From positions 62,001 through 126,000 of the forward strand of contig JAPSGI010000001.1 of NCBI GenBank assembly GCA_031177685.1: DNA of 64,000 nucleotides. The letters are read 5' to 3'. The stretch is from Solirubrobacteraceae bacterium (lineage in GTDB: Bacteria > Actinomycetota > Thermoleophilia > Solirubrobacterales > Solirubrobacteraceae). A program made the position numbers and the translations under genes. The stretch's first letter is position 1; every line of letters begins with the position of its first letter. Below the pieces are notes generated by a model. The model was given only the letters and a program-made list of their open reading frames with translations, had not been told where the DNA came from and made no database searches. This document shows, one piece after another, positions 1-64,000 of the stretch.

Positions 1-228
1 GGGCTGGCGCCCGGGGAGGCCTTCGACCTGCGCACGGAGCTCGAGTACGCGGACGAGGACGCGCTCGCGCGAGGCATCCTCTCGGCGGCCCTGGCGGTCG
101 AGGCGGTGGCCGCGGCCGGCGAGGAGCCCGTGCGCGCGGCGATCGTCGACGCGCTCGCGCCCTACCGCACGCCGGACGGCGGCTACCGCCTGTCCAACGA
201 GTGGCGCTTCCTCCTGGCGACCGCGTGA
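1..228 (+). CDS. C-terminal end of a probable SAM-dependent methyltransferase (partial)
   Basis: This reading frame enters from the left edge and stops at 226-228, leaving the last 75 residues. The ending, an acidic helix followed by APYRTPDGGYRL and a final hydrophobic strand (RFLLA), is typical of the last two strands of class I methyltransferases of the UbiE/type 11 kind, where a glycine-rich turn precedes the antiparallel final strand. The SAM-binding motifs would lie outside the window, so substrate and exact family cannot be given. The next gene is on the opposite strand and ends 13 bases away. Confidence 0.55.
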   Translation, partial: GLAPGEAFDLRTELEYADEDALARGILSAALAVEAVAAAGEEPVRAAIVDALAPYRTPDGGYRLSNEWRFLLATA

Positions 229-241
229 GGCGTCGGGGCCG

Positions 242-616
242 CTAGGCCTCGGCGGGGCCGTCGCCCGCCGACAGCGCGGCCGCGCCGAGGGCCGCGGCGG
301 CCATCGCCGGCACGGCGAGCAGGACCGACTGGCCGCGCGAGAAGTAGCCGGCGCGACCGCCGGCCAGCGCGGCCAGCGTGTCGGCGAGGTCGCACGCCAC
401 GCCGGCCGTCAGCCACGTGCGCCGGGCGTCGCCGGTGGTGGACGTCGCGCCGTAGGCGAGCGCGAGGTCGCGGATGCCGAACAGGCGCGCCAGGTACGGG
501 GACTGCGGGTTGCCGGCGGGGTCGAGCAGGAACGCGCGTCCCGCCAGCCGCGGGGTGAGCCACGCGCCGGCGCCGACCGCGACGCGCATGGCGGAGAGGG
601 TACGGACGGGGTCCAT
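242..616 (-). CDS. Small hydrophobic membrane protein, unknown function
   Basis: A 124-residue protein starting at ATG 616. Its first half is amphipathic, with motif-like stretches ARLFGIRDLALAYG and RRTWLTAGVACDLADT. The second half has two likely membrane segments, the last being the Ala-rich SVLLAVPAMAAAALGAAAL. Similar small proteins with a GxRDLxLG core are common in actinobacteria, but I know no function for them. The gene is convergent with the partial methyltransferase gene and divergent from the TfoX-like gene at 687, so a promoter would lie in 617-686. Confidence 0.65.
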   Translation of the reverse strand: MDPVRTLSAMRVAVGAGAWLTPRLAGRAFLLDPAGNPQSPYLARLFGIRDLALAYGATSTTGDARRTWLTAGVACDLADTLAALAGGRAGYFSRGQSVLLAVPAMAAAALGAAALSAGDGPAEA

Positions 617-686
617 GCGGCGCACGCTATCCGGTGCCGGCCCGCGAGGGCAAAGGGGAACCGTCGCGCGTAAGCTGGCGCTCGCG

Positions 687-1016
687 ATGGCCTTCGACGA
701 GCAACTCGCCGAGCGGGTCCGCGCTCTGCTGTCCGGGCGGGTGGACGTGGACGAGCGCCGCATGTTCGGCGGGCTGGGCCTGCTGATCGCCGGGAACATG
801 TGCGTCGGCGTGATCGGCGAGGACCTGATCGTCCGGCTCGATCCCGACGACGCCGCGGCCGCGCTGGCCGAGCCGGGTGCGCGCCCGTTCGACTTCACCG
901 GGCGCCCGATGCGCGGGTGGCTGTTCGTCGGGCCGGACGCCACCGCGGAGGACGGCGACCTCGAGCGCTGGGTCCGCCGCGCCGAGGCGTTCGCCGCCAG
1001 CCTGCCCCCGAAGTAG
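687..1016 (+). CDS. TfoX N-terminal domain protein
   Basis: A 109-residue protein that matches the TfoX/Sxy N-terminal domain over its whole length. The conserved RRMFGGLGLLIAGNMCVGVI and the later FDFTGRPMRGWLFVG are the family hallmarks. TfoX is a competence regulator in Gammaproteobacteria, but stand-alone N-domain proteins are widespread and their role is unknown. The start is ATG 687; no convincing upstream start exists because the preceding sequence overlaps the divergent gene's promoter. The membrane glycosyltransferase gene follows after 9 bases, so they may be co-transcribed. Confidence 0.8.
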   Translation: MAFDEQLAERVRALLSGRVDVDERRMFGGLGLLIAGNMCVGVIGEDLIVRLDPDDAAAALAEPGARPFDFTGRPMRGWLFVGPDATAEDGDLERWVRRAEAFAASLPPK

Positions 1017-1025
1017 CCGCGCGCG

Positions 1026-2336
1026 ATGGCCGCGGCCGGACAGCTCTCGCGCGCGATGCCCGCGGCCGCGGCGCCCGCGCGCCGCGTGCTCGGGGTCGCC
1101 GCGCTGGCCGGGCTGGCGCTGTGCGCGTGGGTGATCGTGAGCGGCGCCGCGTACCGGCCCACACCGCTGGTCCCCGGGCGGCAGGGCGGGTTTCCGCTGT
1201 GGCTGCGGGGACCCCTGGGCGAGCTGGGCGGCTACCTCCCGTACCACGACTTCGCCGTGTGGATGATCGTGATGCTCGGCGCGTGGCTGGTGGCGCTGGT
1301 CACCGTGCCCGCGCTGGGCGCGCGCTGGGTCGTGGGCGCGGTGGTCGTGCTGCACCTGCTGTTCGCGCTCGGGCCGCCGCTGATCTCCGCCGACGTCTTC
1401 GGCTACGTCGACTGGGGCCGGATGGGCGCGCTGCACGGGCTCAATCCGTACGCGACCGACTCGGGGACCGTGGTCAGCGATCCGGCGTACCCGTTCGTGC
1501 GCTGGGACCACTTCTCCTCGCCCTACGGGCCGCTGTTCACGCTGCTCACCTACGCGCTGGCGCCGCTGCGCGTGCCCGGCGCGCTGTGGGCGCTCAAGCT
1601 GCTGGTGCTGGCCGCGAGCCTGAGCTGCTGCGCGCTGATCTGGGCCTCGGCGCGCCGGCTGGGTCGCGATCCGCGCTTCGCGCTCGCGCTCTACGGCCTC
1701 AACCCGGCCGTGCTCGTGTACGCGGTCGGGGGCGTGCACAACGACGTGCTGGCGATGGCGCTGGTGATGACCGGCGTGTGGTTGGTCCTGCGGGGGCGCG
1801 AGCCGGCGGGCGCGGCGGCGGGCGTGCTGGCCGTCGCGGTCAAGGCGTCGGCCGGGCTGGCGGTTCCCTTCTTGGTGCTGGCCGCGCACGCGCGCCGGCG
1901 CGCGCTCACGGCCGCGGCGGTCGCGGGCGGCGCCGTGGTCGCGGTCGCGCTCGTCGCCTTCGGCGCGCACGCGCTGGACTTCGTCAACGTGCTGCGCACC
2001 CAGCAGGGCCTGGACTCGGGCACCAGCGTGATCGCGCAGCTCGGCGCCGTGCTGGGCTGGCACGGCAACCCGCTCGGCGCGCGGATCGTCGCCTCGGTGC
2101 TCTTCGTCGCGGTCCTGGGCGTGCTGCTGTGGCGCACCTGGCACGAGCGCTCCGCCTGGCTCGACGCCGCCGGATGGGCGACGGCGGCGCTGCTGGCGTG
2201 CACCTCGTGGCTGCTGGCCTGGTACATCGTGTGGCTGGTCCCCCTGGCGGCGCTCGCCCGCGCGCGGGCGCTGCCCGCCGTGGCGGCCGGGTTCAGCGTG
2301 TTCGTCGTGCTGACGCGGGTGGTGCCGTTCCTGTGA
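1026..2336 (+). CDS. GT87/MptB-like polyprenol-phosphomannose-dependent membrane glycosyltransferase
   Basis: A 436-residue polytopic protein with about eleven hydrophobic segments. It contains SADVFGYVDWGRM with its early Asp, then NPYAT, SPYGPLFTLLTYA and NPAVLVYAVGGVHND. These are conserved in the DUF2029/GT87 and MptA/MptB families, which use polyprenyl-phosphate-mannose to build lipoglycans in actinobacteria. The acidic residue in the first outer loop is the expected catalytic base. Substrate and product are inferred only at family level. Its stop overlaps the GTG start of the lipoprotein gene (GTGA at 2333-2336), which suggests translational coupling. Confidence 0.8.
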   Translation: MAAAGQLSRAMPAAAAPARRVLGVAALAGLALCAWVIVSGAAYRPTPLVPGRQGGFPLWLRGPLGELGGYLPYHDFAVWMIVMLGAWLVALVTVPALGARWVVGAVVVLHLLFALGPPLISADVFGYVDWGRMGALHGLNPYATDSGTVVSDPAYPFVRWDHFSSPYGPLFTLLTYALAPLRVPGALWALKLLVLAASLSCCALIWASARRLGRDPRFALALYGLNPAVLVYAVGGVHNDVLAMALVMTGVWLVLRGREPAGAAAGVLAVAVKASAGLAVPFLVLAAHARRRALTAAAVAGGAVVAVALVAFGAHALDFVNVLRTQQGLDSGTSVIAQLGAVLGWHGNPLGARIVASVLFVAVLGVLLWRTWHERSAWLDAAGWATAALLACTSWLLAWYIVWLVPLAALARARALPAVAAGFSVFVVLTRVVPFL

Positions 2337-2764
2337 GCCGCGCCGTGCTCGCTCTCGTTCTGGCTGCGGCGCTGGCCGTCGCCGGCTGCGGCCAGCGCTA
2401 CGACGTCCGCACGGGCGAGCTGACGCTCGAGCGCGCCATGTCGCGGGCCTTCAAGCGCAACTTCGCGGCGGCCTACCGGATGCGAACCGGTCGCGCGCAC
2501 GGGAAAGTCGTGCGCCACGCCGACGTGCGCTGCCGCGAGCGCGGCCCCCAGCCGTCGGAGGATTCGGAGCCCTGGCGCTGGGCCTGCCGCGTGCGCTGGT
2601 ACGTGCACGGCAGTGCGCGCGCGGGGATCGCGACGTACGGCCTGCGCGTGGACGAGCGCGGCTGCTTCGAGGCGCGCAGCGGCGCCTTCCCCGACCGCAT
2701 CCCCGAGCGCGTCCTGGGCCGCGCCGGTCCCGATCCGCTCGTGTACATCCGCTCGTGTCCATAA
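2333..2764 (+). CDS. Small lipoprotein, unknown function
   Basis: A 143-residue protein starting with GTG 2333, overlapping the previous stop by four bases. It has a signal peptide ending in a lipobox (AVAGC), so Cys20 or so would be lipidated. The mature part is rich in Arg and has four further Cys residues (RCRER, ACRVRW, RGCFEA and RSCP at the end), which could form disulfides outside the cell. No family is recognised. Coupling to the glycosyltransferase suggests an envelope role. Confidence 0.75.
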   Translation: MSRAVLALVLAAALAVAGCGQRYDVRTGELTLERAMSRAFKRNFAAAYRMRTGRAHGKVVRHADVRCRERGPQPSEDSEPWRWACRVRWYVHGSARAGIATYGLRVDERGCFEARSGAFPDRIPERVLGRAGPDPLVYIRSCP

Positions 2765-2771
2765 TCCGCCG

Positions 2772-3971
2772 GTGACCGACGAGGAGACCGAGCGCTTCGC
2801 CGAGCTGATCGTCGGCTTCGGGGCCAACGTCCAGCCCGGGCAGATCGTGGCGATCGGGACCGAGCCGGGGAAGGAGCGCCTGACCCGCGCGCTGGCCGCG
2901 GCGGCCTACCGCGCCGGGGCCAAGTTCGTGGACGTGTCTTCGTTCGACGTGCACGTCAAGCGCGCGCGCGTCCAGTACGCCGACGAGGACTCGCTGGACT
3001 TCGTGCCGCCGTGGTACGGCGAGCGGATCCTGGCGCTGGGCGAGCTGCGTGCGGCGCGCATCGGGCTCTCCGGGCCGGTGGCGCCGGGACTGCTGGACGA
3101 CCTCGACCCGGGGCGCGTGGGCCGCGACCACCTGCCGTTCGTTCCGGAGACCGGACAGGTGGTCAACGAGCGCACGACGAACTGGACGATCGCGCCGTGC
3201 CCCACGCAGTCGTGGGCGGAGCTCGTGCGACCGGGGCTGGAGCCGCGGGAGGCCATGGAGCGCCTGTGGGGCGACCTGCGCCACGTGTGCCGGCTGGACG
3301 AGGACGACCCCGTGGCGGCCTGGCGCGAGCGCATCGACGTCCTGGTCGAGGCGGCGCGCCGCCTCAGCGAGCGGCGCTTCGACGCGGTGCGCTTCGAGGG
3401 GCCCGGCACCGACCTGACGGTCGGCCTTCTGCCCAGCTCACGCTGGCTGGCCGCGTCGTTCACCACGGTCGAGGGCATCGAGCACTTCCCCAACATCCCG
3501 TCCGAGGAGACGTTCACCACGCCGGATCCCACGCGCGTGGACGGCGTCGTGCGCGCGACCAAGCCGCTCGCGCTGCCCGGAACGATCATCCGCGGTCTGG
3601 AGGTGGAGTTCCGCGCGGGTCGCGCGGTGCGCATCGAGGCGGAGACCGGCGCCGACGCGCTGCGTGCCATGTGCGAGCGCGACGAGGGCGCGGCGCGGCT
3701 GGGCGAGGTCGCGCTGGTGGACCGCGACGGCCGGATCGGCCCCCTCGACACCGTCTTCTACGACACGCTGCTCGACGAGAATGCGGCCAGCCACATCGCG
3801 CTGGGCCGGGCCTACGAAATGGCGGTGGACGACGACGCCGACAAGTCCCGCGCCAACCTCAGCGCGATCCACGTCGACTTCATGATCGGCGGCCCGCAGG
3901 TCCAGGTCACCGGCCTGACCGCCGCCGGCGACCCCGTCCCCGTCCTCCGCGACGGGACCTGGGCGCTCTAG
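2772..3971 (+). CDS. Aminopeptidase, M29 family (AmpS/PepS-like)
   Basis: A 399-residue protein, the usual length for M29 metallo-aminopeptidases, which remove N-terminal residues using two metal ions in the cytosol. Recognisable family features are GIEHFPNIPSEE with conserved acidic residues, the His-containing ENAASHIALGRAYE, and the C-terminal HVDFMIG that supplies the His and Asp metal ligands. The start is GTG 2772, seven bases after the lipoprotein stop. The tRNA-Ser gene begins 17 bases downstream. Confidence 0.9.
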   Translation: MTDEETERFAELIVGFGANVQPGQIVAIGTEPGKERLTRALAAAAYRAGAKFVDVSSFDVHVKRARVQYADEDSLDFVPPWYGERILALGELRAARIGLSGPVAPGLLDDLDPGRVGRDHLPFVPETGQVVNERTTNWTIAPCPTQSWAELVRPGLEPREAMERLWGDLRHVCRLDEDDPVAAWRERIDVLVEAARRLSERRFDAVRFEGPGTDLTVGLLPSSRWLAASFTTVEGIEHFPNIPSEETFTTPDPTRVDGVVRATKPLALPGTIIRGLEVEFRAGRAVRIEAETGADALRAMCERDEGAARLGEVALVDRDGRIGPLDTVFYDTLLDENAASHIALGRAYEMAVDDDADKSRANLSAIHVDFMIGGPQVQVTGLTAAGDPVPVLRDGTWAL

Positions 3972-3987
3972 TCTTGGAGCCGATCCA

Positions 3988-4077
3988 GGAGAGGTGCCGG
4001 AGTGGTTGAACGGGCGCGACTGGAAATCGCGTAGCGGGCGTCAAGCTCGCTCGAGGGTTCGAATCCCTCCCTCTCCG
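3988..4077 (+). tRNA. tRNA-Ser(GGA)
   Basis: A 90-base class II tRNA. The acceptor stem GGAGAGG (3988-3994) pairs with CCTCTCC (4070-4076), and the discriminator is G. The anticodon stem CGCGA/TCGCG encloses the loop CTGGAAA, giving anticodon GGA (serine, UCC/UCU). A long variable arm precedes the T-loop GTTCGAATC. CCA is not encoded. The sequence composition changes to less GC-rich directly after it. Confidence 0.95.
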
Positions 4078-4327
4078 CTAAAGCTTGCTTGCTTCGCGCT
4101 TCTGCTTCTCCTCACGGAGGAGTGCAACTAACTCGCTGACCACACGCTCGCTTGTCGTCCGAAGCGAGAGCCCGGGCGATCCGTCGCTCGCGCTCGCAAA
4201 ATCGCGCGAACGAGGGGCGCCGAGTCGCACGTTCGGTCATTCCTACGATGGGCGATGCCCACCCATTCGCGTGGGAACTCGGGGCCGTTAGGCTTGGCCA
4301 TCAGGAGCCGCCCGACGAAGGAGCAAC

Positions 4328-4543
4328 ATGAAGCCCGAGAAGTCCGAGCAGTGTCGCGTCCACCCGGACGACGAGATTCGCATCGGTCGATCGTCTTGGT
4401 ACGACGGGGATGTGTCGGTCAAGTACACCTGGTTTGACAAGAGGGGTCAGCCGTCACGCGGTGGTGAGGTCCCCGTCGCAGCGTTGCCGCAAATGCTCGA
4501 GTTCGCCATCCGAGAGCGCTATCTGACCATCGGCGCTGAGTAA
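4328..4543 (+). CDS. Small hypothetical protein
   Basis: A 71-residue soluble protein starting at ATG 4328, with a clear ribosome binding site (GAAGGAG ending eight bases before the start). It is mixed alpha/beta in character, with GRSSWYDGDVSVKYTWFDKRG followed by a helix MLEFAIRERYL. No family is recognised. It sits in the less GC-rich segment after tRNA-Ser. The 250 bases between the tRNA and this gene contain no convincing coding sequence. Confidence 0.6.
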   Translation: MKPEKSEQCRVHPDDEIRIGRSSWYDGDVSVKYTWFDKRGQPSRGGEVPVAALPQMLEFAIRERYLTIGAE

Positions 4544-4652
4544 GGCCAGGCCGCGGTCTGACGGCACCTCGCGAAGCAGGGCCTGGTGCGCCGGCACCCA
4601 AGGAGAAGACCCGCCACCCAGATGAGGCGGCGAGTCCCAGCCCGGCTGGGCA

Positions 4653-5822
4653 TCACGCGCTTGCTTCGCCGCTAGCCTCCTCCGCCTTGTTAGCGAGGTG
4701 CCGGCGGTTTGCGCGGGCACGGTCCACGGGCAGCTCCTTGATCTCGGCAGCTTCCTGTCCGCGATCCGCTCGGTTCGCCGCGTCCCCGAGGACATCCAGC
4801 ACGTCGTGGCGGAACTTGCCGTTCGCCGCGAACGCCTTGACGACGGATTCGAGATGGCTACCGTGCGTGTTGTGGCTCTCCACCGCTCGGATCAGGGCAT
4901 CGAGGACCGCCAGGGAGGTATCGAACATTCGCCCGACGGCAATCGGATCGTGAAGTCCCGCGATCTTGCCAGTCGTATCCGCCAGGCGATGGACAAACCC
5001 AACCGCCTCGGCGATCTCGAACACCCCATCGGCAGGCACGATCGAGACTCGAACTTGCTGGGCGTACTCCCACAGGTCCGGCGCCACACCCCGCGCTAGC
5101 GCGTGGTCCTCCCAAGAGGGCAGCACAAGGAACACCGCGTCAACCTGGCAGTCCTTCGCATCCTGGTAGCGCCGGTCGGCGAGGCTCTTGATGTGCGCTC
5201 GCAGAGAGCTCCGAAGGTCGTCGCGCGCCTTCTTGCGCAGCACGTCGTTGTCGCTGACGAGTTCCTCTGCACGGGCGAATGGATACTTGGCGTCGAGCGC
5301 GATCCCGCTTCCCCCGGGAAGCCGCAGGTAGTAGTCGATGACCCCGATCGCCGACTCTCCGCTCGGTTTCTCGATCGCAACTCGGCGCTCGCGATCGAAG
5401 TTCACGCCTTCGCGGAGACCAACCCCCTCGAGGATGCCGGCGAGCCACGTCTCCGAGAGCTGGCCGCGACCCTTGGGCCGCGTGTAACGGGACACCAACC
5501 TCTGTACCGCCTCAGTGGCCTTGCCCCCTTCCCGCTCGGCTGCCTTGCGGGCCTCTTCCGCTTGGCGGCTCGACTCCTCGGACTTCTTGCGCGCCTCCTG
5601 GACGTCCGATCGGAGTTCCTGGAGCCCTTCGACGACCTTCTCGGCTCCAAGACGCGCGGACCGCTCTCGCTCGACCTCGCCGCGTGCGGTGTCGAGCGAC
5701 TCCTTGAGAGACTCCGCGCGCGTCGTCTGCTCGGCGAGGACGACCTGCAAGTTCGAGACTCGCCTGAGGGCCAGCGCCACGGCCACAACCAGCACGGCCG
5801 CAATCAGGATTACGGCAATCAT
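4653..5822 (-). CDS. rmuC: RmuC family DNA recombination protein
   Basis: A 389-residue protein with an N-terminal membrane anchor (residues 1-19), a long coiled coil (about 25-110) rich in Glu/Arg, then the RmuC nuclease-like core. The core includes GVIDYYLRLPGG, the diagnostic ALDAKYPF (the PD-(D/E)xK-like D-x-K) and the helix-rich C-terminus. RmuC limits inversions at short inverted repeats in E. coli; its enzyme activity is not settled. The start ATG 5822 has a good Shine-Dalgarno (AAGGAG). Codon use is less GC-biased than the flanks. Confidence 0.85.
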   Translation of the reverse strand: MIAVILIAAVLVVAVALALRRVSNLQVVLAEQTTRAESLKESLDTARGEVERERSARLGAEKVVEGLQELRSDVQEARKKSEESSRQAEEARKAAEREGGKATEAVQRLVSRYTRPKGRGQLSETWLAGILEGVGLREGVNFDRERRVAIEKPSGESAIGVIDYYLRLPGGSGIALDAKYPFARAEELVSDNDVLRKKARDDLRSSLRAHIKSLADRRYQDAKDCQVDAVFLVLPSWEDHALARGVAPDLWEYAQQVRVSIVPADGVFEIAEAVGFVHRLADTTGKIAGLHDPIAVGRMFDTSLAVLDALIRAVESHNTHGSHLESVVKAFAANGKFRHDVLDVLGDAANRADRGQEAAEIKELPVDRARANRRHLANKAEEASGEASA

Positions 5823-6354
5823 TCGCTACTCCTTCTGTCTTGCGCCAGGCCGTAGGTCCCACAAGTTGGCACCAGGGTGTAGGCGCGTTACAGACAGCAC
5901 AAGTACCGACCGTCTCGGACGTAACCCAACAGCCGGCCGCCGGCGGGGTCCACGGTCAGGTTCTGGTTTCGCGCGTGAAAGCGCGAGAGCGCAAAGGGCG
6001 TTGCCACGCACGCCCGAGAAAGAACGGTGAGATGCTGGTCGAATCCTTCAATCGCTCCACTGTGTGGACGGTCGTATCCGTCCCGGCCATGACGCCAAGT
6101 TGGTCGGTGTCATATCGGCGCTTAGTACGCGACGGTCAACTGGGCGAGTATGTTCCGCGCGTATGCCAGATCATGATTGTCTCGTCGTGCGGGGGGTCGG
6201 CTACCGCCTCACACCCCGACACGTCGGCAACCTCGACGTATATGACGTCGTAGGCGGAGAGCGTAGGAGTGGGCCAGTTGGTCGCGTAGTCGCTTGATCC
6301 TCGACCTCATCTCAGGTTTCAAATACCGTTGCGACTAGCCCGCTGGACCCGCAT
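5823..6354. other. Non-coding or degenerate stretch (532 bases)
   Basis: No convincing gene is seen between rmuC and the nucleotidyltransferase gene. Open frames exist but show no family resemblance, biased composition and no ribosome binding sites. One plus-strand frame contains VRGVGYRL near 6190-6213, which recalls the end of OmpR-type regulators, but nothing else around it fits. Composition is lower in GC than the rest of the window. Confidence 0.5.
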
Positions 6355-6837
6355 TCAGTCGTCGGGGTGCGCGGCGTCGAGGTCCTCGAGATCCGCTAGA
6401 TCGCGGGTGCGACCCGCCGCCCGCTTCATCGCGCGCAGCTCGTTCAGCGAGCAGACCGCGATCGTCGTGCCGAGGACGTCGACTTCCGCCGCGTTGTCGC
6501 GAAGCTGGTGGTAGGGAGGGACGCCGGGCAAACCCTGCACGACGTCGAGGAAGCCGAGTCTCGTCTCGATGTACACCCGCTCGCCAGCCGCCAGCAGGGC
6601 AGAGATAGAGCGGATCGAGCCCGCGAAGCCCTCCCCGGTCTGTACGCGGCCACCCGCCTCCACTGCCACCGCCGCGAGCCGGCCAAGGTTCTCGGGGTCG
6701 GGATCCGGAACGATGTCGACGTCCTTGGTGCCGCGTACGACGCCCCACGCGTTGAGGGCCAGTCCGCCCACCAGCACGAACCGAATGTCTGCGGCTACCA
6801 GCCGGCGGAGGAGCTCGTCGAACGCCGCGTCGGTCAC
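6355..6837 (-). CDS. Nucleotidyltransferase fold protein (AbiEii/MNT-like)
   Basis: A 160-residue protein starting with GTG 6837. The N-terminal half carries VLVGGLALNAWG and RGTKDVDIVPD, the GG...G-x-K-D-x-D signature of minimal nucleotidyltransferases, with two acidic metal ligands in DVDIV. The C-terminal half (LGTTIAVCSLNELRAMKRAAGRTRDLADLEDL) is the usual Lys-rich helix pair. Such proteins occur as toxins or antitoxins (AbiEii, MNT/HEPN) and as orphan enzymes. The GTG start overlaps the stop of a small upstream ORF (TGA 6834-6836), so the two are translationally coupled. Confidence 0.8.
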   Translation of the reverse strand: MTDAAFDELLRRLVAADIRFVLVGGLALNAWGVVRGTKDVDIVPDPDPENLGRLAAVAVEAGGRVQTGEGFAGSIRSISALLAAGERVYIETRLGFLDVVQGLPGVPPYHQLRDNAAEVDVLGTTIAVCSLNELRAMKRAAGRTRDLADLEDLDAAHPDD

Positions 6838-6992
6838 CGCTTGCGCGCGGTACCGGTGAAGCGGAGAAGCGCATGACTGAGCGCGATGCCCTCGGTGAGA
6901 TTCTTGGCCATCGTCCGCTTCGCGTCATGGCGAAGACGCTGCACCCTGACCGGATCGAGCTTGGCCTTCCCGTGGCTGTTCTGCTTGGTCAC
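6834..6992 (-). CDS. Small basic protein coupled to the nucleotidyltransferase
   Basis: A 52-residue frame from GTG 6992 to TGA 6834-6836. The stop overlaps the GTG of the nucleotidyltransferase by three bases. The sequence is basic and helical (VQRLRHDAKRTMAKNLTEGI, then ALSHALLRF). Its first start has no strong ribosome site; ATG 6911 is an alternative, shorter start. Small ORFs of this kind commonly precede stand-alone nucleotidyltransferases and may be their partners. It overlaps no better candidate, provided the alpha/beta hydrolase on the other strand begins near 7092. Confidence 0.5.
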   Translation of the reverse strand: MTKQNSHGKAKLDPVRVQRLRHDAKRTMAKNLTEGIALSHALLRFTGTARKR

Positions 6993-7091
6993 TCGGCCGG
7001 GATGGTATGCGCTGCGTCGGCTCGTCGTTCCGGCCTGCCCGTTTCCGCGATGGACTACCGCGTTTCAAGTAGCATCGGCCACGAGCTGGCG

Positions 7092-8000
7092 ATGAGCCCT
7101 CGCGCTGCCGACTACCGCGAGACACCTCGCGCGGACGATCACCTGACGCGCCACGTTCGTGCGTGGCATGCCGAGGGCGAGCCGGAGACGCACGACGGCC
7201 AGCGGATCGACGTGCACCGGCGCGTCGGGGGAGCGCCGCTGCTGCTTCTGCTGCACGGCTTTCCCACGTCGAGCTTCGACTGGCACTACGTGCTGGTGCA
7301 GGATCGCCAGCACGCCGCGGTGAGCTTCGACTATCCCGGCCTGGGCTGCTCGGAGAAGCCCGCCGACGGGGACTACTCGGTCGCGCGGGTGGCCGAGCTG
7401 GCCGTGCGGCTGGTGCAGGAGCACGGGGAGGGCCGGTCGGTGGCGATCGTCGCGCACGACCTCGGCGTGTCGGTGGCGGCCGAGCTGATGGCCCGCGACC
7501 TGGAGGGGCAGGTGGGGCTCGAGCTCGTCGGGGCGCTGCTGCTCAACGGCGGCGTCGTGCCCGGCGAGGCGGCGCGGGAGTTCGGGGAGAAGCTGCTGGC
7601 CGGCGGCCTGCGCGGCCGCCTGGGCGGCGAGCGCCGCTTCCGCCACCAGCTCGAGAAGGCGTTCTCACCCGACCATCCGCTCAGCGACGAGCTCGCCGAG
7701 GACCAGTGGGCGCTGGTCGCCTTCAACGACGGCCACAAGGCCGCCAAGCAGGTGCTCCGGTACGTCGAGGGCCGCGGCGCCCTGGCCGAGCGCTGGCGCG
7801 GCGCCGTCCGCGAGTGGGGCAAGCCGATCCACGCCGTCTGGGGCATGCGCGACCCGATCGCCGGCCCCGCGGAGCTGGACGCGCTGCGAGGCCTGCGTCC
7901 GGACGCCAAGGTCACCGAGCTCCCGGACGCCGGCCACTACCCCCACATCGAGACCCCGGACCGCGTGAACCGCGCGATCCAGGAGCTCACTGGGGTCTGA
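7092..8000 (+). CDS. Alpha/beta hydrolase, epoxide hydrolase/haloalkane dehalogenase-like
   Basis: About 302 residues if started at ATG 7092. The oxyanion region is HGFPTSSFDWHYV. The nucleophile elbow reads VAHDLGVS, with Asp instead of Ser, as in epoxide hydrolases and haloalkane dehalogenases. The acid lies in WGMRDPIAG and the catalytic His in DAGHYPHIETP. The frame is open further upstream (to 6873), but that part overlaps the small minus-strand ORF and has no family resemblance, so a start near 7092 is preferred; the exact start is uncertain. The 3' end overlaps the MOSC gene by 14 bases. Confidence 0.8.
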   Translation: MSPRAADYRETPRADDHLTRHVRAWHAEGEPETHDGQRIDVHRRVGGAPLLLLLHGFPTSSFDWHYVLVQDRQHAAVSFDYPGLGCSEKPADGDYSVARVAELAVRLVQEHGEGRSVAIVAHDLGVSVAAELMARDLEGQVGLELVGALLLNGGVVPGEAAREFGEKLLAGGLRGRLGGERRFRHQLEKAFSPDHPLSDELAEDQWALVAFNDGHKAAKQVLRYVEGRGALAERWRGAVREWGKPIHAVWGMRDPIAGPAELDALRGLRPDAKVTELPDAGHYPHIETPDRVNRAIQELTGV

Positions 8001-8856
8001 CCGAAACCTCGTCTCCGGCCGCGACCCGGCCGGGCACCGAGACGTTGACCATCGCGCCCACGCAGGCGAAGTTGCCGTGCTCGCCGAGCTCCTGGCGGTT
8101 GCGCTCGGCCAGCGTGCGCAGGATCAGCGGGTCGCGGGGCAGCTCGCCCTGGGGCAGCGTGGTCATGACGCACCGCGGCATCGGCGCCAGCACCACCGCC
8201 TCCGTCTCGTCTCCGAGCCCCAGCGAGTGGCCGACCCAGGCGTTCTCCGCGAACCCCTCGGCCGGCGGCTCGTCGAGCGTCACGAGCACGTTGGGGCGGA
8301 AGCGCCGCATGTCCCACCGTCCGTCGGGATGCATGCCGGCCAGGGCCTCCAGCGTCTCGGTGGCGAGCACGTGCAGCGTGGAGGTGTCGAAGAAGGTGCC
8401 GGGCGGCGCCACCACGCCGACGCGACTCTCGGTCAGGCGATCGGGCTCGGGCACGTCCAGCCCCTCGGCGTCGGCCGCGCGCAGCTCGTACGTCGCGTCT
8501 TCGGGCATGCGGCTCTCCAGCGTGACCGGGCGTCCCAGCGCGTCGGACAGCAGGCGGTCGCGGTCGGGGTCGTCGCTGTGGACCTCGCGCCCGTCCGGCA
8601 ACGCGATCCGCACGGGCGCCGCCGGACCGTCGCCCTGCGGCTCCTCGGCGTAAGCCGCGGCGCACTCGAGCATCGTCAGCCACAGCTTGGGCCGCTTGGC
8701 GCTCACGACGTGCCCCGTCTCGGCGTCGACGACCGCCCAGCCGCGGTCGCCCGAGAGGCCGCGCTCGCCCGCCACCGTGGCATCCACCCGCTCGCCCTGC
8801 ATCGACTTGACGGGGTAGCGCCACAGCTCGGCGACGGACCCAACGCGGTCGGCCAT
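7987..8856 (-). CDS. MOSC domain protein with N-terminal beta-barrel domain
   Basis: A 289-residue protein. The N-terminal MOSC-N beta barrel starts with VAELWRYPVKSMQGERVD and contains RGLSGDRGWAVVD. The C-terminal MOSC domain contains RPNVLVTLDEPPAEGF and PRCVMTTLPQGE, whose Cys is the expected molybdenum cofactor-linked residue. The layout matches mARC/YcbX-type N-hydroxylated compound reductases and molybdenum sulfurase C-terminal relatives. It is divergent from the DUF6328 gene, with only 62 bases between starts. Confidence 0.9.
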   Translation of the reverse strand: MADRVGSVAELWRYPVKSMQGERVDATVAGERGLSGDRGWAVVDAETGHVVSAKRPKLWLTMLECAAAYAEEPQGDGPAAPVRIALPDGREVHSDDPDRDRLLSDALGRPVTLESRMPEDATYELRAADAEGLDVPEPDRLTESRVGVVAPPGTFFDTSTLHVLATETLEALAGMHPDGRWDMRRFRPNVLVTLDEPPAEGFAENAWVGHSLGLGDETEAVVLAPMPRCVMTTLPQGELPRDPLILRTLAERNRQELGEHGNFACVGAMVNVSVPGRVAAGDEVSVRPQ

Positions 8857-8918
8857 GCCGCGAATCTAGCGGGATCCCATGCGATTCGGGAGGTTTTGCG
8901 GGTAGACCCGCAGACGCG

Positions 8919-9431
8919 ATGGCTCACGAGATGGACTACGGCGACGTCGGCGGGCAGCCGGGCGAGAGCGAGAAGGAGCGCATCGACCGCGAGCTGATGG
9001 AGCTGCTGACCGAGCTGCGCGTCGCGATTCCCGGCGTGCAGGTGCTGTTCGCCTTCCTGCTCGTGGTGCCGTTCCAGCAGCGCTTCGTGACCGTCACGCA
9101 GTTCCAGAAGACCGTCTACTTCGTCGGCCTGCTGTGCGCCGCGGCGGCCACGACGCTGCTGATCGCGCCTTCGGCCAACCACCGGATCCTGTTCCGCGCC
9201 CGCGAGAAGCCCCGGCTGCTCAAGCTGGCCAACCGGCTCTCGATCGCGGGGCTCGGGTTCCTGGCCGCCGCGGTCGTGTCGGTCGTCCTGCTCGTGGCGG
9301 ACTACCTCTACGGCGTCGAGACGACCGTCGTGGTGGCCGGCCTCACGGCGGCCGCGCTCGTTCTCTTCTGGTATCTGATTCCACTGCGCCGGCGAATGCG
9401 CGGGGGCGTCGCCCCGCACGACCAGCTCTAG
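8919..9431 (+). CDS. DUF6328-type membrane protein
   Basis: A 170-residue protein. After an acidic N-terminus comes LLTELRVAIPGVQVLFAFLL, then further membrane segments (about four in all) and APSANHRILFRAREK. This pattern matches the actinobacterial DUF6328 family, whose function is unknown. The last four bases overlap the end of the convergent gene at 9428. Confidence 0.8.
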   Translation: MAHEMDYGDVGGQPGESEKERIDRELMELLTELRVAIPGVQVLFAFLLVVPFQQRFVTVTQFQKTVYFVGLLCAAAATTLLIAPSANHRILFRAREKPRLLKLANRLSIAGLGFLAAAVVSVVLLVADYLYGVETTVVVAGLTAAALVLFWYLIPLRRRMRGGVAPHDQL

Positions 9432-9727
9432 ACGACCGGAGGGCCGCCGGAATCGACCGTCGTGGCGAGCACGATGTGCTGTCGCGACACGGTGACGAAG
9501 TCGTGCTCGACCGCCTCGCCGACGCGGCCCTCGTTGTCCAGCGCCTGCATGGTCACCTCGGTCAGCGAGATGAAATCGCGGTCCGAGGAGTTCAGGAAGT
9601 CCGAGAGCCGGCTGCGGTAGCCGTCGCGGGGGAGGACGAGCGTGCCGACGATGCGGTAGCGCGGCGTCTCCACCAGGATGCGCAGCGGCCGGCTGTTCAT
9701 CGCGGCGAGTGTGTCGGGTGCGGCCAT
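9428..9727 (-). CDS. Conserved hypothetical protein (99 aa)
   Basis: A short soluble protein starting at ATG 9727. It has the stretch TPRYRIVGTLVLPRDGYRSR followed by LSDFLNSSDRDFISLTEV, a beta-rich pattern seen in small conserved bacterial proteins (possibly DUF6812). It contains no signal peptide or membrane segment. It is divergent from the phosphodiester glycosidase gene (60-base gap) and convergent with the DUF6328 gene. Confidence 0.7.
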   Translation of the reverse strand: MAAPDTLAAMNSRPLRILVETPRYRIVGTLVLPRDGYRSRLSDFLNSSDRDFISLTEVTMQALDNEGRVGEAVEHDFVTVSRQHIVLATTVDSGGPPVV

Positions 9728-9787
9728 CCCCTGACCCTTCGGCGCGTCCGCCGCGGAACTTGAGCGATTCGGACGGTCCATCGGCTC

Positions 9788-11014
9788 ATGCATACTGACC
9801 CCCGCGTGGACCGGATGCTGGGGACCCTGCTCGCGGTCGCGGCGATGGCGCTCGCACTGGGCGCTCCGGCCGCGGCGGCCGAGCTGCCGCTGGGCCCGCG
9901 CTCGCTGGACGAGCGCCGCACCACGACGACGCTCGGCCCCGGGATCGCGTGGACCCGCATCGTGCGCGGCGGCGGGCCGTGGCGGGTGCACGTGGTCCGG
10001 GTCGACCGCGCCCACACGGCGGGCCGGCTGACCGCGCTGCTGTCCGGCGGGCGCATCCACGGCGTGCAGCGCACGAGCGTCATGGCCCGCCGGCACCGCG
10101 CAACCGTGGCCGTCAACGGCGGCTTCTTCAACGTCACCGGCGAGCCGGTGGGCGCGCTGGCGATCGGCGGGCGGCTGCTGAGCGAGCCGGTGGGCGCGCG
10201 CAGCGCGCTGCTCGTCCCGCGCGCCCGCGAGGAGGCGGCGCGCGTGGCCGCGCTGCGCTGGGCCGGCGAGGTGGAGGCCGGCGGGCGCCGGCGGCTGCTG
10301 GACGGCGTCGACCGCACGCGCGGGCGCATTCCCGCGTGCGGCGGCGTGGGCGGCGACCTGCCGACCCAGCGGCCCAACCCCTTCCTCACGTGCCGGGACC
10401 CCAGCGAGCTGGTGCTGCTCTCGCCCAGCTTCGGCCGGCGGACGGGAACGGGCCGCGGCGGTTATGAGGCCGTGGTGCGGGCCGGCCGCGTGACCGCCGT
10501 GCGCCGCGGCGGCAACACGCCGATCCCCGCGGACGGGGTGGTGCTGTCCGGCAGCGGGGAGGCCGCGGCGTTCCTGCGCGACACCGCGCGCCGCGGGACG
10601 CGCCCCCGGATCCGCCTCACGCTGCGCGCGGGGCCGCAGGCCATCGATCCCGCGGACTTCGAGGCGATCGCCAGCGCCGGTCCCCGGCTGCTGGCCGCGG
10701 GGCGCGTGACCGTCGCGGGGACGGCCGAGGGCTTCGACCGCGCCCACGTCGCCACGCGCGGTCCGCGCACGCTGGCCGGCGTGGACGCGCGCGGCCGCGT
10801 GCTGCTCGTCACGGTGGACGGGCGCCAGCCCGGCTGGAGCGCCGGCGTCACGCTCGACGAAGCCGCGGCCGTGATGCGAGCGCTCGGCGCGCGCGACGCG
10901 ACGAGCCTGGACGGCGGCGGCTCCACGACGCTCGTCATCCGGGGCCGCGTGGTCAACCGCCCCTCGGACGGCGCGGAGCGGCCCGTGAGCAACGCCGTCG
11001 CCGTCCTCCCCTGA
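9788..11014 (+). CDS. Secreted phosphodiester glycosidase (NAGPA-domain) protein
   Basis: A 408-residue protein with a signal peptide (about residues 10-31, LGTLLAVAAMALALG...AAAA). The NAGPA/DUF2233 domain includes AVNGGFFNVTGEPVGALAIGG early, RTLAGVDARGRVLLVTVDGR in the middle and LDGGGSTTLVIRGRVVN near the end. These glycine-rich motifs form the active site of phosphodiester glycosidases, which release sugars from phosphodiester-linked glycans. The bacterial substrate here is unknown but likely an extracellular polymer. A strong hairpin follows the stop at 11029-11049. Confidence 0.85.
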   Translation: MHTDPRVDRMLGTLLAVAAMALALGAPAAAAELPLGPRSLDERRTTTTLGPGIAWTRIVRGGGPWRVHVVRVDRAHTAGRLTALLSGGRIHGVQRTSVMARRHRATVAVNGGFFNVTGEPVGALAIGGRLLSEPVGARSALLVPRAREEAARVAALRWAGEVEAGGRRRLLDGVDRTRGRIPACGGVGGDLPTQRPNPFLTCRDPSELVLLSPSFGRRTGTGRGGYEAVVRAGRVTAVRRGGNTPIPADGVVLSGSGEAAAFLRDTARRGTRPRIRLTLRAGPQAIDPADFEAIASAGPRLLAAGRVTVAGTAEGFDRAHVATRGPRTLAGVDARGRVLLVTVDGRQPGWSAGVTLDEAAAVMRALGARDATSLDGGGSTTLVIRGRVVNRPSDGAERPVSNAVAVLP

Positions 11015-11028
11015 CCCGGACACAGAAC

Positions 11029-11160
11029 GAGCGGGCGGTGAGCCCGCTCGAAGCTGTGGTCGCGCTCCCCCTGACTGCTTTGGAGCCCCAGGACTTACGT
11101 GTCGTGCCTGGCGGCTGGACACTCCCGGCCCTTGCGGACCGAGTAGGGAGCGGCCACCGC
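11029..11160. ncRNA. Structured RNA candidate in a convergent intergenic region
   Basis: The 161 bases between two convergent genes are strongly foldable. Hairpin 1 is GAGCGGGC/GCCCGCTC (11029-11049). A long closing stem pairs 11056-11069 with 11146-11157 with two single-base bulges. Inside it are an apical hairpin TGTC...GGC/GCC...GACA (about 11100-11121) and a GC-rich hairpin CTCCCGG...CCGAG (11122-11143), with an unpaired 5' strand. A long closing stem, an open 5' strand and a small hairpin on the 3' strand recall 6S RNA, but no specific identity is proven. On the minus strand hairpin 1 would be terminator-like, so orientation is open. Confidence 0.35.
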
Positions 11161-11175
11161 GAAGCCTAGCGACCG

Positions 11176-11448
11176 TCAGGCGAAGGAGCGGCCCCTGGCG
11201 GCCCGGCGCGCCACCAGCGACGAGAGCAGCAGCGCCACGCCGACCGTCAGCGGGACGGCGCCCAGCGACGCGAGCACCCACCCAAAGAACTCGGCCACGC
11301 CGTTGGCCAGGAAGATCAGCGCCGCCCCGACGACGCCCATCACGATCCCCGCGAGCGCGAAACGGCCGCCCGCGTCGCGGAAGCGCCCGCCCTTGCGCTC
11401 CAGCTCGCGCGGGCTCTGGCGGGGCTCGGAAAGCTCGGTTCTCGGCAT
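11176..11448 (-). CDS. Small two-helix membrane protein
   Basis: A 90-residue protein. The charged N-terminus (to about residue 30) precedes two membrane helices, LAGIVMGVVGAALIFLANGV and LGAVPLTVGVALLLSSLVA, and a basic C-terminal tail. No family is assigned. It is divergent from the dienelactone hydrolase-like gene at 11508. Confidence 0.7.
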   Translation of the reverse strand: MPRTELSEPRQSPRELERKGGRFRDAGGRFALAGIVMGVVGAALIFLANGVAEFFGWVLASLGAVPLTVGVALLLSSLVARRAARGRSFA

Positions 11449-11507
11449 GTCGAATCCCTACCCGTCCCTCCCGGCGCCCACACGCGCGCCCGCGCTAGCG
11501 TGCAGGT

Positions 11508-12149
11508 ATGGAGTCCGAGGCCGTCGGCATCCCGGCCGGCCAGGCGACGCTCCCCGGCGACCTGCGCGTCCCCGGCGACGCGGCGGGCGTCGTGCTGTTC
11601 GCCCACGGGTCGGGGTCGGGCCGCCGCAGCCCGCGCAACATGGAGGTCGCCGGCGCGCTGAACCGCCGGGGACTGGCGACGCTGCTCTTCGACCTGCTCA
11701 CCGAGGAGGAGTCCGGCAACCGCGCCAACGTGTTCGACGTGGAGCTGCTGTGCGCGCGGCTGCTGGCCGCGATTCGCTGGACCCGTCAGCGGCCCGACCT
11801 GGCGCCGCTCGCGGTGGGCTGCTTCGGGGCGAGCACCGGAGCCGCGGCCGCGCTGTGCGCGGCGGCGCAGGCGCCGGGCGACGTCGCCGCCGTGGTGTCG
11901 CGCGGGGGCCGGCCCGACCTGGCCGGCGACCGGCTGCCCGGCGTGCGCGCGCCGACGCTGCTGATCGTGGGCGGCCGCGACGTCCAGGTCCTCGAGCTCA
12001 ACCAGGACGCCGCGACCCAGCTCGCGGCCCCCAGCGAGCTGGTCGTCGTGCCGGGCGCCACGCACCTGTTCGAGGAGCCGGGCGCGCTCGACGAGGTCGC
12101 GCGCGCCGCGGGCGACTGGTTCGCCGAGCACCTGGCCGCGCGCGGCTGA
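11508..12149 (+). CDS. Dienelactone hydrolase family alpha/beta hydrolase
   Basis: A 213-residue serine hydrolase. The oxyanion region is VLFAHGSGSGRRSPRN, the nucleophile elbow is GCFGASTGAAAAL (Ser), the acid is in LLIVGGRDVQV, and the His is in PGATHLFEEPG. The same fold is often found fused to phosphoribosyltransferases in actinobacteria; here it stands alone. The substrate is unknown. The stop is followed after two bases by the end of the convergent gene. Confidence 0.85.
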   Translation: MESEAVGIPAGQATLPGDLRVPGDAAGVVLFAHGSGSGRRSPRNMEVAGALNRRGLATLLFDLLTEEESGNRANVFDVELLCARLLAAIRWTRQRPDLAPLAVGCFGASTGAAAALCAAAQAPGDVAAVVSRGGRPDLAGDRLPGVRAPTLLIVGGRDVQVLELNQDAATQLAAPSELVVVPGATHLFEEPGALDEVARAAGDWFAEHLAARG

Positions 12150-12151
12150 CG

Positions 12152-12469
12152 TCAGAGCGCCAGGACGACGAGCGCGACCGCCGCGCCCGCCGCCGCGGCG
12201 CCGAGCGACGTGGCGGCCAGCAGCGCGACCCCGGCGCGCCGGCTCCAGCGCCCCAGCCACGAGCGGGCCACCACCATCCCGGCCTCCAGGCGGGCGCCCA
12301 GCGGCGCGTCGGCCTGGCGCAGCGCGGCGGCGCGCACGCGCCGCTCCCAGGTCAGGACCATGCGCGCCGCCTCGCGGCGCGCCGCCCGCCGGTACCACGG
12401 CAACCGCGCGCGGCGCCGGCGCCAGTAGTCGAGGCTCTCCACGTACTCCTCGAGCAGCGCCGGGTGCAT
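12152..12469 (-). CDS. Small membrane-anchored hypothetical protein
   Basis: A 105-residue protein with a strongly basic cytoplasmic part (YWRRRRARLPWYRRAARREA) and a C-terminal hydrophobic region (about residues 80-105) that could cross the membrane once. It starts ten bases after the stop of the LLM oxidoreductase gene on the same strand, so the two probably share a transcript. No family is recognised. Confidence 0.6.
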   Translation of the reverse strand: MHPALLEEYVESLDYWRRRRARLPWYRRAARREAARMVLTWERRVRAAALRQADAPLGARLEAGMVVARSWLGRWSRRAGVALLAATSLGAAAAGAAVALVVLAL

Positions 12470-12479
12470 GGAGAAAAAT

Positions 12480-13490
12480 CTACCGCGCCGACTCGCGCAC
12501 GCGAAGCCCTTCCGCCGCCGCGCGCACCGCCGGCGCCACCTCGGTCCCCAGCAGCTCCATGGCGCGCAGGACCTGCTCGTGCGGCATCGGCCCGACGCTG
12601 ATCTGCCCGAGGAAGCGCTGGTGCCGGAACACCTCGCGCTGGAAGAGGATCTTCTCGGTCACCTCCGCCGGGCTGCCCACCATGAGCGCCCCTCGCGGCC
12701 CGCACAGCGCGTCGAACGCGTCGCGCGTCATCGGGGACCAGCCGCGCTCGGCCCCGATGCGGTTCATCATCGTCGCGTAGGCGGGAAAGAACTCGTCGCG
12801 GGCGCGCTGGGTCGTCCGCGCCACGTAGGCGTGGGAGTTCACGCTCACCGGCAGCCGCGCCGGGTCGTGCCCCGCCCGGCGCGCGGACTCCCGGTACAGC
12901 TCGACCAGCGGGGCGAAGCGCTCGGGCGCCCCGCCGATGATCGCCACGGCCAGCGGCAGCCCGAGGGTTCCGGCGCGCACCGCGGACGGCGGATTGCCGC
13001 CGACCGCGATCCACACCGGCAGCGGGTCCTGCACCGGCCGCGGATAGACGCCCGGCACGCGGTCCGCGCGCACGGCCAGCAGGCGCTCCAGCTTCTCCGC
13101 GAACAGCCGGTCGTAGTCGTCGAGGTCGTAGCCGAACAGGGGAAAGGACTCCACGAACGACCCGCGGCCCGCCATGATCTCCGCGCGCCCGCCCGAGAGC
13201 AGGTCGATCGTGGCGAAGTCCTGGAAGACGCGGATCGGGTCGTCCGAGCTCACGACGCTGACGGCGCTGGTCAGGCGCAGCCGCTCGGTGCGCGCCGCGG
13301 CGGCGCCGAGCACGACCGCCGGGGCGGAGACCGCGAAGTCGGGCCGATGGTGCTCGCCCAGGCCGAACACGTCGAGCCCCACGCGCTCGGCGAGCTCGAC
13401 CTCCTCCATCAGATCGCGGATGCGCCGCTGCGCCCCGGCCGCACCCGAGCCGGGAACCACCTCCGCGAACGTGTAGATGCCGACCTCCAC
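12480..13490 (-). CDS. LLM class flavin-dependent oxidoreductase
   Basis: A 336-residue luciferase-like monooxygenase. It begins [11 protein letters not shown], followed by [51 protein letters not shown] and MAGRGSF, all standard for the bacterial luciferase-like TIM barrel that uses FMN or F420. The length and motifs fit the subgroup of uncharacterised LLM oxidoreductases. The substrate is unknown. It is divergent from the CsbD-like gene with 39 bases between starts. Confidence 0.9.
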
Positions 13491-13529
13491 GGGCAGATCG
13501 TCTCAAGGTCTCTACACGAGGAGGAACGA

Positions 13530-13940
13530 ATGACCGACACGAACGACAGCGAGCGGGTGGCGGGAGGTCCCGTCGGGAAGGTGGCGGGCGCCGTCAAGCG
13601 GGCGGCCGGCGCGCTCACCGGCGACGACTCCCTGGGCCGCGAGGGCCGGCTGCAGGAGGCGCGGTCCGACGCCGAGCGCGAGGCGGCCGAGCACCGCGCG
13701 CAGGCGGCGCAGGCCGACCAGGAGGCGCAGCTCGAGCGCGAGCGCGCCGTGACCGAAGAGGAGCGTGCGCGCCTGCAGGCCGAGGTGGACGCCGAGGAGG
13801 GCCGGGCGGACGCCGAGGTGCGCGAGCGCCAGGGCGAGGCCGAGCGCGCGGATGCCGAGCACGCGGCCGCCGAACTCGAGCGTGAGGCCCGGGTGGCCGA
13901 GGCCCGCGCCGAGTCCGTCGACCCGGAAGGGGGCCGCTGA
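13530..13940 (+). CDS. CsbD-like N-terminus with coiled coil, 136 aa
   Basis: The start ATG 13530 follows a strong Shine-Dalgarno (GAGGAGG). The first 45 residues (GPVGKVAGAVKRAAGALTGD) resemble CsbD-family stress proteins. The rest is one long Ala/Glu/Arg coiled coil. The stop overlaps the next start by one base (TGATG), so the two coiled-coil proteins are coupled. CsbD relatives are general-stress proteins of unknown mechanism. Confidence 0.7.
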   Translation: MTDTNDSERVAGGPVGKVAGAVKRAAGALTGDDSLGREGRLQEARSDAEREAAEHRAQAAQADQEAQLERERAVTEEERARLQAEVDAEEGRADAEVRERQGEAERADAEHAAAELEREARVAEARAESVDPEGGR

Positions 13941-14452
13941 TGCTGCGCGCGATGACACGCATGGCCCTGACCGGCTCCGCGAAGCTGATCCGCCTGCCGG
14001 CGGACCTTGTTGTCCGGATGGCCGGGGACGGACGCGCCGGCGGAGCGCGCGCCGCCGTGGACCGCGCCGACGGGCGGTTCCGCCGGGCGGCCGGCACCCT
14101 GCTGGGCGACGAGGTGCTGCACGATCAGGGCGCCCGCCTGGCGGAGGCGGCGGACCGCCGCGCCGAGGCGGCGCGGCTGCGCACGAGCGCCGAGCGCGTG
14201 TCCCAGCGCGGCGACGAGCGCGCCGCGCAGCGCCGCGAGGAGGCGCAGCAGGTCCGCGAGGGGGCCGACCGCTCTGCCGCGCGCCGCAAGCAGGCGGCGG
14301 CCAAGCGGGCGCGCCGCGACCGCCTGCAGGCGGCCGAGGCGAAGTCCGCCGCGCTCGCCGAGCGCGAGACCGCGCTGACCGCCAAGGACGAGGCCCGGCG
14401 GCTGGAGTCGGCGGCCGGCCGCGCGAAGGCGCAGCGCAAGAACGGCGGCTAA
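13940..14452 (+). CDS. Coiled-coil protein paired with the CsbD-like protein
   Basis: A 170-residue protein. The N-terminal 30 residues are basic and mildly hydrophobic (LTGSAKLIRLPADLVVRMAG), followed by FRRAAGTLLGDEVLHDQG, which echoes the CsbD-like core of the previous gene. The remainder is a coiled coil rich in Ala, Arg and Glu. The two genes look like diverged partners encoded by one transcript, likely a stress or scaffold pair; that role is inference. Confidence 0.65.
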   Translation: MLRAMTRMALTGSAKLIRLPADLVVRMAGDGRAGGARAAVDRADGRFRRAAGTLLGDEVLHDQGARLAEAADRRAEAARLRTSAERVSQRGDERAAQRREEAQQVREGADRSAARRKQAAAKRARRDRLQAAEAKSAALAERETALTAKDEARRLESAAGRAKAQRKNGG

Positions 14453-14462
14453 CCGGCCGCGC

Positions 14463-15239
14463 TCATCCTGGCTCGCCGCGTACCTGCACGCGGCGGGTCA
14501 GGGTGACGAACCCCAGGCCGCCCACCAGGTTGCCGGCGACGGCCACCGGGAAGTTCTGCAGCAGGTCCAGCCACTCCGCGTGGCCGGTCCCGGCCAGGAT
14601 GCCGAACGACATCTCGCCGAAGCTCACGACCGCGTGGTTGAGGCTGGGCGCCGCCAGCAGGAAGCCGACCAGCAGCGCGATCGTGACCTTCGCCGACTCG
14701 TCCTGCGCGGCATGCGCGAGCCAGGTCAGCAGCGTCATCGACATGCCGGCGAGGATCGCGCTCAGGAAAGCCGCCCCGAGCGAGCGGTCCGCGAAGGTCT
14801 GCGCCATGGTCCCCGCCGCGTCCAGGGTCTCGGGCGGGACCAGCCCCGCGCGCGTCAGCACCCACGCCAGCGCGATCAGCGCGAGCAGGTTGCCCACCAG
14901 CGTGCCGGCCCACAAACGGACCAGGCTGCCCGGGCCGGCCCGGCGGGCGAACACCGTGCTGACCGGGACGAGGAAGTTCTCGGTGAACAGCTCCGAGCGC
15001 CCGATCACGATGAACACGAGCCCGATCCCGAACGTCAGCGAGCCGGCGAGGTGGGCGAGGGGCTCGGGCGCCACCAGCGACACCGCTCCGCTGGTCACGG
15101 TCAGCGCGAGGATCCCGAGCATCACGTCGGCGCCCCCGACCGCGCCGGTCGCCAGCAGGCCGGACGCGGCCCGGGAGACGCGGCGCTCGCCCTCCTCGAC
15201 GCCGGCTTCCCAGATCTCGGCGGGATCCCTGCCGCTCAT
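14463..15239 (-). CDS. Formate/nitrite transporter (FNT) family channel
   Basis: A 258-residue membrane protein starting at ATG 15239 (a longer frame exists upstream but runs into the divergent gene). FNT features include IVIGRSELFTENFLVPV, AGTLVGNLLALIALAWVL and LNHAVVSFGEMSFGIL, with six expected membrane helices and internal two-fold repeats. FNT channels pass small anions such as formate, nitrite or hydrosulfide. No associated enzyme gene is nearby to indicate the substrate. Confidence 0.85.
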   Translation of the reverse strand: MSGRDPAEIWEAGVEEGERRVSRAASGLLATGAVGGADVMLGILALTVTSGAVSLVAPEPLAHLAGSLTFGIGLVFIVIGRSELFTENFLVPVSTVFARRAGPGSLVRLWAGTLVGNLLALIALAWVLTRAGLVPPETLDAAGTMAQTFADRSLGAAFLSAILAGMSMTLLTWLAHAAQDESAKVTIALLVGFLLAAPSLNHAVVSFGEMSFGILAGTGHAEWLDLLQNFPVAVAGNLVGGLGFVTLTRRVQVRGEPG

Positions 15240-15291
15240 CGCGCTTCCGGCTACCCGCGTGGCGGCACTCCTACCGGGAATACTGCGCGCC

Positions 15292-16008
15292 ATGGAACGC
15301 CGCAGGCTCGGCCGGACGGGCTGGGACGTCCCCGTCATCGGCATGGGGACGTGGCGGACGTTCGACGTCGGCCCCGGCGAGGAGCCGCGCGTGCGCGAGG
15401 TGGTGGACGCCGCGCTGGACGCGGGCACGCGCTTCTTCGACTCCTCGCCGATGTACGGGCGGGCGGAGGGCGTGCTGGGCCGCGCGCTGCGCGACCGCCG
15501 TTCCGACGTGCTCGTGGCAACGAAGATCTGGACGGACTCGCCCGGCGAGGCGCGCCGCCAGCTCCGGACGCAGCTGGACCTCTACGGCGGTCGCGTGGAC
15601 CTCGAGCAGATCCACAACCTGGTCGCCTGGCGCGAGCACCTGCCGTGGCTGGAGGGCGAGCGCGACGCCGGGCGGATCGGGGCGATCGGCGCCACCCACT
15701 ACGACGAGTCGGCGTACGGCGAGCTGGAGGAGGCGATGCGCACGGGCCGCATCGACGCCATCCAGATCCCGTGGAACGCCCGCCAGCGCGCGGCCGAGCG
15801 GCGGATCCTGCCGCTGGCCGCCGAGCTGGACCTGGGCGTCGTCGCGATGCGGCCGTTCGCCGGGGGAGCCCTGGCCGGCAGCGGCGATGCGGCGGAGCTG
15901 CTGCGCGGGACGCTGTCGGATCCGCGCGTTCACGTCGCGATTCCCGCGACCTCGAATCCCGCGCACGCGCGCGCCAACGCCGCCGCCTTTCGATCCACCG
16001 CGTTCTGA
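15292..16008 (+). CDS. Aldo/keto reductase
   Basis: A 238-residue TIM-barrel protein, shorter than the usual 280-320. It begins RRLGRTGWDVPVIGMGTWRT and has AGTRFFDSSPMYGRAE with the catalytic Asp and Tyr, VATKIW with the Lys, and EQIHNLVAW with the His. NADPH is the usual cofactor, and the C-terminal IPATSNPAHARANAA matches the binding segment. The short length reflects missing loops rather than a broken frame. It is divergent from the FNT gene with 52 bases between starts. Confidence 0.85.
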   Translation: MERRRLGRTGWDVPVIGMGTWRTFDVGPGEEPRVREVVDAALDAGTRFFDSSPMYGRAEGVLGRALRDRRSDVLVATKIWTDSPGEARRQLRTQLDLYGGRVDLEQIHNLVAWREHLPWLEGERDAGRIGAIGATHYDESAYGELEEAMRTGRIDAIQIPWNARQRAAERRILPLAAELDLGVVAMRPFAGGALAGSGDAAELLRGTLSDPRVHVAIPATSNPAHARANAAAFRSTAF

Positions 16009-16048
16009 TGTGTTTAGGGCGCGCCAGTCGCGGTAGACAGGGCGTGCG

Positions 16049-16501
16049 ATGCGAGATCGAACCCCACTCCAGAAGGCTGCCGCCGTCGTCGGCCTCACCT
16101 TCCTGCTCGTGGGAATCCTGGGGTTCGTCCCCGGGGTGACCACGAACCTCTACGACGGCCTCGAGTTCGCCGGCCACGAGGGCGACGCCGAGCTGCTCGG
16201 CGTCTTCCAGGTCAGCGTCCTGCACAACCTCGTCCACCTGCTGTTCGGGCTCGCGGGCCTGAGCCTCGCCAAGACGGCGTCCGGCTCGCGCACGTTCCTG
16301 ATCGGCGGTGGGGCGATCTACCTGGTCCTGTGGATCTACGGCATGGTCATCGACCGCGACAGCGACGCGAACTTCGTGCCGCTCAACACGGCCGACAACT
16401 GGCTGCACTTCGCGCTCGGCGCGGGGATGATCCTGCTGGGCCTCGTGCTCTCGCGCGATCGGGAGCCGACGACCACAACCGCCGCCCCGCGCGCCGGGTG
16501 A
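16049..16501 (+). CDS. DUF4383 membrane protein
   Basis: A 150-residue protein with four membrane helices. Motifs GFVPGVTTN, LLGVFQVSVLHNLVHLLFGLAGL and NFVPLNTADNWLHFALGAGM are characteristic of the actinobacterial DUF4383 family, whose function is unknown. The conserved His residues in the helices (LHNLVH and WLH) could bind a metal or heme, but that is speculation. A strong hairpin follows it. Confidence 0.85.
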   Translation: MRDRTPLQKAAAVVGLTFLLVGILGFVPGVTTNLYDGLEFAGHEGDAELLGVFQVSVLHNLVHLLFGLAGLSLAKTASGSRTFLIGGGAIYLVLWIYGMVIDRDSDANFVPLNTADNWLHFALGAGMILLGLVLSRDREPTTTTAAPRAG

Positions 16502-16521
16502 TCTGACGAATGCGGTTCGGC

Positions 16522-16540
16522 GCCCCCGATGGTCGGGGGC
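16522..16540. terminator. Hairpin between convergent genes
   Basis: A perfect 8-bp stem GCCCCCGA/TCGGGGGC with a three-base loop lies between the convergent DUF4383 and carbonic anhydrase genes. There is no U tract on either strand, so if it acts as a terminator it is of the U-less actinobacterial kind and could serve both directions. Confidence 0.5.
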
Positions 16541-16551
16541 CCCGACCCTCC

Positions 16552-17043
16552 TCAGGCCACCTCGCGCAGCTCGCCGGTCTTCACGTCGTAGACGAACCCC
16601 CGCACGCTGTCCTTGCGGGGGATGAAGGGGCTCTCCTCGATCCTGCGGATCGCGGCGCGCACGTCCTCCTCGAGGTCGGCGAAGGCGTGGGCGCTCCAGC
16701 CGGGCCGCTGGCCGGTCGCCTCCTCCAGCCGGTCGGCGAACTCCTCGTCGGTGAACGTCAGCATCCCGCACTCGGTGTGGTGGATCAGCACGATCTCCTC
16801 GGTCCCGAGCAGGTGCTGGGAGATGGCCAGCGAGCGGATCTCCTCGTCGGTGACCACGCCGCCGGCGTTGCGGATCACGTGGGCGTCGCCCTCGGACAGT
16901 CCGAGCAGGGCGTAGGGGTTCAGGCGCGCGTCCATGCACGTCACGATCGCGACCTTCCTGGCCGGGGGAGCGGGGAGGCCGGCCTTGTCGAAGGCCTCGG
17001 CGTAGGCCCTCGCGCTGGCCAGCAACTGGTCGGTGACCGTCAT
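16552..17043 (-). CDS. Beta-class carbonic anhydrase
   Basis: A 163-residue protein from ATG 17043 (a start seven codons upstream is also possible). Zinc ligands Cys36, His89 and Cys92 appear in TCMDARLNP and HHTECGM, with the Asp38-Arg40 dyad beside the first Cys; RNAGG is also present. It interconverts CO2 and bicarbonate. The size and motifs match the compact actinobacterial beta-CA subgroup (Rv1284-like). It is divergent from the membrane protein gene at 17097. Confidence 0.9.
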   Translation of the reverse strand: MTVTDQLLASARAYAEAFDKAGLPAPPARKVAIVTCMDARLNPYALLGLSEGDAHVIRNAGGVVTDEEIRSLAISQHLLGTEEIVLIHHTECGMLTFTDEEFADRLEEATGQRPGWSAHAFADLEEDVRAAIRRIEESPFIPRKDSVRGFVYDVKTGELREVA

Positions 17044-17096
17044 GCCGGGAGCGTATCCACGCATGACGGTGGCCGGATCGCGGTAAGTCCCTTCGC

Positions 17097-18941
17097 ATGA
17101 CGGCCATCTTCGCCGCCGGCGGGGCCGACGATCCCGCGGGCGGCGCCGCCATCGCCGAGGTGATCGGCGCCACCGCGGGCGCCACCGCGATGACCGCCGC
17201 GCTGGTCGGGCTGGGCATCGCCCACCGGACCGGGCGCACGCAGCTGCTGGCCCGCCTGTCCGCGTTCTCCGAGCGCATCTCGGGCCTGCCCGGCTGGGCG
17301 GCGCTTCCCGTCGGCCTGGCCACCGGGTCGCTGCTGGTCGCCGTGTTCGGGATGTACTGGGACATCTCGCTGCACATCGACGACGGGCGCGACGCCGGTC
17401 CGCTGGCCAATCCCGCGCACTACTTCATCCTCTTCGGGCTGTTCGGCATCTTCGCGGCCGGCTTTCTGGCCATGGTGCTCCCGTCCGAGCGCACCGGGCC
17501 CACGGCCGTGCGCATCCAGGAGAACTGGTACGCGCCGCTCGGCGGCGTGCTCGTCCTGGCGTGCGGTGCCTTCAGCCTGCTCGGGTTCCCGCTCGACGAC
17601 ATGTGGCACCGGCTGTTCGGCCAGGACGTGACGCTGTGGGGGCCGACGCACCTCATGCTGATCGGCGGCGCCTCGATGACGCTCGTCGGCCTGTCCGTGC
17701 TGCTGATCGAGGGCAGGCGCGCGAACGCGGCGGCCGGCCATCCGGACCGCGAGAAGGGGTGGGCGCGCCTGGCGCAGAAGGCGGCGCTACCGGGGGGCCT
17801 GCTGATCGGGCTCTCGACCTTCCAGGCGGAGTTCGACTTCAGCGTCCCGCAGTTCCGCTTCGTCTTCCAGCCGATGCTGATCATGCTCGCCGCCGGCGTG
17901 GGGCTCGTGGCGACGCGGATGTACCTGGGGCGCGGGTCGGCGCTGCTGGCGGTCGCGTTCTTCCTCGTGGTGCGGGGCCTGCTCTCGCTGCTCGTCGGCC
18001 CGGTCCTGGGACAGACGACGCCCGCGGTGCCGCTGTACGTGGTCGAGGCGCTGGTCGTGGAGGCGGTCGCGCTGCGCTTCGTGCGGCGCCCGCTGGCCTT
18101 CGGGGTGGTGTCCGGCCTGGGCATCGGGACGGTGGGCCTCGCGGCGGAGTGGGGGTGGAGCCACCTGGTCATGCACCAGCCCTGGCCCGCGGCGCTGTTC
18201 CCGGAGGGGGCGCTGCTGGGACTGGCGATGGCGCTGGCCGGCGCGATCCTCGGCGCGTGGGTGGGCTCGCGGCTGGCGGCGCCGGAGGTCGAGCGCCCGC
18301 CGATCCTGCGTCCCCTCGCCGTGGTCGCGGCGGGCGCCCTCGCGGCCATGGTCGTCTATGCCCTGCGCGACGCCCCGACCGGGGCGCCGGTGCGCGCGCA
18401 GGTGGAGGTGCGGGAGGTCCGTGAGGGCGAGCAGCGGGAGGCCGACCTGCTCGTGACGCTGCGTCCGCGCGACGCGGCGCGCGACGCGGAGTGGCTGACG
18501 GTCACCGCGTGGCAGGGCGGCGGCAGCATGGTGGAGCCGCTGGAGGAGGTCGGGGCGGGCCGCTACCGCACGACCGCGCCGGTGCCGCTGTACGGCAGCT
18601 GGAAGTCGCTGATCCGTCTGCACACCGGCAGCGAGCTGAGCATCGTCCCGGTCTACCTGCCCGCGGACGAGGCGATCCCCGCGAGGGAGGTCCCCGCGCC
18701 CCCGCGCTTCGAGCGCCGGTTCGTCGCCGAGCCCGAGATCCTGCTGCGCGAGCAGACCGGCGGCGGCGGAGCGGTCTGGGCGCTGGCGTACGCGGTCGTG
18801 GCCGCGATCGCTCTCGGATTGCTCGTCCTGCTCGCGTGGGGCCTGCACCGGGTCGCCGCGCACGCCGGGGCGGCGCCGCCGGCCCGCGAGCGCCGCGCCG
18901 CCCCGCGCGTCACCGGCCGTCCGACCCCCGCGCCGTCATGA
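17097..18941 (+). CDS. Large polytopic membrane protein, unknown function
   Basis: A 614-residue protein with about ten membrane helices up to residue 430, an extracytoplasmic beta-rich domain (about 440-570) and a final helix with a basic tail. Motifs include FGMYWDISLHIDDGRDAGPLAN with conserved acidic and His residues, PLDDMWHRLFGQDVTLWGPTHLM and QAEFDFSVPQFRFVFQP. The His/Asp-rich loops suggest metal or heme handling, but no family with known function is recognised. Its stop overlaps the next start (ATGA at 18938-18941). Confidence 0.75.
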   Translation: MTAIFAAGGADDPAGGAAIAEVIGATAGATAMTAALVGLGIAHRTGRTQLLARLSAFSERISGLPGWAALPVGLATGSLLVAVFGMYWDISLHIDDGRDAGPLANPAHYFILFGLFGIFAAGFLAMVLPSERTGPTAVRIQENWYAPLGGVLVLACGAFSLLGFPLDDMWHRLFGQDVTLWGPTHLMLIGGASMTLVGLSVLLIEGRRANAAAGHPDREKGWARLAQKAALPGGLLIGLSTFQAEFDFSVPQFRFVFQPMLIMLAAGVGLVATRMYLGRGSALLAVAFFLVVRGLLSLLVGPVLGQTTPAVPLYVVEALVVEAVALRFVRRPLAFGVVSGLGIGTVGLAAEWGWSHLVMHQPWPAALFPEGALLGLAMALAGAILGAWVGSRLAAPEVERPPILRPLAVVAAGALAAMVVYALRDAPTGAPVRAQVEVREVREGEQREADLLVTLRPRDAARDAEWLTVTAWQGGGSMVEPLEEVGAGRYRTTAPVPLYGSWKSLIRLHTGSELSIVPVYLPADEAIPAREVPAPPRFERRFVAEPEILLREQTGGGGAVWALAYAVVAAIALGLLVLLAWGLHRVAAHAGAAPPARERRAAPRVTGRPTPAPS

Positions 18942-19054
18942 CGGTGATCGCGGACCACGCGCTGCTGCAGGCGCTGCCGTTCGTGGTGCCGATGGTCGTG
19001 GTCCTCATCGGCATCGCCGTGCTCGTGTTGCGCGATCGTGCTACTAATAAGTAG
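18938..19054 (+). CDS. 38-residue single-span membrane protein
   Basis: This small gene overlaps the stop of the large membrane protein (ATGA). It encodes one hydrophobic helix (LPFVVPMVVVLIGIAVLVL) followed by RDRATNK. The coupling and the single helix suggest a small partner subunit of the upstream membrane protein. Nothing else is recognisable. Confidence 0.55.
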   Translation: MTVIADHALLQALPFVVPMVVVLIGIAVLVLRDRATNK

Positions 19055-19419
19055 CGCTACTCTTACGCATCGATGGCGGCCCCCGATCCAAAACGACCCG
19101 CGCGGCAGCGTACGGCCGGCCCGCACAGGCGGGAGGGGGCTCTGTGTCCGCAGCGAGTCCAGCGCATCGACGCGCTCTTGAGCACCTGGTTCGACCGCGA
19201 GCCGACGATGCGCCTGGCGCCGTTCGCGACCGCCCGCGTACGCGACGACGAGTCGCGGGCATGGGCCCGGCCCGGCAGCCGGAAGGCTCCGCTCGCGCGC
19301 GTGCCGCGCGCCACCGGCCGCGCGTGCCGGCGCCGGCGCACGCGCAAGCGCTGACGTCGGCGCGAGGACCTGACGTAGCTCAGAACCGCGCGTCGGCCGC
19401 CGCGCGTAGCCTTGTGCCG
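19055..19419. other. Intergenic stretch with one doubtful frame
   Basis: The plus-strand frame 19073-19354 (93 codons, ATG) reads as Arg/Pro/Ala-rich sequence with no domain and no ribosome site. It might be a small basic protein but is more likely chance, as open frames are frequent at this GC content. Nothing else is seen. Confidence 0.35.
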
Positions 19420-20205
19420 ATGAACGCGCTCCTGGCCCTGCTTGGAGACTTCGTCTTCGAGCCTGCCGTCAGGCGGAGGCGCGAAGACGGAGACGTCGCC
19501 GGCTTGGTGCAGCTTCTTCGCAGAGAGGCTGCCCGTCCGCATGCCGCGCGCGCGCTCGGTGACATGAGGGCGACGGAAGCCGTGGAGCCGATGCTCGCCC
19601 TCCTCCGTCGCACCGATCGAGGCGAACGCGCGCAGGTCGCGCTGGCACTGGGCAGGATCGTCGAAGACCCCGATTTCGACGTCCAGTCAGACGCCGCGCA
19701 TGCGCTCTTCGTCCTCGGCGATCCGTCCGGCCTGGCTCCGCCTCTGGCGGCGCACGAGCGCGAGGTCCTTCAGCGCGTCATGGCCGTCGTGCGCCCGCTG
19801 GTCGATCGTGGACTGGCGTCGGTCGAGACGGTGCGTCACCCCGACGATGGGTTCGGATCGACGCCTCCCTGTATCGGGGTGAGACCTACCTCGCCGACCG
19901 CCTGCCCGATCACCGTGCAGATCGACCATGAGCGCCAGGTGACGCTCTTCATGGGCGAGCCGACGTGGTGCGAAGGCTGGGAAGACGATCGAGACGCGTA
20001 CCTGGATTGGATCGAGGATGCCGTCCGGGCCGTGGTGGAAGGGCGCTACGAGGAATGGGTCAAGCCCGGGACGAGGCAGGCAAAGGGGGTCTTCCACCTC
20101 CCCGACGGTCCGCGCTCGTTCACGGACAATCTCCTGCGCAACCTGACCAAGGGTGTCGAGCACCGCGTGTACACGTCCTACTCCGGCGAGCTGGTCGAAG
20201 CATGA
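19420..20205 (+). CDS. HEAT-repeat protein, hypothetical
   Basis: A 261-residue soluble protein from ATG 19420. The first 100 residues contain HEAT-like helical repeats (ARALGDMRATEAVEPMLALL and RAQVALALGRIVEDPDFDVQ). The C-terminal half (about 150-261) has mixed beta character with WCEGWEDDRDAYLDWIEDAV and no known domain. HEAT repeats usually bind protein partners. Codon use is less extreme than in its neighbours. The stop overlaps the next gene by four bases. Confidence 0.7.
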   Translation: MNALLALLGDFVFEPAVRRRREDGDVAGLVQLLRREAARPHAARALGDMRATEAVEPMLALLRRTDRGERAQVALALGRIVEDPDFDVQSDAAHALFVLGDPSGLAPPLAAHEREVLQRVMAVVRPLVDRGLASVETVRHPDDGFGSTPPCIGVRPTSPTACPITVQIDHERQVTLFMGEPTWCEGWEDDRDAYLDWIEDAVRAVVEGRYEEWVKPGTRQAKGVFHLPDGPRSFTDNLLRNLTKGVEHRVYTSYSGELVEA

Positions 20206-21023
20206 GCTCGCGACTGCGCTGGTGTCTGGGTGGCCTGCTGGCGGGACTCGTCTCGGCGGCGTGGGCGCCTTCTGCGCCTGCGGCGCACTTTCCCGGACCG
20301 CCCGGGCCGCTCGCGAAGTGTCCGGACGCGCTCGTCGGGAGGATCGAGGTGCGGCGCCTCGAGGTGACCGGCGTCGAGTGCCGCGTGGCGACACGGGTCT
20401 TCACGCAGGCCGTGCGAGACGTCCCGGCGGACCCGTGGACGTGCGACGGCCACAGCGGGCGGTGGATCGACTGGCGCTACTACCTCAACCTCGCGTGCTG
20501 GCAGGACGGCGGCCCGTACGCCCTGGGCGTGCTCTACGAATGGCCGGCGAACCTGCTGCCTCTCGGTCGCCGGCTGACGATCGTCGCCAACCGCTCGGGC
20601 TTGGTGTCGCTCGGCGGCTTCCGGCCCCGGCGCGACGCGCGGCGTGCGCGGGTGGACGCAGCCTTCGGCTTCCCGGCGCGCGAGCGCGAAGGGGGGACGT
20701 GCAAGCTGCGCTGGCCGGACCTCGGCCTGCGCGTGGACATGGCGAACTTCGGGCTCGGCGATCGATGCAACGACGGCTTCGCCCAGCGCGCGGTGATCGC
20801 CGGCCCCGCGGGTCGCCGCCGCTGGCGCACGGAGCGGGGCCTGCGGGTCGGGGACAGCCTCGCCCGCCTGCGCCGGCTCTACCCGGCGGCATCGCGGCAC
20901 GGGCGGTCGTGGTGGGTCGTGCCGGGGCGCTTCATCGGATACCGCATCGGGATCGTCTCGGCGATCGTGAGCGGCGGCCGCGTCACCGCCCTGAAGGTGT
21001 GGATCGGCGGGGCCGGAGACTGA
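20202..21023 (+). CDS. Secreted hypothetical protein, Cys-containing
   Basis: A 273-residue protein with a signal peptide (CLGGLLAGLVSAAWAPSAPAA). The mature part has paired Cys residues (GPLAKCPD, GVECRVAT, PWTCDGHSG, LACWQDGG, GTCKLRW, DRCNDGF), which suggests disulfides. The C-terminal part includes GLRVGDSLARLRRLYP, a short motif seen in secreted actinobacterial proteins. The start ATG 20202 overlaps the stop of the HEAT gene (ATGA). Function unknown. Confidence 0.65.
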   Translation: MSSRLRWCLGGLLAGLVSAAWAPSAPAAHFPGPPGPLAKCPDALVGRIEVRRLEVTGVECRVATRVFTQAVRDVPADPWTCDGHSGRWIDWRYYLNLACWQDGGPYALGVLYEWPANLLPLGRRLTIVANRSGLVSLGGFRPRRDARRARVDAAFGFPAREREGGTCKLRWPDLGLRVDMANFGLGDRCNDGFAQRAVIAGPAGRRRWRTERGLRVGDSLARLRRLYPAASRHGRSWWVVPGRFIGYRIGIVSAIVSGGRVTALKVWIGGAGD

Positions 21024-21041
21024 GCGCGATCGGGTCGCCGC

Positions 21042-24002
21042 TCAGCCGGGGTGCCGGCCGGTGTTGCGGGGATCGTGGCGGAACGAGGGCCACTCGCCGC
21101 CGTCGCGCGGCGCCGGAGCGGGCGTGTCCCAGACGAACAGCCAGCCGTCGCGCGTGACCGCCACGACCTCGGTGCGTCCGTCGCCGTCCACGTCGCCCGC
21201 CGCCGCGGCCGCGAGCAGCCAGCCCGCGGTGTCCTTGGGCCAGCCCGCCGGCTCGGTCCCGTCCTCGCGGAAGGCGTGCAGGAGGTTCCCGCTGCCGCCG
21301 GCCAGCACCTCGGCGCGCCGGTCGCCGTCCACGTCGGCCACCACGGGGGCGCTGGCGATCTGCCAGCCCTCGATCGGGCGCGGGAAGGCGCGCAGCCAGT
21401 CGCCGGTGCGCGCGTCCCAGCCGCCCACCAGGTGCTCGAACTCCAGCGGGCTGGCCGGCGACTGCTGCGCCGCGCCCAGCCGCGCGTCCACCGCGCCGGA
21501 CAGGAAGCGCAGCGGGCCGCCGGGGGACAGGCGCGCGAACGCGCCGTTGGCGCCGAGCGCGAGGATCGCCGGCGCCCGCGCGGGCGAGTCTTCGCCGCCT
21601 CCCGCGCTGGCGAACTGGCCGCCACCGGCGCCGCGGCCGCGCACGCGCGTGCCGTCGCCGCGGTAGAGCTCGAACTGCCCGGTGAACGCGGCGACCGCCA
21701 CCTCGTCGCGCCCGTCGCCGTCCACGTCGGCCAGCGCGGGCGAGGTCGGAACGCCCTCGCCGACCAGGGGGATCGAGTCCGCGGCCGGCGCCTCCGGCTT
21801 GACCGGCCAGCCGGGCAGCGGGCGTCCGCGCGCGTCCCAGGCGTACACGCGGCCGGTGGTCGCCGGCGTGGTGCCGTACGCCTCGCCGGTGCCCTCGACC
21901 ACGTCGGGCGAGCCGTCGCCGTCCAGGTCGCCCACGGCCGGTGACGAGAGGATCTTCGCCGGGTCGTCGCCGTCGCGTGCGAGCACCGGCCAGCCGGGCA
22001 GCGGCCGTCCGTCGCCGCGCAGCGCGTACACGCGCTGGTCGGCGGCGCCGAACACGACGTCCAGGCGCCCGTCGCGGTCGAGGTCGGCCAGCGCGGGACT
22101 CGCGTAGATCGCCGGCTCCAGGCGTCCCGCCTCCGCCGGCCGGGGCAGCGCGGTCGCGTAGGGGAAGCCGCGCAGCGGCCGGCCGCGCCCGTCCCACGCG
22201 TACAGCCGCCCGTCCAGGCCGCCCACGACGACGTCGGGGCGCCCGTCGCCGCTGATGTCGCCGACCGCGGGCGTGGACGCGAAGCCGCTGCGCACCGGCC
22301 CGATCCGCCGGGCGACGGGGCGGGAGCCCGGGGCCGGCCACATCGCCCGCGGCCAGCCGCGGACGGGCCGGCCCGTGCGCCCGTCGTACACGCGCACGAG
22401 CCCGTCGGAGGTGGCCAGCACGATCTCCGCGCGTCCGTCCCCGGTCACGTCGGCCAGCGTGGGGGAGGCCTCGCCCGAGCTGCCCAGGGGCCGCGGGTAG
22501 TCCCGGTGCAGACTGCGCGCGTCCAGGGCGCGGAAGTAGGTGCGGTCCTCGCCGGCGTTCCCGGCGCTGTCCACGGCGCGCAGCCGCAGCGTCCATCCGC
22601 CGGGGGCCAGGCGCGAGGCGTCGACGCGCGCCAGCCGGCGCGCCGCCGCCGCGCGCACGCGACCGGCGCGCACCCTCCGCGCCGACGACCGCCCGGCGGC
22701 CACCGTCGTCCAGCGCTCGGGCCGCTCGCCGGCCCCCAGCTCGAGCGTCCAGCGCAGGGCGCGGCGCCCGTAGGCGGTTCCCCACACCTCGAAGCGGCCG
22801 CGCGCGGGCCGGTAGAGCTCGGGCGCGGTGAGCCGTGCGACGGGCGGAACACGGTCCGCGACCGCCCGCCGCACAGCCTCGTAGGCGTTGACTCGGCCCC
22901 AGCCGGACAGCGGGTCCCATCCGGGCGCGAAGCCCTGCGCCGGATCCGCGAGATCGTCGGCGCTCATCCGGACGATCTGGTTGACCTCGGCGGCGTCCAG
23001 CCGCAGGCCCGACGCGTGAGCCCGCGCCTGCACGAGCGCCGCGGTGCCCGCGACGTGCGGGGTGGTCGCCGACGTGCCGCTCCAGTTGCGCGTGTAGCCG
23101 TTCCACTGCGCGCTGGGAAACTGCGTGGGCGCCACCACGTCCAGGTGCGGCCCGTAGTCCGAGTACGCGGCTCGGACCTCGAAGTCCGTCGCGGTCACCG
23201 CCAGCTCCTCGCGCAACGCGGCGGCGTTTGCGGTGTCGGGCGTGACCCCGCCCACCGCGAGCACCTCACCGTAGACCTGCGGCTGGTGATGGTGGAAGTG
23301 GAACTCGTTGCCGGCGGCCACGGCGATCACCGCCCCGCGGCGGTGGGCGTAGGCGACCGCGCGGCGCAGCGGGGCGCTGAACGTGTCCACGCCGAGGCTC
23401 ATGCCGATCGCGCCCGCGCCGCGGTCGGCCGCGTAGACGATCGCCTGGGCGACGCGCGTTCCCTGGTGCAGGGTGTTGTCCGCCGTGCGCAGCGGCAGCA
23501 CGCGGGCGCCGGGCGCCACCGAGGCGATGCCCTCGCCGTTGTCCGTGGCGGCCGCCAGCAGGGCGGCGACGTGCGTGCCGTGGGGATTCGCCGTGTCTGA
23601 CGTCGGGTCGCCGTCGCGCGCGTAGAAGTCCCAGCCCCGCCAGTCGTCGACGTAGCCGTTGGCGTCGTCGTCGGCCCCGTTGGCGCGCCGGTCGCGCCCG
23701 GCGGCGTCGCTCCCGGTCTCGCCGGGATTCTGCGCCCAGGAGTCGGCGACGTCCGGATGGTCGAACCGGACCCCCAGGTCGATGGTGGCGATCGTCACGC
23801 CCGCGCCCGTGCTCAGCGCCCACGCGCGGTCGACCGAGATGCCGCGGTCGCTGGTGAGGTTCCACTGCTCGCCGGTCGCCCCCGGCAGGGGCGAGGCGTC
23901 GTAGAGCGGATCGTTCGGCGGGCCCGGCGGGAACGCGGCCGGCGCGGGTTGCGCGAGCAGCAGGACGGCCGCGGACGCCGCGGTGGCGATCCTCACCCCC
24001 AT
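21042..24002 (-). CDS. Secreted S8 (subtilisin-like) protease with FG-GAP/VCBS repeats
   Basis: A 986-residue protein. The signal peptide covers about residues 1-23. The S8 domain has Asp75 (TIDLGVRFDHPD), His141 (NPHGTHVAA), Asn232 (AAGNEF) and Ser311 (SGTSATTPHVAG), so the catalytic set is complete. From about residue 500 there are seven or more FG-GAP-type repeats of the form DxxGDGRxExV (ADVTGDGRAE, GDISGDGRPD, ADLDRDGRLD, GDLDGDGSPD and others), which form calcium-binding propeller blades. The protease domain lies before the propeller with no clear propeptide. An extracellular peptidase with a binding or structural propeller is inferred. Confidence 0.9.
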   Translation of the reverse strand: MGVRIATAASAAVLLLAQPAPAAFPPGPPNDPLYDASPLPGATGEQWNLTSDRGISVDRAWALSTGAGVTIATIDLGVRFDHPDVADSWAQNPGETGSDAAGRDRRANGADDDANGYVDDWRGWDFYARDGDPTSDTANPHGTHVAALLAAATDNGEGIASVAPGARVLPLRTADNTLHQGTRVAQAIVYAADRGAGAIGMSLGVDTFSAPLRRAVAYAHRRGAVIAVAAGNEFHFHHHQPQVYGEVLAVGGVTPDTANAAALREELAVTATDFEVRAAYSDYGPHLDVVAPTQFPSAQWNGYTRNWSGTSATTPHVAGTAALVQARAHASGLRLDAAEVNQIVRMSADDLADPAQGFAPGWDPLSGWGRVNAYEAVRRAVADRVPPVARLTAPELYRPARGRFEVWGTAYGRRALRWTLELGAGERPERWTTVAAGRSSARRVRAGRVRAAAARRLARVDASRLAPGGWTLRLRAVDSAGNAGEDRTYFRALDARSLHRDYPRPLGSSGEASPTLADVTGDGRAEIVLATSDGLVRVYDGRTGRPVRGWPRAMWPAPGSRPVARRIGPVRSGFASTPAVGDISGDGRPDVVVGGLDGRLYAWDGRGRPLRGFPYATALPRPAEAGRLEPAIYASPALADLDRDGRLDVVFGAADQRVYALRGDGRPLPGWPVLARDGDDPAKILSSPAVGDLDGDGSPDVVEGTGEAYGTTPATTGRVYAWDARGRPLPGWPVKPEAPAADSIPLVGEGVPTSPALADVDGDGRDEVAVAAFTGQFELYRGDGTRVRGRGAGGGQFASAGGGEDSPARAPAILALGANGAFARLSPGGPLRFLSGAVDARLGAAQQSPASPLEFEHLVGGWDARTGDWLRAFPRPIEGWQIASAPVVADVDGDRRAEVLAGGSGNLLHAFREDGTEPAGWPKDTAGWLLAAAAAGDVDGDGRTEVVAVTRDGWLFVWDTPAPAPRDGGEWPSFRHDPRNTGRHPG

Positions 24003-24021
24003 CCCGGCAAGTTAGACGTTT

Positions 24022-24060
24022 GCGTGCCGTTAGCCACCGTATGGGTGGTCAACGGCACGC
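24022..24060. terminator. Long inverted repeat between two minus-strand genes
   Basis: The arms GCGTGCCGTT...CCACC and GGTGG...AACGGCACGC form a stem of about 15 bp with a two-base internal mismatch and a short loop. It lies just upstream of the S8 protease gene and downstream of the VOC gene, both on the minus strand. It could be a terminator for the VOC gene (no U tract) or an operator for the protease. Confidence 0.45.
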
Positions 24061-24085
24061 AAGTGAACGCAGGCCGCGTTCCGGG

Positions 24086-24541
24086 CTAGCCGACCGCCGC
24101 TGCGGCGCGCCTGGCCATCTCCTCGGGCGGCACGTCCTCCACGTGCGTCGCGACGCTCCAGCGATGTCCGAAGGGATCCTCGAACTCGCCCCCGCGGTCG
24201 CCGTAGAACTTGTCCTCGACGTTGCGCCGCGCCTTCGCGCCGGCTTCGATGGCACGCTGGAACACGGCGTCGACGTCCTCCACGTACACGTGCATCGTGA
24301 CCGGGCTCCCACCCACCGACCCTGGGGCCAGCGCGCCCATGTCCGGGGACTCGTCGGCCAGCATGATCACGGAATCGCCGATCGCCAGCTCGGCGTGTGC
24401 GACTTTGCCATCGGAGGCGTCCATGCGCATCTGCTCGGTCGTGCCGAGCACCGTGCCGTAGAAGTCGATCGCCTCGGCGGCGCCGTCGACGATGAGGTAC
24501 GGCATCACCCGGGGATATCCGTCGGGGATCGGCTTGACCAT
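24086..24541 (-). CDS. VOC superfamily (PhnB/glyoxalase-like) protein
   Basis: A 151-residue protein beginning with VKPIPDGYPRVMPYLIVDGA, then AIDFYGTVLGT, HAELAIGDSVIMLADE and FEDPFGHRWSVATHVEDV. This is the paired beta-alpha-beta-beta-beta fold of the PhnB-like VOC subgroup, which is often annotated as glyoxalase/bleomycin resistance but usually lacks a proven activity. A conserved C-terminal PPEEMARR matches the subgroup. It is a single gene, with a start at ATG 24541. Confidence 0.85.
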   Translation of the reverse strand: MVKPIPDGYPRVMPYLIVDGAAEAIDFYGTVLGTTEQMRMDASDGKVAHAELAIGDSVIMLADESPDMGALAPGSVGGSPVTMHVYVEDVDAVFQRAIEAGAKARRNVEDKFYGDRGGEFEDPFGHRWSVATHVEDVPPEEMARRAAAAVG

Positions 24542-24629
24542 TGCTGCGACCTCCTCGATGTCGTGATCGGGTCTCCGTCACAGGCTACGCCGAGCGACCG
24601 CCGGGGGCCTGGGCGGCGCGCGCCGCGGT

Positions 24630-25274
24630 CTACTTCAGGACCCGGTACTTGAGGTGGGTGACGTCGGGCGCCTCTATGGCCCGAACCTGCTCGAGCCGGA
24701 TGCCGGCGCCGTCGAGGTTGTCCAGCAGCCGCTCGCCGCCGCCGAGCAGCTGTGGCACGACGTGTAGCTCCATCTCGTCGATCAGGCCGGCGGCCAGGTA
24801 CTGCTGGGCGGTCCGGGCGCCGCCGGAAATGTGAACGTCCCTGCCGCCCGCCGCCTCGGTCGCCTGCTCCAGCGCCGACTCGATGCCGTCGGTGACGAAG
24901 TGGAACGTCGTGCCGCCGTCCATCGCCAGCGGCTCGCGCTCATGGTGGGTGAGCACGAAGACCGGCGTGCGAAACGGCGGCTCGTCGCCCCACCATCCTC
25001 TCCACGCGTCGTCTCCCCACGGGCCCGGTCCGCCTCCGAACATGTTGCGCCCCATCAGGTGCGCGCCGACGTTCTCGAACGATTCGCGCAGCACGTCGTC
25101 GTTCGCGCCGGTCTCGCCACCCTGCCTTCCGTGGATCTCGGCGAACGCCCTCGTCTTCAGCGCCCACTCGTGGATCCCGTCGGCGCCTTCGCCCAGCGGG
25201 TTCTCGACGCTCTGGTTGGGACCGGCGACGTACCCATCCAGGGTGATCGTGATGTCGAACTTGACTTGTGGCAT
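24630..25274 (-). CDS. Dihydrofolate reductase family protein (RibD C-terminal-like)
   Basis: A 214-residue protein. FDITITLDGYVAGPNQSVENP at the start, HLMGRNMFGGG in the middle and DVHISGGARTAQQYLAAGLIDEMELHVVP are the standard motifs of the DHFR-like reductase family (YyaP/YwjB type). NADPH-dependent reduction is expected, the substrate is unknown, and these proteins are not true folate enzymes. It has a 29-base gap to the RTX gene upstream on the opposite side of its start. Confidence 0.85.
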   Translation of the reverse strand: MPQVKFDITITLDGYVAGPNQSVENPLGEGADGIHEWALKTRAFAEIHGRQGGETGANDDVLRESFENVGAHLMGRNMFGGGPGPWGDDAWRGWWGDEPPFRTPVFVLTHHEREPLAMDGGTTFHFVTDGIESALEQATEAAGGRDVHISGGARTAQQYLAAGLIDEMELHVVPQLLGGGERLLDNLDGAGIRLEQVRAIEAPDVTHLKYRVLK

Positions 25275-25303
25275 CGGGTCGTCGAGCTGGTATCGGCTCG
25301 GTG

Positions 25304-26551
25304 TCAGAGATAACGGATGTCGAATCCTTCGCGGTAGAAAACGTCGTTGCCCGTTCCGGTCGTGAAGTGATCCACGAAGCCGTCGCGGAGCTCGATCAGG
25401 TCGTCGCCTTGGCCGCCGTGGACCCTGTCTTCGCCGGCCTTGGGGTTGATCAGGTCGTTGCCGGCGAGCCCGCTGAAGAAGTCTGGTCCGTCGCTTCCGA
25501 TCAGGACGTCGTTCCCGGCGCCCCCTATGACGCCCTCGACCGAATTCGAGACGTCGTCGCGTTCGTAGCCGGTGCCGTCGTTGGCGCCGTCCTGAATGGT
25601 GACGGCCACCGCGGCCCTCCTGTCCTTGTAGCTCACGATGTCAGAGCCCGGGCCGCCGTAGAGGCGGTCGCCCGGAGGTGGACCGCCCGGCCGCGAGGGC
25701 GGCTGCGGGTTGTCGCGATCAGGGCCCTCGTCGAGGGTGTCACTGCCTTCCTTGCCCTCGACCAGGTCGGAACCCCTGTGGCCCCGGATCACGTTGTCAC
25801 GATCGTCACCGACCAGGTAATCGGCCCTCTGGCTGCCGGTGATGTTCTCGAACCGCAGGACCTGGTCTGACTCCGGTTCGCCGAAGCGCGCCCCGTCGTT
25901 TCGCACGCCGTCGAGCGTTACATTGACGCCGCTCAGGTTCTCCCGGCCGTAGTCGATCACGTCGCGGCCCGGCCCGCCGTCGTAGTGGTCGTCGTAGCGA
26001 CTGGGGTTCAATCTCTCGGGTACGAGGTTGGGTCGGATGTGGTCGCTGCCGCCCTCGCCGAGCACGGTCACGCGCCACCAGGCGCTCGTCCGTGGGCCGG
26101 GCTGAATGATGGGTATGCCGCTCGAATAGAAGTCGTTGCCGTCGCCCAGCTTGAGGATCATCTGCACCGGATAGCGCTTGCCGCAGGTGACGGCGTCCTC
26201 GCTCTCCTTGCTGCAACCCCGGCCTGCGCGTAGCCGCACGTGCGGTCCCTTGTCGTAGACGAGCACCTTCTCGTCCCCGAAATCTGGATCGAATGCCGTG
26301 TACACGGCATTGGTCTCTCCCGGTTCGGCGCTGAAGCAGACGATGCCCGCTCCGCACCGAAAGACGGTCGATGCATCGGCTGCGGCTGGCGCAAGTGTGG
26401 CGCCAGCCACGACGAGCAGCGCCGCGAAGACGCGACGGGCTGCAGCTCTGCGTGGGCGAGCCTCGAGCCGCGCGATGGGCCCCCCGCTTCCGTGCACTGC
26501 CAAACCTCCCGCTCCTGTCCAGCCCCTGCCAGGCGGCGATCGGATCAGCAT
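25304..26551 (-). CDS. Secreted RTX-type calcium-binding repeat protein
   Basis: Up to 415 residues. A signal peptide lies at about residues 40-60 (FAALLVVAGATLAP), so the true start may be GTG 26497 rather than ATG 26551. The mature protein has Cys residues near the start, then RTX-like nonapeptides (GGPGRDVIDYG, GGPGSDIVSY, GGAGNDVLIG, GLAGNDLINP, GGQGDDLIEL). RTX repeats bind calcium outside the cell. Its start lies about 70 bases from the left attachment repeat, so it is the first chromosomal gene beyond the element. Confidence 0.8.
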   Translation of the reverse strand: MLIRSPPGRGWTGAGGLAVHGSGGPIARLEARPRRAAARRVFAALLVVAGATLAPAAADASTVFRCGAGIVCFSAEPGETNAVYTAFDPDFGDEKVLVYDKGPHVRLRAGRGCSKESEDAVTCGKRYPVQMILKLGDGNDFYSSGIPIIQPGPRTSAWWRVTVLGEGGSDHIRPNLVPERLNPSRYDDHYDGGPGRDVIDYGRENLSGVNVTLDGVRNDGARFGEPESDQVLRFENITGSQRADYLVGDDRDNVIRGHRGSDLVEGKEGSDTLDEGPDRDNPQPPSRPGGPPPGDRLYGGPGSDIVSYKDRRAAVAVTIQDGANDGTGYERDDVSNSVEGVIGGAGNDVLIGSDGPDFFSGLAGNDLINPKAGEDRVHGGQGDDLIELRDGFVDHFTTGTGNDVFYREGFDIRYL

Positions 26552-26622
26552 GCTCTCCTGCGTGGACCGGCGCTGTCAAGGCCTTGAGACCCTACGAACA
26601 CGCCGTGTGGGCGACCGGGATG

Positions 26623-26668
26623 ATGGGCGCGGCTGGGTTCGAACCAGCGACCTCTCGCGTGTGAAGCG
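26623..26668. repeat. Left attachment site (46-base copy of tRNA-Val 3' half)
   Basis: Identical to 38600-38645. It carries the anticodon-loop-to-3'-end part of tRNA-Val (CAC), including the T-loop GGTTCGAAC in reverse orientation, but the 5' half of a tRNA is absent. Bases outside the 46 differ at both ends, so the edges are sharp. Confidence 0.9.
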
Positions 26669-27296
26669 CGAGGACGACGCGGCAAGATCTGGGCCAATCT
26701 GGCTCTACGACGAGGGTTGGGTCGCCGTGGGCAGTTCGGTCGCCGGGACGGGATGCCGGTGGACCCGGGTGGATCCGCTCCGATCCGGGCAATCGTTGCC
26801 CACGAGCTTGCGGTCATCCATCCCGACGTGGAGTTCCGATCGCTGATCGCCGACACGGAGCGCCGTACGATAGGGACACGAGGCGCGCGTGAGTCGCGGG
26901 AGCTGATAGTCGAGCTGATTTGACTCTACCTACCGCAAGGAGTGTCGCCGTCGGCTGTCGCGATCGCTGGCCGCCGGCTAAGGGTTCCCTCCGCACCAGT
27001 TGCGAAGGTTCTGCGCCGTGCCGACGCGCCAAGACAGCCTCGATGCGCTCACGGACTACGAGATCCGCATCCGAGCGGCCATCGACCGCGACGAGCATCA
27101 CGATCAGCGTCGAGCGATCCTCCAAGAGGCGGCCTCCCACCTACGCCCGTCTCCTCAATCGCCGATGCTTCTATCAAGGTCTTCCGCGCCGTCTCGTTGG
27201 CGGACGGACCTGCCCGGGGATCCCACAACGCGTGCCCCGAAAGCTCGCCGGAGTTCCGCCCCGCACGGGCGCGTAGCCCCGACCTAGGACCGGGGC
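26669..27296. other. Stretch with only weak coding candidates
   Basis: Two plus-strand frames are possible. One is 26753-26923 (ATG, 56 aa, with a helical part IRAIVAHELAVIHPDVEFRS). The other is 27018-27287 (GTG, 89 aa), whose first 40 residues look like a helical protein (LTDYEIRIRAAIDRDEHHDQ) but whose tail is Ser/Pro/Arg-rich and unconvincing. A longer minus-strand frame 26814-27140 has no recognisable features. I treat the stretch as uncertain. Confidence 0.35.
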
Positions 27297-27674
27297 CTAT
27301 GTGGGGAACGGGGTTTCAGGAGGCGACTGGAGGTCGCTTACGCGCTGGACCGGGCTGCCTGTAGCGTCGAACGTGAGGTCGAATACATCCTCCGTGACGT
27401 TCTCAGCGGACAGCTCCGTGTCGGTTTCGTCAATCGGGTTCTTATAGGTCACGTTGAACCTGACTCGAGCGGCGACCTTGCCGTCGTGGCGCTTGACCTT
27501 CTCGACCTTGGTCGGCTCAGCTGCGACCGCCTGCTGCTGGCCCCCTACGTCAAATACGTCCCCGATCAGATCGATGAACTCTTGCGGGTGCTGATCGCGC
27601 CAGTCTTCGATCGCCTGGAGAATCTCGTCCTCGCCCAGCACGGCGAGGAGCCCAGGGTCCGCATCATCAGCCAT
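27297..27674 (-). CDS. Acidic hypothetical protein (element cargo)
   Basis: A 125-residue soluble protein with an acidic helical N-terminus (LGEDEILQAIEDWRDQHPQE) and a beta-rich C-terminal half (AARVRFNVTYKNPIDETDTE). There is no signal peptide. No family is recognised. It lies at the left end of the element, on the same strand as the two lipoprotein genes but separated from them. Confidence 0.6.
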   Translation of the reverse strand: MADDADPGLLAVLGEDEILQAIEDWRDQHPQEFIDLIGDVFDVGGQQQAVAAEPTKVEKVKRHDGKVAARVRFNVTYKNPIDETDTELSAENVTEDVFDLTFDATGSPVQRVSDLQSPPETPFPT

Positions 27675-27747
27675 GGATGAAGGATACGCACCGCCCGCCT
27701 CCGGGGCGGGCGGTCATCGTCAGGGCCGGTACGCCGGACGAACGGAA

Positions 27748-28092
27748 CTACCGCGACTCCATGATGCAACTCCTGCCGTCGCGGTCACACGTAACGTCGG
27801 TCACCGTCTCGAGCGCGCCCGGGGGACTGACGAAGCTCGACAGGCACTTGTACGCGGTTTCGGATTGCTTGGCGCACGTCGTCCGGGCATCCACGGACGT
27901 ACCCTGCTTCACGGCCTCGCCAAGCGCCCGGTTTTGGACCTCGTCGTTGACCTGGCGCTCGATCGCGGCTGTATCCCGCCGGTCCTGCTCAACCCGGTCG
28001 AGCGGGGTGCTAGCGGGTGGCGACTCAGTGGGTGAGCCGCAGCCGGCAAGGACAACTGCGACCGCCGTGGACCCAAGCCAGCGGGCCATCAT
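27748..28092 (-). CDS. Putative lipoprotein with paired Cys
   Basis: A 114-residue protein. The N-terminal signal ends with the lipobox VLAGC (Cys18), followed by a Ser/Pro linker. The mature part has a helical segment and four further Cys residues (TTCAKQ, YKCLSS, VTCDRD and SCIMESR). Its start overlaps the stop of the upstream lipoprotein gene by four bases. The pair is probably exported and membrane-attached. Function unknown. Confidence 0.65.
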   Translation of the reverse strand: MMARWLGSTAVAVVLAGCGSPTESPPASTPLDRVEQDRRDTAAIERQVNDEVQNRALGEAVKQGTSVDARTTCAKQSETAYKCLSSFVSPPGALETVTDVTCDRDGRSCIMESR

Positions 28093-28526
28093 GACCCTTC
28101 GGCGACAGCGACTACCCTCCGGAACTTGGCTCGCTCGGTCGCGGTTAGACGACGCGGCTCGCCGTAGCGGTAGACACGCGCACCGATCTGCCTGACCACG
28201 CCGCGGCCCGGAAACTCGTCGGTGTAGACCTTTCGGATGCGTCCGTAGTCTGAGCGGGCGTCGTCGGCGCTTCGGTATCCGACGATGCTGACGCCGTCCA
28301 CCGTGAGGGCCTTGACCGCGGTGCCGCTAACTGCGTCGTCCTCGGGTGTGTAGCCGGCGTCTTCGAGGCGGTGGCGTACTTCGGCGAGCGACGCTTCGCG
28401 CTGACCCGGATGCGTGATCGTCGGCGTAGCGGTCGGCCCGGTCGTCGGACTAGCGGTTTCGTCAGCGGAGCCGCCGCAGCCCCCCACAGTAGCGGCGATG
28501 AGAACGGCAAAGATCCTCGCGCGCAA
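28089..28526 (-). CDS. Putative lipoprotein
   Basis: A 145-residue protein with a signal ending in TVGGC (Cys17), a Thr/Pro-rich spacer and a soluble domain (ASLAEVRHRLEDAGYTPEDD, then VDGVSIVGYRSADDARSDYG). The domain resembles small periplasmic alpha/beta proteins, but no family is recognised. It overlaps the following lipoprotein gene by four bases, forming a two-gene unit. Confidence 0.65.
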   Translation of the reverse strand: MRARIFAVLIAATVGGCGGSADETASPTTGPTATPTITHPGQREASLAEVRHRLEDAGYTPEDDAVSGTAVKALTVDGVSIVGYRSADDARSDYGRIRKVYTDEFPGRGVVRQIGARVYRYGEPRRLTATERAKFRRVVAVAEGS

Positions 28527-28648
28527 CCTCTACTCCTTCCTGGACCTGTTCGCGGCATCACGCACAACCAGAGCGTCGACTTTCGGCCCGGCGAGCTTAC
28601 CGGGTTGGTTCTGGTCACGTTGGCTTTGTGCGCTGACCATGCCCGGTC

Positions 28649-28882
28649 GTGGCCACGCCTCTCGAGACGCTCGGCGGAACCGTTCGGGTTATGCGACTTG
28701 CTAAATCCTGGACCCAGGAGGATCTGGCCGACCGGAGCGGTCTCGCGGTCGTTCAGATCAGCAGGATTGAGCGAGGTGTGCGGGAGATTCGCCTGACCAC
28801 GCTCCTTAGGCTGCTTGCGGCGCTCGATACAACGCCGAATGAACTCCTGACCGGACTCTACGAGAAGCCGTCTACTCCGTAG
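28649..28882 (+). CDS. XRE-family helix-turn-helix regulator
   Basis: A 77-residue protein starting with GTG 28649. Nearly the whole length is one HTH_3 domain: VRVMRLAKSWTQEDLADRSG, AVVQISRIERG and LTTLLRLLAALDTTPNELL. Such short Cro/CI-like proteins control genes on mobile elements. It is divergent from the lipoprotein pair and upstream of the AlbA_2 gene; its target is unknown. Confidence 0.85.
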   Translation: MATPLETLGGTVRVMRLAKSWTQEDLADRSGLAVVQISRIERGVREIRLTTLLRLLAALDTTPNELLTGLYEKPSTP

Positions 28883-29058
28883 TGGACGCCTCGTCCCGCT
28901 CGGCAGAGGCCGGCGCGAGGTCGTCAACGGCTTGGCGGCTCGAATAGGGTTTCCCGCGTTCCGGGCGGCCGGGGAGAGGCCCCCGTCACGGGGACGCCAG
29001 TGAGTAGCGGCTCAGATCGCGCTCAAGGGCAGGCTCGGCGCGGTCTACCATCGAGCGG

Positions 29059-30243
29059 GTGGACCCCAAGAGCATTCACCTGCTCTCCCTCGGCGATCTG
29101 ACCGCGGAAGACCTACAAGGGCTGATCGACCACGGCGAGGACGGGAACGTCGAACGGAAGCGCCAGCTCCCCGAGCCCCCCGCGTTCGGAGCCGCCGTCA
29201 ACTCGTTCGCTAACACGGTTGGCGGCTGGGTGCTACTTGGTGTCGATGACGACCGAAGCATCCACGGCTTCGAGAAGCCGGCCAATCTTGACCTACAGTC
29301 CCACCTAGCCGCCCGACTGCGAAACGAGGCCGATCCGCTGCCGCCGTTCGTCGCCGACATGCGGCCGGTGGGCGATAAGCAGATTTGCGCGGTCCGCGTG
29401 TTCCCCTCGACTAGCCTGCCGCACATCGTCCGCGGCACTGGCGCGGTTTACGTGCGAACCTCGAAGGGCAAGGAGCCGATCGATGATCAGCGCGTCTTGA
29501 TCGAGCTGGCCCGGCGGGGGGAGCGCGCCGAGCAGGAAGCACGCGCCCGGCTGACGGACCTCTCGGTCATCTACTCGGCTCTCGTTCCGCCGGATGCCCC
29601 ACAGGGTCAGATCGCCCGATCGGGTGACCCCAACAATACGAAGGTCATCGTCCGGGCCGCCCCCGTCTTGGTCACGCCTCAGTTCGCTGACTGGCCGATC
29701 TCCGAGCGCGGTGCGAACTGGTGCTTTCGTGCAGTCACCAGCATTCCGCTGCCCGGGGACCCCACGGCCAACGCGTACGTCGACGCGCACGGTCGTGGGG
29801 CCGTGGCCCGGACGTTCACGGAAGCGGCGCTCCCTTCTCGTGGGACCTTTGGCGGGACCGTCGCGGCTGACTCGGCAGGGCTGATCGGCGCCTACCTCAG
29901 TCGGCCCAAGCGCGGCGCCGAGCACCTCCCCGTTTTGCGCCGCGAGCTGATCCGGCCGCTCATTGACCTTGTCGCTGACGGGCTCGCCCAAGCCGAGGCA
30001 TACGGGCGCGCCGTGATGGACATGTGGCTCTGCCTGCCCGGTGATGTGGCCGTCAATGAAGCGCAGCGTCACCAGCCCGGACCGAACCCCGACGCGACCC
30101 GGGAGGTAGAGATCCACGCCAGCGGCGAGGTGACCATTCCCTCCTCTGAGGAGGAGACCGCGGCGCTCGGTCGCCAGTGGGAGCGGGAGCTGGCGCGCAA
30201 CTTCGGCATCCACGCGTGGGAGGGCGCGGCCAGCGCCGACTGA
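29059..30243 (+). CDS. AlbA_2 (Schlafen-like) domain protein
   Basis: A 394-residue protein with GTG start. Residues about 15-150 form the AlbA_2 domain: DGNVERKRQLP, AAVNSFANTVGGWVLLGVDD and SIHGFEK, then YVRTSKGKEPI. The Glu-x-Lys and FANTxGG motifs are characteristic of this putative nucleic-acid-binding or nuclease-like domain. The C-terminal 240 residues are not recognised. AlbA_2 proteins occur in defence islands and as regulators. It is the first gene of the plus-strand cargo cluster. Confidence 0.8.
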   Translation: MDPKSIHLLSLGDLTAEDLQGLIDHGEDGNVERKRQLPEPPAFGAAVNSFANTVGGWVLLGVDDDRSIHGFEKPANLDLQSHLAARLRNEADPLPPFVADMRPVGDKQICAVRVFPSTSLPHIVRGTGAVYVRTSKGKEPIDDQRVLIELARRGERAEQEARARLTDLSVIYSALVPPDAPQGQIARSGDPNNTKVIVRAAPVLVTPQFADWPISERGANWCFRAVTSIPLPGDPTANAYVDAHGRGAVARTFTEAALPSRGTFGGTVAADSAGLIGAYLSRPKRGAEHLPVLRRELIRPLIDLVADGLAQAEAYGRAVMDMWLCLPGDVAVNEAQRHQPGPNPDATREVEIHASGEVTIPSSEEETAALGRQWERELARNFGIHAWEGAASAD

Positions 30244-30259
30244 CCTAGAATCGCTGGAC

Positions 30260-30478
30260 ATGCCGACCAGAATCGTGCTGCTTGTCGCCTCAGGCTCCGG
30301 CGGACCCCGCGAGATCTACGTCACCGAGGACCCAGCGGACGTCGCCGGTGTGCTCAACAAGGTGGGAATCGCCGAGCTGACCGCCGAAGGTAGCGGCAAC
30401 AAGGTCTATGTCAGCGCCGGTGCGGTCGCCTTCCTGACCGAGGGGACTCAGCCCAGCGGCCGTGCGAGCTTCACTTAG
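30260..30478 (+). CDS. Small hypothetical protein following the AlbA_2 gene
   Basis: A 72-residue protein beginning RIVLLVASGSGGPREIYVTE, probably a small beta-rich fold. It starts 16 bases after the AlbA_2 stop, so it is likely co-transcribed with it. No family is recognised. Confidence 0.6.
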   Translation: MPTRIVLLVASGSGGPREIYVTEDPADVAGVLNKVGIAELTAEGSGNKVYVSAGAVAFLTEGTQPSGRASFT

Positions 30479-30676
30479 GTGGAAGCTCATCCGGTTCCCG
30501 ATCGGGATCCCTCGCGAGAGGGTTAACGCGGACATTGCCCGGACGCGCTGGCGGCGCCTCGCCACTAGATCCGGCCGCCGAGTGCGAAAAACCCGCCGTC
30601 GCCTGGAATAGCCCGAAGGACAGGGAGCCGCTCCGCAGTGGTCGCGCAGTGCGCCCCACGACACAGTGCTTGGGAG

Positions 30677-31315
30677 TTAGTCGCCGGAAGCCCGACCAAG
30701 GGCACTAGGGAGCAGCGACCGCGCCTTGACATGCGGGTACTGGCCGTTCCTGACCTCCAAACGGGTTTCGTCGCGGTGATGCCCGGCCGCATCCGAGAAC
30801 GCGATCGTCACCGCGAAGTCTTCGAGAACCGCTGCGATCGCTTCCGCGGCGCGTGCGCCCTCGTCGCCATCCTCGACCATGAAACCCACTCGCGTGAGCT
30901 CGCCAGGCGGTAGGACCAGCGTCTCCGCGCTTGCCTCCACGACGTCGCCCCCGACCTCAAACTCAACGGACTCGATCAGCGCCGCGCCGTTGCCGACATT
31001 GCGGATCGGCACGGATGCACCGAACGCGGGTCGGTCGCTCCTGGGGGTCGAGTAGGTACCCAGAGAGACATCGGCAGGATCGCGGCCTGACGCCTCCGCC
31101 CTCTCGCGGTACAGGCCCTTCGGGACATTGGCGATGAAAGGTCTCGTCTGTGCTTCGAGTGCGTCCTGCGCGGCGCGGGTTTGCGCTCGCAGGTGCCGCA
31201 CCGTCACGAGCGCGGCAATCGCGGCGACGGCGGCCGCGACCGCACTTACGGTCTGGGCCCACTCTGGCGCTGCCAGCGCTTGCACTTCGTGAAGGAGCTG
31301 ACCCACGCGTTCCAT
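30677..31315 (-). CDS. Membrane-anchored hypothetical protein
   Basis: A 212-residue protein with one N-terminal membrane helix (about residues 20-42, VSAVAAAVAAIAALVTV), a short coiled segment and a cytoplasmic or external beta-rich domain (VPIRNVGNGAALIESVEFEV). The pattern of a membrane helix followed by a DUF-like beta domain with RNVGNGPA-type motif is common in phage and island proteins of unknown function. It is a lone gene on the minus strand, between the AlbA_2 and DUF3800 genes. Confidence 0.65.
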   Translation of the reverse strand: MERVGQLLHEVQALAAPEWAQTVSAVAAAVAAIAALVTVRHLRAQTRAAQDALEAQTRPFIANVPKGLYRERAEASGRDPADVSLGTYSTPRSDRPAFGASVPIRNVGNGAALIESVEFEVGGDVVEASAETLVLPPGELTRVGFMVEDGDEGARAAEAIAAVLEDFAVTIAFSDAAGHHRDETRLEVRNGQYPHVKARSLLPSALGRASGD

Positions 31316-31442
31316 CAGGTTCGTGCTGTCAATTTGCGCAACGACTTTGCCTAGTGGCTTGCTTAGGACCCCTCTACGGTGGCCAACCGCGGGCTCTGGT
31401 CTATCAAGGACCAGATCTCGCCGAACCTCGCGAGGGCACTGC

Positions 31443-31502
31443 GGCGCAGTCGTCGTCGGCGGCCCGCCGTGCCAGTCCTATGGTTTCGCGGGATTAGCGG
31501 GG
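31443..31502 (+). pseudogene. Remnant of a cytosine-5 DNA methyltransferase (motif IV)
   Basis: The plus-strand frame here reads GAVVVGGPPCQSYGFAGLAG followed by IRAERSG. This matches the catalytic motif IV (GGPPCQ...G) of C5-cytosine methyltransferases, with the nucleophile Cys. Motifs I and VI-X are absent from the surrounding sequence, and the DUF3800 start lies about 60 bases later in the same frame. It looks like a decayed or recombined restriction-modification fragment. Confidence 0.5.
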
Positions 31503-31565
31503 ATTCGGGCAGAAAGGAGCGGTTTGTGCTCTCCCGTCGCCGTCGCCAGTTCTACGGTGCACGGC

Positions 31566-32348
31566 ATGGCCGAGCGCCGCTGCTTCAACGCCTACATCGA
31601 CGAGTCCGGGGACGAGGGCTTCACCCGGATTGGCTGGCGCGCACGCGGCGTCCAAGAGGCGTCGTCGGAGTGGCTGCTGCTCGGCGCCGTGTTGGTATTC
31701 GAGGAGCAGGACGCCGAGCGCACCCGCGCCGTTGACCGGCTGCGCGAGGTCGTTGGTCGCACGCAGAGCAGGAAGCCGCTCCACTGGCGAGATCTGCGAA
31801 ACGACCACGGCAAGAAGCGCCGGGCGATGGACCTGCTTGCCGGCGAGCCGCTCGTCTTCTCCGCGGTCGCCATGTCCAAGCGTCACATCCAGGGCTACGG
31901 GGGTACTGCGCTGGAGCGACGCAAGGGCTACCTCTACAACTGGGCCGCGCGGCTGCTGATCGAACGTTTGAGCTGGTTCGCCGACAAGTCGGGCCGGCAG
32001 CTGAACCTGCTGTTCGAGAACCGCGCCAGCACGCGCTACGGCGACCTCAACCACTATGTGCGCACGATCCAGACCGACCCCGAGTGCTCGATCGCGAAGG
32101 ACTCGATTGCCTCCGCCCAGCCGGTGGAGGCATCACGGAAGGGCGTCCAAATCGCTGACTACTTTGTCAGCGCGGCTGCCGAGGCGCTGGAGCCCGACCT
32201 CGACGGCTACCTAGAGGAGGATTACCTCCTGCGGCTGGGCAAGCGGCTCTACCGACCGACCGGCACCGACGTCCTGAAGTACGGCTTCAAGGTGTTCCCC
32301 GACGAGGCCGCAGACCTGGACCGGTACCCGTGGATGGCCTCGCTCTGA
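31566..32348 (+). CDS. DUF3800 protein (RNase H-like fold)
   Basis: A 260-residue protein from ATG 31566. It begins CFNAYIDESGDEGF, the conserved acidic start of DUF3800, and has KGVQIADYFVSAAAEAL near the C-terminal end, where family members carry an acidic cluster. DUF3800 proteins are thought to adopt an RNase H-like fold; most are uncharacterised and many sit in phage or defence contexts. The reading frame continues upstream through the methyltransferase remnant, so the exact start is inferred from the domain. Confidence 0.8.
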   Translation: MAERRCFNAYIDESGDEGFTRIGWRARGVQEASSEWLLLGAVLVFEEQDAERTRAVDRLREVVGRTQSRKPLHWRDLRNDHGKKRRAMDLLAGEPLVFSAVAMSKRHIQGYGGTALERRKGYLYNWAARLLIERLSWFADKSGRQLNLLFENRASTRYGDLNHYVRTIQTDPECSIAKDSIASAQPVEASRKGVQIADYFVSAAAEALEPDLDGYLEEDYLLRLGKRLYRPTGTDVLKYGFKVFPDEAADLDRYPWMASL

Positions 32349-32402
32349 GCGGGTAGCTTGGGGCGGGTGGGAATCCGCCGGGGGCCGGGGTACTGTCCGC
32401 AT

Positions 32403-32500
32403 AGCAGGCAGGTGCGCGCGAGAACACCCGTAGGCCTCGCAACGCGGGGCAGCCCCTGGGAGTCCGGGGGCGGGATCCTACGGCTCGGGGCCTGCCTGCT
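32403..32500 (+). ncRNA. Strongly folded RNA candidate
   Basis: Nested perfect stems are visible. AGCAGGCAGG (32403-32412) pairs with CCTGCCTGCT (32491-32500), CGAG (32419-32422) with CTCG (32484-32487), and CCGTAGG (32428-32434) with CCTACGG (32477-32483). Inside are two hairpins: CCTCGC/GCGGGG (32435-32449) and GCCCC/GGGGC (32452-32471). This gives a three-way junction of about 98 bases followed by a short T-rich run (TTTCGTT). No known RNA family is recognised. It lies between the DUF3800 and ATPase genes. Confidence 0.45.
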
Positions 32501-32640
32501 TTCGTTCTCGTTCGAGCGATGGCCGATCGAGCCTCGTTAGAACGCGGCTGATGCACCGCTGTTTGAAACGGCTGAGGAGGCCCCCGGGGCTCGCTGGCCG
32601 GGCGCCAATCACGACGGCCAGCTCAGGTACGGTCCGGGTA

Positions 32641-34305
32641 ATGCAGCCGATCTCGGACGATCAGGTCGTCAAGCTACTCCCGGTGCTCGCTGAGGCGGCT
32701 CGGGCCGACAAGGGTACGGCCGAGCGCTTCGTGCCCCCGCGCATCGGGATCCTTGAGGAGACGGCTTCTCGAAGGCACCAGTTCGTCTTTGGTCGCCGAG
32801 GCGTCGGAAAGAGCACGCTCCTTCGCAAGATCGAAAGCCAGGCGGCGAGTGAAGGGCATGGTGACGTCATCTTTGTCGACGTTGAGACCCTCCGCGGCCG
32901 CCCCTATCCCGATGTCCTCATCGAGCTGCTCATCGAGCTGCTCGATTCGCTTGAGCGACGGCTCAAGGCGAAGGCGGGTCGAGTTGATCTGAAGCGGTCC
33001 CGGCGACAGACTCGGAAGGCGCTTCGCGACCTCACCAGGACCATGCGGCAGCTCCGCAACGAGCCGCAAGTCGCCCAGCGAGTGATCCGGCAGCTTCAAT
33101 CGACCGGCCGGGGTATCGACCTTGGGGCCGGGATCGAAGGTAGGGTCAAGCGAGTGATCAGCGCGAAGGCGAGGGCTGAGTACAAGAAGCTGCGCTCGCG
33201 CGAGGAAACCAAGGAGGCGCACGTCGAGGAGTCGAAGATGGATGGCCTCCAAGGCGCGGCCGTGCTCATTCGACAGACCCTCGCTAGGGCGCAGGAGCAC
33301 CTCGATGGCGGCGCGACGTTGATCGTTCTCGATGACTTCTACCACGTGCCCTACGACGCCCAGCCCGACGTCCTGGCATACCTACATCAGGTCGTCAAGA
33401 ACTTGGGGATCTACCTGAAGGTGTGCGGGGTCCGTCACCGCATCCAGCCGTTCGTGGAGGCGGATCCGCCTCGCGGCCTCCAACCAGATCAAGATGCGGG
33501 CGAGGTATCGCTGGACATCACGCTTGAGCGCTTCACGACTGCCCAGACATTTCTTGAGCGCGTCCTACAGGGGATCACCGACCCGCTGAAGATCTCGCTC
33601 GATGACTTGATCACCGAGGGGGGCCGCCGACGACTCGTCCTTGGGTCGGGTGGCGTCGCGCGTGACTACCTCAACCTCACCCAGCGCGCGCTGCGCATCG
33701 CGAACGAGCGGGAGGCGAATCCGAGCCGACCGCATAACCGGATTGGCGCGGAGGACGTCAATGAGGCGGCGGCCGCGATGTTCGCTCAAAAGCAAGAGGA
33801 CCTTCGCCGCGACGCGAGTACCGACGCTGACAAGCTGCGCGAGCGGCTTGCCGACCTCGTGAAGTTCAGCCTCGACGTGAACAAGACGAACGTCTTCCTG
33901 GTCGAGGGGCCAAATCTTCAGGAGGAGGAGTGGGGCAAGGAGATTCAGGCGCTCGCAGACCTCCGCCTACTTCATGAGTTCGGGAACCTGTCCGAGAAGA
34001 GAGGGACGCACCGAGGGCGGCGCTTCGTGGGATTCACGCTCGACCTGAGCAACTACACGGGCACGCGATCCGAGCAAATCACTCAAATCGAGTTCTGGAC
34101 CCGGGAGGGCAAGCAGGCGGCCCGGAGGGCAAACCTGATCTACACGCCGGGTGCGTCCGACCGGCCCCCGAAGAAGAAGGCCGAAAAGCCTCAGCCGGAC
34201 GAGGCCCAAGCCGTTCTGGATGTGTCGGAGTGGGAACAGACCGACATCTACAGCGTCCTGGAGGAGGGAAGTCCCGCCGAGAGTCCGGCCGAGGCCGAGT
34301 TGTAG
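32641..34305 (+). CDS. P-loop ATPase with coiled-coil insertion (AAA+/STAND-like)
   Basis: A 554-residue protein from ATG 32641. Walker A is GRRGVGKST (51-59) and Walker B is TLIVLDDFYH (about 226-235). Between them lies a 90-residue Lys/Arg-rich coiled segment (about 105-200). VCGVRHRI follows the Walker B strand as a sensor-like segment. The C-terminal part has GVARDYLNLTQRAL and a possible winged-helix region. The overall pattern is that of ORC/STAND-type ATPases, and many such proteins on islands are defence effectors or regulators. No partner domain is fused to it. The frame is open upstream but that part looks non-coding. Confidence 0.75.
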   Translation: MQPISDDQVVKLLPVLAEAARADKGTAERFVPPRIGILEETASRRHQFVFGRRGVGKSTLLRKIESQAASEGHGDVIFVDVETLRGRPYPDVLIELLIELLDSLERRLKAKAGRVDLKRSRRQTRKALRDLTRTMRQLRNEPQVAQRVIRQLQSTGRGIDLGAGIEGRVKRVISAKARAEYKKLRSREETKEAHVEESKMDGLQGAAVLIRQTLARAQEHLDGGATLIVLDDFYHVPYDAQPDVLAYLHQVVKNLGIYLKVCGVRHRIQPFVEADPPRGLQPDQDAGEVSLDITLERFTTAQTFLERVLQGITDPLKISLDDLITEGGRRRLVLGSGGVARDYLNLTQRALRIANEREANPSRPHNRIGAEDVNEAAAAMFAQKQEDLRRDASTDADKLRERLADLVKFSLDVNKTNVFLVEGPNLQEEEWGKEIQALADLRLLHEFGNLSEKRGTHRGRRFVGFTLDLSNYTGTRSEQITQIEFWTREGKQAARRANLIYTPGASDRPPKKKAEKPQPDEAQAVLDVSEWEQTDIYSVLEEGSPAESPAEAEL

Positions 34306-34380
34306 TCCGGATCGCGGCGGTCCGCGCCGAGCCAAACTCCGTCCGCCTAGCAGCCCACGGGCGGTACATATGTCTGCGTC

Positions 34381-35049
34381 TCAACTGCGTCCGGAAGGGC
34401 CTGGGACTTGGCCACGATTGATACGGCCTGCAAGAGCGCTCCGCCCGCGTTCGAGTTCGGCAGGACCCCAGTAGAGGAACTCCAAGAGTGCCTCGACGAA
34501 TCCTCTGATGAGAGGAACGTCGCCTTCTTCGACTTCGACATCGTCGTCGTGGCCGCCGATGTTGCGGAACTCCCGGACGAGATGTGCTTGATCGGCCAGA
34601 GGCTTTGGGATCGTCGCTCGCCTCTTGCCGGCCAGCTCGTCAAGCCGCGAACCGAGGTCGCCGCTCGATATGCCCTGGTCTGCGCAGACCGCCTCGAGTA
34701 GCCGTCCGGCACGCACCGCGAATGCGTCGGGTGCATGCGCAAGCTCTAGCATCGCGTTGTAGCGCTGTCCTATCCGCGGCGGAAGATCGTCGAGTTCCCG
34801 TAGCGCCGGATAGATCTGGCGGAAATCCATGTAGTCGCTGGGATCTGACCACCCATCGACGTATTGGTAGGTCGCAAGCGTTGGCTGATCGCATTGAGAA
34901 CAGCGCCGGACCTGAAGAATCCGCTGATTCGTGGTTTCCTCGATAGCGCCGCCCCCGTGCGTGATCTCCGTCGGAGCTTCCGACAACACCACGTCCTTCA
35001 CGTAGATCAGAGTCCCATCTCGACCGCAGTGTCCGCAGCGCTGAGCCAT
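34381..35049 (-). CDS. DUF4145 protein with N-terminal zinc finger
   Basis: A 222-residue protein. The N-terminus has four Cys in two CxxC pairs (RCGHCGRD and RCSQCDQ) that would bind zinc. The rest has the DUF4145 helical pattern: LEAVCADQGISSGDLGSRLD and FRNIGGHDDDVEVEEGDV. DUF4145 domains appear in restriction enzymes and phage-resistance proteins, but their role is unknown. The gene is convergent with the ATPase gene, 75 bases apart. Confidence 0.8.
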   Translation of the reverse strand: MAQRCGHCGRDGTLIYVKDVVLSEAPTEITHGGGAIEETTNQRILQVRRCSQCDQPTLATYQYVDGWSDPSDYMDFRQIYPALRELDDLPPRIGQRYNAMLELAHAPDAFAVRAGRLLEAVCADQGISSGDLGSRLDELAGKRRATIPKPLADQAHLVREFRNIGGHDDDVEVEEGDVPLIRGFVEALLEFLYWGPAELERGRSALAGRINRGQVPGPSGRS

Positions 35050-35202
35050 TCGGATTCAGTATGCATAGCTCTGCCGGATAGCGAACGTCTCCCTGGACGC
35101 GGAACAACCAGCACTCTACGTTCGCCCGACTTTCGTAGACAAGTTGGCCCCGGCAGCAGCGCGAACTGCCCCGGGGCCGTGGCACAGGAGGTATTCGCTC
35201 CC

Positions 35203-35496
35203 ATGCACGACCAGCGTAGCTGCGATGTTGCGGCTGACGAGGAGAGGGCCGACCGGGCAGTTCTGGAGCTGTTGCTGGACCCCGATGGGGTCGTGTGGTC
35301 AGACGATGAACTGGCCCGCGAGCTCGGTGATCCGCTCAGTGTGACCGACAGTCTCGCGCGACTCTACGGCGCGGGCCTGATCCATCGGTTGGAGGGCTTT
35401 GCCTTCGCTACTCGGGCCGCGGCGCGCGCCGGACGGCTCGCGCTAGACAGCGTCGCCGACGGGTGCCGACGGGTCAGTCGGATCACCCTCCACTAG
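35203..35496 (+). CDS. Winged-helix DNA-binding protein
   Basis: A 97-residue protein with ATG 35203 preceded by AGGAGGT. The sequence VLELLLDPDGVVWSDDELAR, ELGDPLSVTDSLARLYGAGL and IHRLEGFAF has the layout of a MarR/PadR-like winged helix. Short proteins of this kind are common in Thermoleophilia. The last 54 bases overlap the 3' end of the convergent integrase gene. Its target is unknown; proximity to the integrase would suit a control role. Confidence 0.75.
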   Translation: MHDQRSCDVAADEERADRAVLELLLDPDGVVWSDDELARELGDPLSVTDSLARLYGAGLIHRLEGFAFATRAAARAGRLALDSVADGCRRVSRITLH

Positions 35497-36681
35497 TGCG
35501 CGAAGCCGACCGCGCTCGCAACCGTCACGCGCCATCTCCCGCGCGTACACCCGGAGCGTCAAGCTGGGGTCGGTATGTCCCATCTGGCCCATGACATAAC
35601 GAGGGTCTCGGCCGACCGCGACGAGGAGCGACGCAAAGGTCCGGCGAAGCGAGTGAGGAGTGAGCCGGTCCGGAAGAGCTGGCTGATCCCGCTCTGCGAG
35701 CGCGCGGTTCGCGCGTTCGACGGCCCGGGCAAGGAGTCGCCGCCGGACGTTGCTCGGACTGTCCTTTCCGCCGCGGGCTGTCCCGAAGACTCGCGCTGCC
35801 GGGTCCGGCGCCCGTCGCGCCTTAAGCGCCGCTAGCTCGTCTCGAAGAAGGGGCACGAGGGTCACGGTTCGATTCCCCGCGTCGGTCTTCGAGCCGCGGA
35901 TCCGGAGCGTCCCGGCGGCGAGGCTCACGTCCTCCCACCGGAGGGAGAGCGCCTCATCGATCCGGAGCCCCGCGAGAGTCAGGGTCGCGAGGAGAACGCG
36001 GCCGTGGCCTTCCCGTAGGCGCCGCTCCCGGTCGAGTGTCTGGGCCGCGTCAAGGAGCGCCATGATCTGCTCGGCCGAGTCCAGGTAGGAGCCCTCGAAG
36101 CGCCGCGCCGCGACCCGTACATCCTCCGCCGGGTTCCTCGCGATCCGGCCGTAACGCACGGCGTCACGGAAGATCGAACGGAGCGTGGCGAGCGTCTTGT
36201 TCAGGTACGTCGCTCCGATGCGGTCCTCCCGTCGCTTCGCGGCTGCATAACGCTCGACCTCCTCGACGTCGATCGCGTCAAGCCGAAGCCCAGCGAACCA
36301 GGGGAGGAGGTGCTGATCAAGCTGGTTACGAAGGTCCGCCCGGGCGCTCTCGCTCAGCCCGTTCCCCATCCGGCCTCCGAGATCGCAGCGGCGCGCATAC
36401 CACTCTTCGGCGAAGACCCCGAAGACCGGCGACACGTCGCGGGCAGCCTCTCGCGTTGCACGCTCGCGCTGCCTCTCCGCCTTGGTCTTGTAGATCCCGA
36501 GTCGGACTCGTGCCAGGAGATCTTCCGCCGTCTGCTCGGCGTCTCGCTGAGTCATGCCCTCCCAGGATCGTCCCAGCGTCTCGTAGATCCTCTCCCCACC
36601 CAGCGTCCGGAAGCGCACGCCGTAGGTCACGCCCCGCTTCCCGCGGTTCTTGTAGATCGGGCCTGTCGCGTTCCGCCTCAT
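35443..36681 (-). CDS. int: Tyrosine-type site-specific integrase
   Basis: A 412-residue tyrosine recombinase. An N-terminal arm-binding region and a core-binding domain (about 85-190) precede the catalytic domain with Arg240 (LAGLRIDEAL), Lys265 (GSKTDAG), His343/Arg346 (PHSLRRTFAS), His369 (MGQMGHTDP) and Tyr379 (LRVYAREM). All catalytic residues are present, so it may be functional. It is 1.9 kb from the tRNA-Val end of the element and the most likely enzyme for the 46-base attachment repeats. Its start overlaps the stop of the helix-turn-helix gene (ATGA). Confidence 0.95.
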   Translation of the reverse strand: MRRNATGPIYKNRGKRGVTYGVRFRTLGGERIYETLGRSWEGMTQRDAEQTAEDLLARVRLGIYKTKAERQRERATREAARDVSPVFGVFAEEWYARRCDLGGRMGNGLSESARADLRNQLDQHLLPWFAGLRLDAIDVEEVERYAAAKRREDRIGATYLNKTLATLRSIFRDAVRYGRIARNPAEDVRVAARRFEGSYLDSAEQIMALLDAAQTLDRERRLREGHGRVLLATLTLAGLRIDEALSLRWEDVSLAAGTLRIRGSKTDAGNRTVTLVPLLRDELAALKARRAPDPAARVFGTARGGKDSPSNVRRRLLARAVERANRALAERDQPALPDRLTPHSLRRTFASLLVAVGRDPRYVMGQMGHTDPSLTLRVYAREMARDGCERGRLRALVEGDPTDPSAPVGDAV

Positions 36682-37223
36682 TGCAGCTCCCTCGGAGTCG
36701 GGCGGCGAGGGGAAGGCCGGCCAGCCGCAGCCGACTCCGGTGAGGCGGAGCTACGCTGCGAGCGCGGCGAGGACTTGTCCCTCGTCGCCGGGCCCGGGGC
36801 GTTAGCGCGCCGCCGGGCCGCTTTTGTCGATGACGGGCGTGGTTGTAGCTCGCGAACGGGCAGGGAGTCCAGCCCGTTGCCCGGAATCGACCGGCCCGGC
36901 GACGCGCATTCGCCCGCAGCTACGGGCGTTCCCCCCGCCTCTGACCTCACGCTCTCGGAGCGTCCGGTCAGCGCCGCCAGGCTGGTCGCCGGGTGGAATC
37001 GGAGGCGGGGGCGCGTCCCATCTCCCAGGCGGATCGCGGCCAGACGCTCCGCGTTACTGCGGACCCACTCCGGGGAGACGCCGAGCTGGGCCGCGAGTTC
37101 GTCCGCCGTCACGAGGCCCGCTCCGCGATCGGCGTCCTGGTGCATGGCGGCGAGGACGCGGGCCGCGACCTGCTCGGCGAGGAGCGTGACGTCGTCCGGG
37201 TGGAGTCGCGCAAGGCCGCTCAC
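36678..37223 (-). CDS. Helix-turn-helix protein (excisionase-like) coupled to the integrase
   Basis: A 181-residue protein with GTG 37223, overlapping the preceding gene's stop (GTGA) and the integrase start (ATGA). Residues about 33-75 form a helix-turn-helix (LVTADELAAQLGVSPEWVRS, then RFHPATSLAALTG), similar to excisionases and MerR-like HTH_17 domains. The C-terminal third is Ser/Pro/Arg-rich and probably disordered. A role in excision or control is inferred from the position. Confidence 0.7.
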   Translation of the reverse strand: MSGLARLHPDDVTLLAEQVAARVLAAMHQDADRGAGLVTADELAAQLGVSPEWVRSNAERLAAIRLGDGTRPRLRFHPATSLAALTGRSESVRSEAGGTPVAAGECASPGRSIPGNGLDSLPVRELQPRPSSTKAARRRANAPGPATRDKSSPRSQRSSASPESAAAGRPSPRRPTPRELQ

Positions 37224-37864
37224 GGCTGGTTCCCCGCGTCCTGGTCGCCGATCTTCGCTCCGGGCCCGGGCACGTAGAGGCGCGGGCCTTCGCGGAACCC
37301 GTCCAACGACGGGAGCGAGCCCACGTGGCGGATCGTCCCGGCGCTGGTGAACGATCGAAGTGCCCACGCGACGGGACCTGGCTTGAGACCGAGGCGCTTG
37401 GCGGCCCACCCACCGGCATAGATCGCCGGTCGGGTGTCGCCGACCGCGAGGAGGAGCCCGAAGATCAGCTCGAGATCGTCGGCCACGCGGTGGCTGACGG
37501 CTCGCGCTTGCGCCGGACGGACAAGCTCCACGAGGACCGGCTCCAACTGCCCGTTCGCGTGACGCGTGAGCAGCTCATTGGCGTCCGGGAGATCCGCCTG
37601 AACTTCAGTAACGCCAACGCCAACTCCAACTCCAACTCCAACGCTAGGTCTCGACGAGGAGGACGTAGCCGGGTTAATGAAGTTCAGACCCTCGTCATTC
37701 CGAGAGTTCGGAACGGAGCTACGCACCGGCCGCGGGTCCGCGGTCGGCGGGATTTCGGGAGTGGACGGGATCGCGCGCAGCTCCTCGGCGAACCACAAGT
37801 CCAGGTCCGAGCAGGGCCCCAACTCGCGTTCGAGCTCCCGGCGCAGCTCCTCGCGGGCCGTCAC
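37220..37864 (-). CDS. Hypothetical element protein with Gly-Val repeat
   Basis: A 214-residue protein with GTG 37864, overlapping both neighbours by four bases. The N-terminal 40 residues are helical (REELRRELERELG). The middle has a VGVGVGVGVGV run from a hexanucleotide repeat (37611-37644). The C-terminal half (about 110-200) looks like a helical or winged-helix domain (AVSHRVADDLELIFGLLLAV, then AAKRLGLKPGPVAWALRSF). It may be a replication or DNA-binding accessory, but nothing is established. Confidence 0.6.
   Translation of the reverse strand: MTAREELRRELERELGPCSDLDLWFAEELRAIPSTPEIPPTADPRPVRSSVPNSRNDEGLNFINPATSSSSRPSVGVGVGVGVGVTEVQADLPDANELLTRHANGQLEPVLVELVRPAQARAVSHRVADDLELIFGLLLAVGDTRPAIYAGGWAAKRLGLKPGPVAWALRSFTSAGTIRHVGSLPSLDGFREGPRLYVPGPGAKIGDQDAGNQP
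37611..37644. repeat. Hexanucleotide tandem repeat (ACNCCA)
   Basis: Five and two-thirds units of AC(G/T)CCA lie inside the preceding gene and encode Val-Gly alternation on the minus strand. Loss or gain of a six-base unit would keep the frame, changing only the length of the linker. Confidence 0.8.
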
Positions 37865-38373
37865 GCGAGTACCTCCGGCAGCCGGAGGGGGGCGTCAGCG
37901 CCATCGAGACGGACCGCGAGCGCGGACGCGCGCTGGCGGGCTACATGTGCGGCGTCGAGCCGCTCAGGAGCGCTTAGAGGCCGGGCGCGTCCCGGCTCGG
38001 GTTCTGATCCGCCGTCGTCCGAAGGACCTGCGCGCGTACTCGTCCGGCGCGAGCCGCGTCGCCGAACTGTGCGCCCTCCCCGTGGGGCGCGCCCTCCGCG
38101 GCGGTAGCGACACCCTCGCCGGAGTCCAGGAACAACTGTCCGACGTGACGCGAGGTTGCGCTGAGATATCGCCATCAGATTTCCCCGGGCGACGTCCCCG
38201 CCGGCGATCCGGGAGAACACCTCGTAGGCCTGTTCGACGACTTCGGGATCGACGTCCGGCACATCTAGGAGGGGTCCGAAGACCTGGAGGGCTTCCGCGG
38301 CCTGCCACCCATCGCCGGCCACCGCGAGGCTGATCACCTGTTGAAGATCGCGCTCCACGTCGCGGCACAACAT
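37861..38373 (-). CDS. Hypothetical element protein (frame uncertain in the middle)
   Basis: The frame from ATG 38373 encodes about 170 residues. The N-terminal part is convincingly coding (LCRDVERDLQQVISLAVAGD, VEQAYEVFSRIAGG), as is the end (APERLDAAHVARQRASALAV). The middle, after SQRNLASR, is Arg/Gly-rich, and the neighbouring frame there reads more like protein (FLDSGEGVATAAEGA). That would fit a frameshift or two overlapping genes. The frame extends upstream to a TTG at 38523. The stop overlaps the next gene (GTGA). Confidence 0.45.
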   Translation of the reverse strand: MLCRDVERDLQQVISLAVAGDGWQAAEALQVFGPLLDVPDVDPEVVEQAYEVFSRIAGGDVARGNLMAISQRNLASRRTVVPGLRRGCRYRRGGRAPRGGRTVRRRGSRRTSTRAGPSDDGGSEPEPGRARPLSAPERLDAAHVARQRASALAVRLDGADAPLRLPEVLA

Positions 38374-38423
38374 GCACGACGCGCCGGACAGATTCGACTT
38401 GTCCGACCCATGTGGTAAGCGGC

Positions 38424-38516
38424 TTACCGGGAGGGCGGCTCCTGGGGGATCCCCTGTGACCTTGCGGTCAACGCGATGGCGTAGGCACGGAAGAACGGGC
38501 AATCGTCGCAGGTCAT
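38424..38516 (-). CDS. 30-residue CxxC peptide
   Basis: A short frame with ATG 38516, MTCDDCPFFRAYAIALTARS, which ends at TAA 38424. The two-Cys motif suggests a half zinc site. There is no strong Shine-Dalgarno. It would be the first gene of the overlapping chain that leads to the integrase. Low confidence because of its size. Confidence 0.3.
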   Translation of the reverse strand: MTCDDCPFFRAYAIALTARSQGIPQEPPSR

Positions 38517-38599
38517 TGCCCAATAGGAGGCGCGCCTACGGTCCCTAGTGGTTCTTCCTGAAGCCGTCGAACCCGCTCAGGAGCAGGGAAATACGAAGC

Positions 38600-38645
38600 A
38601 TGGGCGCGGCTGGGTTCGAACCAGCGACCTCTCGCGTGTGAAGCG
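38600..38645. repeat. Right attachment site (46 bases, inside tRNA-Val)
   Basis: Identical to 26623-26668. It spans from the anticodon stem to the 3' end of the intact tRNA-Val gene. Integration here preserves the tRNA, as is usual for tyrosine integrases that target tRNA 3' halves. Confidence 0.9.
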
Positions 38646-38672
38646 AGCGCTCTCCCACTGAGCTACGCGCCC
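38601..38672 (-). tRNA. tRNA-Val(CAC)
   Basis: A 72-base tRNA. The acceptor stem GGGCGCG/CGCGCCC has discriminator A. The anticodon stem CTCGC/GCGAG holds the loop TTCACAC, so the anticodon is CAC (Val, GUG). The T-arm is CTGGTTCGAACCCAG. It is the integration target of the element; its 3' half is duplicated at 26623-26668. Confidence 0.95.
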
Positions 38673-38684
38673 GGGAGGACGGTC

Positions 38685-38690
38685 ATTCTA
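38685..38690 (-). promoter_or_regulatory. Possible -10 box for tRNA-Val
   Basis: TAGAAT on the minus strand, 12 bases before the tRNA 5' end, resembles a sigma-A -10 element. No good -35 is visible at 16-18 bases upstream. Confidence 0.35.
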
Positions 38691-38783
38691 GGACGCACCC
38701 GTGGGGGTGTGGGTAACGAAAGCGTCCTGTGGGGACCCTTTCGTGTGGGAAGCGAGCCCGGCGCGGGCGCCCGGGGCCGCCGC

Positions 38784-40061
38784 TTACGGCCGGACGGGCC
38801 GCCCCGCGCGACCGGGGGCGGGCAGGTACTCCTTGTTGAGCGCGCCGAGCCGGACCCGCTGCGGGTGGTCGCCGACGGGGATGCGGGCGATCTCGCGCTC
38901 GGTCTTGTAGTCGAGGACCACCACCCGGTCGTCGCCGCTGACCGACAGCCAGCACGTGCCGTCCAGGCCGTTGGTCGCCCAGTACGGCTTGCGGCCGATG
39001 TCCTCGAAGAGCTTGTGGGCGAACGTGTCGCGTCGGACGATCGCGGCGTAGTCGGACATCGTCCCGGCCACGCAGAGCTTCGTGCCCTCCGCGTTCATCG
39101 CCAGCCCGTGGTGCGCGGAGTCGAGCAGGTACTCCTCGCGCTGCATCGCCTGCGCCTCCTCGCTCACAGGCAGGCTCGCCACCCGCTCGACCGTCCCCGA
39201 CGCGACATCGAACTCGACGAAGCCGTGGTGGAACGAGATCTGCGCGTAGACCTTCTGCTCCGGCGGGTCGAGCGCCATCGGGCGCACCGCGGAGTCCATG
39301 CCCTCGTGGCCCGCCGCTTCCAGCCGCTCTCCCATGTCCCAGCGCGAGAGGACCTGCAAGGTGCTGGCGTCCACGATCTGGAATACGCGCTCGCCCTTGG
39401 TCTCGTCGCGCACGGGGTCGATCTCGTCGCGGTCGATCGGCGTGTACACGCGGCCGATGCTCGCGTGGAAGATCCGGCTGCCGTCGCGCGTGTAGTTGTT
39501 CTCGTGCGGCGAGTCGCCGGACGGGAACGCGCCGGTCGCAGCGCCGGTGGCCGTGTCGAGCCGGTGCACCTTGTTGGCGGTGGAGTCGGAGACCAGCAGG
39601 TGCGTCCCGTCGGGCGAGATCGCCATGTGGTCGGCGCGGTAGCCCTCCATGGGGAAGCGCCACACGATGCGCCCGTTCGACAGGTCGATCCCCACCACGT
39701 CGGCGAACGACGGGCGCGACACGTACACAAACCGCCCGTCGTGCGAGGTGAACATGTCGTCGGTGAACTGGTCGTTGCCCTCGCCGACCACCTGGCGAAT
39801 GCCCAGGAAGAACGCCGTCCTGTCCGGCTGCAGGAGGATCTCGCGCATCCGCTCCTCGCGGTCCGGGATCGTGTTGACGCGCCGCAGCCACCGGTAGGTC
39901 CGCGCGTCGATGATGTCCGCGGTCCCCTCCCAGTTGTTGCCCACGAACATCACGGGATGCGTGTCCGGGCGCTTGGGCGGTCCCTCCGGCCCCGCCGCCT
40001 GCGCGGCTGGCGCCGCGAGAAGCAGAACGCATACCGCCGCTGTCGTGGCGATCCCCCGCAT
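38784..40061 (-). CDS. Secreted YncE-like beta-propeller protein
   Basis: About 425 residues from ATG 40061 (an ATG nine bases upstream is also possible). There is a signal peptide (GIATTAAVCVLLLAAPAAQA). The mature protein has beta-propeller blades of the YVTN type: MFVGNNWEGTADIIDARTYR, HDGRFVYVSRPSFADVVGID, SPDGTHLLVSDSTANKVHRL and GDDRVVVLDYKTEREIARIP. Such proteins are extracellular and of unknown ligand. It ends about 110 bases from the tRNA-Val 5' end and is divergent from the inhibitor gene. Confidence 0.8.
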   Translation of the reverse strand: MRGIATTAAVCVLLLAAPAAQAAGPEGPPKRPDTHPVMFVGNNWEGTADIIDARTYRWLRRVNTIPDREERMREILLQPDRTAFFLGIRQVVGEGNDQFTDDMFTSHDGRFVYVSRPSFADVVGIDLSNGRIVWRFPMEGYRADHMAISPDGTHLLVSDSTANKVHRLDTATGAATGAFPSGDSPHENNYTRDGSRIFHASIGRVYTPIDRDEIDPVRDETKGERVFQIVDASTLQVLSRWDMGERLEAAGHEGMDSAVRPMALDPPEQKVYAQISFHHGFVEFDVASGTVERVASLPVSEEAQAMQREEYLLDSAHHGLAMNAEGTKLCVAGTMSDYAAIVRRDTFAHKLFEDIGRKPYWATNGLDGTCWLSVSGDDRVVVLDYKTEREIARIPVGDHPQRVRLGALNKEYLPAPGRAGRPVRP

Positions 40062-40119
40062 GCGCCCCAAATACTAGGACGCTCGCGCGTCCGGTGCGCC
40101 GGCCGGTAGCGTCCCCGCC

Positions 40120-40515
40120 GTGCTTGCACGCTGGCTCCTGCGCCCGGCCGTGATCGCGCTCGCCGCGTGCGGCGGCGGCGACGACGGTCCAAAGACGTTC
40201 GACGAGCCGCGCGGCTCGCTCGCGGTGAAGGTGGGGGAGGAGTTCCGGATCGCCCTCGCCGAGAACCCCTCGACCGGCTACCTGTGGCGCTTCGGGCGCC
40301 GGCCCGACCCCTCTGTCGTCCGCTACGTCGGCAGCGACTTCGAGCTCGAGGAGGGCGGGGAGGACCGCGCCGGCGCCGGGGGGACGCGCACGCTGCGCTT
40401 CCGCGCGCTGCGCCGCGGCGAGACGGCGATGGTCCTGCGCAACGTCTTCACCGGCGGCGAGCGCGGGCGGCGTCCGGTGGACGTGCGCGGGCTGCGCGTC
40501 GAGGTGACGGGCTAG
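40120..40515 (+). CDS. Chagasin-like (I42) protease inhibitor lipoprotein
   Basis: A 131-residue protein with GTG start and a lipobox (ALAAC). The I42 loops are visible: NPSTGYLWRF (the NPTTG loop), and GAGGTRTLRFRAL (the GxGG loop). A further RNVFTGG-like segment resembles the third loop. Chagasin-type proteins inhibit papain-family cysteine proteases. It may protect against external proteases. It overlaps the end of the TetR gene by four bases. Confidence 0.85.
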   Translation: MLARWLLRPAVIALAACGGGDDGPKTFDEPRGSLAVKVGEEFRIALAENPSTGYLWRFGRRPDPSVVRYVGSDFELEEGGEDRAGAGGTRTLRFRALRRGETAMVLRNVFTGGERGRRPVDVRGLRVEVTG

Positions 40516-41051
40516 CCGCCCGTCAGCCGCTCCAGCGCGAAGCGCAGCACGCGGCGGCGCTCGCGGGGGCGCAGGCCCTTGGCGTAGGCGCCCTCCACGG
40601 TCGCACGGAAGGTCTCGACGGCCACGGCGAGGTCCTCGTCCGGGACGTGGCCGCGCAGCGCGTTGCCCAGCATGCGCGACAGCAGCGCCTCCAGGTTCTC
40701 CACGAACTCCGCGACCACGGGCGACACGCGGGCCCGCTCGCTCATCGCCGACCTCAACGAGGACAGCGCCCCGAACTGGTCGGTGAACCACAGGACGCGG
40801 TCCGCGGCGGTGGCCGAGCCGCGGGGCTTGCGCGCCGCGATGTCGCGCAGCATCCGCTCCAGCGCGGCCACGAACAGGTGGTCCTTGGAGGGGAAGTACC
40901 AGTAGATCGCGTTCTGCGCGACGCCCAGCTCGCGCGCGATCGCCGCGACCGACAGCGCGTCGTAGCCGCCCTCGCTCAATCGCCGGACCGCGACCTCCAG
41001 GATCTCGGCCATCTTGGTCTCACGCTCGACCTCGCTGCGCGTACGGGGCAC
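40512..41051 (-). CDS. TetR/AcrR family transcriptional regulator
   Basis: A 179-residue protein. The N-terminal HTH includes KMAEILEVAVRRLSEGGYDA, SVAAIARELGVAQNAIYWYF and PSKDHLFVAAL, typical of TetR. The C-terminal ligand-binding domain is divergent. It is encoded back to back with the SDR gene at 41116, and a palindromic site lies in the 64-base gap, so it likely controls that gene and itself. Confidence 0.9.
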   Translation of the reverse strand: MPRTRSEVERETKMAEILEVAVRRLSEGGYDALSVAAIARELGVAQNAIYWYFPSKDHLFVAALERMLRDIAARKPRGSATAADRVLWFTDQFGALSSLRSAMSERARVSPVVAEFVENLEALLSRMLGNALRGHVPDEDLAVAVETFRATVEGAYAKGLRPRERRRVLRFALERLTGG

Positions 41052-41060
41052 TACCCGTCG

Positions 41061-41107
41061 CCCTCTTGATAGGCTCTCAACTCGGTTGGGTGCATCTCAA
41101 GAGAGGG
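41061..41107. promoter_or_regulatory. Palindromic operator between TetR and SDR genes
   Basis: CCCTCTTGA (41061-41069) is mirrored by TCAAGAGAGGG (41097-41107), with a smaller inverted repeat (CAAC/GTTG) between them. TetR regulators typically bind such palindromes in the divergent promoter. The spacing between the outer arms is long, so the inner repeat may be the true site. Confidence 0.5.
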
Positions 41108-41115
41108 AGTGTGTC

Positions 41116-42033
41116 ATGGCGGGAGTACGGATCGAGGGCGCGCGCGTCCTGCTGACGGGAGCCTCGAGCGGGATCGGCCGCGAGCTGGCCCGCGAGCTGG
41201 CCGCGAGGGGGGCGGTCCTCGCGCTCGCCGCGCGCCGCGAGCCGCTGCTGGAGAGCCTGGCGCAGGAGATCGAAGCGAGCGGCGGCGCGGCGCCGGCCGT
41301 CCTCCCGGTGGACCTGTCGCGACGGGGTGAGGCGCAAGAGCTGGCGGCCCGCGCCACCGAGGCGCTGGGACGGGTCGACGTCCTGGTCAACAACGCGGGC
41401 GGCGGCGTGGGCGGCCTCATCGCCTCGGTCGGCGACCGCGACGAGGGCCGCGAGGCCTTCGAGGTCAACCTCTGGAGCCCCCTGGCCCTGATCCGCGCCC
41501 TGGCGCCGCCGATGCAGGCGCGCGGGACGGGCGCGATCGTGAACGTCAGCTCGCTGGCGCACGTGAGCACGTGGCCGGGCTTCGGCGCCTACGCGGCGAC
41601 CAAGGGCGCGCTGACCACGGCCACCGAGACGCTCGCGCTCGAGCTGATCGACACCGGCGTCCACGTGATGCTCGTCTACCCGGGTCCGATCGACACCGCG
41701 GTACAGGGCGAGACCCGCCTGGTCCCGGGGATCGAGCGGATGATCGGGCGCGTCCCCCTCGGCGACGCCGGCGAGATGGCGCGCCGGATCGTGCGCGGCC
41801 TGGAGCGCGCTGCCGCGCGCGTCTACTACCCACGACGGGTCCGCATGGCGGACCTGTTCCCGGCGCTGGTTCGCCGCGATGGGCGGCGCCTGGCCAGGCG
41901 CACCGCGCGGGAGCTGGACCCCGAGACGCGGGCCTGGATGAGCGAGCTGGTCGTGCGCACCGGCTCCCAAGGCGACGACCTGACCCGCCAGGCCCGCGAG
42001 GAGTGGGAGCGCTCGCGGGGACGGGCCGCGTAG
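41116..42033 (+). CDS. Short-chain dehydrogenase/reductase
   Basis: A 305-residue SDR with the cofactor motif TGASSGIGRELA, NNAG (VLVNNAGGG), the catalytic Ser (NVSSLAHVS) and the YxxxK motif (YAATKG). Longer than the usual 250 because of a C-terminal extension (about 255-305) with an Arg-rich region, as in the YqjQ/DltE-like membrane-associated SDR subgroup. The substrate is unknown. Likely regulated by the divergent TetR. Confidence 0.9.
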   Translation: MAGVRIEGARVLLTGASSGIGRELARELAARGAVLALAARREPLLESLAQEIEASGGAAPAVLPVDLSRRGEAQELAARATEALGRVDVLVNNAGGGVGGLIASVGDRDEGREAFEVNLWSPLALIRALAPPMQARGTGAIVNVSSLAHVSTWPGFGAYAATKGALTTATETLALELIDTGVHVMLVYPGPIDTAVQGETRLVPGIERMIGRVPLGDAGEMARRIVRGLERAAARVYYPRRVRMADLFPALVRRDGRRLARRTARELDPETRAWMSELVVRTGSQGDDLTRQAREEWERSRGRAA

Positions 42034-42046
42034 CGCTACCCTTGCC

Positions 42047-42328
42047 CGTGGACCGTGCTAGGCGGGGAGGTAGCGGTGCCCTGCACCCGCAATCCGCTCT
42101 AGCGGGGCTGAATTCCCTCTCGAGGGGCCTCGGCTCTCGGGTCAGCGCGCCGGTGGAGGCGTCGATGGCCGGGTCCCGCGCGATGCAGGCCCGTGAACCA
42201 GGTCAGGTCCGGAAGGAAGCAGCCTTAAGCGGCCCCCTGTAGGCGCAGCGGGAGCACCCGTGCCGGAGCCACCGCCGGCGAGAGCGTCTCGAGAGCCCGT
42301 CTCGACGGAGGGTGCACGGTCCGCTTTT
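42047..42328 (+). ncRNA. ffs: Signal recognition particle RNA (large bacterial type)
   Basis: The closing helix pairs GTGGACCGTGC (42048-42058) with GCACGGTCCGC (42314-42324). The 5' part holds the Alu-domain pattern (GCTAGGCGGGGAGGTAGCGG and TGCCCTGCACCCGCAATCC). The conserved S-domain hairpin GGTCAGGTCCGGAAGGAAGC is at 42201-42220. A run of T's (42325-42328) follows. It guides ribosomes making membrane proteins to the membrane together with Ffh. The roughly 280-base length is that of large SRP RNAs, not of the short 4.5S kind. Confidence 0.9.
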
Positions 42329-42369
42329 CCACTTGCAACCCGGCGCGCAGCCGGGCACAATCGGCGCGG

Positions 42370-43212
42370 ATGCCAAGGATCGGCATGCTCGCAGCAGTTC
42401 TCGTGTGTCTCTGCGCGCTCGCTTTGCCCGCGAGCGCGCCCGCCGCCTTGCGCGCGAAGACGTCGCTGGAGACCAAGTCCGGGGCCGTACGGCTCGTGGT
42501 CAAGCTCACGAGCACCACCCGGCTCACCGCCCGCACCCGGCCCCGCTCGGTGAAGGTGAAGTCCGGGCGCAGGACGTACGCGCTCACCCGCGCCCGGGGC
42601 GCCCAGGCCGCCGTGGCGGCCGGGACGTGGCGCTCCGCGGCCTACCGCGGGCGCGCCGCCGCCGCGCTGCGGTCCCTCGCGGGCAAGCGGGTCAAGGTCG
42701 CCGTCACCACGCGCGCGGGGACGACGACGCTCAACTCGAACGTGCCGCGGCCCCAGCAGAACGCGCCAATCACGCCCCCGACGATCCCCGGCGGGTCGGG
42801 CCCGCCCGCCCAGCGGCCGGCCGAGGTCGGCGGCGACGCGGGCAAGCAGCAGTTCCACGAGGCGCTGGTGGGGCGGCGGCTGCGCTGGACCGACCAGCCC
42901 TCGGGCTACAACGCGGCCGAGACGTGGGGCTTCTGCCCGACCACCGTCTACCAGCGCTACGTGTCCTCCACGCTGGACCCCGCGGCCTGGCAGACCGTCA
43001 ACTACCAGTACGAGGTCACCGCCGGGCTCGTGCACCCGGCTGCGGTCCCGCAGGCCGAGCTCCTGGGGCAAATCCTGCTCGACAACGGGACCCGCTACAA
43101 CATCGCATTCGCCTACGGACGGCAGACCGGCGCATGGGCGAAGGTCGGCTCCTCGACGGACTATCCGTTCACCGTCGCCGGCTACACCTGCGGCGAAGAG
43201 CTGCCGGACTAG
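42370..43212 (+). CDS. Secreted hypothetical protein
   Basis: A 280-residue protein with a signal peptide (MLAAVLVCLCALALPASAPA). Residues about 30-125 form a basic beta-rich domain. A Pro-rich linker (PRPQQNAPITPPTIPG) is followed by a C-terminal domain with WTDQPSGYNAAETWGFCPTT and VAGYTCGEELPD, with two Cys likely forming a disulfide. No family is recognised. It lies between the SRP RNA and dnaX on the same strand. Confidence 0.65.
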   Translation: MPRIGMLAAVLVCLCALALPASAPAALRAKTSLETKSGAVRLVVKLTSTTRLTARTRPRSVKVKSGRRTYALTRARGAQAAVAAGTWRSAAYRGRAAAALRSLAGKRVKVAVTTRAGTTTLNSNVPRPQQNAPITPPTIPGGSGPPAQRPAEVGGDAGKQQFHEALVGRRLRWTDQPSGYNAAETWGFCPTTVYQRYVSSTLDPAAWQTVNYQYEVTAGLVHPAAVPQAELLGQILLDNGTRYNIAFAYGRQTGAWAKVGSSTDYPFTVAGYTCGEELPD

Positions 43213-43256
43213 CCACTCCCGGGCCGCGCCGGGCCGGCGGCTAGACTCGAAACCCC

Positions 43257-44963
43257 GTGCCCGAGGCCCCTTCGCTGTACCGCCGACACCGCCCCCGGAC
43301 GTTCTCCGACGTCGTGGGCCAGGAGCCGATCGTGCGCACGCTGCGCAACGCGGTCGAGCAGGGCAAGGTCCACCACGCCTACCTGTTCGTCGGCTCGCGG
43401 GGGACGGGGAAGACCTCGATGGCGAAGATCCTCGCGGCGTGCCTGAACTGCGAGAACGGGCCGACCGTCGAGCCCTGCGGGCGCTGCGAGAGCTGCACCG
43501 CGATCGCCGCCGCCACCTCGCTCGACGTGATCGAGATGGACGCCGCGTCGAACAACTCCGTGGACGACATCCGCGAGCTGCGCGAGCGCGTGGCCTTCGC
43601 GCCGGTGTCGGGGCGCCACAAGGTCTACATCCTCGACGAGGCCCACATGCTCTCCCCGCAGGCGTGGAACGCCTTCCTCAAGACGCTGGAGGAGCCGCCG
43701 CCCCACACGATCTTCGTCCTGTGCACCACCGAGGCCGGGAAGGTGCTCCCCACGGTGGTGGACCGCTGCCACCGCTTCGACTTCGCCCGGCCCAGCGCCG
43801 AGCAGGTGTCCGCGGTCCTGCGCCGCGCCGCCGACGCCGAGGGGATCGACCTGCCCGACGCCGCGCGCGCCCTCATCGCGCGCAAGGCCACCGGCTCGTT
43901 CCGCGACGCGCTGGGCAACCTCGAGCAGCTCGTCACGTACTCCGGGCCGCAGGTGGCGCTCGACGACGTGCTGGCCGTCCTGGGCGTGGCCGACGCCGAG
44001 CTTCTGTTCGAGTGCGCGGACGCGGTCGCCGCGGCCGACCCGGCGCGCGCGCTGCGCGCCGTGGCGCGCCTGAGCCGGTCCGGCGGCGACGCCGGGCAGT
44101 TCTTCGAGGACCTGGAGGACCACGCGCGCGCGCTGCTGGTCGTGCAGGCGCTGGGGGAGGTGCCGCCCGAGCTGCGCGTGACGCCCGAGCACGACGAGCG
44201 CCTGACCGAGCAGGGCGCCACGATCGGCCGCGCCGCCGTCGTGCGGCTGCTCGACCTCCTGGCCCAGGGCCGCGAGGCGCGCAAGGCGGGCGCCGATGCG
44301 CGCGTGCAGCTGGAGCTGGCCCTGGTGAAGGCGGCGGCGCCGGACGTCGACCCCTCGCAGCGCGCGCTGCTGGCTCGAATCGAGCGCCTGGAGGCGGCGC
44401 TGGCCGGCGACGGCCAGGCCCCGCCGGTCCAGCCGCCGCCCGCCGCGCCCAAGCCGGCGCGCGCCGCCCCGTCCGCGCCCGAACCGTCGCCGCCGCCGCA
44501 GGCCGCCGCGCCGGCCGGCGCGCACGGGCAGGCGGCGGCGGCCGCCGTGGCCGTCGTGGAAGCCGCACCCGAGCAGGGTCCCGCACTGGATCTCGGCGCC
44601 TTCCGCACGGAGACGTGGCCCGCCGTGGTCGCGACCGTGCGCGAGCGCAACGGCCTGCTCGGCGCGCTGCTGGACGAGGCGGCGCCCGTCGAGCTCTCCG
44701 GCGGCGAGCTGCGGCTCGCCTTCTCCGAGTCCGCCGCGTTCCTCAAGCGCAAGGCCGAGGACGCGCCCAACCGCCGCACGCTGATCGAGGCGGTGCAGGC
44801 GGTGACCGGCCGGTCCCTGAAGCTCTCCTACGAGCTGCGCGCGGACGACGACGAGGACGGCCCGCCCGCGCCGGCGCTCTCGGAGGAGGAGCTGGTCGAG
44901 CGCTTCGTGGCAGAGTTCGACGCCGAGGAGCTGCCCGCCGACGACGAGCCCCAGGAGGCCTGA
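43257..44963 (+). CDS. dnaX: DNA polymerase III subunits gamma/tau
   Basis: A 568-residue clamp-loader ATPase with GTG start. Walker A is GSRGTGKT (46-53). The zinc module has Cys at 65, 74, 77 and 80. Walker B is ILDEAH (125-130), followed by LKTLEEPPPH and the sensor 1 region. Pro/Ala-rich linker (about 380-435) and the C-terminal tau domain follow. It loads the sliding clamp at the replication fork. It starts the dnaX-ebfC-recR operon, a standard bacterial order. Its stop overlaps the ebfC start (TGATG). Confidence 0.95.
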   Translation: MPEAPSLYRRHRPRTFSDVVGQEPIVRTLRNAVEQGKVHHAYLFVGSRGTGKTSMAKILAACLNCENGPTVEPCGRCESCTAIAAATSLDVIEMDAASNNSVDDIRELRERVAFAPVSGRHKVYILDEAHMLSPQAWNAFLKTLEEPPPHTIFVLCTTEAGKVLPTVVDRCHRFDFARPSAEQVSAVLRRAADAEGIDLPDAARALIARKATGSFRDALGNLEQLVTYSGPQVALDDVLAVLGVADAELLFECADAVAAADPARALRAVARLSRSGGDAGQFFEDLEDHARALLVVQALGEVPPELRVTPEHDERLTEQGATIGRAAVVRLLDLLAQGREARKAGADARVQLELALVKAAAPDVDPSQRALLARIERLEAALAGDGQAPPVQPPPAAPKPARAAPSAPEPSPPPQAAAPAGAHGQAAAAAVAVVEAAPEQGPALDLGAFRTETWPAVVATVRERNGLLGALLDEAAPVELSGGELRLAFSESAAFLKRKAEDAPNRRTLIEAVQAVTGRSLKLSYELRADDDEDGPPAPALSEEELVERFVAEFDAEELPADDEPQEA

Positions 44964-45298
44964 TGCCCCAGCCGCCCAACATGCAGGCCCTGCTCAAGCA
45001 GGCTCAGAAGATGCAGCAGGACATGCTGGCCGCCCAGGAGCAGCTCAAGGGCGAGACCGTCGAGGCCTCGGCCGGCGGCGGGATGGTCACCGTGGTGGTC
45101 AGCGGCGACCTCGTCGTGAAGTCGATCCGGATCGATCCCGACGCCGTCGACCCCGACGACGTCGAGATGCTGTCCGACCTCGTCCAGGCGGCGGTCAACG
45201 AGGGTCTGCGCTCGGCGCAGGAGATGGCCGCGTCCAAGCTGGGCGGGATCACCGGCGGGCTCGGCGGTCCGGGCGGACTGGGCCTGCCGGGTCTGTAG
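44963..45298 (+). CDS. ebfC: YbaB/EbfC nucleoid-associated protein
   Basis: A 111-residue protein. MQALLKQAQKMQQDMLAAQE, then VEASAGGGMVTVVVSGDLVV and VEMLSDLVQAAVNEGLRSAQ are the family motifs, followed by a Gly-rich tail. It binds DNA and helps organise the nucleoid. It overlaps dnaX by one base at its start and recR by one base at its end. Confidence 0.95.
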   Translation: MPQPPNMQALLKQAQKMQQDMLAAQEQLKGETVEASAGGGMVTVVVSGDLVVKSIRIDPDAVDPDDVEMLSDLVQAAVNEGLRSAQEMAASKLGGITGGLGGPGGLGLPGL

Positions 45299-45897
45299 TG
45301 CAGGCGCCGCCGATCCAGCGCCTGGTCACCGAACTGGGCAAGCTGCCCGGCATCGGCTCGCGCACGGCTCAGCGGCTGGCCTTCCACATCCTGCGCCAGA
45401 GCGACGAGGAGGCGTTCGCGCTGTCCGACGCGATCCGCGAGGTCAAGTCGCGGATCGGCCTGTGCGAGGTGTGCTTCAACCTCGCGGAGGGGCCGCGCTG
45501 CCGCATCTGCCTCGACGAGCGCCGCGACACCGCTCTGATCTGCGTCGTGGAGGAGCCGCAGGACGTGATCCCGATCGAGCGCACCCACGAGTTCCGCGGG
45601 CGCTATCACGTCCTCGGCGGAGCGCTGTCGCCGATCGACGGCGTGGATCCCGAGGACATCAAGCTGGCCGAGCTCTACGCGCGGGTGGAGGAAGGCGGCA
45701 TCCGCGAGGTCGTCCTCGCCACCAACCCGACGACGACCGGCGAGGCGACCGCGCTGCACGTCGCCGAGGAGCTGCGCCGCCGCACCCCGGACGTCACGGT
45801 CACGCGGCTGGCCAGCGGGCTGCCCGTGGGCGCCGACCTCGAGTACGCCGACGAGGTCACGCTGGGCAAGGCGCTGTCCGGGCGCCGCGCGCTCTAG
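45298..45897 (+). CDS. recR: Recombination mediator RecR
   Basis: A 199-residue protein from GTG 45298. The helix-hairpin-helix KLPGIGSRTAQRLAFHIL, the C4 zinc finger (CEVCFNLAEGPRCRIC) and the Toprim domain (LICVVEEPQDVIPIERT and NPTTTGEATALHVAEEL) appear in order. It acts with RecF/RecO to load RecA on gapped DNA. Third gene of the dnaX operon. It overlaps the convergent peroxiredoxin gene by four bases. Confidence 0.95.
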   Translation: MQAPPIQRLVTELGKLPGIGSRTAQRLAFHILRQSDEEAFALSDAIREVKSRIGLCEVCFNLAEGPRCRICLDERRDTALICVVEEPQDVIPIERTHEFRGRYHVLGGALSPIDGVDPEDIKLAELYARVEEGGIREVVLATNPTTTGEATALHVAEELRRRTPDVTVTRLASGLPVGADLEYADEVTLGKALSGRRAL

Positions 45898-46358
45898 ACC
45901 CGCGCGTCGAGCTGGCCCAGGGCGTCGCGCAGGTCGTCCACGTCCTGGAAGCCGATCCCCAGCGTGTGGACGTGGCGGTAGCGCACGATGCCCTCCTCGT
46001 CGACGATCACCACCGCGCGGCGCACGCCGACGGCTGGGACGGTGACGCCGTAGGCCTTGGCCACCGCCTTGTCGGGGTCGGCGAGCAGCGGCACCGTGAG
46101 CCCGTGGTGCTCGCGGAAGCGCTCGTGCGAGCCGACGCCCTGGGGGGAGATCCCGACGATCGTCGCGTCCAGCGCGGCCATCTCGTCGGCGCGGTCGCGG
46201 TAGGAGCAGAACTGCTTCGTGCAGACCGGCGTCTCGTCGCCGGGGTAGAAGAGCAGTACCACGCGCTCGCCGCGGTGGTCGGACAGGCGGAACCTGCCCT
46301 CCGTCCCCTCCAGCGCGAAGTCGGGAGCCGGATCGCCGGTCTGCGGTCCCCTGGACAT
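45894..46358 (-). CDS. Peroxiredoxin (AhpC/TSA, Bcp-like)
   Basis: A 154-residue thiol peroxidase. FALEGTEGRFRLSDHRG, LLFYPGDETPVCTKQFC and PLLADPDKAVAKAYGV define the family. The peroxidatic Cys lies in VCTKQFC, where a second Cys five residues later is the Bcp-type resolving residue. It reduces hydroperoxides using thioredoxin-like donors. It follows the GH3-like gene on the same strand by 12 bases. Confidence 0.9.
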   Translation of the reverse strand: MSRGPQTGDPAPDFALEGTEGRFRLSDHRGERVVLLFYPGDETPVCTKQFCSYRDRADEMAALDATIVGISPQGVGSHERFREHHGLTVPLLADPDKAVAKAYGVTVPAVGVRRAVVIVDEEGIVRYRHVHTLGIGFQDVDDLRDALGQLDARV

Positions 46359-46370
46359 CGTCTTCTCAGC

Positions 46371-47570
46371 CTACCGGGATCCGGAGCGCCGGCGGGCGGG
46401 CGGCGCGCGCCGTGCCGGCATCAGCCCGGCGGCCCGCTTGAGCCGCAGCACGCGCCCCACCGAGGCCTGCACGCGCGCGCGGGAGATCCGCCCGCGGCGC
46501 ACGGCGCGCAGGACCGCGACGTAGGCCGCCTCCTGCTGTCCCGCGTCGCCGGAGACGTAGAGCAGGTCCGCTCCCGCGCGCAGCGCCTGCACCGCCGCGG
46601 CGCCGACGCCGATCCCCAGCACGGGGGCGGCGGCCGCGAGGTCGCCGCTCATGATCACGCCGCGGTAGCGCAGGTCCCGGCGCAGCAGCCGCGTCGCCTC
46701 TGGCAGCAGCGTGGCGGGCGTGACGCCGTCCCACGCCGCGTAGACGGCGTTGGAGAGGACGATCACCGGCGCGCGCCCCGCCACCGCCGCGAACGGGGGC
46801 AGGTCGCGCGCGCGCAGCTCGGCGCGCGACAGCCCGACGGTCGCGTTGGCCACGTCGGGGTCCTGGGAGGCGGCGCCCTGCCCGGGGAAGTGGCCCACCG
46901 CCGGGACCACGCCGCCGGAGCGCCAGCCCTCGACGGCCGCGGCGGTCAGGCGCGACACGACGGCGGGATCGTCGGAGAACACGCGGTCCTGCAGCGGCCC
47001 CGCCGCGGCCCCGACGTCCGCGACGGGCGCCAGCGTCATGCGCACGCCGAGCCGCCGCAGGGCGCGGGCCCCCGCGCGGGCGTCGGCGCGGACCGACGCG
47101 GGTGTGCCCGCGTCGCCGGCCAGCGGCTGCGCGCGCGGAGGCAGGCCGGGGAACGTCGACGCCGGCCCGCCCGCCTGCTCGGCCACCACGAACACGGGAA
47201 CGTGACGCGCCTGGCGCACGGCGGCCGCCACCTGACGCGTCAGCCCGGCGGCGCGACTCGGGTCCAGGACTTTGCCCGGCGCCAGCGCGACGCCGCCCCA
47301 TCCTCGCGCGCGCATGCGCGCGCCGAACGCGTCGCCGGGCGCCGCGTCGGCCCCGACCACGAACAGCTGCGCCACGGCGCGCGGCAGCGGCAGCGACGCG
47401 CCGGCCGCGCGCGGCGCCGGCTCGCGCACGGTCGGCGTCACGACGTCCGGCCCGCCGGCCAGCGCCGCGACCGCGGCCGCGACGATCGCGCCCCCGAGCA
47501 CCGCGCCGGCGAGGGGCTTGCGGACGCGTTTGGCAGCCCGTCGCGGGCGCCCCGGGAGCTTCACCGGCAT
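46371..47570 (-). CDS. Glycoside hydrolase family 3-like protein, probably inactive
   Basis: A 399-residue protein with an N-terminal membrane anchor (about 20-40) and a NagZ-like (beta/alpha)8 barrel. Family motifs are recognisable, but the KHFPGHG loop reads GHFPGQG (226-232) and the nucleophile strand SDDL reads SGDL (308-311). Both the general-acid His and the nucleophile Asp seem lost, so hydrolysis is unlikely. A sugar-binding or structural role at the cell surface is plausible. It lies 18 bases from the divergent lysC start, so its true start may be downstream of 47570. Confidence 0.75.
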   Translation of the reverse strand: MPVKLPGRPRRAAKRVRKPLAGAVLGGAIVAAAVAALAGGPDVVTPTVREPAPRAAGASLPLPRAVAQLFVVGADAAPGDAFGARMRARGWGGVALAPGKVLDPSRAAGLTRQVAAAVRQARHVPVFVVAEQAGGPASTFPGLPPRAQPLAGDAGTPASVRADARAGARALRRLGVRMTLAPVADVGAAAGPLQDRVFSDDPAVVSRLTAAAVEGWRSGGVVPAVGHFPGQGAASQDPDVANATVGLSRAELRARDLPPFAAVAGRAPVIVLSNAVYAAWDGVTPATLLPEATRLLRRDLRYRGVIMSGDLAAAAPVLGIGVGAAAVQALRAGADLLYVSGDAGQQEAAYVAVLRAVRRGRISRARVQASVGRVLRLKRAAGLMPARRAPPARRRSGSR

Positions 47571-47588
47571 CCGTTACCCTCGCCAGCC

Positions 47589-48875
47589 ATGCCCGGTCCC
47601 GACTTCCCAGAGGCCGATTCGCCCACCGTCGTGATGAAGTTCGGCGGCACGTCGGTCGCCGACGCCGACCGCCTCAAGCGCGCGGCCCGGCGCATCGTGG
47701 AGAAGCGCGAGCAGGGCAACCGCGTGGTGGCCGTCCTGAGCGCGCGCGGCGCCACCACGGACGAGCTGACCGAGATGGCCTTCGAGGTCTCGCCGGACCC
47801 CGATCCGCGCGAGATGGACATGCTGCTGTCGACGGGCGAGCGAATCTCTTGCGCGCTGTGCGCGATGGCCATCAACGACCTCGGTCACCGTGCGATCTCC
47901 CTCACCGGCTCCCAGGCCGGGATCGTCACGGACACGTCCCATACCAAAGCAAGAATCATCGACGTCCGCGCCGATCGCATAAAGCGCGCGCTGGAGGAGG
48001 ACCGGATCGTGCTGGTGGCCGGCTTCCAGGGCGTCTCGACCGCGGCCGACGTGACCACGCTGGGCCGTGGCGGTTCGGACACGACGGCCGTCGCCGTGGC
48101 CGCCGCGGTGGGGGCCGAGATGTGCGAGATCTACACCGACGTGCCGGGCGTGTTCAGTGCGGACCCGCGCATCGTCCCCGACGCCCGCAAGCTGGCGATC
48201 GTCTCCTTCGAGGAGATGCTCGAGATGGCCGCCTCGGGCGCGCGCGTGCTGCAGCTGCGCTCGGTCGAGTACGCGCGCAACCACGGGGTGCGCATCCACT
48301 GCCGATCGTCGTTCGAGGACGGCCCCGGTACCGTTGTCCTGTCGGAGTCCGAGACCATGGAACAGCCGCTCATCACCGCCGTCACCCACTCCACCGCCGA
48401 GGCGCGCATCACGCTGCTCGGCGTGCCCGACCGGCCCGGCATCGCCGGGCGCATCTTCAGCGCGCTGGCCGACGCGCACGTGCTAGTCGACATGATCGTG
48501 CAGAACGAGCCGGTGTCCCGGGACTCCCAGGCCGAGATCTCGTTCACCGTGCCGCGCTCGGACATACGTGCGGCGCGCGGCGTCCTGGACGGGCTGGCCG
48601 GCGACATGTTCGCCGGCGTGGCCGAGGACCCCGAGATGGGCGTCGTCTCGATCGTGGGGGCCGGGATGAAGTCGCACCCCGGCGTGGCCGCCAAGGTCTT
48701 CGCGGTGCTGGGCGAGGAGGGCATCAACATCGAGATGATCTCGACGTCGCCGATCAAGATCTCGTGCGTGATCCGGGGCGGCGAGGTGGAGCGCGCGGTG
48801 CGCTCGCTGCACGAGGCCTTCGACCTGGGCGCCGGGGGCGTGGAGCGCGAGCAGCCCTTCGGGGCGCCGGCATGA
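47589..48875 (+). CDS. lysC: Aspartate kinase
   Basis: A 428-residue enzyme. The kinase domain has VVMKFGGTSVADADRLKRAA, LSTGERISCAL and GFQGVSTAADVTTLGRGGSD. Two ACT domains follow (about 270-410). It phosphorylates aspartate as the first step towards lysine, threonine and methionine. An internal start at ATG 48357, preceded by GGAG, would give the separate beta subunit as in Corynebacterium LysC. Feedback control by lysine/threonine is expected but not shown here. The asd start overlaps its stop. Confidence 0.95.
   Translation: MPGPDFPEADSPTVVMKFGGTSVADADRLKRAARRIVEKREQGNRVVAVLSARGATTDELTEMAFEVSPDPDPREMDMLLSTGERISCALCAMAINDLGHRAISLTGSQAGIVTDTSHTKARIIDVRADRIKRALEEDRIVLVAGFQGVSTAADVTTLGRGGSDTTAVAVAAAVGAEMCEIYTDVPGVFSADPRIVPDARKLAIVSFEEMLEMAASGARVLQLRSVEYARNHGVRIHCRSSFEDGPGTVVLSESETMEQPLITAVTHSTAEARITLLGVPDRPGIAGRIFSALADAHVLVDMIVQNEPVSRDSQAEISFTVPRSDIRAARGVLDGLAGDMFAGVAEDPEMGVVSIVGAGMKSHPGVAAKVFAVLGEEGINIEMISTSPIKISCVIRGGEVERAVRSLHEAFDLGAGGVEREQPFGAPA
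48357..48875 (+). CDS. lysC: Probable internally initiated beta subunit of aspartate kinase
   Basis: ATG 48357 is in frame with lysC and preceded by GGAG (48344-48347), nine bases upstream. It would produce a 172-residue protein containing both ACT domains (MEQPLITAVTHSTAEARITL...). The position matches the beta-subunit start of alpha2beta2 aspartate kinases. Not proven by sequence alone. Confidence 0.5.
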   Translation: MEQPLITAVTHSTAEARITLLGVPDRPGIAGRIFSALADAHVLVDMIVQNEPVSRDSQAEISFTVPRSDIRAARGVLDGLAGDMFAGVAEDPEMGVVSIVGAGMKSHPGVAAKVFAVLGEEGINIEMISTSPIKISCVIRGGEVERAVRSLHEAFDLGAGGVEREQPFGAPA

Positions 48876-49909
48876 GCGCGCCGCGCGTAGCCGTCGTCGG
48901 GGCCACGGGCGCCGTCGGGACCACCATGCTGTCGATCCTGCGCGAGCGCGAGTTCCCGGCCGCCGCGATCGTGCCCTTCGCGTCGCCGCGCTCGGCCGGC
49001 CGCGAGCTGGACGGCGCCTCCGAGCCCGTGCGGCCGCTCGCCGAGGGGGCGGACGTCACGGGTTTCGACCTGGCGCTGTTCTCCGCCGGCTCGGGGGTCT
49101 CCGGGGAGTGGGCGCCGCGCTTCGCGGCGGCCGGCGCGCTGGTGATCGACAACTCCTCGCGCTGGCGGATGGACCCCGAAGTGCCGCTCGTGGTGCCCGA
49201 GGTCAACCCCGGCGCGGCGGCCGCGCACCCCAAGGGGATCGTGGCCAACCCGAACTGCACGATGATGCAGATGGTCGTCGCGCTGGCGCCGCTGCACGCG
49301 GAGGCCGAGCTCGAGCGCGTGGTCCTGTCGTCCTACCAGTCGACGTCGGGGACGGGGATCGGTGCGATGGAGGAGCTGCGCGACCAGTCCCACGCGATCC
49401 TGCACGAGATGGACCCGCCCGCGCCGGAGGTCTATCCCCACCCGATCGCGTTCAACGTGATCCCGCAGGTGGAGACGTTCAAGGACGGCGACGACTACAC
49501 CACCGAGGAGCGCAAGGTGATCGCCGAGACGCGCAAGGTCATGGGCCTGCCCGACCTGCGCATCAGCGCCACGTGCGCGCGCGTGCCGGTCCTCAACTGC
49601 CACTCCGAATCCGTGAACGTGCAGACGCGCGCCGACCTGGCACCCGAGCGCGCGCGGGAGCTGCTGGCGGCCGCGCCCGGCGTCGAGGTCCGCGACGACC
49701 CGCCGGCCGGCGTCTACCCGACGGCCACCGAGGCCGCCGGCCGCGACGAGGTCCTGGTGGGCCGCATCCGCCGCGACCCCTCCAACGAGCGCACGCTGAA
49801 CCTGTGGATCGTCGGCGACAACCTGCGCAAGGGCGCCGCGCTCAACGCCGTCCAGATCGCCGAGCTCGCACTCGAGCGCGGACTCCTGCCCGCGCGCACG
49901 GCCGCTTAG
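48872..49909 (+). CDS. asd: Aspartate-semialdehyde dehydrogenase
   Basis: A 345-residue enzyme. VAVVGATGAVGTTMLSIL binds NADP, SAGSGVSGEWAPRF and NPNCTMMQMVVAL contains the catalytic Cys, and HSESVNV holds the substrate-binding His region. It reduces aspartyl phosphate to the semialdehyde. Overlaps lysC by four bases (ATGA), a common actinobacterial operon. The last four bases overlap the convergent cupredoxin gene. Confidence 0.95.
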   Translation: MSAPRVAVVGATGAVGTTMLSILREREFPAAAIVPFASPRSAGRELDGASEPVRPLAEGADVTGFDLALFSAGSGVSGEWAPRFAAAGALVIDNSSRWRMDPEVPLVVPEVNPGAAAAHPKGIVANPNCTMMQMVVALAPLHAEAELERVVLSSYQSTSGTGIGAMEELRDQSHAILHEMDPPAPEVYPHPIAFNVIPQVETFKDGDDYTTEERKVIAETRKVMGLPDLRISATCARVPVLNCHSESVNVQTRADLAPERARELLAAAPGVEVRDDPPAGVYPTATEAAGRDEVLVGRIRRDPSNERTLNLWIVGDNLRKGAALNAVQIAELALERGLLPARTAA

Positions 49910-50616
49910 CGGCGGCGCAGCGTGCGCCGCGCGGTGGCCGCGCTGGAGTTGCCCGCGCGGTCCGTGGCCTGGCCGGTGAGCACGACGCCGATGCTGCGCC
50001 GGCCGGCCAGGGCGCGGCGGGCGGCGGGGCGCAGCCGCAGCGAGGTCGCGCGCGAGCCGGCGGCCGTCAGCGTCACGGCGCCCGTGGCCAGGGTGACGGT
50101 GCGGCGCCCGATCCGCGCGCTGGCCACCAGCCGCACCGTCGCCGCCTCGTCCGCCCGCGCCCGCACCGGCAGCCGCCGCGTGCGCAGCAGCGCGGTCAGG
50201 CTGCCCGTCGCGATGCTCACGCCGAGCCGTGCGGGCGTGGTGTCCGCCGGGCGCGGCGCCGGCGCGCCCGCGCCCGTGACGGTGACGCTGCCGGTCATGA
50301 ACGGGTGCAGCGTGCAGTAGTAGGGATACCGGCCCGGGCCCAGGAACTGCGCCCCCTCGACGACCGCTTCCTGCCCCGGCCCGATCACGCCCGAGTCGAA
50401 CAGCGGGCGGTTGGCGGCGTTCGAGGCGGTCGCGGTCACGCTGTGGTCGTCGAGCAGGTCGCCGTTGAAGAACGTCAGCCGCTCGCCCTGGTCGATCGTC
50501 ACGTCGGGGTTGACGTACTGGTCGCGCGTCTGGGCGGAGATGCGCTCGTCCGCCGCCGCGGGGGCGGCGGTCGCCAGACCCGCGACCAGCAGCGCCGCGG
50601 CTGCGGCGCGCCTCAC
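49906..50616 (-). CDS. Secreted cupredoxin-like copper protein
   Basis: A 236-residue protein from GTG 50616. It has a signal peptide (about 1-22) and a blue-copper-type domain with His58 (DDHSV), Cys101, His104 and Met107 (YYCTLHPFMTG). The C-terminal 120 residues are Ala/Arg/Thr-rich and beta-like, with no clear family. It overlaps the stop of the PHM-like gene by four bases, so both copper proteins are probably co-expressed and may exchange electrons. Confidence 0.8.
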   Translation of the reverse strand: MRRAAAAALLVAGLATAAPAAADERISAQTRDQYVNPDVTIDQGERLTFFNGDLLDDHSVTATASNAANRPLFDSGVIGPGQEAVVEGAQFLGPGRYPYYCTLHPFMTGSVTVTGAGAPAPRPADTTPARLGVSIATGSLTALLRTRRLPVRARADEAATVRLVASARIGRRTVTLATGAVTLTAAGSRATSLRLRPAARRALAGRRSIGVVLTGQATDRAGNSSAATARRTLRRR

Positions 50617-52409
50617 TTCACCACCTTGAAGGCGCCGCGCATGAACGGATGGACGCGGCAGTAGTACGTCGCCACCGATCCCGGCTGCAGCTTCACCTTG
50701 GCCGGCTCGATCGAGTACGAGTTGCGGTTGGACACCGGCTGGCCGAACTGGCGTGCCGGCCCGTAGCCCAGCTCCAGCGAGTCCAGCCGCGAGGCGTCGT
50801 CGGCCAGCGGGTAGGAGATCCCGACCATGCCGTTGCAGGGCGGCTTGCACGTGGTGATCGTGTGCCAGATGCCGGCGGCGGCATCGAAGTTGTGGAAGCT
50901 CACGCGGCCGCCGTAGCGCACCAGCGGGATCCCGTCGCGATCCAGCGTCGCCATGTCGCCCGCCGAGTAGCGGAAGTTGGCGATGCCGATGTCGACCGCT
51001 TCCTGACCGTCGCGCGCCCGGATCGGCCGCACGGCCTGGCCGCCGTGGCGCGAGGCCTCGGGCAGGTGCCCGTGGGTCACGTGGCCCTTGGTGTCGATCG
51101 GGACCGGCCGCATGACCGAGCGCCAGCGCCACGCGCGCCGCGTGCGCCACACGCGCACGACCTTGCCGCGGCGGCGGACCAGCGCGCCGGGGCGGCGCAC
51201 CACCTTGCCGTTGCGGCGCAGGACCTTCCCGTTGCGGCGCACGACCTTGCCGCGGCGCCGCAGGGGGACCCGCCGGCGCACCTTCGCGCGGTAACGCTCG
51301 CGCACGCGCCGCTGCGCGAACGGGTCCACGCCGCTGCGCTCACCCGGTGCGACCCACAGCATCATGATCCCCATCCCCTCGTACCAGCTGGCGCGCTGGG
51401 TCTCGTACACGGCGTTCATGCGCAGGCGGTCGCCAGGGCGGATCTGCACGCGCCAGTCCTCGTCGGTCGTCGTCATCGACATGTCCCACGAGACCGGGCC
51501 GTTGGGGTCCCAGTAGACGGCGTCGGAGTCGAAGATCCGCCGCGCCTGCCCGTCCCGGCGCACGACCGACAGCTCGGTGCGCAGCCCGCCCGGATGCACG
51601 TGGCCCGCGGCCGCCACGACGGTCCCCGCGATGGCCTCGGTCACCGGGTGGTCCCAGCCGCGGCCGTTGCCGGGCTGCGGATCGCCGTAGGGACTGAAGG
51701 AGGCGCACGTCTCGCGCGGGAAGGCGCACTCGCGCTCGCCGGTCTGCGCGTTGAGCCCGCCGAAGCCCATCTGCGCGTTGAACACCGGATAGGCGGGATG
51801 GTCGGAGTCGAGCATCACGTCGAGCCACACCGGGACGACCGGGCGGATGCCCTGCCGCTCGGCCGCCGCGCGCGGCGTGAAGTCCACGTCGTAGACGATC
51901 CACAGCGTCTCCGTGCGCGGCGTGGCGTTGTGCAGCATGTAGTTGAGCTGCCAGGAGTCCGACGCCCGCACGAGGTACCCGTAGGGCGGGCGCGGCTCGG
52001 CGATCGTCTTCTCCTCGCCCGCCGCGATGAACGGGTGCATCCCGCGCTCGGCCAGGTTCAGCCACGTCGCGTGGTGCAGGTGCACCTCGTCGACCGGGGG
52101 CGCCGTGCCGTCGGCGCGCACCAGGTCGGGCCGGAAGCGGGTCATGTAGCCGTCCTCGGCGGGCTTCTCGATCGTCACCGGACCCACGAACTGGGCGTTG
52201 TTGCCCGGGGTCACGGCGATCGGCCCGTAGGTGAAGCGCAGGCGCCGGCACTCCGGGTACGTGCGGTCCTCACACGGCTCGTTGGCGATCTGGACCGGGG
52301 CGAAGCCGTCCTCCGGGACGGGGACGTCCGCGTGCGCGGGTCCCGCACACGCGAGCAGCACCGCGGCCGTGGCGACTAGCGTCGTCGCCCGGCGGAGTTG
52401 TCGGGCCAT
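50613..52409 (-). CDS. PHM-like copper monooxygenase fused to a cupredoxin domain
   Basis: A 598-residue secreted protein from ATG 52409 with a signal peptide (about 1-27). The first part has HH at 112-113 (VHLHHATWLN), a His at 160 (YMLHN), an HxH at 270-272 (AAGHVHPGG) and Met residues at 346-350. The order and spacing recall the two copper sites of peptidylglycine alpha-hydroxylating monooxygenase. A basic repeat region (376-430) leads to a C-terminal cupredoxin domain with Cys584, His587 and Met590 (YYCRVHPFM). A copper redox or oxygenase function is inferred. Confidence 0.65.
   Translation of the reverse strand: MARQLRRATTLVATAAVLLACAGPAHADVPVPEDGFAPVQIANEPCEDRTYPECRRLRFTYGPIAVTPGNNAQFVGPVTIEKPAEDGYMTRFRPDLVRADGTAPPVDEVHLHHATWLNLAERGMHPFIAAGEEKTIAEPRPPYGYLVRASDSWQLNYMLHNATPRTETLWIVYDVDFTPRAAAERQGIRPVVPVWLDVMLDSDHPAYPVFNAQMGFGGLNAQTGERECAFPRETCASFSPYGDPQPGNGRGWDHPVTEAIAGTVVAAAGHVHPGGLRTELSVVRRDGQARRIFDSDAVYWDPNGPVSWDMSMTTTDEDWRVQIRPGDRLRMNAVYETQRASWYEGMGIMMLWVAPGERSGVDPFAQRRVRERYRAKVRRRVPLRRRGKVVRRNGKVLRRNGKVVRRPGALVRRRGKVVRVWRTRRAWRWRSVMRPVPIDTKGHVTHGHLPEASRHGGQAVRPIRARDGQEAVDIGIANFRYSAGDMATLDRDGIPLVRYGGRVSFHNFDAAAGIWHTITTCKPPCNGMVGISYPLADDASRLDSLELGYGPARQFGQPVSNRNSYSIEPAKVKLQPGSVATYYCRVHPFMRGAFKVVK
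51120..51284 (-). repeat. Protein-level tandem repeat RRxGKV in the copper protein linker
   Basis: Residues about 376-430 contain several copies of the unit RRNGKVVRR with small variations (RRRGKVV, RRNGKVL, RRNGKVV, RRPGALV, RRRGKVV). The matching DNA is a variable 21-base-like repeat. The stretch is extremely basic and separates the two copper-binding domains. Confidence 0.8.
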
Positions 52410-52546
52410 CTGGCTCCTCCGGTCTCCCCCCTGCAACCAGACCGTACCGCACCGCGCCGCGCCTGGCCATCACTAAAAAACGATGATGTTTGGGTACGGG
52501 CCGCAGCGCTAATAGAGCCCCCAGGCGTCCAAAGGGGGGATTCGCA

Positions 52547-52774
52547 GTGGCCGTGTTCGCGTGTACGAGGTGTGGGTGGGTCCGGCGCACGCCGGCGGTG
52601 CTGGTCGAAGCGGTGTGTCCGGTGTGCGCGGGCCCTGCGCGGTCGCTGACGCCGACCGGCTCGCTGGAGCCGGGGCGCGCGGCCGTGGCGGCGGCCAGCG
52701 CGCGCGCGCTGCACGCGCCGGGGGCGGTGCCTCTGAGCGGCACGAAGGTGCCGGACGCGCCGCCGGCGGCCTAG
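52547..52774 (+). CDS. Small zinc-ribbon protein
   Basis: A 75-residue protein with GTG 52547 after a G-rich Shine-Dalgarno. Four Cys in two CxxC pairs (FACTRCGWVRR and EAVCPVCAGPAR) form a zinc ribbon. The C-terminal half is Ala/Pro-rich. No function is known. It is divergent from the copper protein gene and convergent with the LuxR regulator. Confidence 0.6.
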   Translation: MAVFACTRCGWVRRTPAVLVEAVCPVCAGPARSLTPTGSLEPGRAAVAAASARALHAPGAVPLSGTKVPDAPPAA

Positions 52775-52784
52775 GAGGGTTTGG

Positions 52785-53414
52785 CTAGGCCCCGCGCCCG
52801 TCGCCGGGGGCGGCGGTGAGCGTGGCCAGCTCGCGGCGCGTCTTGACGCCGAGCTTGCGGTAGATGTTGCGCGCGTGGGTGCGGACGGTCTCCACGCCCA
52901 CGTTCAGCGCCATCGCGATCTGGGCGTTGGACTGGCCCTGCTGCAGCAGCTCGAGCACGTCGGCTTCGCGCGGCGTCAGGAGCTCGGGCCCGGGCGGCTC
53001 GGACAGGCCGAACTCGCGCGCCGTGCGGGGCAGGACGTGCAGGCCGCGGGAGGCGAGGTGGATCGCGTTGAGGATGTCGCGCGCCTCGGTCTCCTTGGAG
53101 AGGCAGGCGGTCGCCCCGAACGCGAGCATCTGGTTGCACTCCGAGGGCGACGGGTGGTTGGCCAGCACGACGAGCCGGGTGCGCGGATGCGACGTGTGCA
53201 TGTCGCGCACCTCGATCGGGCTGCGCAGCGAGCCGAAGTTGACGATCGCCACGCGCGGGACGGCGGTGTCCAGGACGCGCGGTAGCTCCTCGTGCGGAAC
53301 GTCGTCCGCCACGATCCGCAGGTAGGGATCGCCGCTCAGCAGCGCCCGCAGGCCGTGTCCGACCAGGTCCTCGAAGCGGGCGATGGCTACGGATACCGGC
53401 TCACGCGCGTCCAT
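52785..53414 (-). CDS. LuxR/NarL-family regulator with degenerate receiver
   Basis: A 209-residue protein. The N-terminal 130 residues resemble a NarL receiver, but the phospho-acceptor Asp position is Asn59 (VAIVNFGSL); the Lys near the end (CLSKE) is kept. The C-terminal LuxR HTH is complete (LTPREADVLELLQQGQSNAQ, IAMALNVGVETVRTHARNIY). Without the Asp it is probably not controlled by ordinary phosphorylation. No partner kinase gene is nearby. Confidence 0.85.
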   Translation of the reverse strand: MDAREPVSVAIARFEDLVGHGLRALLSGDPYLRIVADDVPHEELPRVLDTAVPRVAIVNFGSLRSPIEVRDMHTSHPRTRLVVLANHPSPSECNQMLAFGATACLSKETEARDILNAIHLASRGLHVLPRTAREFGLSEPPGPELLTPREADVLELLQQGQSNAQIAMALNVGVETVRTHARNIYRKLGVKTRRELATLTAAPGDGRGA

Positions 53415-53459
53415 GCGTCCTGAAAGGTAGCGCCAATTGCAACAAAACGGGTGATGACG

Positions 53460-53494
53460 CCTCCCCCGGAACCTCCCCCGCGACTCCCCCGAAG
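53460..53494. repeat. Three CTCCCCCG units upstream of the LuxR gene
   Basis: CTCCCCCGGA, CCTCCCCCGCGA and CTCCCCCGAA follow one another. On the minus strand these are G5 tracts separated by six to seven bases, a potential G-quadruplex or repeated protein-binding site. It lies about 50 bases upstream of the LuxR-family gene's start. Confidence 0.6.
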
Positions 53495-53589
53495 ATCACC
53501 CGCGCAAGGGGACGACAGCACGTCCGCGTTCGGACATCATCGTGCGTACAAATTTCCTGGGGCGGAATGGGGTACGCCTAGAAGCGAGC

Positions 53590-53610
53590 AAAGGGCCTTC
53601 GGGCCCTTTT
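53590..53610. terminator. Rho-independent terminator
   Basis: AAAGGGCC-TTC-GGGCCCTTTT: an 8-bp stem with a three-base loop and T run on the plus strand, with a shorter T run on the minus strand. It ends the LVIVD-repeat gene (stop at 53615) when read on the minus strand; no plus-strand gene upstream needs it. Confidence 0.75.
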
Positions 53611-53614
53611 CTCG

Positions 53615-54922
53615 TTAACCGGGGCCGGGCTGGGAGTGCGGGCGCAGGACGAACAGCCCGCTGACCTGGTTCTCGATCGTGCTGACGACCACGGTCCCGC
53701 TGTTCGGGAAGCGGTAGTTGCTCCAGGTGCCGGCGAACTCGGCGACGTCCACGCCGGGCACCACGTCGAAGTACGCCTCCTCGCGCAGCTCGCCGCGCTT
53801 CAGCGAACCGCGGTTGAAGTCCAGGACGCGCAGGCCCGCGGTGTAATTGGACTGGAAGACGCGGCTGCCGTGCACGTACATGTTGTGGTCGATCGACTTC
53901 GTCTCGTGCGTGTAGAGCTCGGGCGGCGGCGGCGCGTCGAGGTCGGAGACGTCCAGCACGTACGACGTCGTGTTGATGCCCTCGCCCTGCTCGTCGAGCT
54001 CGTCGCCGAAGAGGAAGTACCGGTGGTCCCCGGTGAGCGAGCCCTGATGGGTGTAGTTCGCCGTGTCGTAGCCGCGGGTGGAGATCACGCGCGGGTTGGC
54101 ACGGTCGGTGACGTCGTAGATCGCCACCACGTTCTCGTTGGAGCCGAAGCAGATCTCGCGGCCGCGGTACTGGGCATCCGGGCCGCGGTAGATCACGCAC
54201 TCCACGTCGTGCGCGTAGTTGTTGGGCTCGGTCCCCGCGAAGTCGCCGACGGTGGCGCAGCCGGCGAAGCGCGGCGCCGTCGGCGTGCTGATGTCGACCA
54301 TGTGCAGCCCGCCGCGCTCGCCGTTGCGCACGCAAGTGTTGCTCCCGACGACGTAGGCCGTGTCGGTCTCCTGGTTGATCGAGATGTTGTGCGCGAAGCT
54401 GAACTCGTCGTAGGTCGCGTCGGCGGTGAAGACCTGCGGGATGGGACCCGCGTCGCGCAGGCGGGTCAGGTCGAAGACCTGCAGGCCGGAACGGGTGATC
54501 TCCGAGACGATGAACGCGTGGTTGCCGTCGACCTTGGTGTCGCGCCACAGCACGAAGTCCGGGCGTCCCCGTGTCGGCAGCGTCCCGACCAGCACGGGGT
54601 TGCGCGGATCGGTCACGTCGACGAAGCCCGTGCTGTTGCTCGTGCCCATCATCGCGTACTCGCGGCCGGTCTCCGGATCCGTCCAGCCCCAGATGTCGTT
54701 GCCGGTGGCGCCGCCCAGCATGGGCAGCGGCACGAAGCTCTCGAGGTCGACGTTGTGGCACGGGTAAGGCCCGGCCATCCCGTTCTCGCACGGCTGCGGC
54801 CCGAGCGGCTGCGGCACGTTGAAGGCGGCGACGTCCAGCGTGGCGGAGAAGGCGAGGCGCGCCGGATCGTGGTGCTCGGGGTCGTTGGACGCGCCGGCCG
54901 GCGCCGCCCCCAGGAGGGTCAC
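53615..54922 (-). CDS. Secreted LVIVD/choice-of-anchor-B repeat protein
   Basis: At least 435 residues from GTG 54922. Repeats of the type GFVDVTDPRNPVLVGTLP, LQVFDLTRLRDAG and AIYDVTDRANPRVISTRG form a propeller-like fold, as in choice-of-anchor B and LVIVD proteins. From GTG 54922 the signal peptide is incomplete. In the same frame, without an intervening stop, the upstream codons read xPRLIRITLAVLAV and would complete a signal sequence if an ATA at 54961 were the start. The function is unknown, likely extracellular. Confidence 0.75.
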   Translation of the reverse strand: MTLLGAAPAGASNDPEHHDPARLAFSATLDVAAFNVPQPLGPQPCENGMAGPYPCHNVDLESFVPLPMLGGATGNDIWGWTDPETGREYAMMGTSNSTGFVDVTDPRNPVLVGTLPTRGRPDFVLWRDTKVDGNHAFIVSEITRSGLQVFDLTRLRDAGPIPQVFTADATYDEFSFAHNISINQETDTAYVVGSNTCVRNGERGGLHMVDISTPTAPRFAGCATVGDFAGTEPNNYAHDVECVIYRGPDAQYRGREICFGSNENVVAIYDVTDRANPRVISTRGYDTANYTHQGSLTGDHRYFLFGDELDEQGEGINTTSYVLDVSDLDAPPPPELYTHETKSIDHNMYVHGSRVFQSNYTAGLRVLDFNRGSLKRGELREEAYFDVVPGVDVAEFAGTWSNYRFPNSGTVVVSTIENQVSGLFVLRPHSQPGPG

Positions 54923-55007
54923 GGCGAGTACGGCGAGCGTGATGCGGATGAGACGAGGTATGCCCGGGCGCTACCCGGCCCGTCCAAGGATGTAAACGTC
55001 TTGATGA

Positions 55008-55910
55008 TCAGGCGGTCGCCGTGGCGACAACCGACTGCGACCAGTCGATCACCGACGTGGGCTTGACCACGTGGCGGCCCAGGCCCAGCTCCTTGGGCTC
55101 GAGGCCCAGGGCGAGTCCCAGCAGCTGCGGCAGGTGCAGCACGGGCAGGTTGAGCTCGCGCCCCACGACCCGCTCGGCCAGCGGCTGCTGCAGGTCGAGG
55201 TTGAGGTGGCACAGCGGGCACGGCGTGACCAGGCAGTCGGCGTGGGCGTCCACGGCGTCGCCGAGGTGGCGGCCCGCCTGGCGCAGCGAGGCCTCCTTGT
55301 TCATCGTGATGATGGGGAATCCGCAGCACTTGTACTGCCCCGCGTAGTCGATGACCGTGCCGCCCAGCGTCTCGATGATCCGGTGCAGGTAGGTGTGGCG
55401 CGGGCGCTCCTCGTCGATGCCCAGCCGCTCGCGCGGGCGCACGATGTAGCAGCCGTAGAACGGGCCGACCTTCAGGCCGGAGAGCGGGCGCCTCACGCGC
55501 GCGGCCAGCTCGTCGAGGCCGATCTCCTCCACCAGCACCCAGGCGAGGTTCTTGTTGGTGACCGGCTTTTCGTAGCGCAGGCCCTCGTCGCGCAGGTTGT
55601 CGTTGATCGCCATCCGGTACTCGGCGTTGGCGTCCAGGCGCTCCTGGCACTCGCTCATCGACCCCTGGCACGTCGAGCAGATGTTCATCATCAGCGCCTC
55701 GCCGGTCTGCTGGGCCAGCGCGAAGGTCCGGGCGTTGAGCGTGTCGGCCAGCTCCTGCGAGTGCTCGGCGATCACGCCCGCGCCGCAACACGCGGCGCGG
55801 TCGAGCTCGACGAGCTCGATGTCCAGCAGCGGCGCGACCTTCTCCATCGCGCCGTGCAGCTCGGGGGTGAAGCCGCGCGACACGCAGCCCGGCCAGTAGG
55901 CGACCTTCAT
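55008..55910 (-). CDS. CCG-domain subunit of succinate dehydrogenase (HdrB-like)
   Basis: A 300-residue protein from ATG 55910 with two CCG modules. The first has WPGCVSRGF, ACCGAG and ICSTCQG; the second has YGCYIVRPR, KCCGFPI and CPLCHLN. These bind non-cubane Fe-S clusters in HdrB. In E-type succinate dehydrogenase/fumarate reductases this subunit replaces the SdhC/SdhD heme anchors. It overlaps sdhB by four bases (ATGA). It would pass electrons to quinone at the membrane surface. Confidence 0.85.
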   Translation of the reverse strand: MKVAYWPGCVSRGFTPELHGAMEKVAPLLDIELVELDRAACCGAGVIAEHSQELADTLNARTFALAQQTGEALMMNICSTCQGSMSECQERLDANAEYRMAINDNLRDEGLRYEKPVTNKNLAWVLVEEIGLDELAARVRRPLSGLKVGPFYGCYIVRPRERLGIDEERPRHTYLHRIIETLGGTVIDYAGQYKCCGFPIITMNKEASLRQAGRHLGDAVDAHADCLVTPCPLCHLNLDLQQPLAERVVGRELNLPVLHLPQLLGLALGLEPKELGLGRHVVKPTSVIDWSQSVVATATA

Positions 55911-56962
55911 CGCGCCGCTTCCTCCTCTTCCTCGTAGCCCACGATGTACAGGTTGAGCTCGAGCGGCTCGTCCTTGGCCTGCACCTTCTTGAACAGCTTG
56001 CGCACGTCCTTGTAGTGGCGGCGGTGGGGATGCAGCAGCGCCTTGCCCGGCGTGATCTTGCGGCGCGCCAGCCCCTTGGCGACCACCGGCAGGGAGTCGA
56101 TCAGCTCGGGAACCGCCCGCGGATGCAGCTTGCCGCCGTAGGAGTCGGGCAGCAGGTCGGCCTCGTGCAGCAGCCCGTTGCGCTCGATGTTCTCCACGAA
56201 GGCGTGCTCGTGGCGGTAGCCGTTGTTGCGGTCCTCGATGTCGTGGTCGCGGCTGGCCACGCGGCGCAGGCGCATGATCTGGCTCATCGGCGCCACCCCC
56301 TTGGGGCAGGCGTCGATGCAGGCGAAGCAGTGGGTGCAGTCGTAGATGCCCGCCGGGTCCTCCGCGAGGTCCTTCACGCGCTCGTACTGCGCGCCGTCGC
56401 GCGGGTCGCCCACGAAGCGGTAGGCCTTGGCCAGCGCGGCGGGCCCGATGAACAGCGGGTCGACCTCCATCGACAGGCACGCCGACACGCAGGCCCCGCA
56501 CTGGATGCAGGCCATCGATTGCGTGACGTCGACCATGTTCTCGTGCGGCACGACGTACTCGCGCTCGGGCGGCGGGCCCTCGGGCAGCAGCCACGGCGTG
56601 ACGCGCTGGATCTTCTTCCAGTGGACCGCGTCCATGTCGACGATCAGGTCCTTGAGCACCGGCATGTTGTTCATCGGCTCGACGATGATCTTGCCGTCCT
56701 CCGGCGACTCCCTGACCGCCTCGGCGAGGTGCGTGTTGCAGGCCAGCCGCGTACGTCCGTTGATGAGGACTCCGCACGACCCGCAGATCGCGGCGCGGCA
56801 AGAGCAGCGGATGCCGATCGAGCCGTCCTCGCGCGCCTTGGCGGTGAGGATGCCCTCCAGGACCGAGCGGTGGCCCTCCAGATCGACGTCGAACTCCTGC
56901 CAGAAGGGAGCGTCGCCCGACTCGGGCAGGTAGCGGCGGATCTTCAACGTGAACGAGGGCAT
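55907..56962 (-). CDS. sdhB: Succinate dehydrogenase iron-sulfur subunit
   Basis: A 351-residue protein, longer than usual (230-260). The 2Fe-2S ligands are in GIRCSCRAAICGSCGV and a later Cys. The two cluster motifs CIQCGACVSAC and CTHCFACIDACPKG each have four Cys with CxxCxxC spacing, as in two 4Fe-4S clusters. Classic SdhB has one 3Fe-4S there. A C-terminal extension (about 240-351) is basic. Two bases separate its start from the sdhA stop. Confidence 0.9.
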   Translation of the reverse strand: MPSFTLKIRRYLPESGDAPFWQEFDVDLEGHRSVLEGILTAKAREDGSIGIRCSCRAAICGSCGVLINGRTRLACNTHLAEAVRESPEDGKIIVEPMNNMPVLKDLIVDMDAVHWKKIQRVTPWLLPEGPPPEREYVVPHENMVDVTQSMACIQCGACVSACLSMEVDPLFIGPAALAKAYRFVGDPRDGAQYERVKDLAEDPAGIYDCTHCFACIDACPKGVAPMSQIMRLRRVASRDHDIEDRNNGYRHEHAFVENIERNGLLHEADLLPDSYGGKLHPRAVPELIDSLPVVAKGLARRKITPGKALLHPHRRHYKDVRKLFKKVQAKDEPLELNLYIVGYEEEEEAAR

Positions 56963-56964
56963 CT

Positions 56965-58665
56965 CTAATACTTGCGCTCCTCGGGCTGCCAGGAGGTGAT
57001 CGTGACAGGGGCGTACCCCAGCTCGGGGCGGCCCGAAGCGCCGAGCGAGACCGTGATGTGCCGCAGCCACTCGTCGTCGTTGCGCTCGGGGTAGTCCGTG
57101 CGGAACTGGGCGCCGCGCGACTCCCTGCGCTCCAGCGCGCTCAGCAGCGTCGCCTCCGCGCAGTCGAGCATGTAGCCCAGCTCGATGGCGCCCAGCACGT
57201 CCTGGTTGAAGATCGTGCCGCGGTCGTCCACGTACGCGCTGCGGGCTTCCTCCTGCAGGCGCCGGACGACGTCCAGGCAGGTCGAGAGCCCCTGCTCGTC
57301 GCGGAAGACCGCGCAGTGGCGGTTCATCGCCTCGCCGAGCTCGTCCTTGATCTCCGACACGCGCCGCCCGCTGCCCGGGCCGCGCTGCAGCAGCGAGGCG
57401 ATCCAGCCCTCCTCGTCGCGCACGCGCGAAGCGGGCGGCTCGGCCGGCATCGGCATGCCGTCGGCCCGCGCGGCGGCATGGGCGCCGGCGCGCCGGCCGA
57501 AGATCAGCGTGTCCAGCAGCGAGTTCGCGCCCAGGCGGTTGCCGCCGTGCACCGAGACGCAGGCCACCTCGCCGGCGGCGTACAGGCCGGGGATCGGCGT
57601 GCGGCCCTCCACGTCGGTCTTGACGCCGCCCATGATGTAGTGCTGCCCGGGGCGGATCGTGATCGGCTCGCGCGTGATGTCCACGCCGGCGAAGTCGCGC
57701 CCGATGTTCACGATCTCGCGCAGCGCCTCGAGGATGCGCTTCTTGGGGACCAGCGTGACGTCGAGGAGGATGCCCTGGCCGTCCGGTCCGACGCCGCGGC
57801 CCTCGTCGATCTCCGTCTGCTCGGCGCGCGACACCACGTCGCGCGAGGCCAGCTCCATCTTGTTGGGCGCGTACTTCTCCATGAAGCGCTCCCCGTCCTT
57901 GTTGAACAGCTGCGCCCCCTCGCCGCGCGCCCCCTCGGTGATCAAGAACCCGTTCTCCAGCAGCGTCGTCGGGTGGTACTGGATCATCTCCATGTCCATC
58001 AGCGGCGCGCCGGCGCGGTAGGCCTGGGCGATCCCGTCGCCCGTGCAGATCAGCGCGTTCGTGGTGGGCTTGAAGGCCTGCCCGGCGCCGCCCGAGGCGA
58101 GGATCGTGCCCTTGGCCGTGAAGGTCTCCATCGCTCCGTCGCGGATGTTGCGCGCGACGGCCCCGACGCAGTGGCCGCCGGCGTCCTGCAGCAGCGAGGT
58201 CACGAACCACTCCTCGTAGCGGTCGATCGCCGCGTGGTGCTTCATCAGCTGCTCGTAGAGCACGTGCAGCAGCGCCTGGCCGGTGATGTCGGCCACGTAG
58301 TAGGTGCGCGCCTGCGAGGCGCCGCCGAAGGCGCGCGTGCCGAGGTGGCCGGTCTCGTTGCGGTGGAAGGTGACGCCGCGGTGCTCGAGCCACAGGATCT
58401 CGTCCGGCGCCTCGCGGCACATGATCTCGATGGCGTCCTGGTCGCCCAGGTAGTCCGAGCCCTTGACCGTGTCGTAGGCGTGCGACTCCCAGGAGTCCTC
58501 GGGGTTCAGCGCCGCATTGATCCCGCCCGCGGCCGCGTTGGAGTGCGACCGCACGGGGTGGACCTTGCTCATGATCGCGACGGTCGCGCCGGCTTCCGCA
58601 GCGGCCAGCGCGGCGCGCTGCCCGGCCAGGCCAGCGCCGATGATGAGGACGTCGTGGGACGGCAT
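56965..58665 (-). CDS. sdhA: Succinate dehydrogenase flavoprotein subunit
   Basis: A 566-residue protein. DVLIIGAGLAGQRAALAAAE binds FAD, HPVRSHSNAAAGGINAAL is the flavin-linking region with the covalent His expected in HSNAA-type motifs, and the later HYIMGGVKTD and GGNRLGANSLLDTLIFGRRA belong to the active site and second FAD-binding segment. It oxidises succinate to fumarate. First gene of the sdhA-sdhB-CCG operon. Confidence 0.95.
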   Translation of the reverse strand: MPSHDVLIIGAGLAGQRAALAAAEAGATVAIMSKVHPVRSHSNAAAGGINAALNPEDSWESHAYDTVKGSDYLGDQDAIEIMCREAPDEILWLEHRGVTFHRNETGHLGTRAFGGASQARTYYVADITGQALLHVLYEQLMKHHAAIDRYEEWFVTSLLQDAGGHCVGAVARNIRDGAMETFTAKGTILASGGAGQAFKPTTNALICTGDGIAQAYRAGAPLMDMEMIQYHPTTLLENGFLITEGARGEGAQLFNKDGERFMEKYAPNKMELASRDVVSRAEQTEIDEGRGVGPDGQGILLDVTLVPKKRILEALREIVNIGRDFAGVDITREPITIRPGQHYIMGGVKTDVEGRTPIPGLYAAGEVACVSVHGGNRLGANSLLDTLIFGRRAGAHAAARADGMPMPAEPPASRVRDEEGWIASLLQRGPGSGRRVSEIKDELGEAMNRHCAVFRDEQGLSTCLDVVRRLQEEARSAYVDDRGTIFNQDVLGAIELGYMLDCAEATLLSALERRESRGAQFRTDYPERNDDEWLRHITVSLGASGRPELGYAPVTITSWQPEERKY

Positions 58666-58714
58666 GCGGGGCGCTGATCCTATTCAAAGCCGCTCCGAAG
58701 CCGGCCGCGCGCGG

Positions 58715-59887
58715 CTACGGCGTGCCCGCGACCGTGGCGCTCTGCAGAGCGCGCCGGACCTGCTCGATCGTCACCACGCCGCGCAGCCGTCCCTCGGCGT
58801 CCACGGCGAACAGCGCGCCGATGCGCCGCAGGGACTCCGAGCCCAGCAGCGACTCCAGCGTGGCGTCCGCGCCCACCCGCCACTGGCCGTCGTCGGCCTC
58901 CATGACCTCGCCGACCGGCTTGGCGCCCTCGCCGAGGCGCTCGGCGCCCTGGACGGCCTCCTCGTGCGCGATCCCCACGAAGCGCCCGGACTCGTCGACC
59001 ACCGGGAACCACGGCCAGCGGTAGCGCAAAAACCACTCGTCCAGCGCCTGCGTGACGCTCGTCGACTGCGGGATGGTCACCGGCTCGGCGTCCATGATGT
59101 CGGCCACGGTCACGCCCTCCAGGCGCTCGGAGAACGCCGTCTGCGCCACCGCCCCGCGCGCGGCCTGGCCCAGGAACCACCCCAGGACCATCAGCCACAG
59201 CCCGCTGACCGCCGCGCCGGCGAACAGCAGCTCCGCCAGGCCCAGGCCGATCAGGATCCACGAGAAGGCGCGCCCCAGGGCGGCCGACGCGCGCGTGGCC
59301 TTCAGGCGGTCGCCCGTCACCTTCCACGCGATCGCGCGCGCGATCCGCCCGCCGTCGAGCGGGAACGCCGGCAACATGTTGAAGGCGAACACCGCGGCGT
59401 TGATCGTCCCCAGCCAGCTGACCAGCAGCAGCCCGGGCGTCACGTCGGCGCCGGACTGCAGCGTGACCGCGTCCCAGAACTCCTCGCGGCCGGCCAGCGC
59501 GATCCCCGCCCCGGCACAGGCGGCCACCACCAGCAGCGAGACGATCGGGCCGGCGACGGCGATCTTGAACTCGGTCCCGGCCGAGTCCGCGTCGCGCTCG
59601 AGCTTGGCGACGCCGCCGAAGAACCACAGGTCGATGCCGGTGGTCTGGATCCCGTGGCGGCGCGCCTCCAGCGCGTGTCCGAGCTCGTGGGCCAGCAGCG
59701 AGCCGAAGAACAGCAGCGCGCTGGCCACGGCCGTCACGTAGGCGACGGTGTCCGAGGAGTCCAGCGTGTCGCGAAACGAGCCGGACAGGATGAAGATGAA
59801 GAAGAAGAGGACGAGGAACCAGCTCGTGGTGACGCCGATGCGGATGCCGAAGATTCGCGCGAGCTGGATCGACCCTTCGCCGAACAT
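58715..59887 (-). CDS. Site-2 protease family membrane zinc metalloprotease with CBS domains
   Basis: A 390-residue protein. The metalloprotease motif HELGH (LLAHELGHALEARRHG) in a membrane helix and the second ligand region NMLPAFPLDGGR are complete. About six membrane helices. The C-terminal 130 residues form two CBS modules (VADIMDAEPVTIPQSTSVTQ and LLGSESLRRIGALFAV). CBS-linked S2P proteins sense nucleotides, with unknown substrates. It is located between sdhA and the acyl-CoA dehydrogenase gene on the same strand. Confidence 0.9.
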   Translation of the reverse strand: MFGEGSIQLARIFGIRIGVTTSWFLVLFFFIFILSGSFRDTLDSSDTVAYVTAVASALLFFGSLLAHELGHALEARRHGIQTTGIDLWFFGGVAKLERDADSAGTEFKIAVAGPIVSLLVVAACAGAGIALAGREEFWDAVTLQSGADVTPGLLLVSWLGTINAAVFAFNMLPAFPLDGGRIARAIAWKVTGDRLKATRASAALGRAFSWILIGLGLAELLFAGAAVSGLWLMVLGWFLGQAARGAVAQTAFSERLEGVTVADIMDAEPVTIPQSTSVTQALDEWFLRYRWPWFPVVDESGRFVGIAHEEAVQGAERLGEGAKPVGEVMEADDGQWRVGADATLESLLGSESLRRIGALFAVDAEGRLRGVVTIEQVRRALQSATVAGTP

Positions 59888-59908
59888 GCCCGAATCGTCG
59901 CAGGTGGG

Positions 59909-61555
59909 TCAGGCAGCGACGGAGTGGCGCGCCACGATCGCGCCGAAGTCCGTTCCGGCCGGGAGCGTGCCGAAGGCCAGGCCGGCGTCGCCCGCCAGGC
60001 GCGAGGCGACGTACGCGTCGGCCACCGCGGGCGGCGCGAAGCGCACGAGCAGCGAGCCCTGCAGGCACTTGGCCATGCGCTCGACGATGCGCCGGGCGCG
60101 GGACTCCATGCCGTCGGGATCGGCGAACTCGTCGCGCGTGGCGGCCACGAAGGCGTCCAGCCGCGCGTCGGCCCCCGCCGCCTCGGCGATCTCGGCGAAG
60201 AAGGCCTCGAACGTCTCGGGCGACTTGGCCAGAGCGCGCAGCACGTCCAGGCACTGGACGTTGCCCGAGCCCTCCCAGATGGAGTTCAGCGGCATCTCGC
60301 GGTACAGGCGCGGCAGGCCGGACTCCTCCACGTACCCGTTGCCGCCCAGGCATTCCAGCGCCTCGCCGGCCACCGCGGGCGCGCGCTTGCAGACCCAGTA
60401 CTTCGACACCGCGGTGGCGATGCGCTTGAAGAGCTCCTGCTCGGGGTCGTCGAAGGCGCGGGCCAGGCGCAGCGCCGTCACCGTCGCCGCCTCGGACTCC
60501 ACGCACAGGTCGGCCAGCACGTTGCCCATCAGCGGATGCTCGGCGAGCCGGCGGCCGAAGGCGCTGCGGTGGGCGGCGTGCCAGGTCGCCTGCTCGACCG
60601 CCGCGCGCATCCCGCTCGCGCTGCCCAGCACGCAGTCCAGGCGCGTGTGGTTGACCATCTCGATGATCGTGGGGACGCCGCGTCCCTCCTCGCCCACCAT
60701 GCGCGCCCAGGTGCCCTGCAGCTCGACCTCCGAGGACGCGTTGGAGCGGTTGCCCAGCTTGTCCTTGAGCCGCTGGATGCGGAACACGTTGCGCTCGCCG
60801 TCGGGCGTGAAGCGGGGGACCAGGAAGCACGACAGCCCGCCCTCGGCCTGGGCGAGCATCAGGAACACGTCGCACATGGGGGCCGAGCAGAACCACTTGT
60901 GTCCGGTCAGCTCGTACTCGCCGCCGCCGCCGCCCCCGTTCAGCGGGCGCGCCGTCGTGGTGTTGGCGCGCACGTCGGAGCCGCCCTGCTTCTCGGTCAT
61001 GCCCATGCCGGCCAGCGCGCCGGCCTTGTCGGCGGCGGGGACGAAGCGCCGGTCGTAGGCCGGGACGGTCAGGCGCGGCTCCCACTCGGCGGCCACCTCG
61101 GGCTGCTTGCGCAGCGCCGGCACGATCGCGTAGGTCATCGACACCGGGCAGCCGACGCCGGCCTCCGGGCACAGCATCATCAGCGCGGCACGGGCGACGT
61201 GCGCGCCCGGCTCGGGATGGCGCCAGGCGAACGACGGGATCTCGCTCTCCACGGCCACTCCCAGCAGCTGGTGCCAGGCGGGGTGGAACTCGACCTCGTC
61301 GATGCGGTTGCCGTAGCGGTCGTGCGTGCGCAGCCGTGGCGGGTTCTCGTTGGCCAGGCGGGCCCACTCCTGGACCTCCGCGCTGCCGTCGCGCGCGCCC
61401 AGCGCGGACACCTGCTCGCGCGCCCATCCGCCGCCCTCGCGTTCGAGCGCCTCGACCAGCGGGCGGTTGGCCTCGAAGACGTTGTGCCCGGTCAGCGGCG
61501 GGGGCTGGTTGAAGACCTCGTGGGTCGTGCTGGGCGCTCCCTGCACGGTCGCCAT
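59909..61555 (-). CDS. AidB-like acyl-CoA dehydrogenase
   Basis: A 548-residue flavoprotein. MGMTEKQGGSDVRANTT, LTGHKWFCSAPMCDVFL and RLKDKLGNRSNASSEVEL are characteristic, as are AFGRRLAEHPLMGNVLADL and CLGGNGYVEESGLPRLYREM near the C-terminal catalytic region. This is the AidB/isovaleryl-CoA dehydrogenase-like subgroup. E. coli AidB binds DNA and belongs to the adaptive alkylation response; here that role is only a possibility. Confidence 0.85.
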   Translation of the reverse strand: MATVQGAPSTTHEVFNQPPPLTGHNVFEANRPLVEALEREGGGWAREQVSALGARDGSAEVQEWARLANENPPRLRTHDRYGNRIDEVEFHPAWHQLLGVAVESEIPSFAWRHPEPGAHVARAALMMLCPEAGVGCPVSMTYAIVPALRKQPEVAAEWEPRLTVPAYDRRFVPAADKAGALAGMGMTEKQGGSDVRANTTTARPLNGGGGGGEYELTGHKWFCSAPMCDVFLMLAQAEGGLSCFLVPRFTPDGERNVFRIQRLKDKLGNRSNASSEVELQGTWARMVGEEGRGVPTIIEMVNHTRLDCVLGSASGMRAAVEQATWHAAHRSAFGRRLAEHPLMGNVLADLCVESEAATVTALRLARAFDDPEQELFKRIATAVSKYWVCKRAPAVAGEALECLGGNGYVEESGLPRLYREMPLNSIWEGSGNVQCLDVLRALAKSPETFEAFFAEIAEAAGADARLDAFVAATRDEFADPDGMESRARRIVERMAKCLQGSLLVRFAPPAVADAYVASRLAGDAGLAFGTLPAGTDFGAIVARHSVAA

Positions 61556-61602
61556 AGGGGCAGGCTACCGGTCGAGGCGCGAATCATTAGGTTCCCCGCC
61601 CC

Positions 61603-63797
<2,195 letters not shown>

Positions 63798-63818
63798 CGG
63801 ACTTGACCGTTACCGGTC

Positions 63819-64000
63819 CTACGCGGCGTGCCAGCCGCTCCCCTGCTTGCGCACCTTGCCGTCCTTCTGCAACTGAGGCATCACCCGGTACAGGTAGTTC
63901 GGCTTGATGTTCATCCGCTTGGCCAGGTCGGCGATGCTGATGCCAGGGTTCTCTCGCACCAGCTTCTCGGCCTGCAGAGCGCGCGTGCCGCTTCCGCGGG
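63819..64000 (-). CDS. C-terminal end of a winged-helix DNA-binding protein (partial)
   Basis: The frame enters from the right edge and stops at 63819-63821. The visible 59 residues are GTRALQAEKLVRENPGISIA, DLAKRMNIKPNYLYRVMPQL and QKDGKVRKQGSGWHAA. This is a winged-helix domain typical of Thermoleophilia proteins with a basic, AT-hook-like N-terminus. It is convergent with mdh. Function unknown. Confidence 0.7.
   Translation of the reverse strand, partial: RGSGTRALQAEKLVRENPGISIADLAKRMNIKPNYLYRVMPQLQKDGKVRKQGSGWHAA

What the first reader, a model, noticed from the sequence alone, without database searches (positions are those of the whole stretch)
32403..32500. Nested perfect stems form a three-way-junction RNA between the DUF3800 and ATPase genes
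Ten, four and seven base perfect stems are nested and enclose two further hairpins, a level of ordered pairing that is much more than expected by chance even at high GC. A short T-rich run follows. There is no open reading frame here worth considering. A guide, regulatory or leader RNA for the ATPase gene (start at 32641) is possible.
Basis: seen in the sequence. Interest (0 to 1): 0.65.

Follow-up and report, generated by a model that had tools for sequence, protein, structure and literature searches.

The report
DUF3800-partner small RNA (known Rfam family)
The folded stretch is a real small RNA of a known family of unknown function (Rfam DUF3800-VII); across bacteria and phages it sits beside the gene for an RNase-H-like protein, and we think the RNA holds that protein in check, as in RNA-based toxin-antitoxin pairs.

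Summary
The fold is real and better than chance: MFE -61.6 kcal/mol, z = -3.6, 0 of 200 shuffles and 0 of 1,372 GC-matched window tiles as stable. It matches Rfam RF02967 (DUF3800-VII, 62.7 bits). I collected 58 homologues; every helix covaries (145 two-sided changes against 47 shuffled; 52 G-U against 5 A-C cells, which fixes the strand).

The partner is the upstream DUF3800 gene, not the ATPase. Of 58 RNAs, 39 have DUF3800 adjacent. Of 18 viral loci found by protein alone, 16 have the RNA and two a weaker one of similar shape. Usually the two genes converge; the window belongs to a supported side branch where they run the same way. In many homologues a promoter sits just upstream of the first paired base, and 15 of 52 end in a T-run, leaving little room for a guide. 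The DUF3800 model matches RNase HII/HIII.

The pair rides on a 12.0-kb tRNA-Val island bounded by perfect 46-bp repeats. Relatives lie in prophages and islands, one RNA per genome. Intact RNAs also occur without DUF3800.

My best guess, untested, is an RNA-restrained nuclease resembling type III toxin-antitoxin or abortive infection. New member of a known, functionally unexplained family.

The parts
32403..32500 (+). DUF3800-VII RNA with its extended outer stem (Rfam match 32407-32501)
   Evidence: RF02967, 62.7 bits, gathering 36.2, E 1.6e-10; own model R1 73.4 bits; fold z -3.59
32403..32412 (+). P1 outer stem, 5' arm (pairs with 32491-32500)
   Evidence: MFE fold; all 7 modelled pairs of P1 show two-sided changes across homologues
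32491..32500 (+). P1 outer stem, 3' arm
32391..32396 (+). possible -10 element TACTGT, 6 nt before the first paired base
   Evidence: read from sequence; position agrees with the -10 peak in homologues; not called by the consensus scan, so weak
31566..32348 (+). DUF3800 protein gene, 260 aa, RNase-H-like fold; all columns invariant in the family alignment are kept
   Evidence: PF12686 E 3e-8; alignment A2; AlphaFold2 pLDDT 84.5; Foldseek best hits RNase HII/HIII
26623..26668 (.). one end of the island: 46-bp perfect copy of part of tRNA-Val
   Evidence: exact direct repeat
38600..38645 (.). other end of the island, within the tRNA-Val gene (38601-38672, -)
   Evidence: exact direct repeat; tRNA
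35443..36681 (-). tyrosine integrase of the island
   Evidence: PF00589 E 1.2e-18
32551..34305 (+). AAA ATPase downstream; not a conserved partner of the RNA
   Evidence: PF13401 E 2.9e-7; neighbours vary between loci

Best explanation
The element is a roughly 90-nt stand-alone small RNA of the Rfam family DUF3800-VII, the RNA half of a two-part RNA-protein module whose other half is the adjacent DUF3800 gene. Shown by computation: the fold, its covariation, the strand, the linkage to DUF3800, promoters placed at the 5' end in relatives, the RNase-H-like model, and carriage on an integrative island. Inferred: the RNA folds into a three-way junction that binds the DUF3800 nuclease in trans and keeps it inactive; if the RNA is lost or out-titrated, for example when a phage shuts down host transcription, the nuclease is released and acts on nucleic acid, harming the infected cell. 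That is the logic of type III toxin-antitoxin and abortive-infection pairs. The confidence given is for the inferred mechanism; the identity as a DUF3800-VII RNA is close to certain.
For: Identity. Covariation: 93.8% of cells paired, 23 of 29 pairs with two-sided changes, 145 two-sided cells against 47 shuffled, slid structures 34-44% paired. RNA strand: 52 G-U against 5 A-C cells. Linkage from both sides: 39 of 58 RNAs have DUF3800 adjacent; 16 of 18 protein-first viral loci have the RNA, and the other two carry a conserved folding block at the same place, scoring 24.6 bits, E 0.012, in the one scanned. Between distant loci, DNA similarity covers RNA plus DUF3800 and mostly stops near their outer ends. 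Own promoter: TATAAT-like in 22 of 52 loci 4-10 nt upstream against 0-2 in control windows, with a -35 peak about 17 nt further up. RNase HII/HIII-like fold. One RNA per genome in 26 of 26 genomes or records. Asymmetry: RNAs without DUF3800 score as well as paired ones (medians 75 and 78 against 74). Precedent: the abiF motif RNA of C. difficile neutralises its toxin by direct binding (PMC12373285).
Against: No toxicity, binding or expression data exist. Type III antitoxins lie upstream of the toxin in one transcript and usually as repeats; here the RNA is single and usually converges on the gene. Two more distant DUF3800 genes (Mycobacterium phage Mask, Streptomyces plasmid) show no clear matching RNA, so not every DUF3800 needs one. 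Defence-type neighbours are present but a minority, with no comparison set. The RNA could equally be an activating cofactor.
Confidence: 0.42

Rival explanations
1. The RNA is a required activating or scaffold cofactor: RNA and DUF3800 form an effector ribonucleoprotein that cuts a nucleic acid, for instance RNA-DNA hybrids of incoming phages or plasmids.
For: Same linkage and conservation data; RNase HII/HIII-like fold; DUF3800 proteins accompany some class 2 CRISPR systems and were proposed to act in interference or crRNA handling (PMC10910872 and PMC12669027).
Against: Intact RNAs persist without DUF3800 in 18 of 19 genomes or records checked, the 19th holding only a fragment; a pure cofactor should decay once its protein is gone.
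Confidence: 0.27
2. It is a guide RNA of a mobile or homing RNA-guided nuclease, like omega RNAs of IscB/TnpB or bridge RNAs of IS110.
For: RNase-H-like protein next to a structured RNA; the module is mobile through islands and prophages.
Against: Promoters abut the 5' paired base in many loci and in 15 of 52 a T-run abuts the 3' one; no long variable segment in the RNA; one copy per genome in 26 of 26; mobility here is explained by an integrase and tRNA repeats.
Confidence: 0.08
3. It is a 5' leader or attenuator of the downstream ATPase gene.
For: In the window it lies upstream of and in line with the ATPase.
Against: The downstream gene is not conserved; 36 of 39 RNA-first relatives with DUF3800 point the RNA at the end of DUF3800 instead.
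Confidence: 0.03
4. The RNA regulates DUF3800 expression as an antisense or 3'-end stabilising RNA rather than acting on the protein.
For: In most loci the RNA ends within 15 nt of, or overlaps, the DUF3800 stop on the opposite strand.
Against: The co-directional branch (window, Paenibacillus, two viral records) has no antisense overlap yet keeps the fold; an antisense role needs no conserved three-way junction.
Confidence: 0.12

Closest known systems
Rfam RF02967 DUF3800-VII RNA
   Same: Sequence, three-way fold, beside DUF3800; scores well above the gathering threshold
   Different: Runs in the same direction as DUF3800, whereas most relatives converge; extended 10-bp outer stem; GCGGGATCC in place of the common GTGGGATCC core
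AbiF / abiF motif RNA (RF03085), RCd22 of C. difficile
   Same: Phage-borne protein paired with a small structured RNA first seen as a comparative-genomics motif; shown there to be a neutralising RNA (PMC12373285)
   Different: Different protein family (Abi_2, related to Cas13 ancestors); RNA upstream of the gene with two motif copies, not single and convergent
ToxIN / type III toxin-antitoxin
   Same: Proposed logic: nuclease held by a structured RNA
   Different: ToxI is a tandem-repeat pseudoknot upstream of the gene (PMC5086642); here a single three-way junction, RNase-H-like protein, separate promoter in many relatives
DUF3800 proteins of type V-A2 and VI-F CRISPR loci
   Same: Same protein family, RNase H fold (PMC10910872, PMC12669027)
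   Different: Those act beside CRISPR effectors; none is adjacent here

Membership tests
Rfam DUF3800-VII (RF02967) | Covariance-model score above the curated gathering score | tested here: met
   62.7 bits against 36.2
Rfam DUF3800-VII (RF02967) | Consensus helices supported by covariation with homologues | tested here: met
   all five helices have pairs with two-sided changes
Rfam DUF3800-VII (RF02967) | Adjacent DUF3800 gene | tested here: met
   59-nt gap, PF12686
Type III toxin-antitoxin | Antitoxin RNA upstream of the toxin in the same transcript | tested here: not met
   RNA is 3' of DUF3800; usually convergent
Type III toxin-antitoxin | Tandem RNA repeats | tested here: not met
   one copy in the window and one per genome
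Type III toxin-antitoxin | ToxN/AbiQ-type toxin | tested here: not met
   DUF3800 Pfam and RNase HII/HIII-like fold
Type III toxin-antitoxin | RNA neutralises the protein | not testable with these tools
   needs a toxicity or binding assay
RNA-guided mobile element (omega RNA, bridge RNA) | Guide segment outside or inside the scaffold | tested here: not met
   promoters abut the 5' end in many relatives and T-runs the 3' end in 15 of 52; loops short; a short 3' extension in the other loci is not fully excluded
RNA-guided mobile element (omega RNA, bridge RNA) | Multi-copy transposition | tested here: not met
   single copy in 26 of 26

The most novel reading that the evidence does not exclude
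DUF3800-VII pairs are an undescribed class of RNA-restrained RNase-H-fold toxin, and the intact stand-alone RNAs found in phages without DUF3800 are decoy antitoxins that phages use against it, as shown for the pseudo-ToxI of phage TE.
Probability: 0.2. Interest if true: 0.75.

Novelty: new member of a known kind. Interest (0 to 1): 0.42.

Why it matters
The RNA family is in Rfam, and I found no function for it in the open-access papers searched. The anatomy gathered here (own promoter, DUF3800 as the constant neighbour, RNase HII/HIII-like fold, single copy, island cargo, intact orphan RNAs) turns it into a specific, cheaply testable hypothesis: co-express the 260-aa protein with and without the 98-nt RNA. 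If the antitoxin reading holds, it would add an RNase-H-fold protein to RNA-controlled toxins and explain why phages carry the RNA alone.

Tried and rejected
Leader for the ATPase: no conserved downstream gene. Guide RNA: little room for a guide, single copy. Transposable unit: the RNA+DUF3800 block has the same content everywhere but is carried by islands and prophages with their own integrase and repeats. Empty-site comparison in close relatives of the window failed because the island is not shared. Sequence search of solved structures gave only spurious protein-A matches. The founding paper on DUF3800 RNAs (10.1093/nar/gkx699, named from memory) is not in the library. PADLOC found no named defence system for DUF3800. 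A C5-methyltransferase-like motif upstream of DUF3800 (PPCQ, 31440-31500) has only weak support (E 0.02 or worse) and was not pursued. An E. coli genome search with a Cupriavidus homologue of the RNA found nothing.

Full report
Observation. Stability exceeds chance by two controls: dinucleotide shuffles (z = -3.59, 0 of 200) and tiles of the same window with matched GC (0 of 1,372). Unmatched, 62 of 5,114 tiles are as stable; the best 15 have 84-90% GC, so the GC-matched control is the relevant one.

Identity. Rfam assigns the segment to RF02967, DUF3800-VII RNA (62.7 bits, gathering 36.2). It is the only match of this family in the genome and none of 398 other genomes of its class matched; with my own model it was alone among 297 genomes of its phylum, and 2 of 250 genomes of the family of the Paenibacillus relative matched. 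The family is rare and patchy.

Homologues. A degenerate pattern built on the core (GCGC...GGCAGC...GYGGGATCC) scanned over genome and viral contigs returned at least 118 and 50 stretches (a first viral scan). A covariance model built from 24 of them (R1) separated 58 RNAs scoring 42 bits or more from noise at 20 or less; the window scores 73.4. Hosts include Pseudomonadota, Bacillota, Chloroflexota, Planctomycetota, Nitrospirota, Verrucomicrobiota, Armatimonadota, Calditrichota and phages.

Structure evidence. On the 24-sequence alignment 93.8% of cells pair, 23 of 29 pairs show two-sided changes, two-sided cells number 145 against a shuffled mean of 46.9, and sliding the partner by one to three columns drops pairing to 34-44%. 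The structure was set from the Rfam consensus and these sequences, so cell-pairing alone is biased; the two-sided counts carry the weight. G-U cells outnumber A-C cells 52 to 5, which fixes the RNA strand and argues against a DNA hairpin.

Transcription. In 22 of 52 non-redundant loci a hexamer with at least 5 of 6 matches to TATAAT ends 4-10 nt before the first paired base, against 0 to 2 in three control windows, and a -35 peak lies about 17 nt further up; 15 of 52 have four or more T within 9 nt of the last pair. In the window itself neither promoter nor terminator meets the consensus scan; TACTGT at 32391-32396 is a plausible actinobacterial -10 by position only.

Partner gene. Of 58 RNAs, 39 have an adjacent DUF3800 gene: 36 convergent, in most with the RNA within 15 nt of the DUF3800 stop or overlapping the gene, and 3 co-directional. 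Approached from the protein, 18 viral DUF3800 loci were fetched without reference to the RNA; 16 have it (14 convergent, 2 co-directional). The other two share a conserved folding block in the same place that scores below the gathering threshold in the one scanned (L218, 24.6 bits, E 0.012). Two relatives from the window's class (L012, L013) also have a block after DUF3800 that folds into a closing helix with two hairpins; by eye it shows a few compensatory changes between the two, with no Rfam match. Two more distant DUF3800 genes (L008, L235) showed no clear equivalent.

The window's branch. In trees of 26 and 38 DUF3800 proteins the co-directional members group together: window with Paenibacillus at 96/89, then with two viral records (L216, L219) at 95/96. 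The window row is long-branched, so its exact place is unsure.

Protein. The window protein keeps every invariant residue of the family alignment (D12, E13, S14, E17, H73, K105, E133, R153, D198 among others). AlphaFold2 gave pLDDT 84.5, pTM 0.87; Foldseek best hits in the PDB are RNase HII and HIII (E 2e-4 to 8e-4, probability 0.99-1.0, TM about 0.4). TM is modest, so this supports a shared fold class, not the same substrate. A published analysis reports an RNase H fold with catalytic rearrangement for DUF3800 (PMC10910872).

Setting. The module lies on a 12,023-bp island between perfect 46-bp copies of part of tRNA-Val (26623-26668 and 38600-38645), with a tyrosine integrase at 35443-36681 and lower GC than the flanks (0.668 against 0.733 and 0.722). 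In Stenotrophomonas the flank similarity to relatives stops at a 41-bp sequence that recurs about 12 kb away in the same genome, as expected for another island. Neighbours have no constant member; type I restriction, YhcG, RhuM and S24 repressor genes recur as a minority, with no comparison set.

Orphans. In 19 genomes or records whose RNA lacks a neighbouring DUF3800, a DUF3800 profile found nothing in 18 and a 22-residue remnant in one. Scores of orphan RNAs equal those of paired ones (Mann-Whitney p = 0.67). Several records are fragments and one RNA lies at a contig end, so some may be incomplete. A group of related phage contigs carries nearly identical RNAs (about 97%) with different flanks on either side.

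Mechanism. Linkage, an own promoter, single copy, short loops and the orphan asymmetry favour an RNA that acts in trans on the protein. Of the two ways it could do so, restraint fits the survival of orphan RNAs better than activation, because an RNA that only activates its neighbour has no use alone, whereas an antitoxin can protect against the toxin of another element; phage TE escapes ToxIN with a pseudo-ToxI RNA (PMC5086642), and abiF motif RNA neutralises AbiF (PMC12373285). I put 0.42 on restraint, 0.27 on activation, and the rest on antisense control, guide RNA, leader and others. No step of the mechanism has been tested.

Noticed in passing
26623-38645: 12.0-kb integrative island in tRNA-Val with perfect 46-bp end repeats, tyrosine integrase, HTH, Schlafen/AlbA_2, AAA ATPase and DUF4145 genes; lower GC than its flanks.
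   Followed up: partly
31440-31500 (+): Short stretch resembling the PPCQ motif of C5 cytosine methyltransferases just upstream of DUF3800; weak matches only, may be chance or a remnant.
   Followed up: no
32641-34302 (+): AAA ATPase with similarity to the mad8 model of PADLOC (E 3.6e-8).
   Followed up: no
L136, L137, L141, L175, L176, L179 (viral contigs): Nearly identical DUF3800-VII RNAs in related phages, without DUF3800, with left and right flanks reshuffled around the RNA.
   Followed up: partly
L219 3995-6364: DUF3800 gene split by a transposase insertion while its RNA and promoter-like sequence stay intact.
   Followed up: no
L012 and L013, 3' of DUF3800; L218 and L226, 3' of DUF3800: Three-way-junction-like RNA blocks after DUF3800 that fall outside or below current Rfam models; candidates for new DUF3800 RNA subfamilies.
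   Followed up: partly
G404 (Stenotrophomonas, locus L039): Module in an apparent island marked by a 41-bp sequence repeated about 12 kb away.
   Followed up: no
42053-42319 (+): Bacterial large SRP RNA (RF01854), outside the finding.
   Followed up: no
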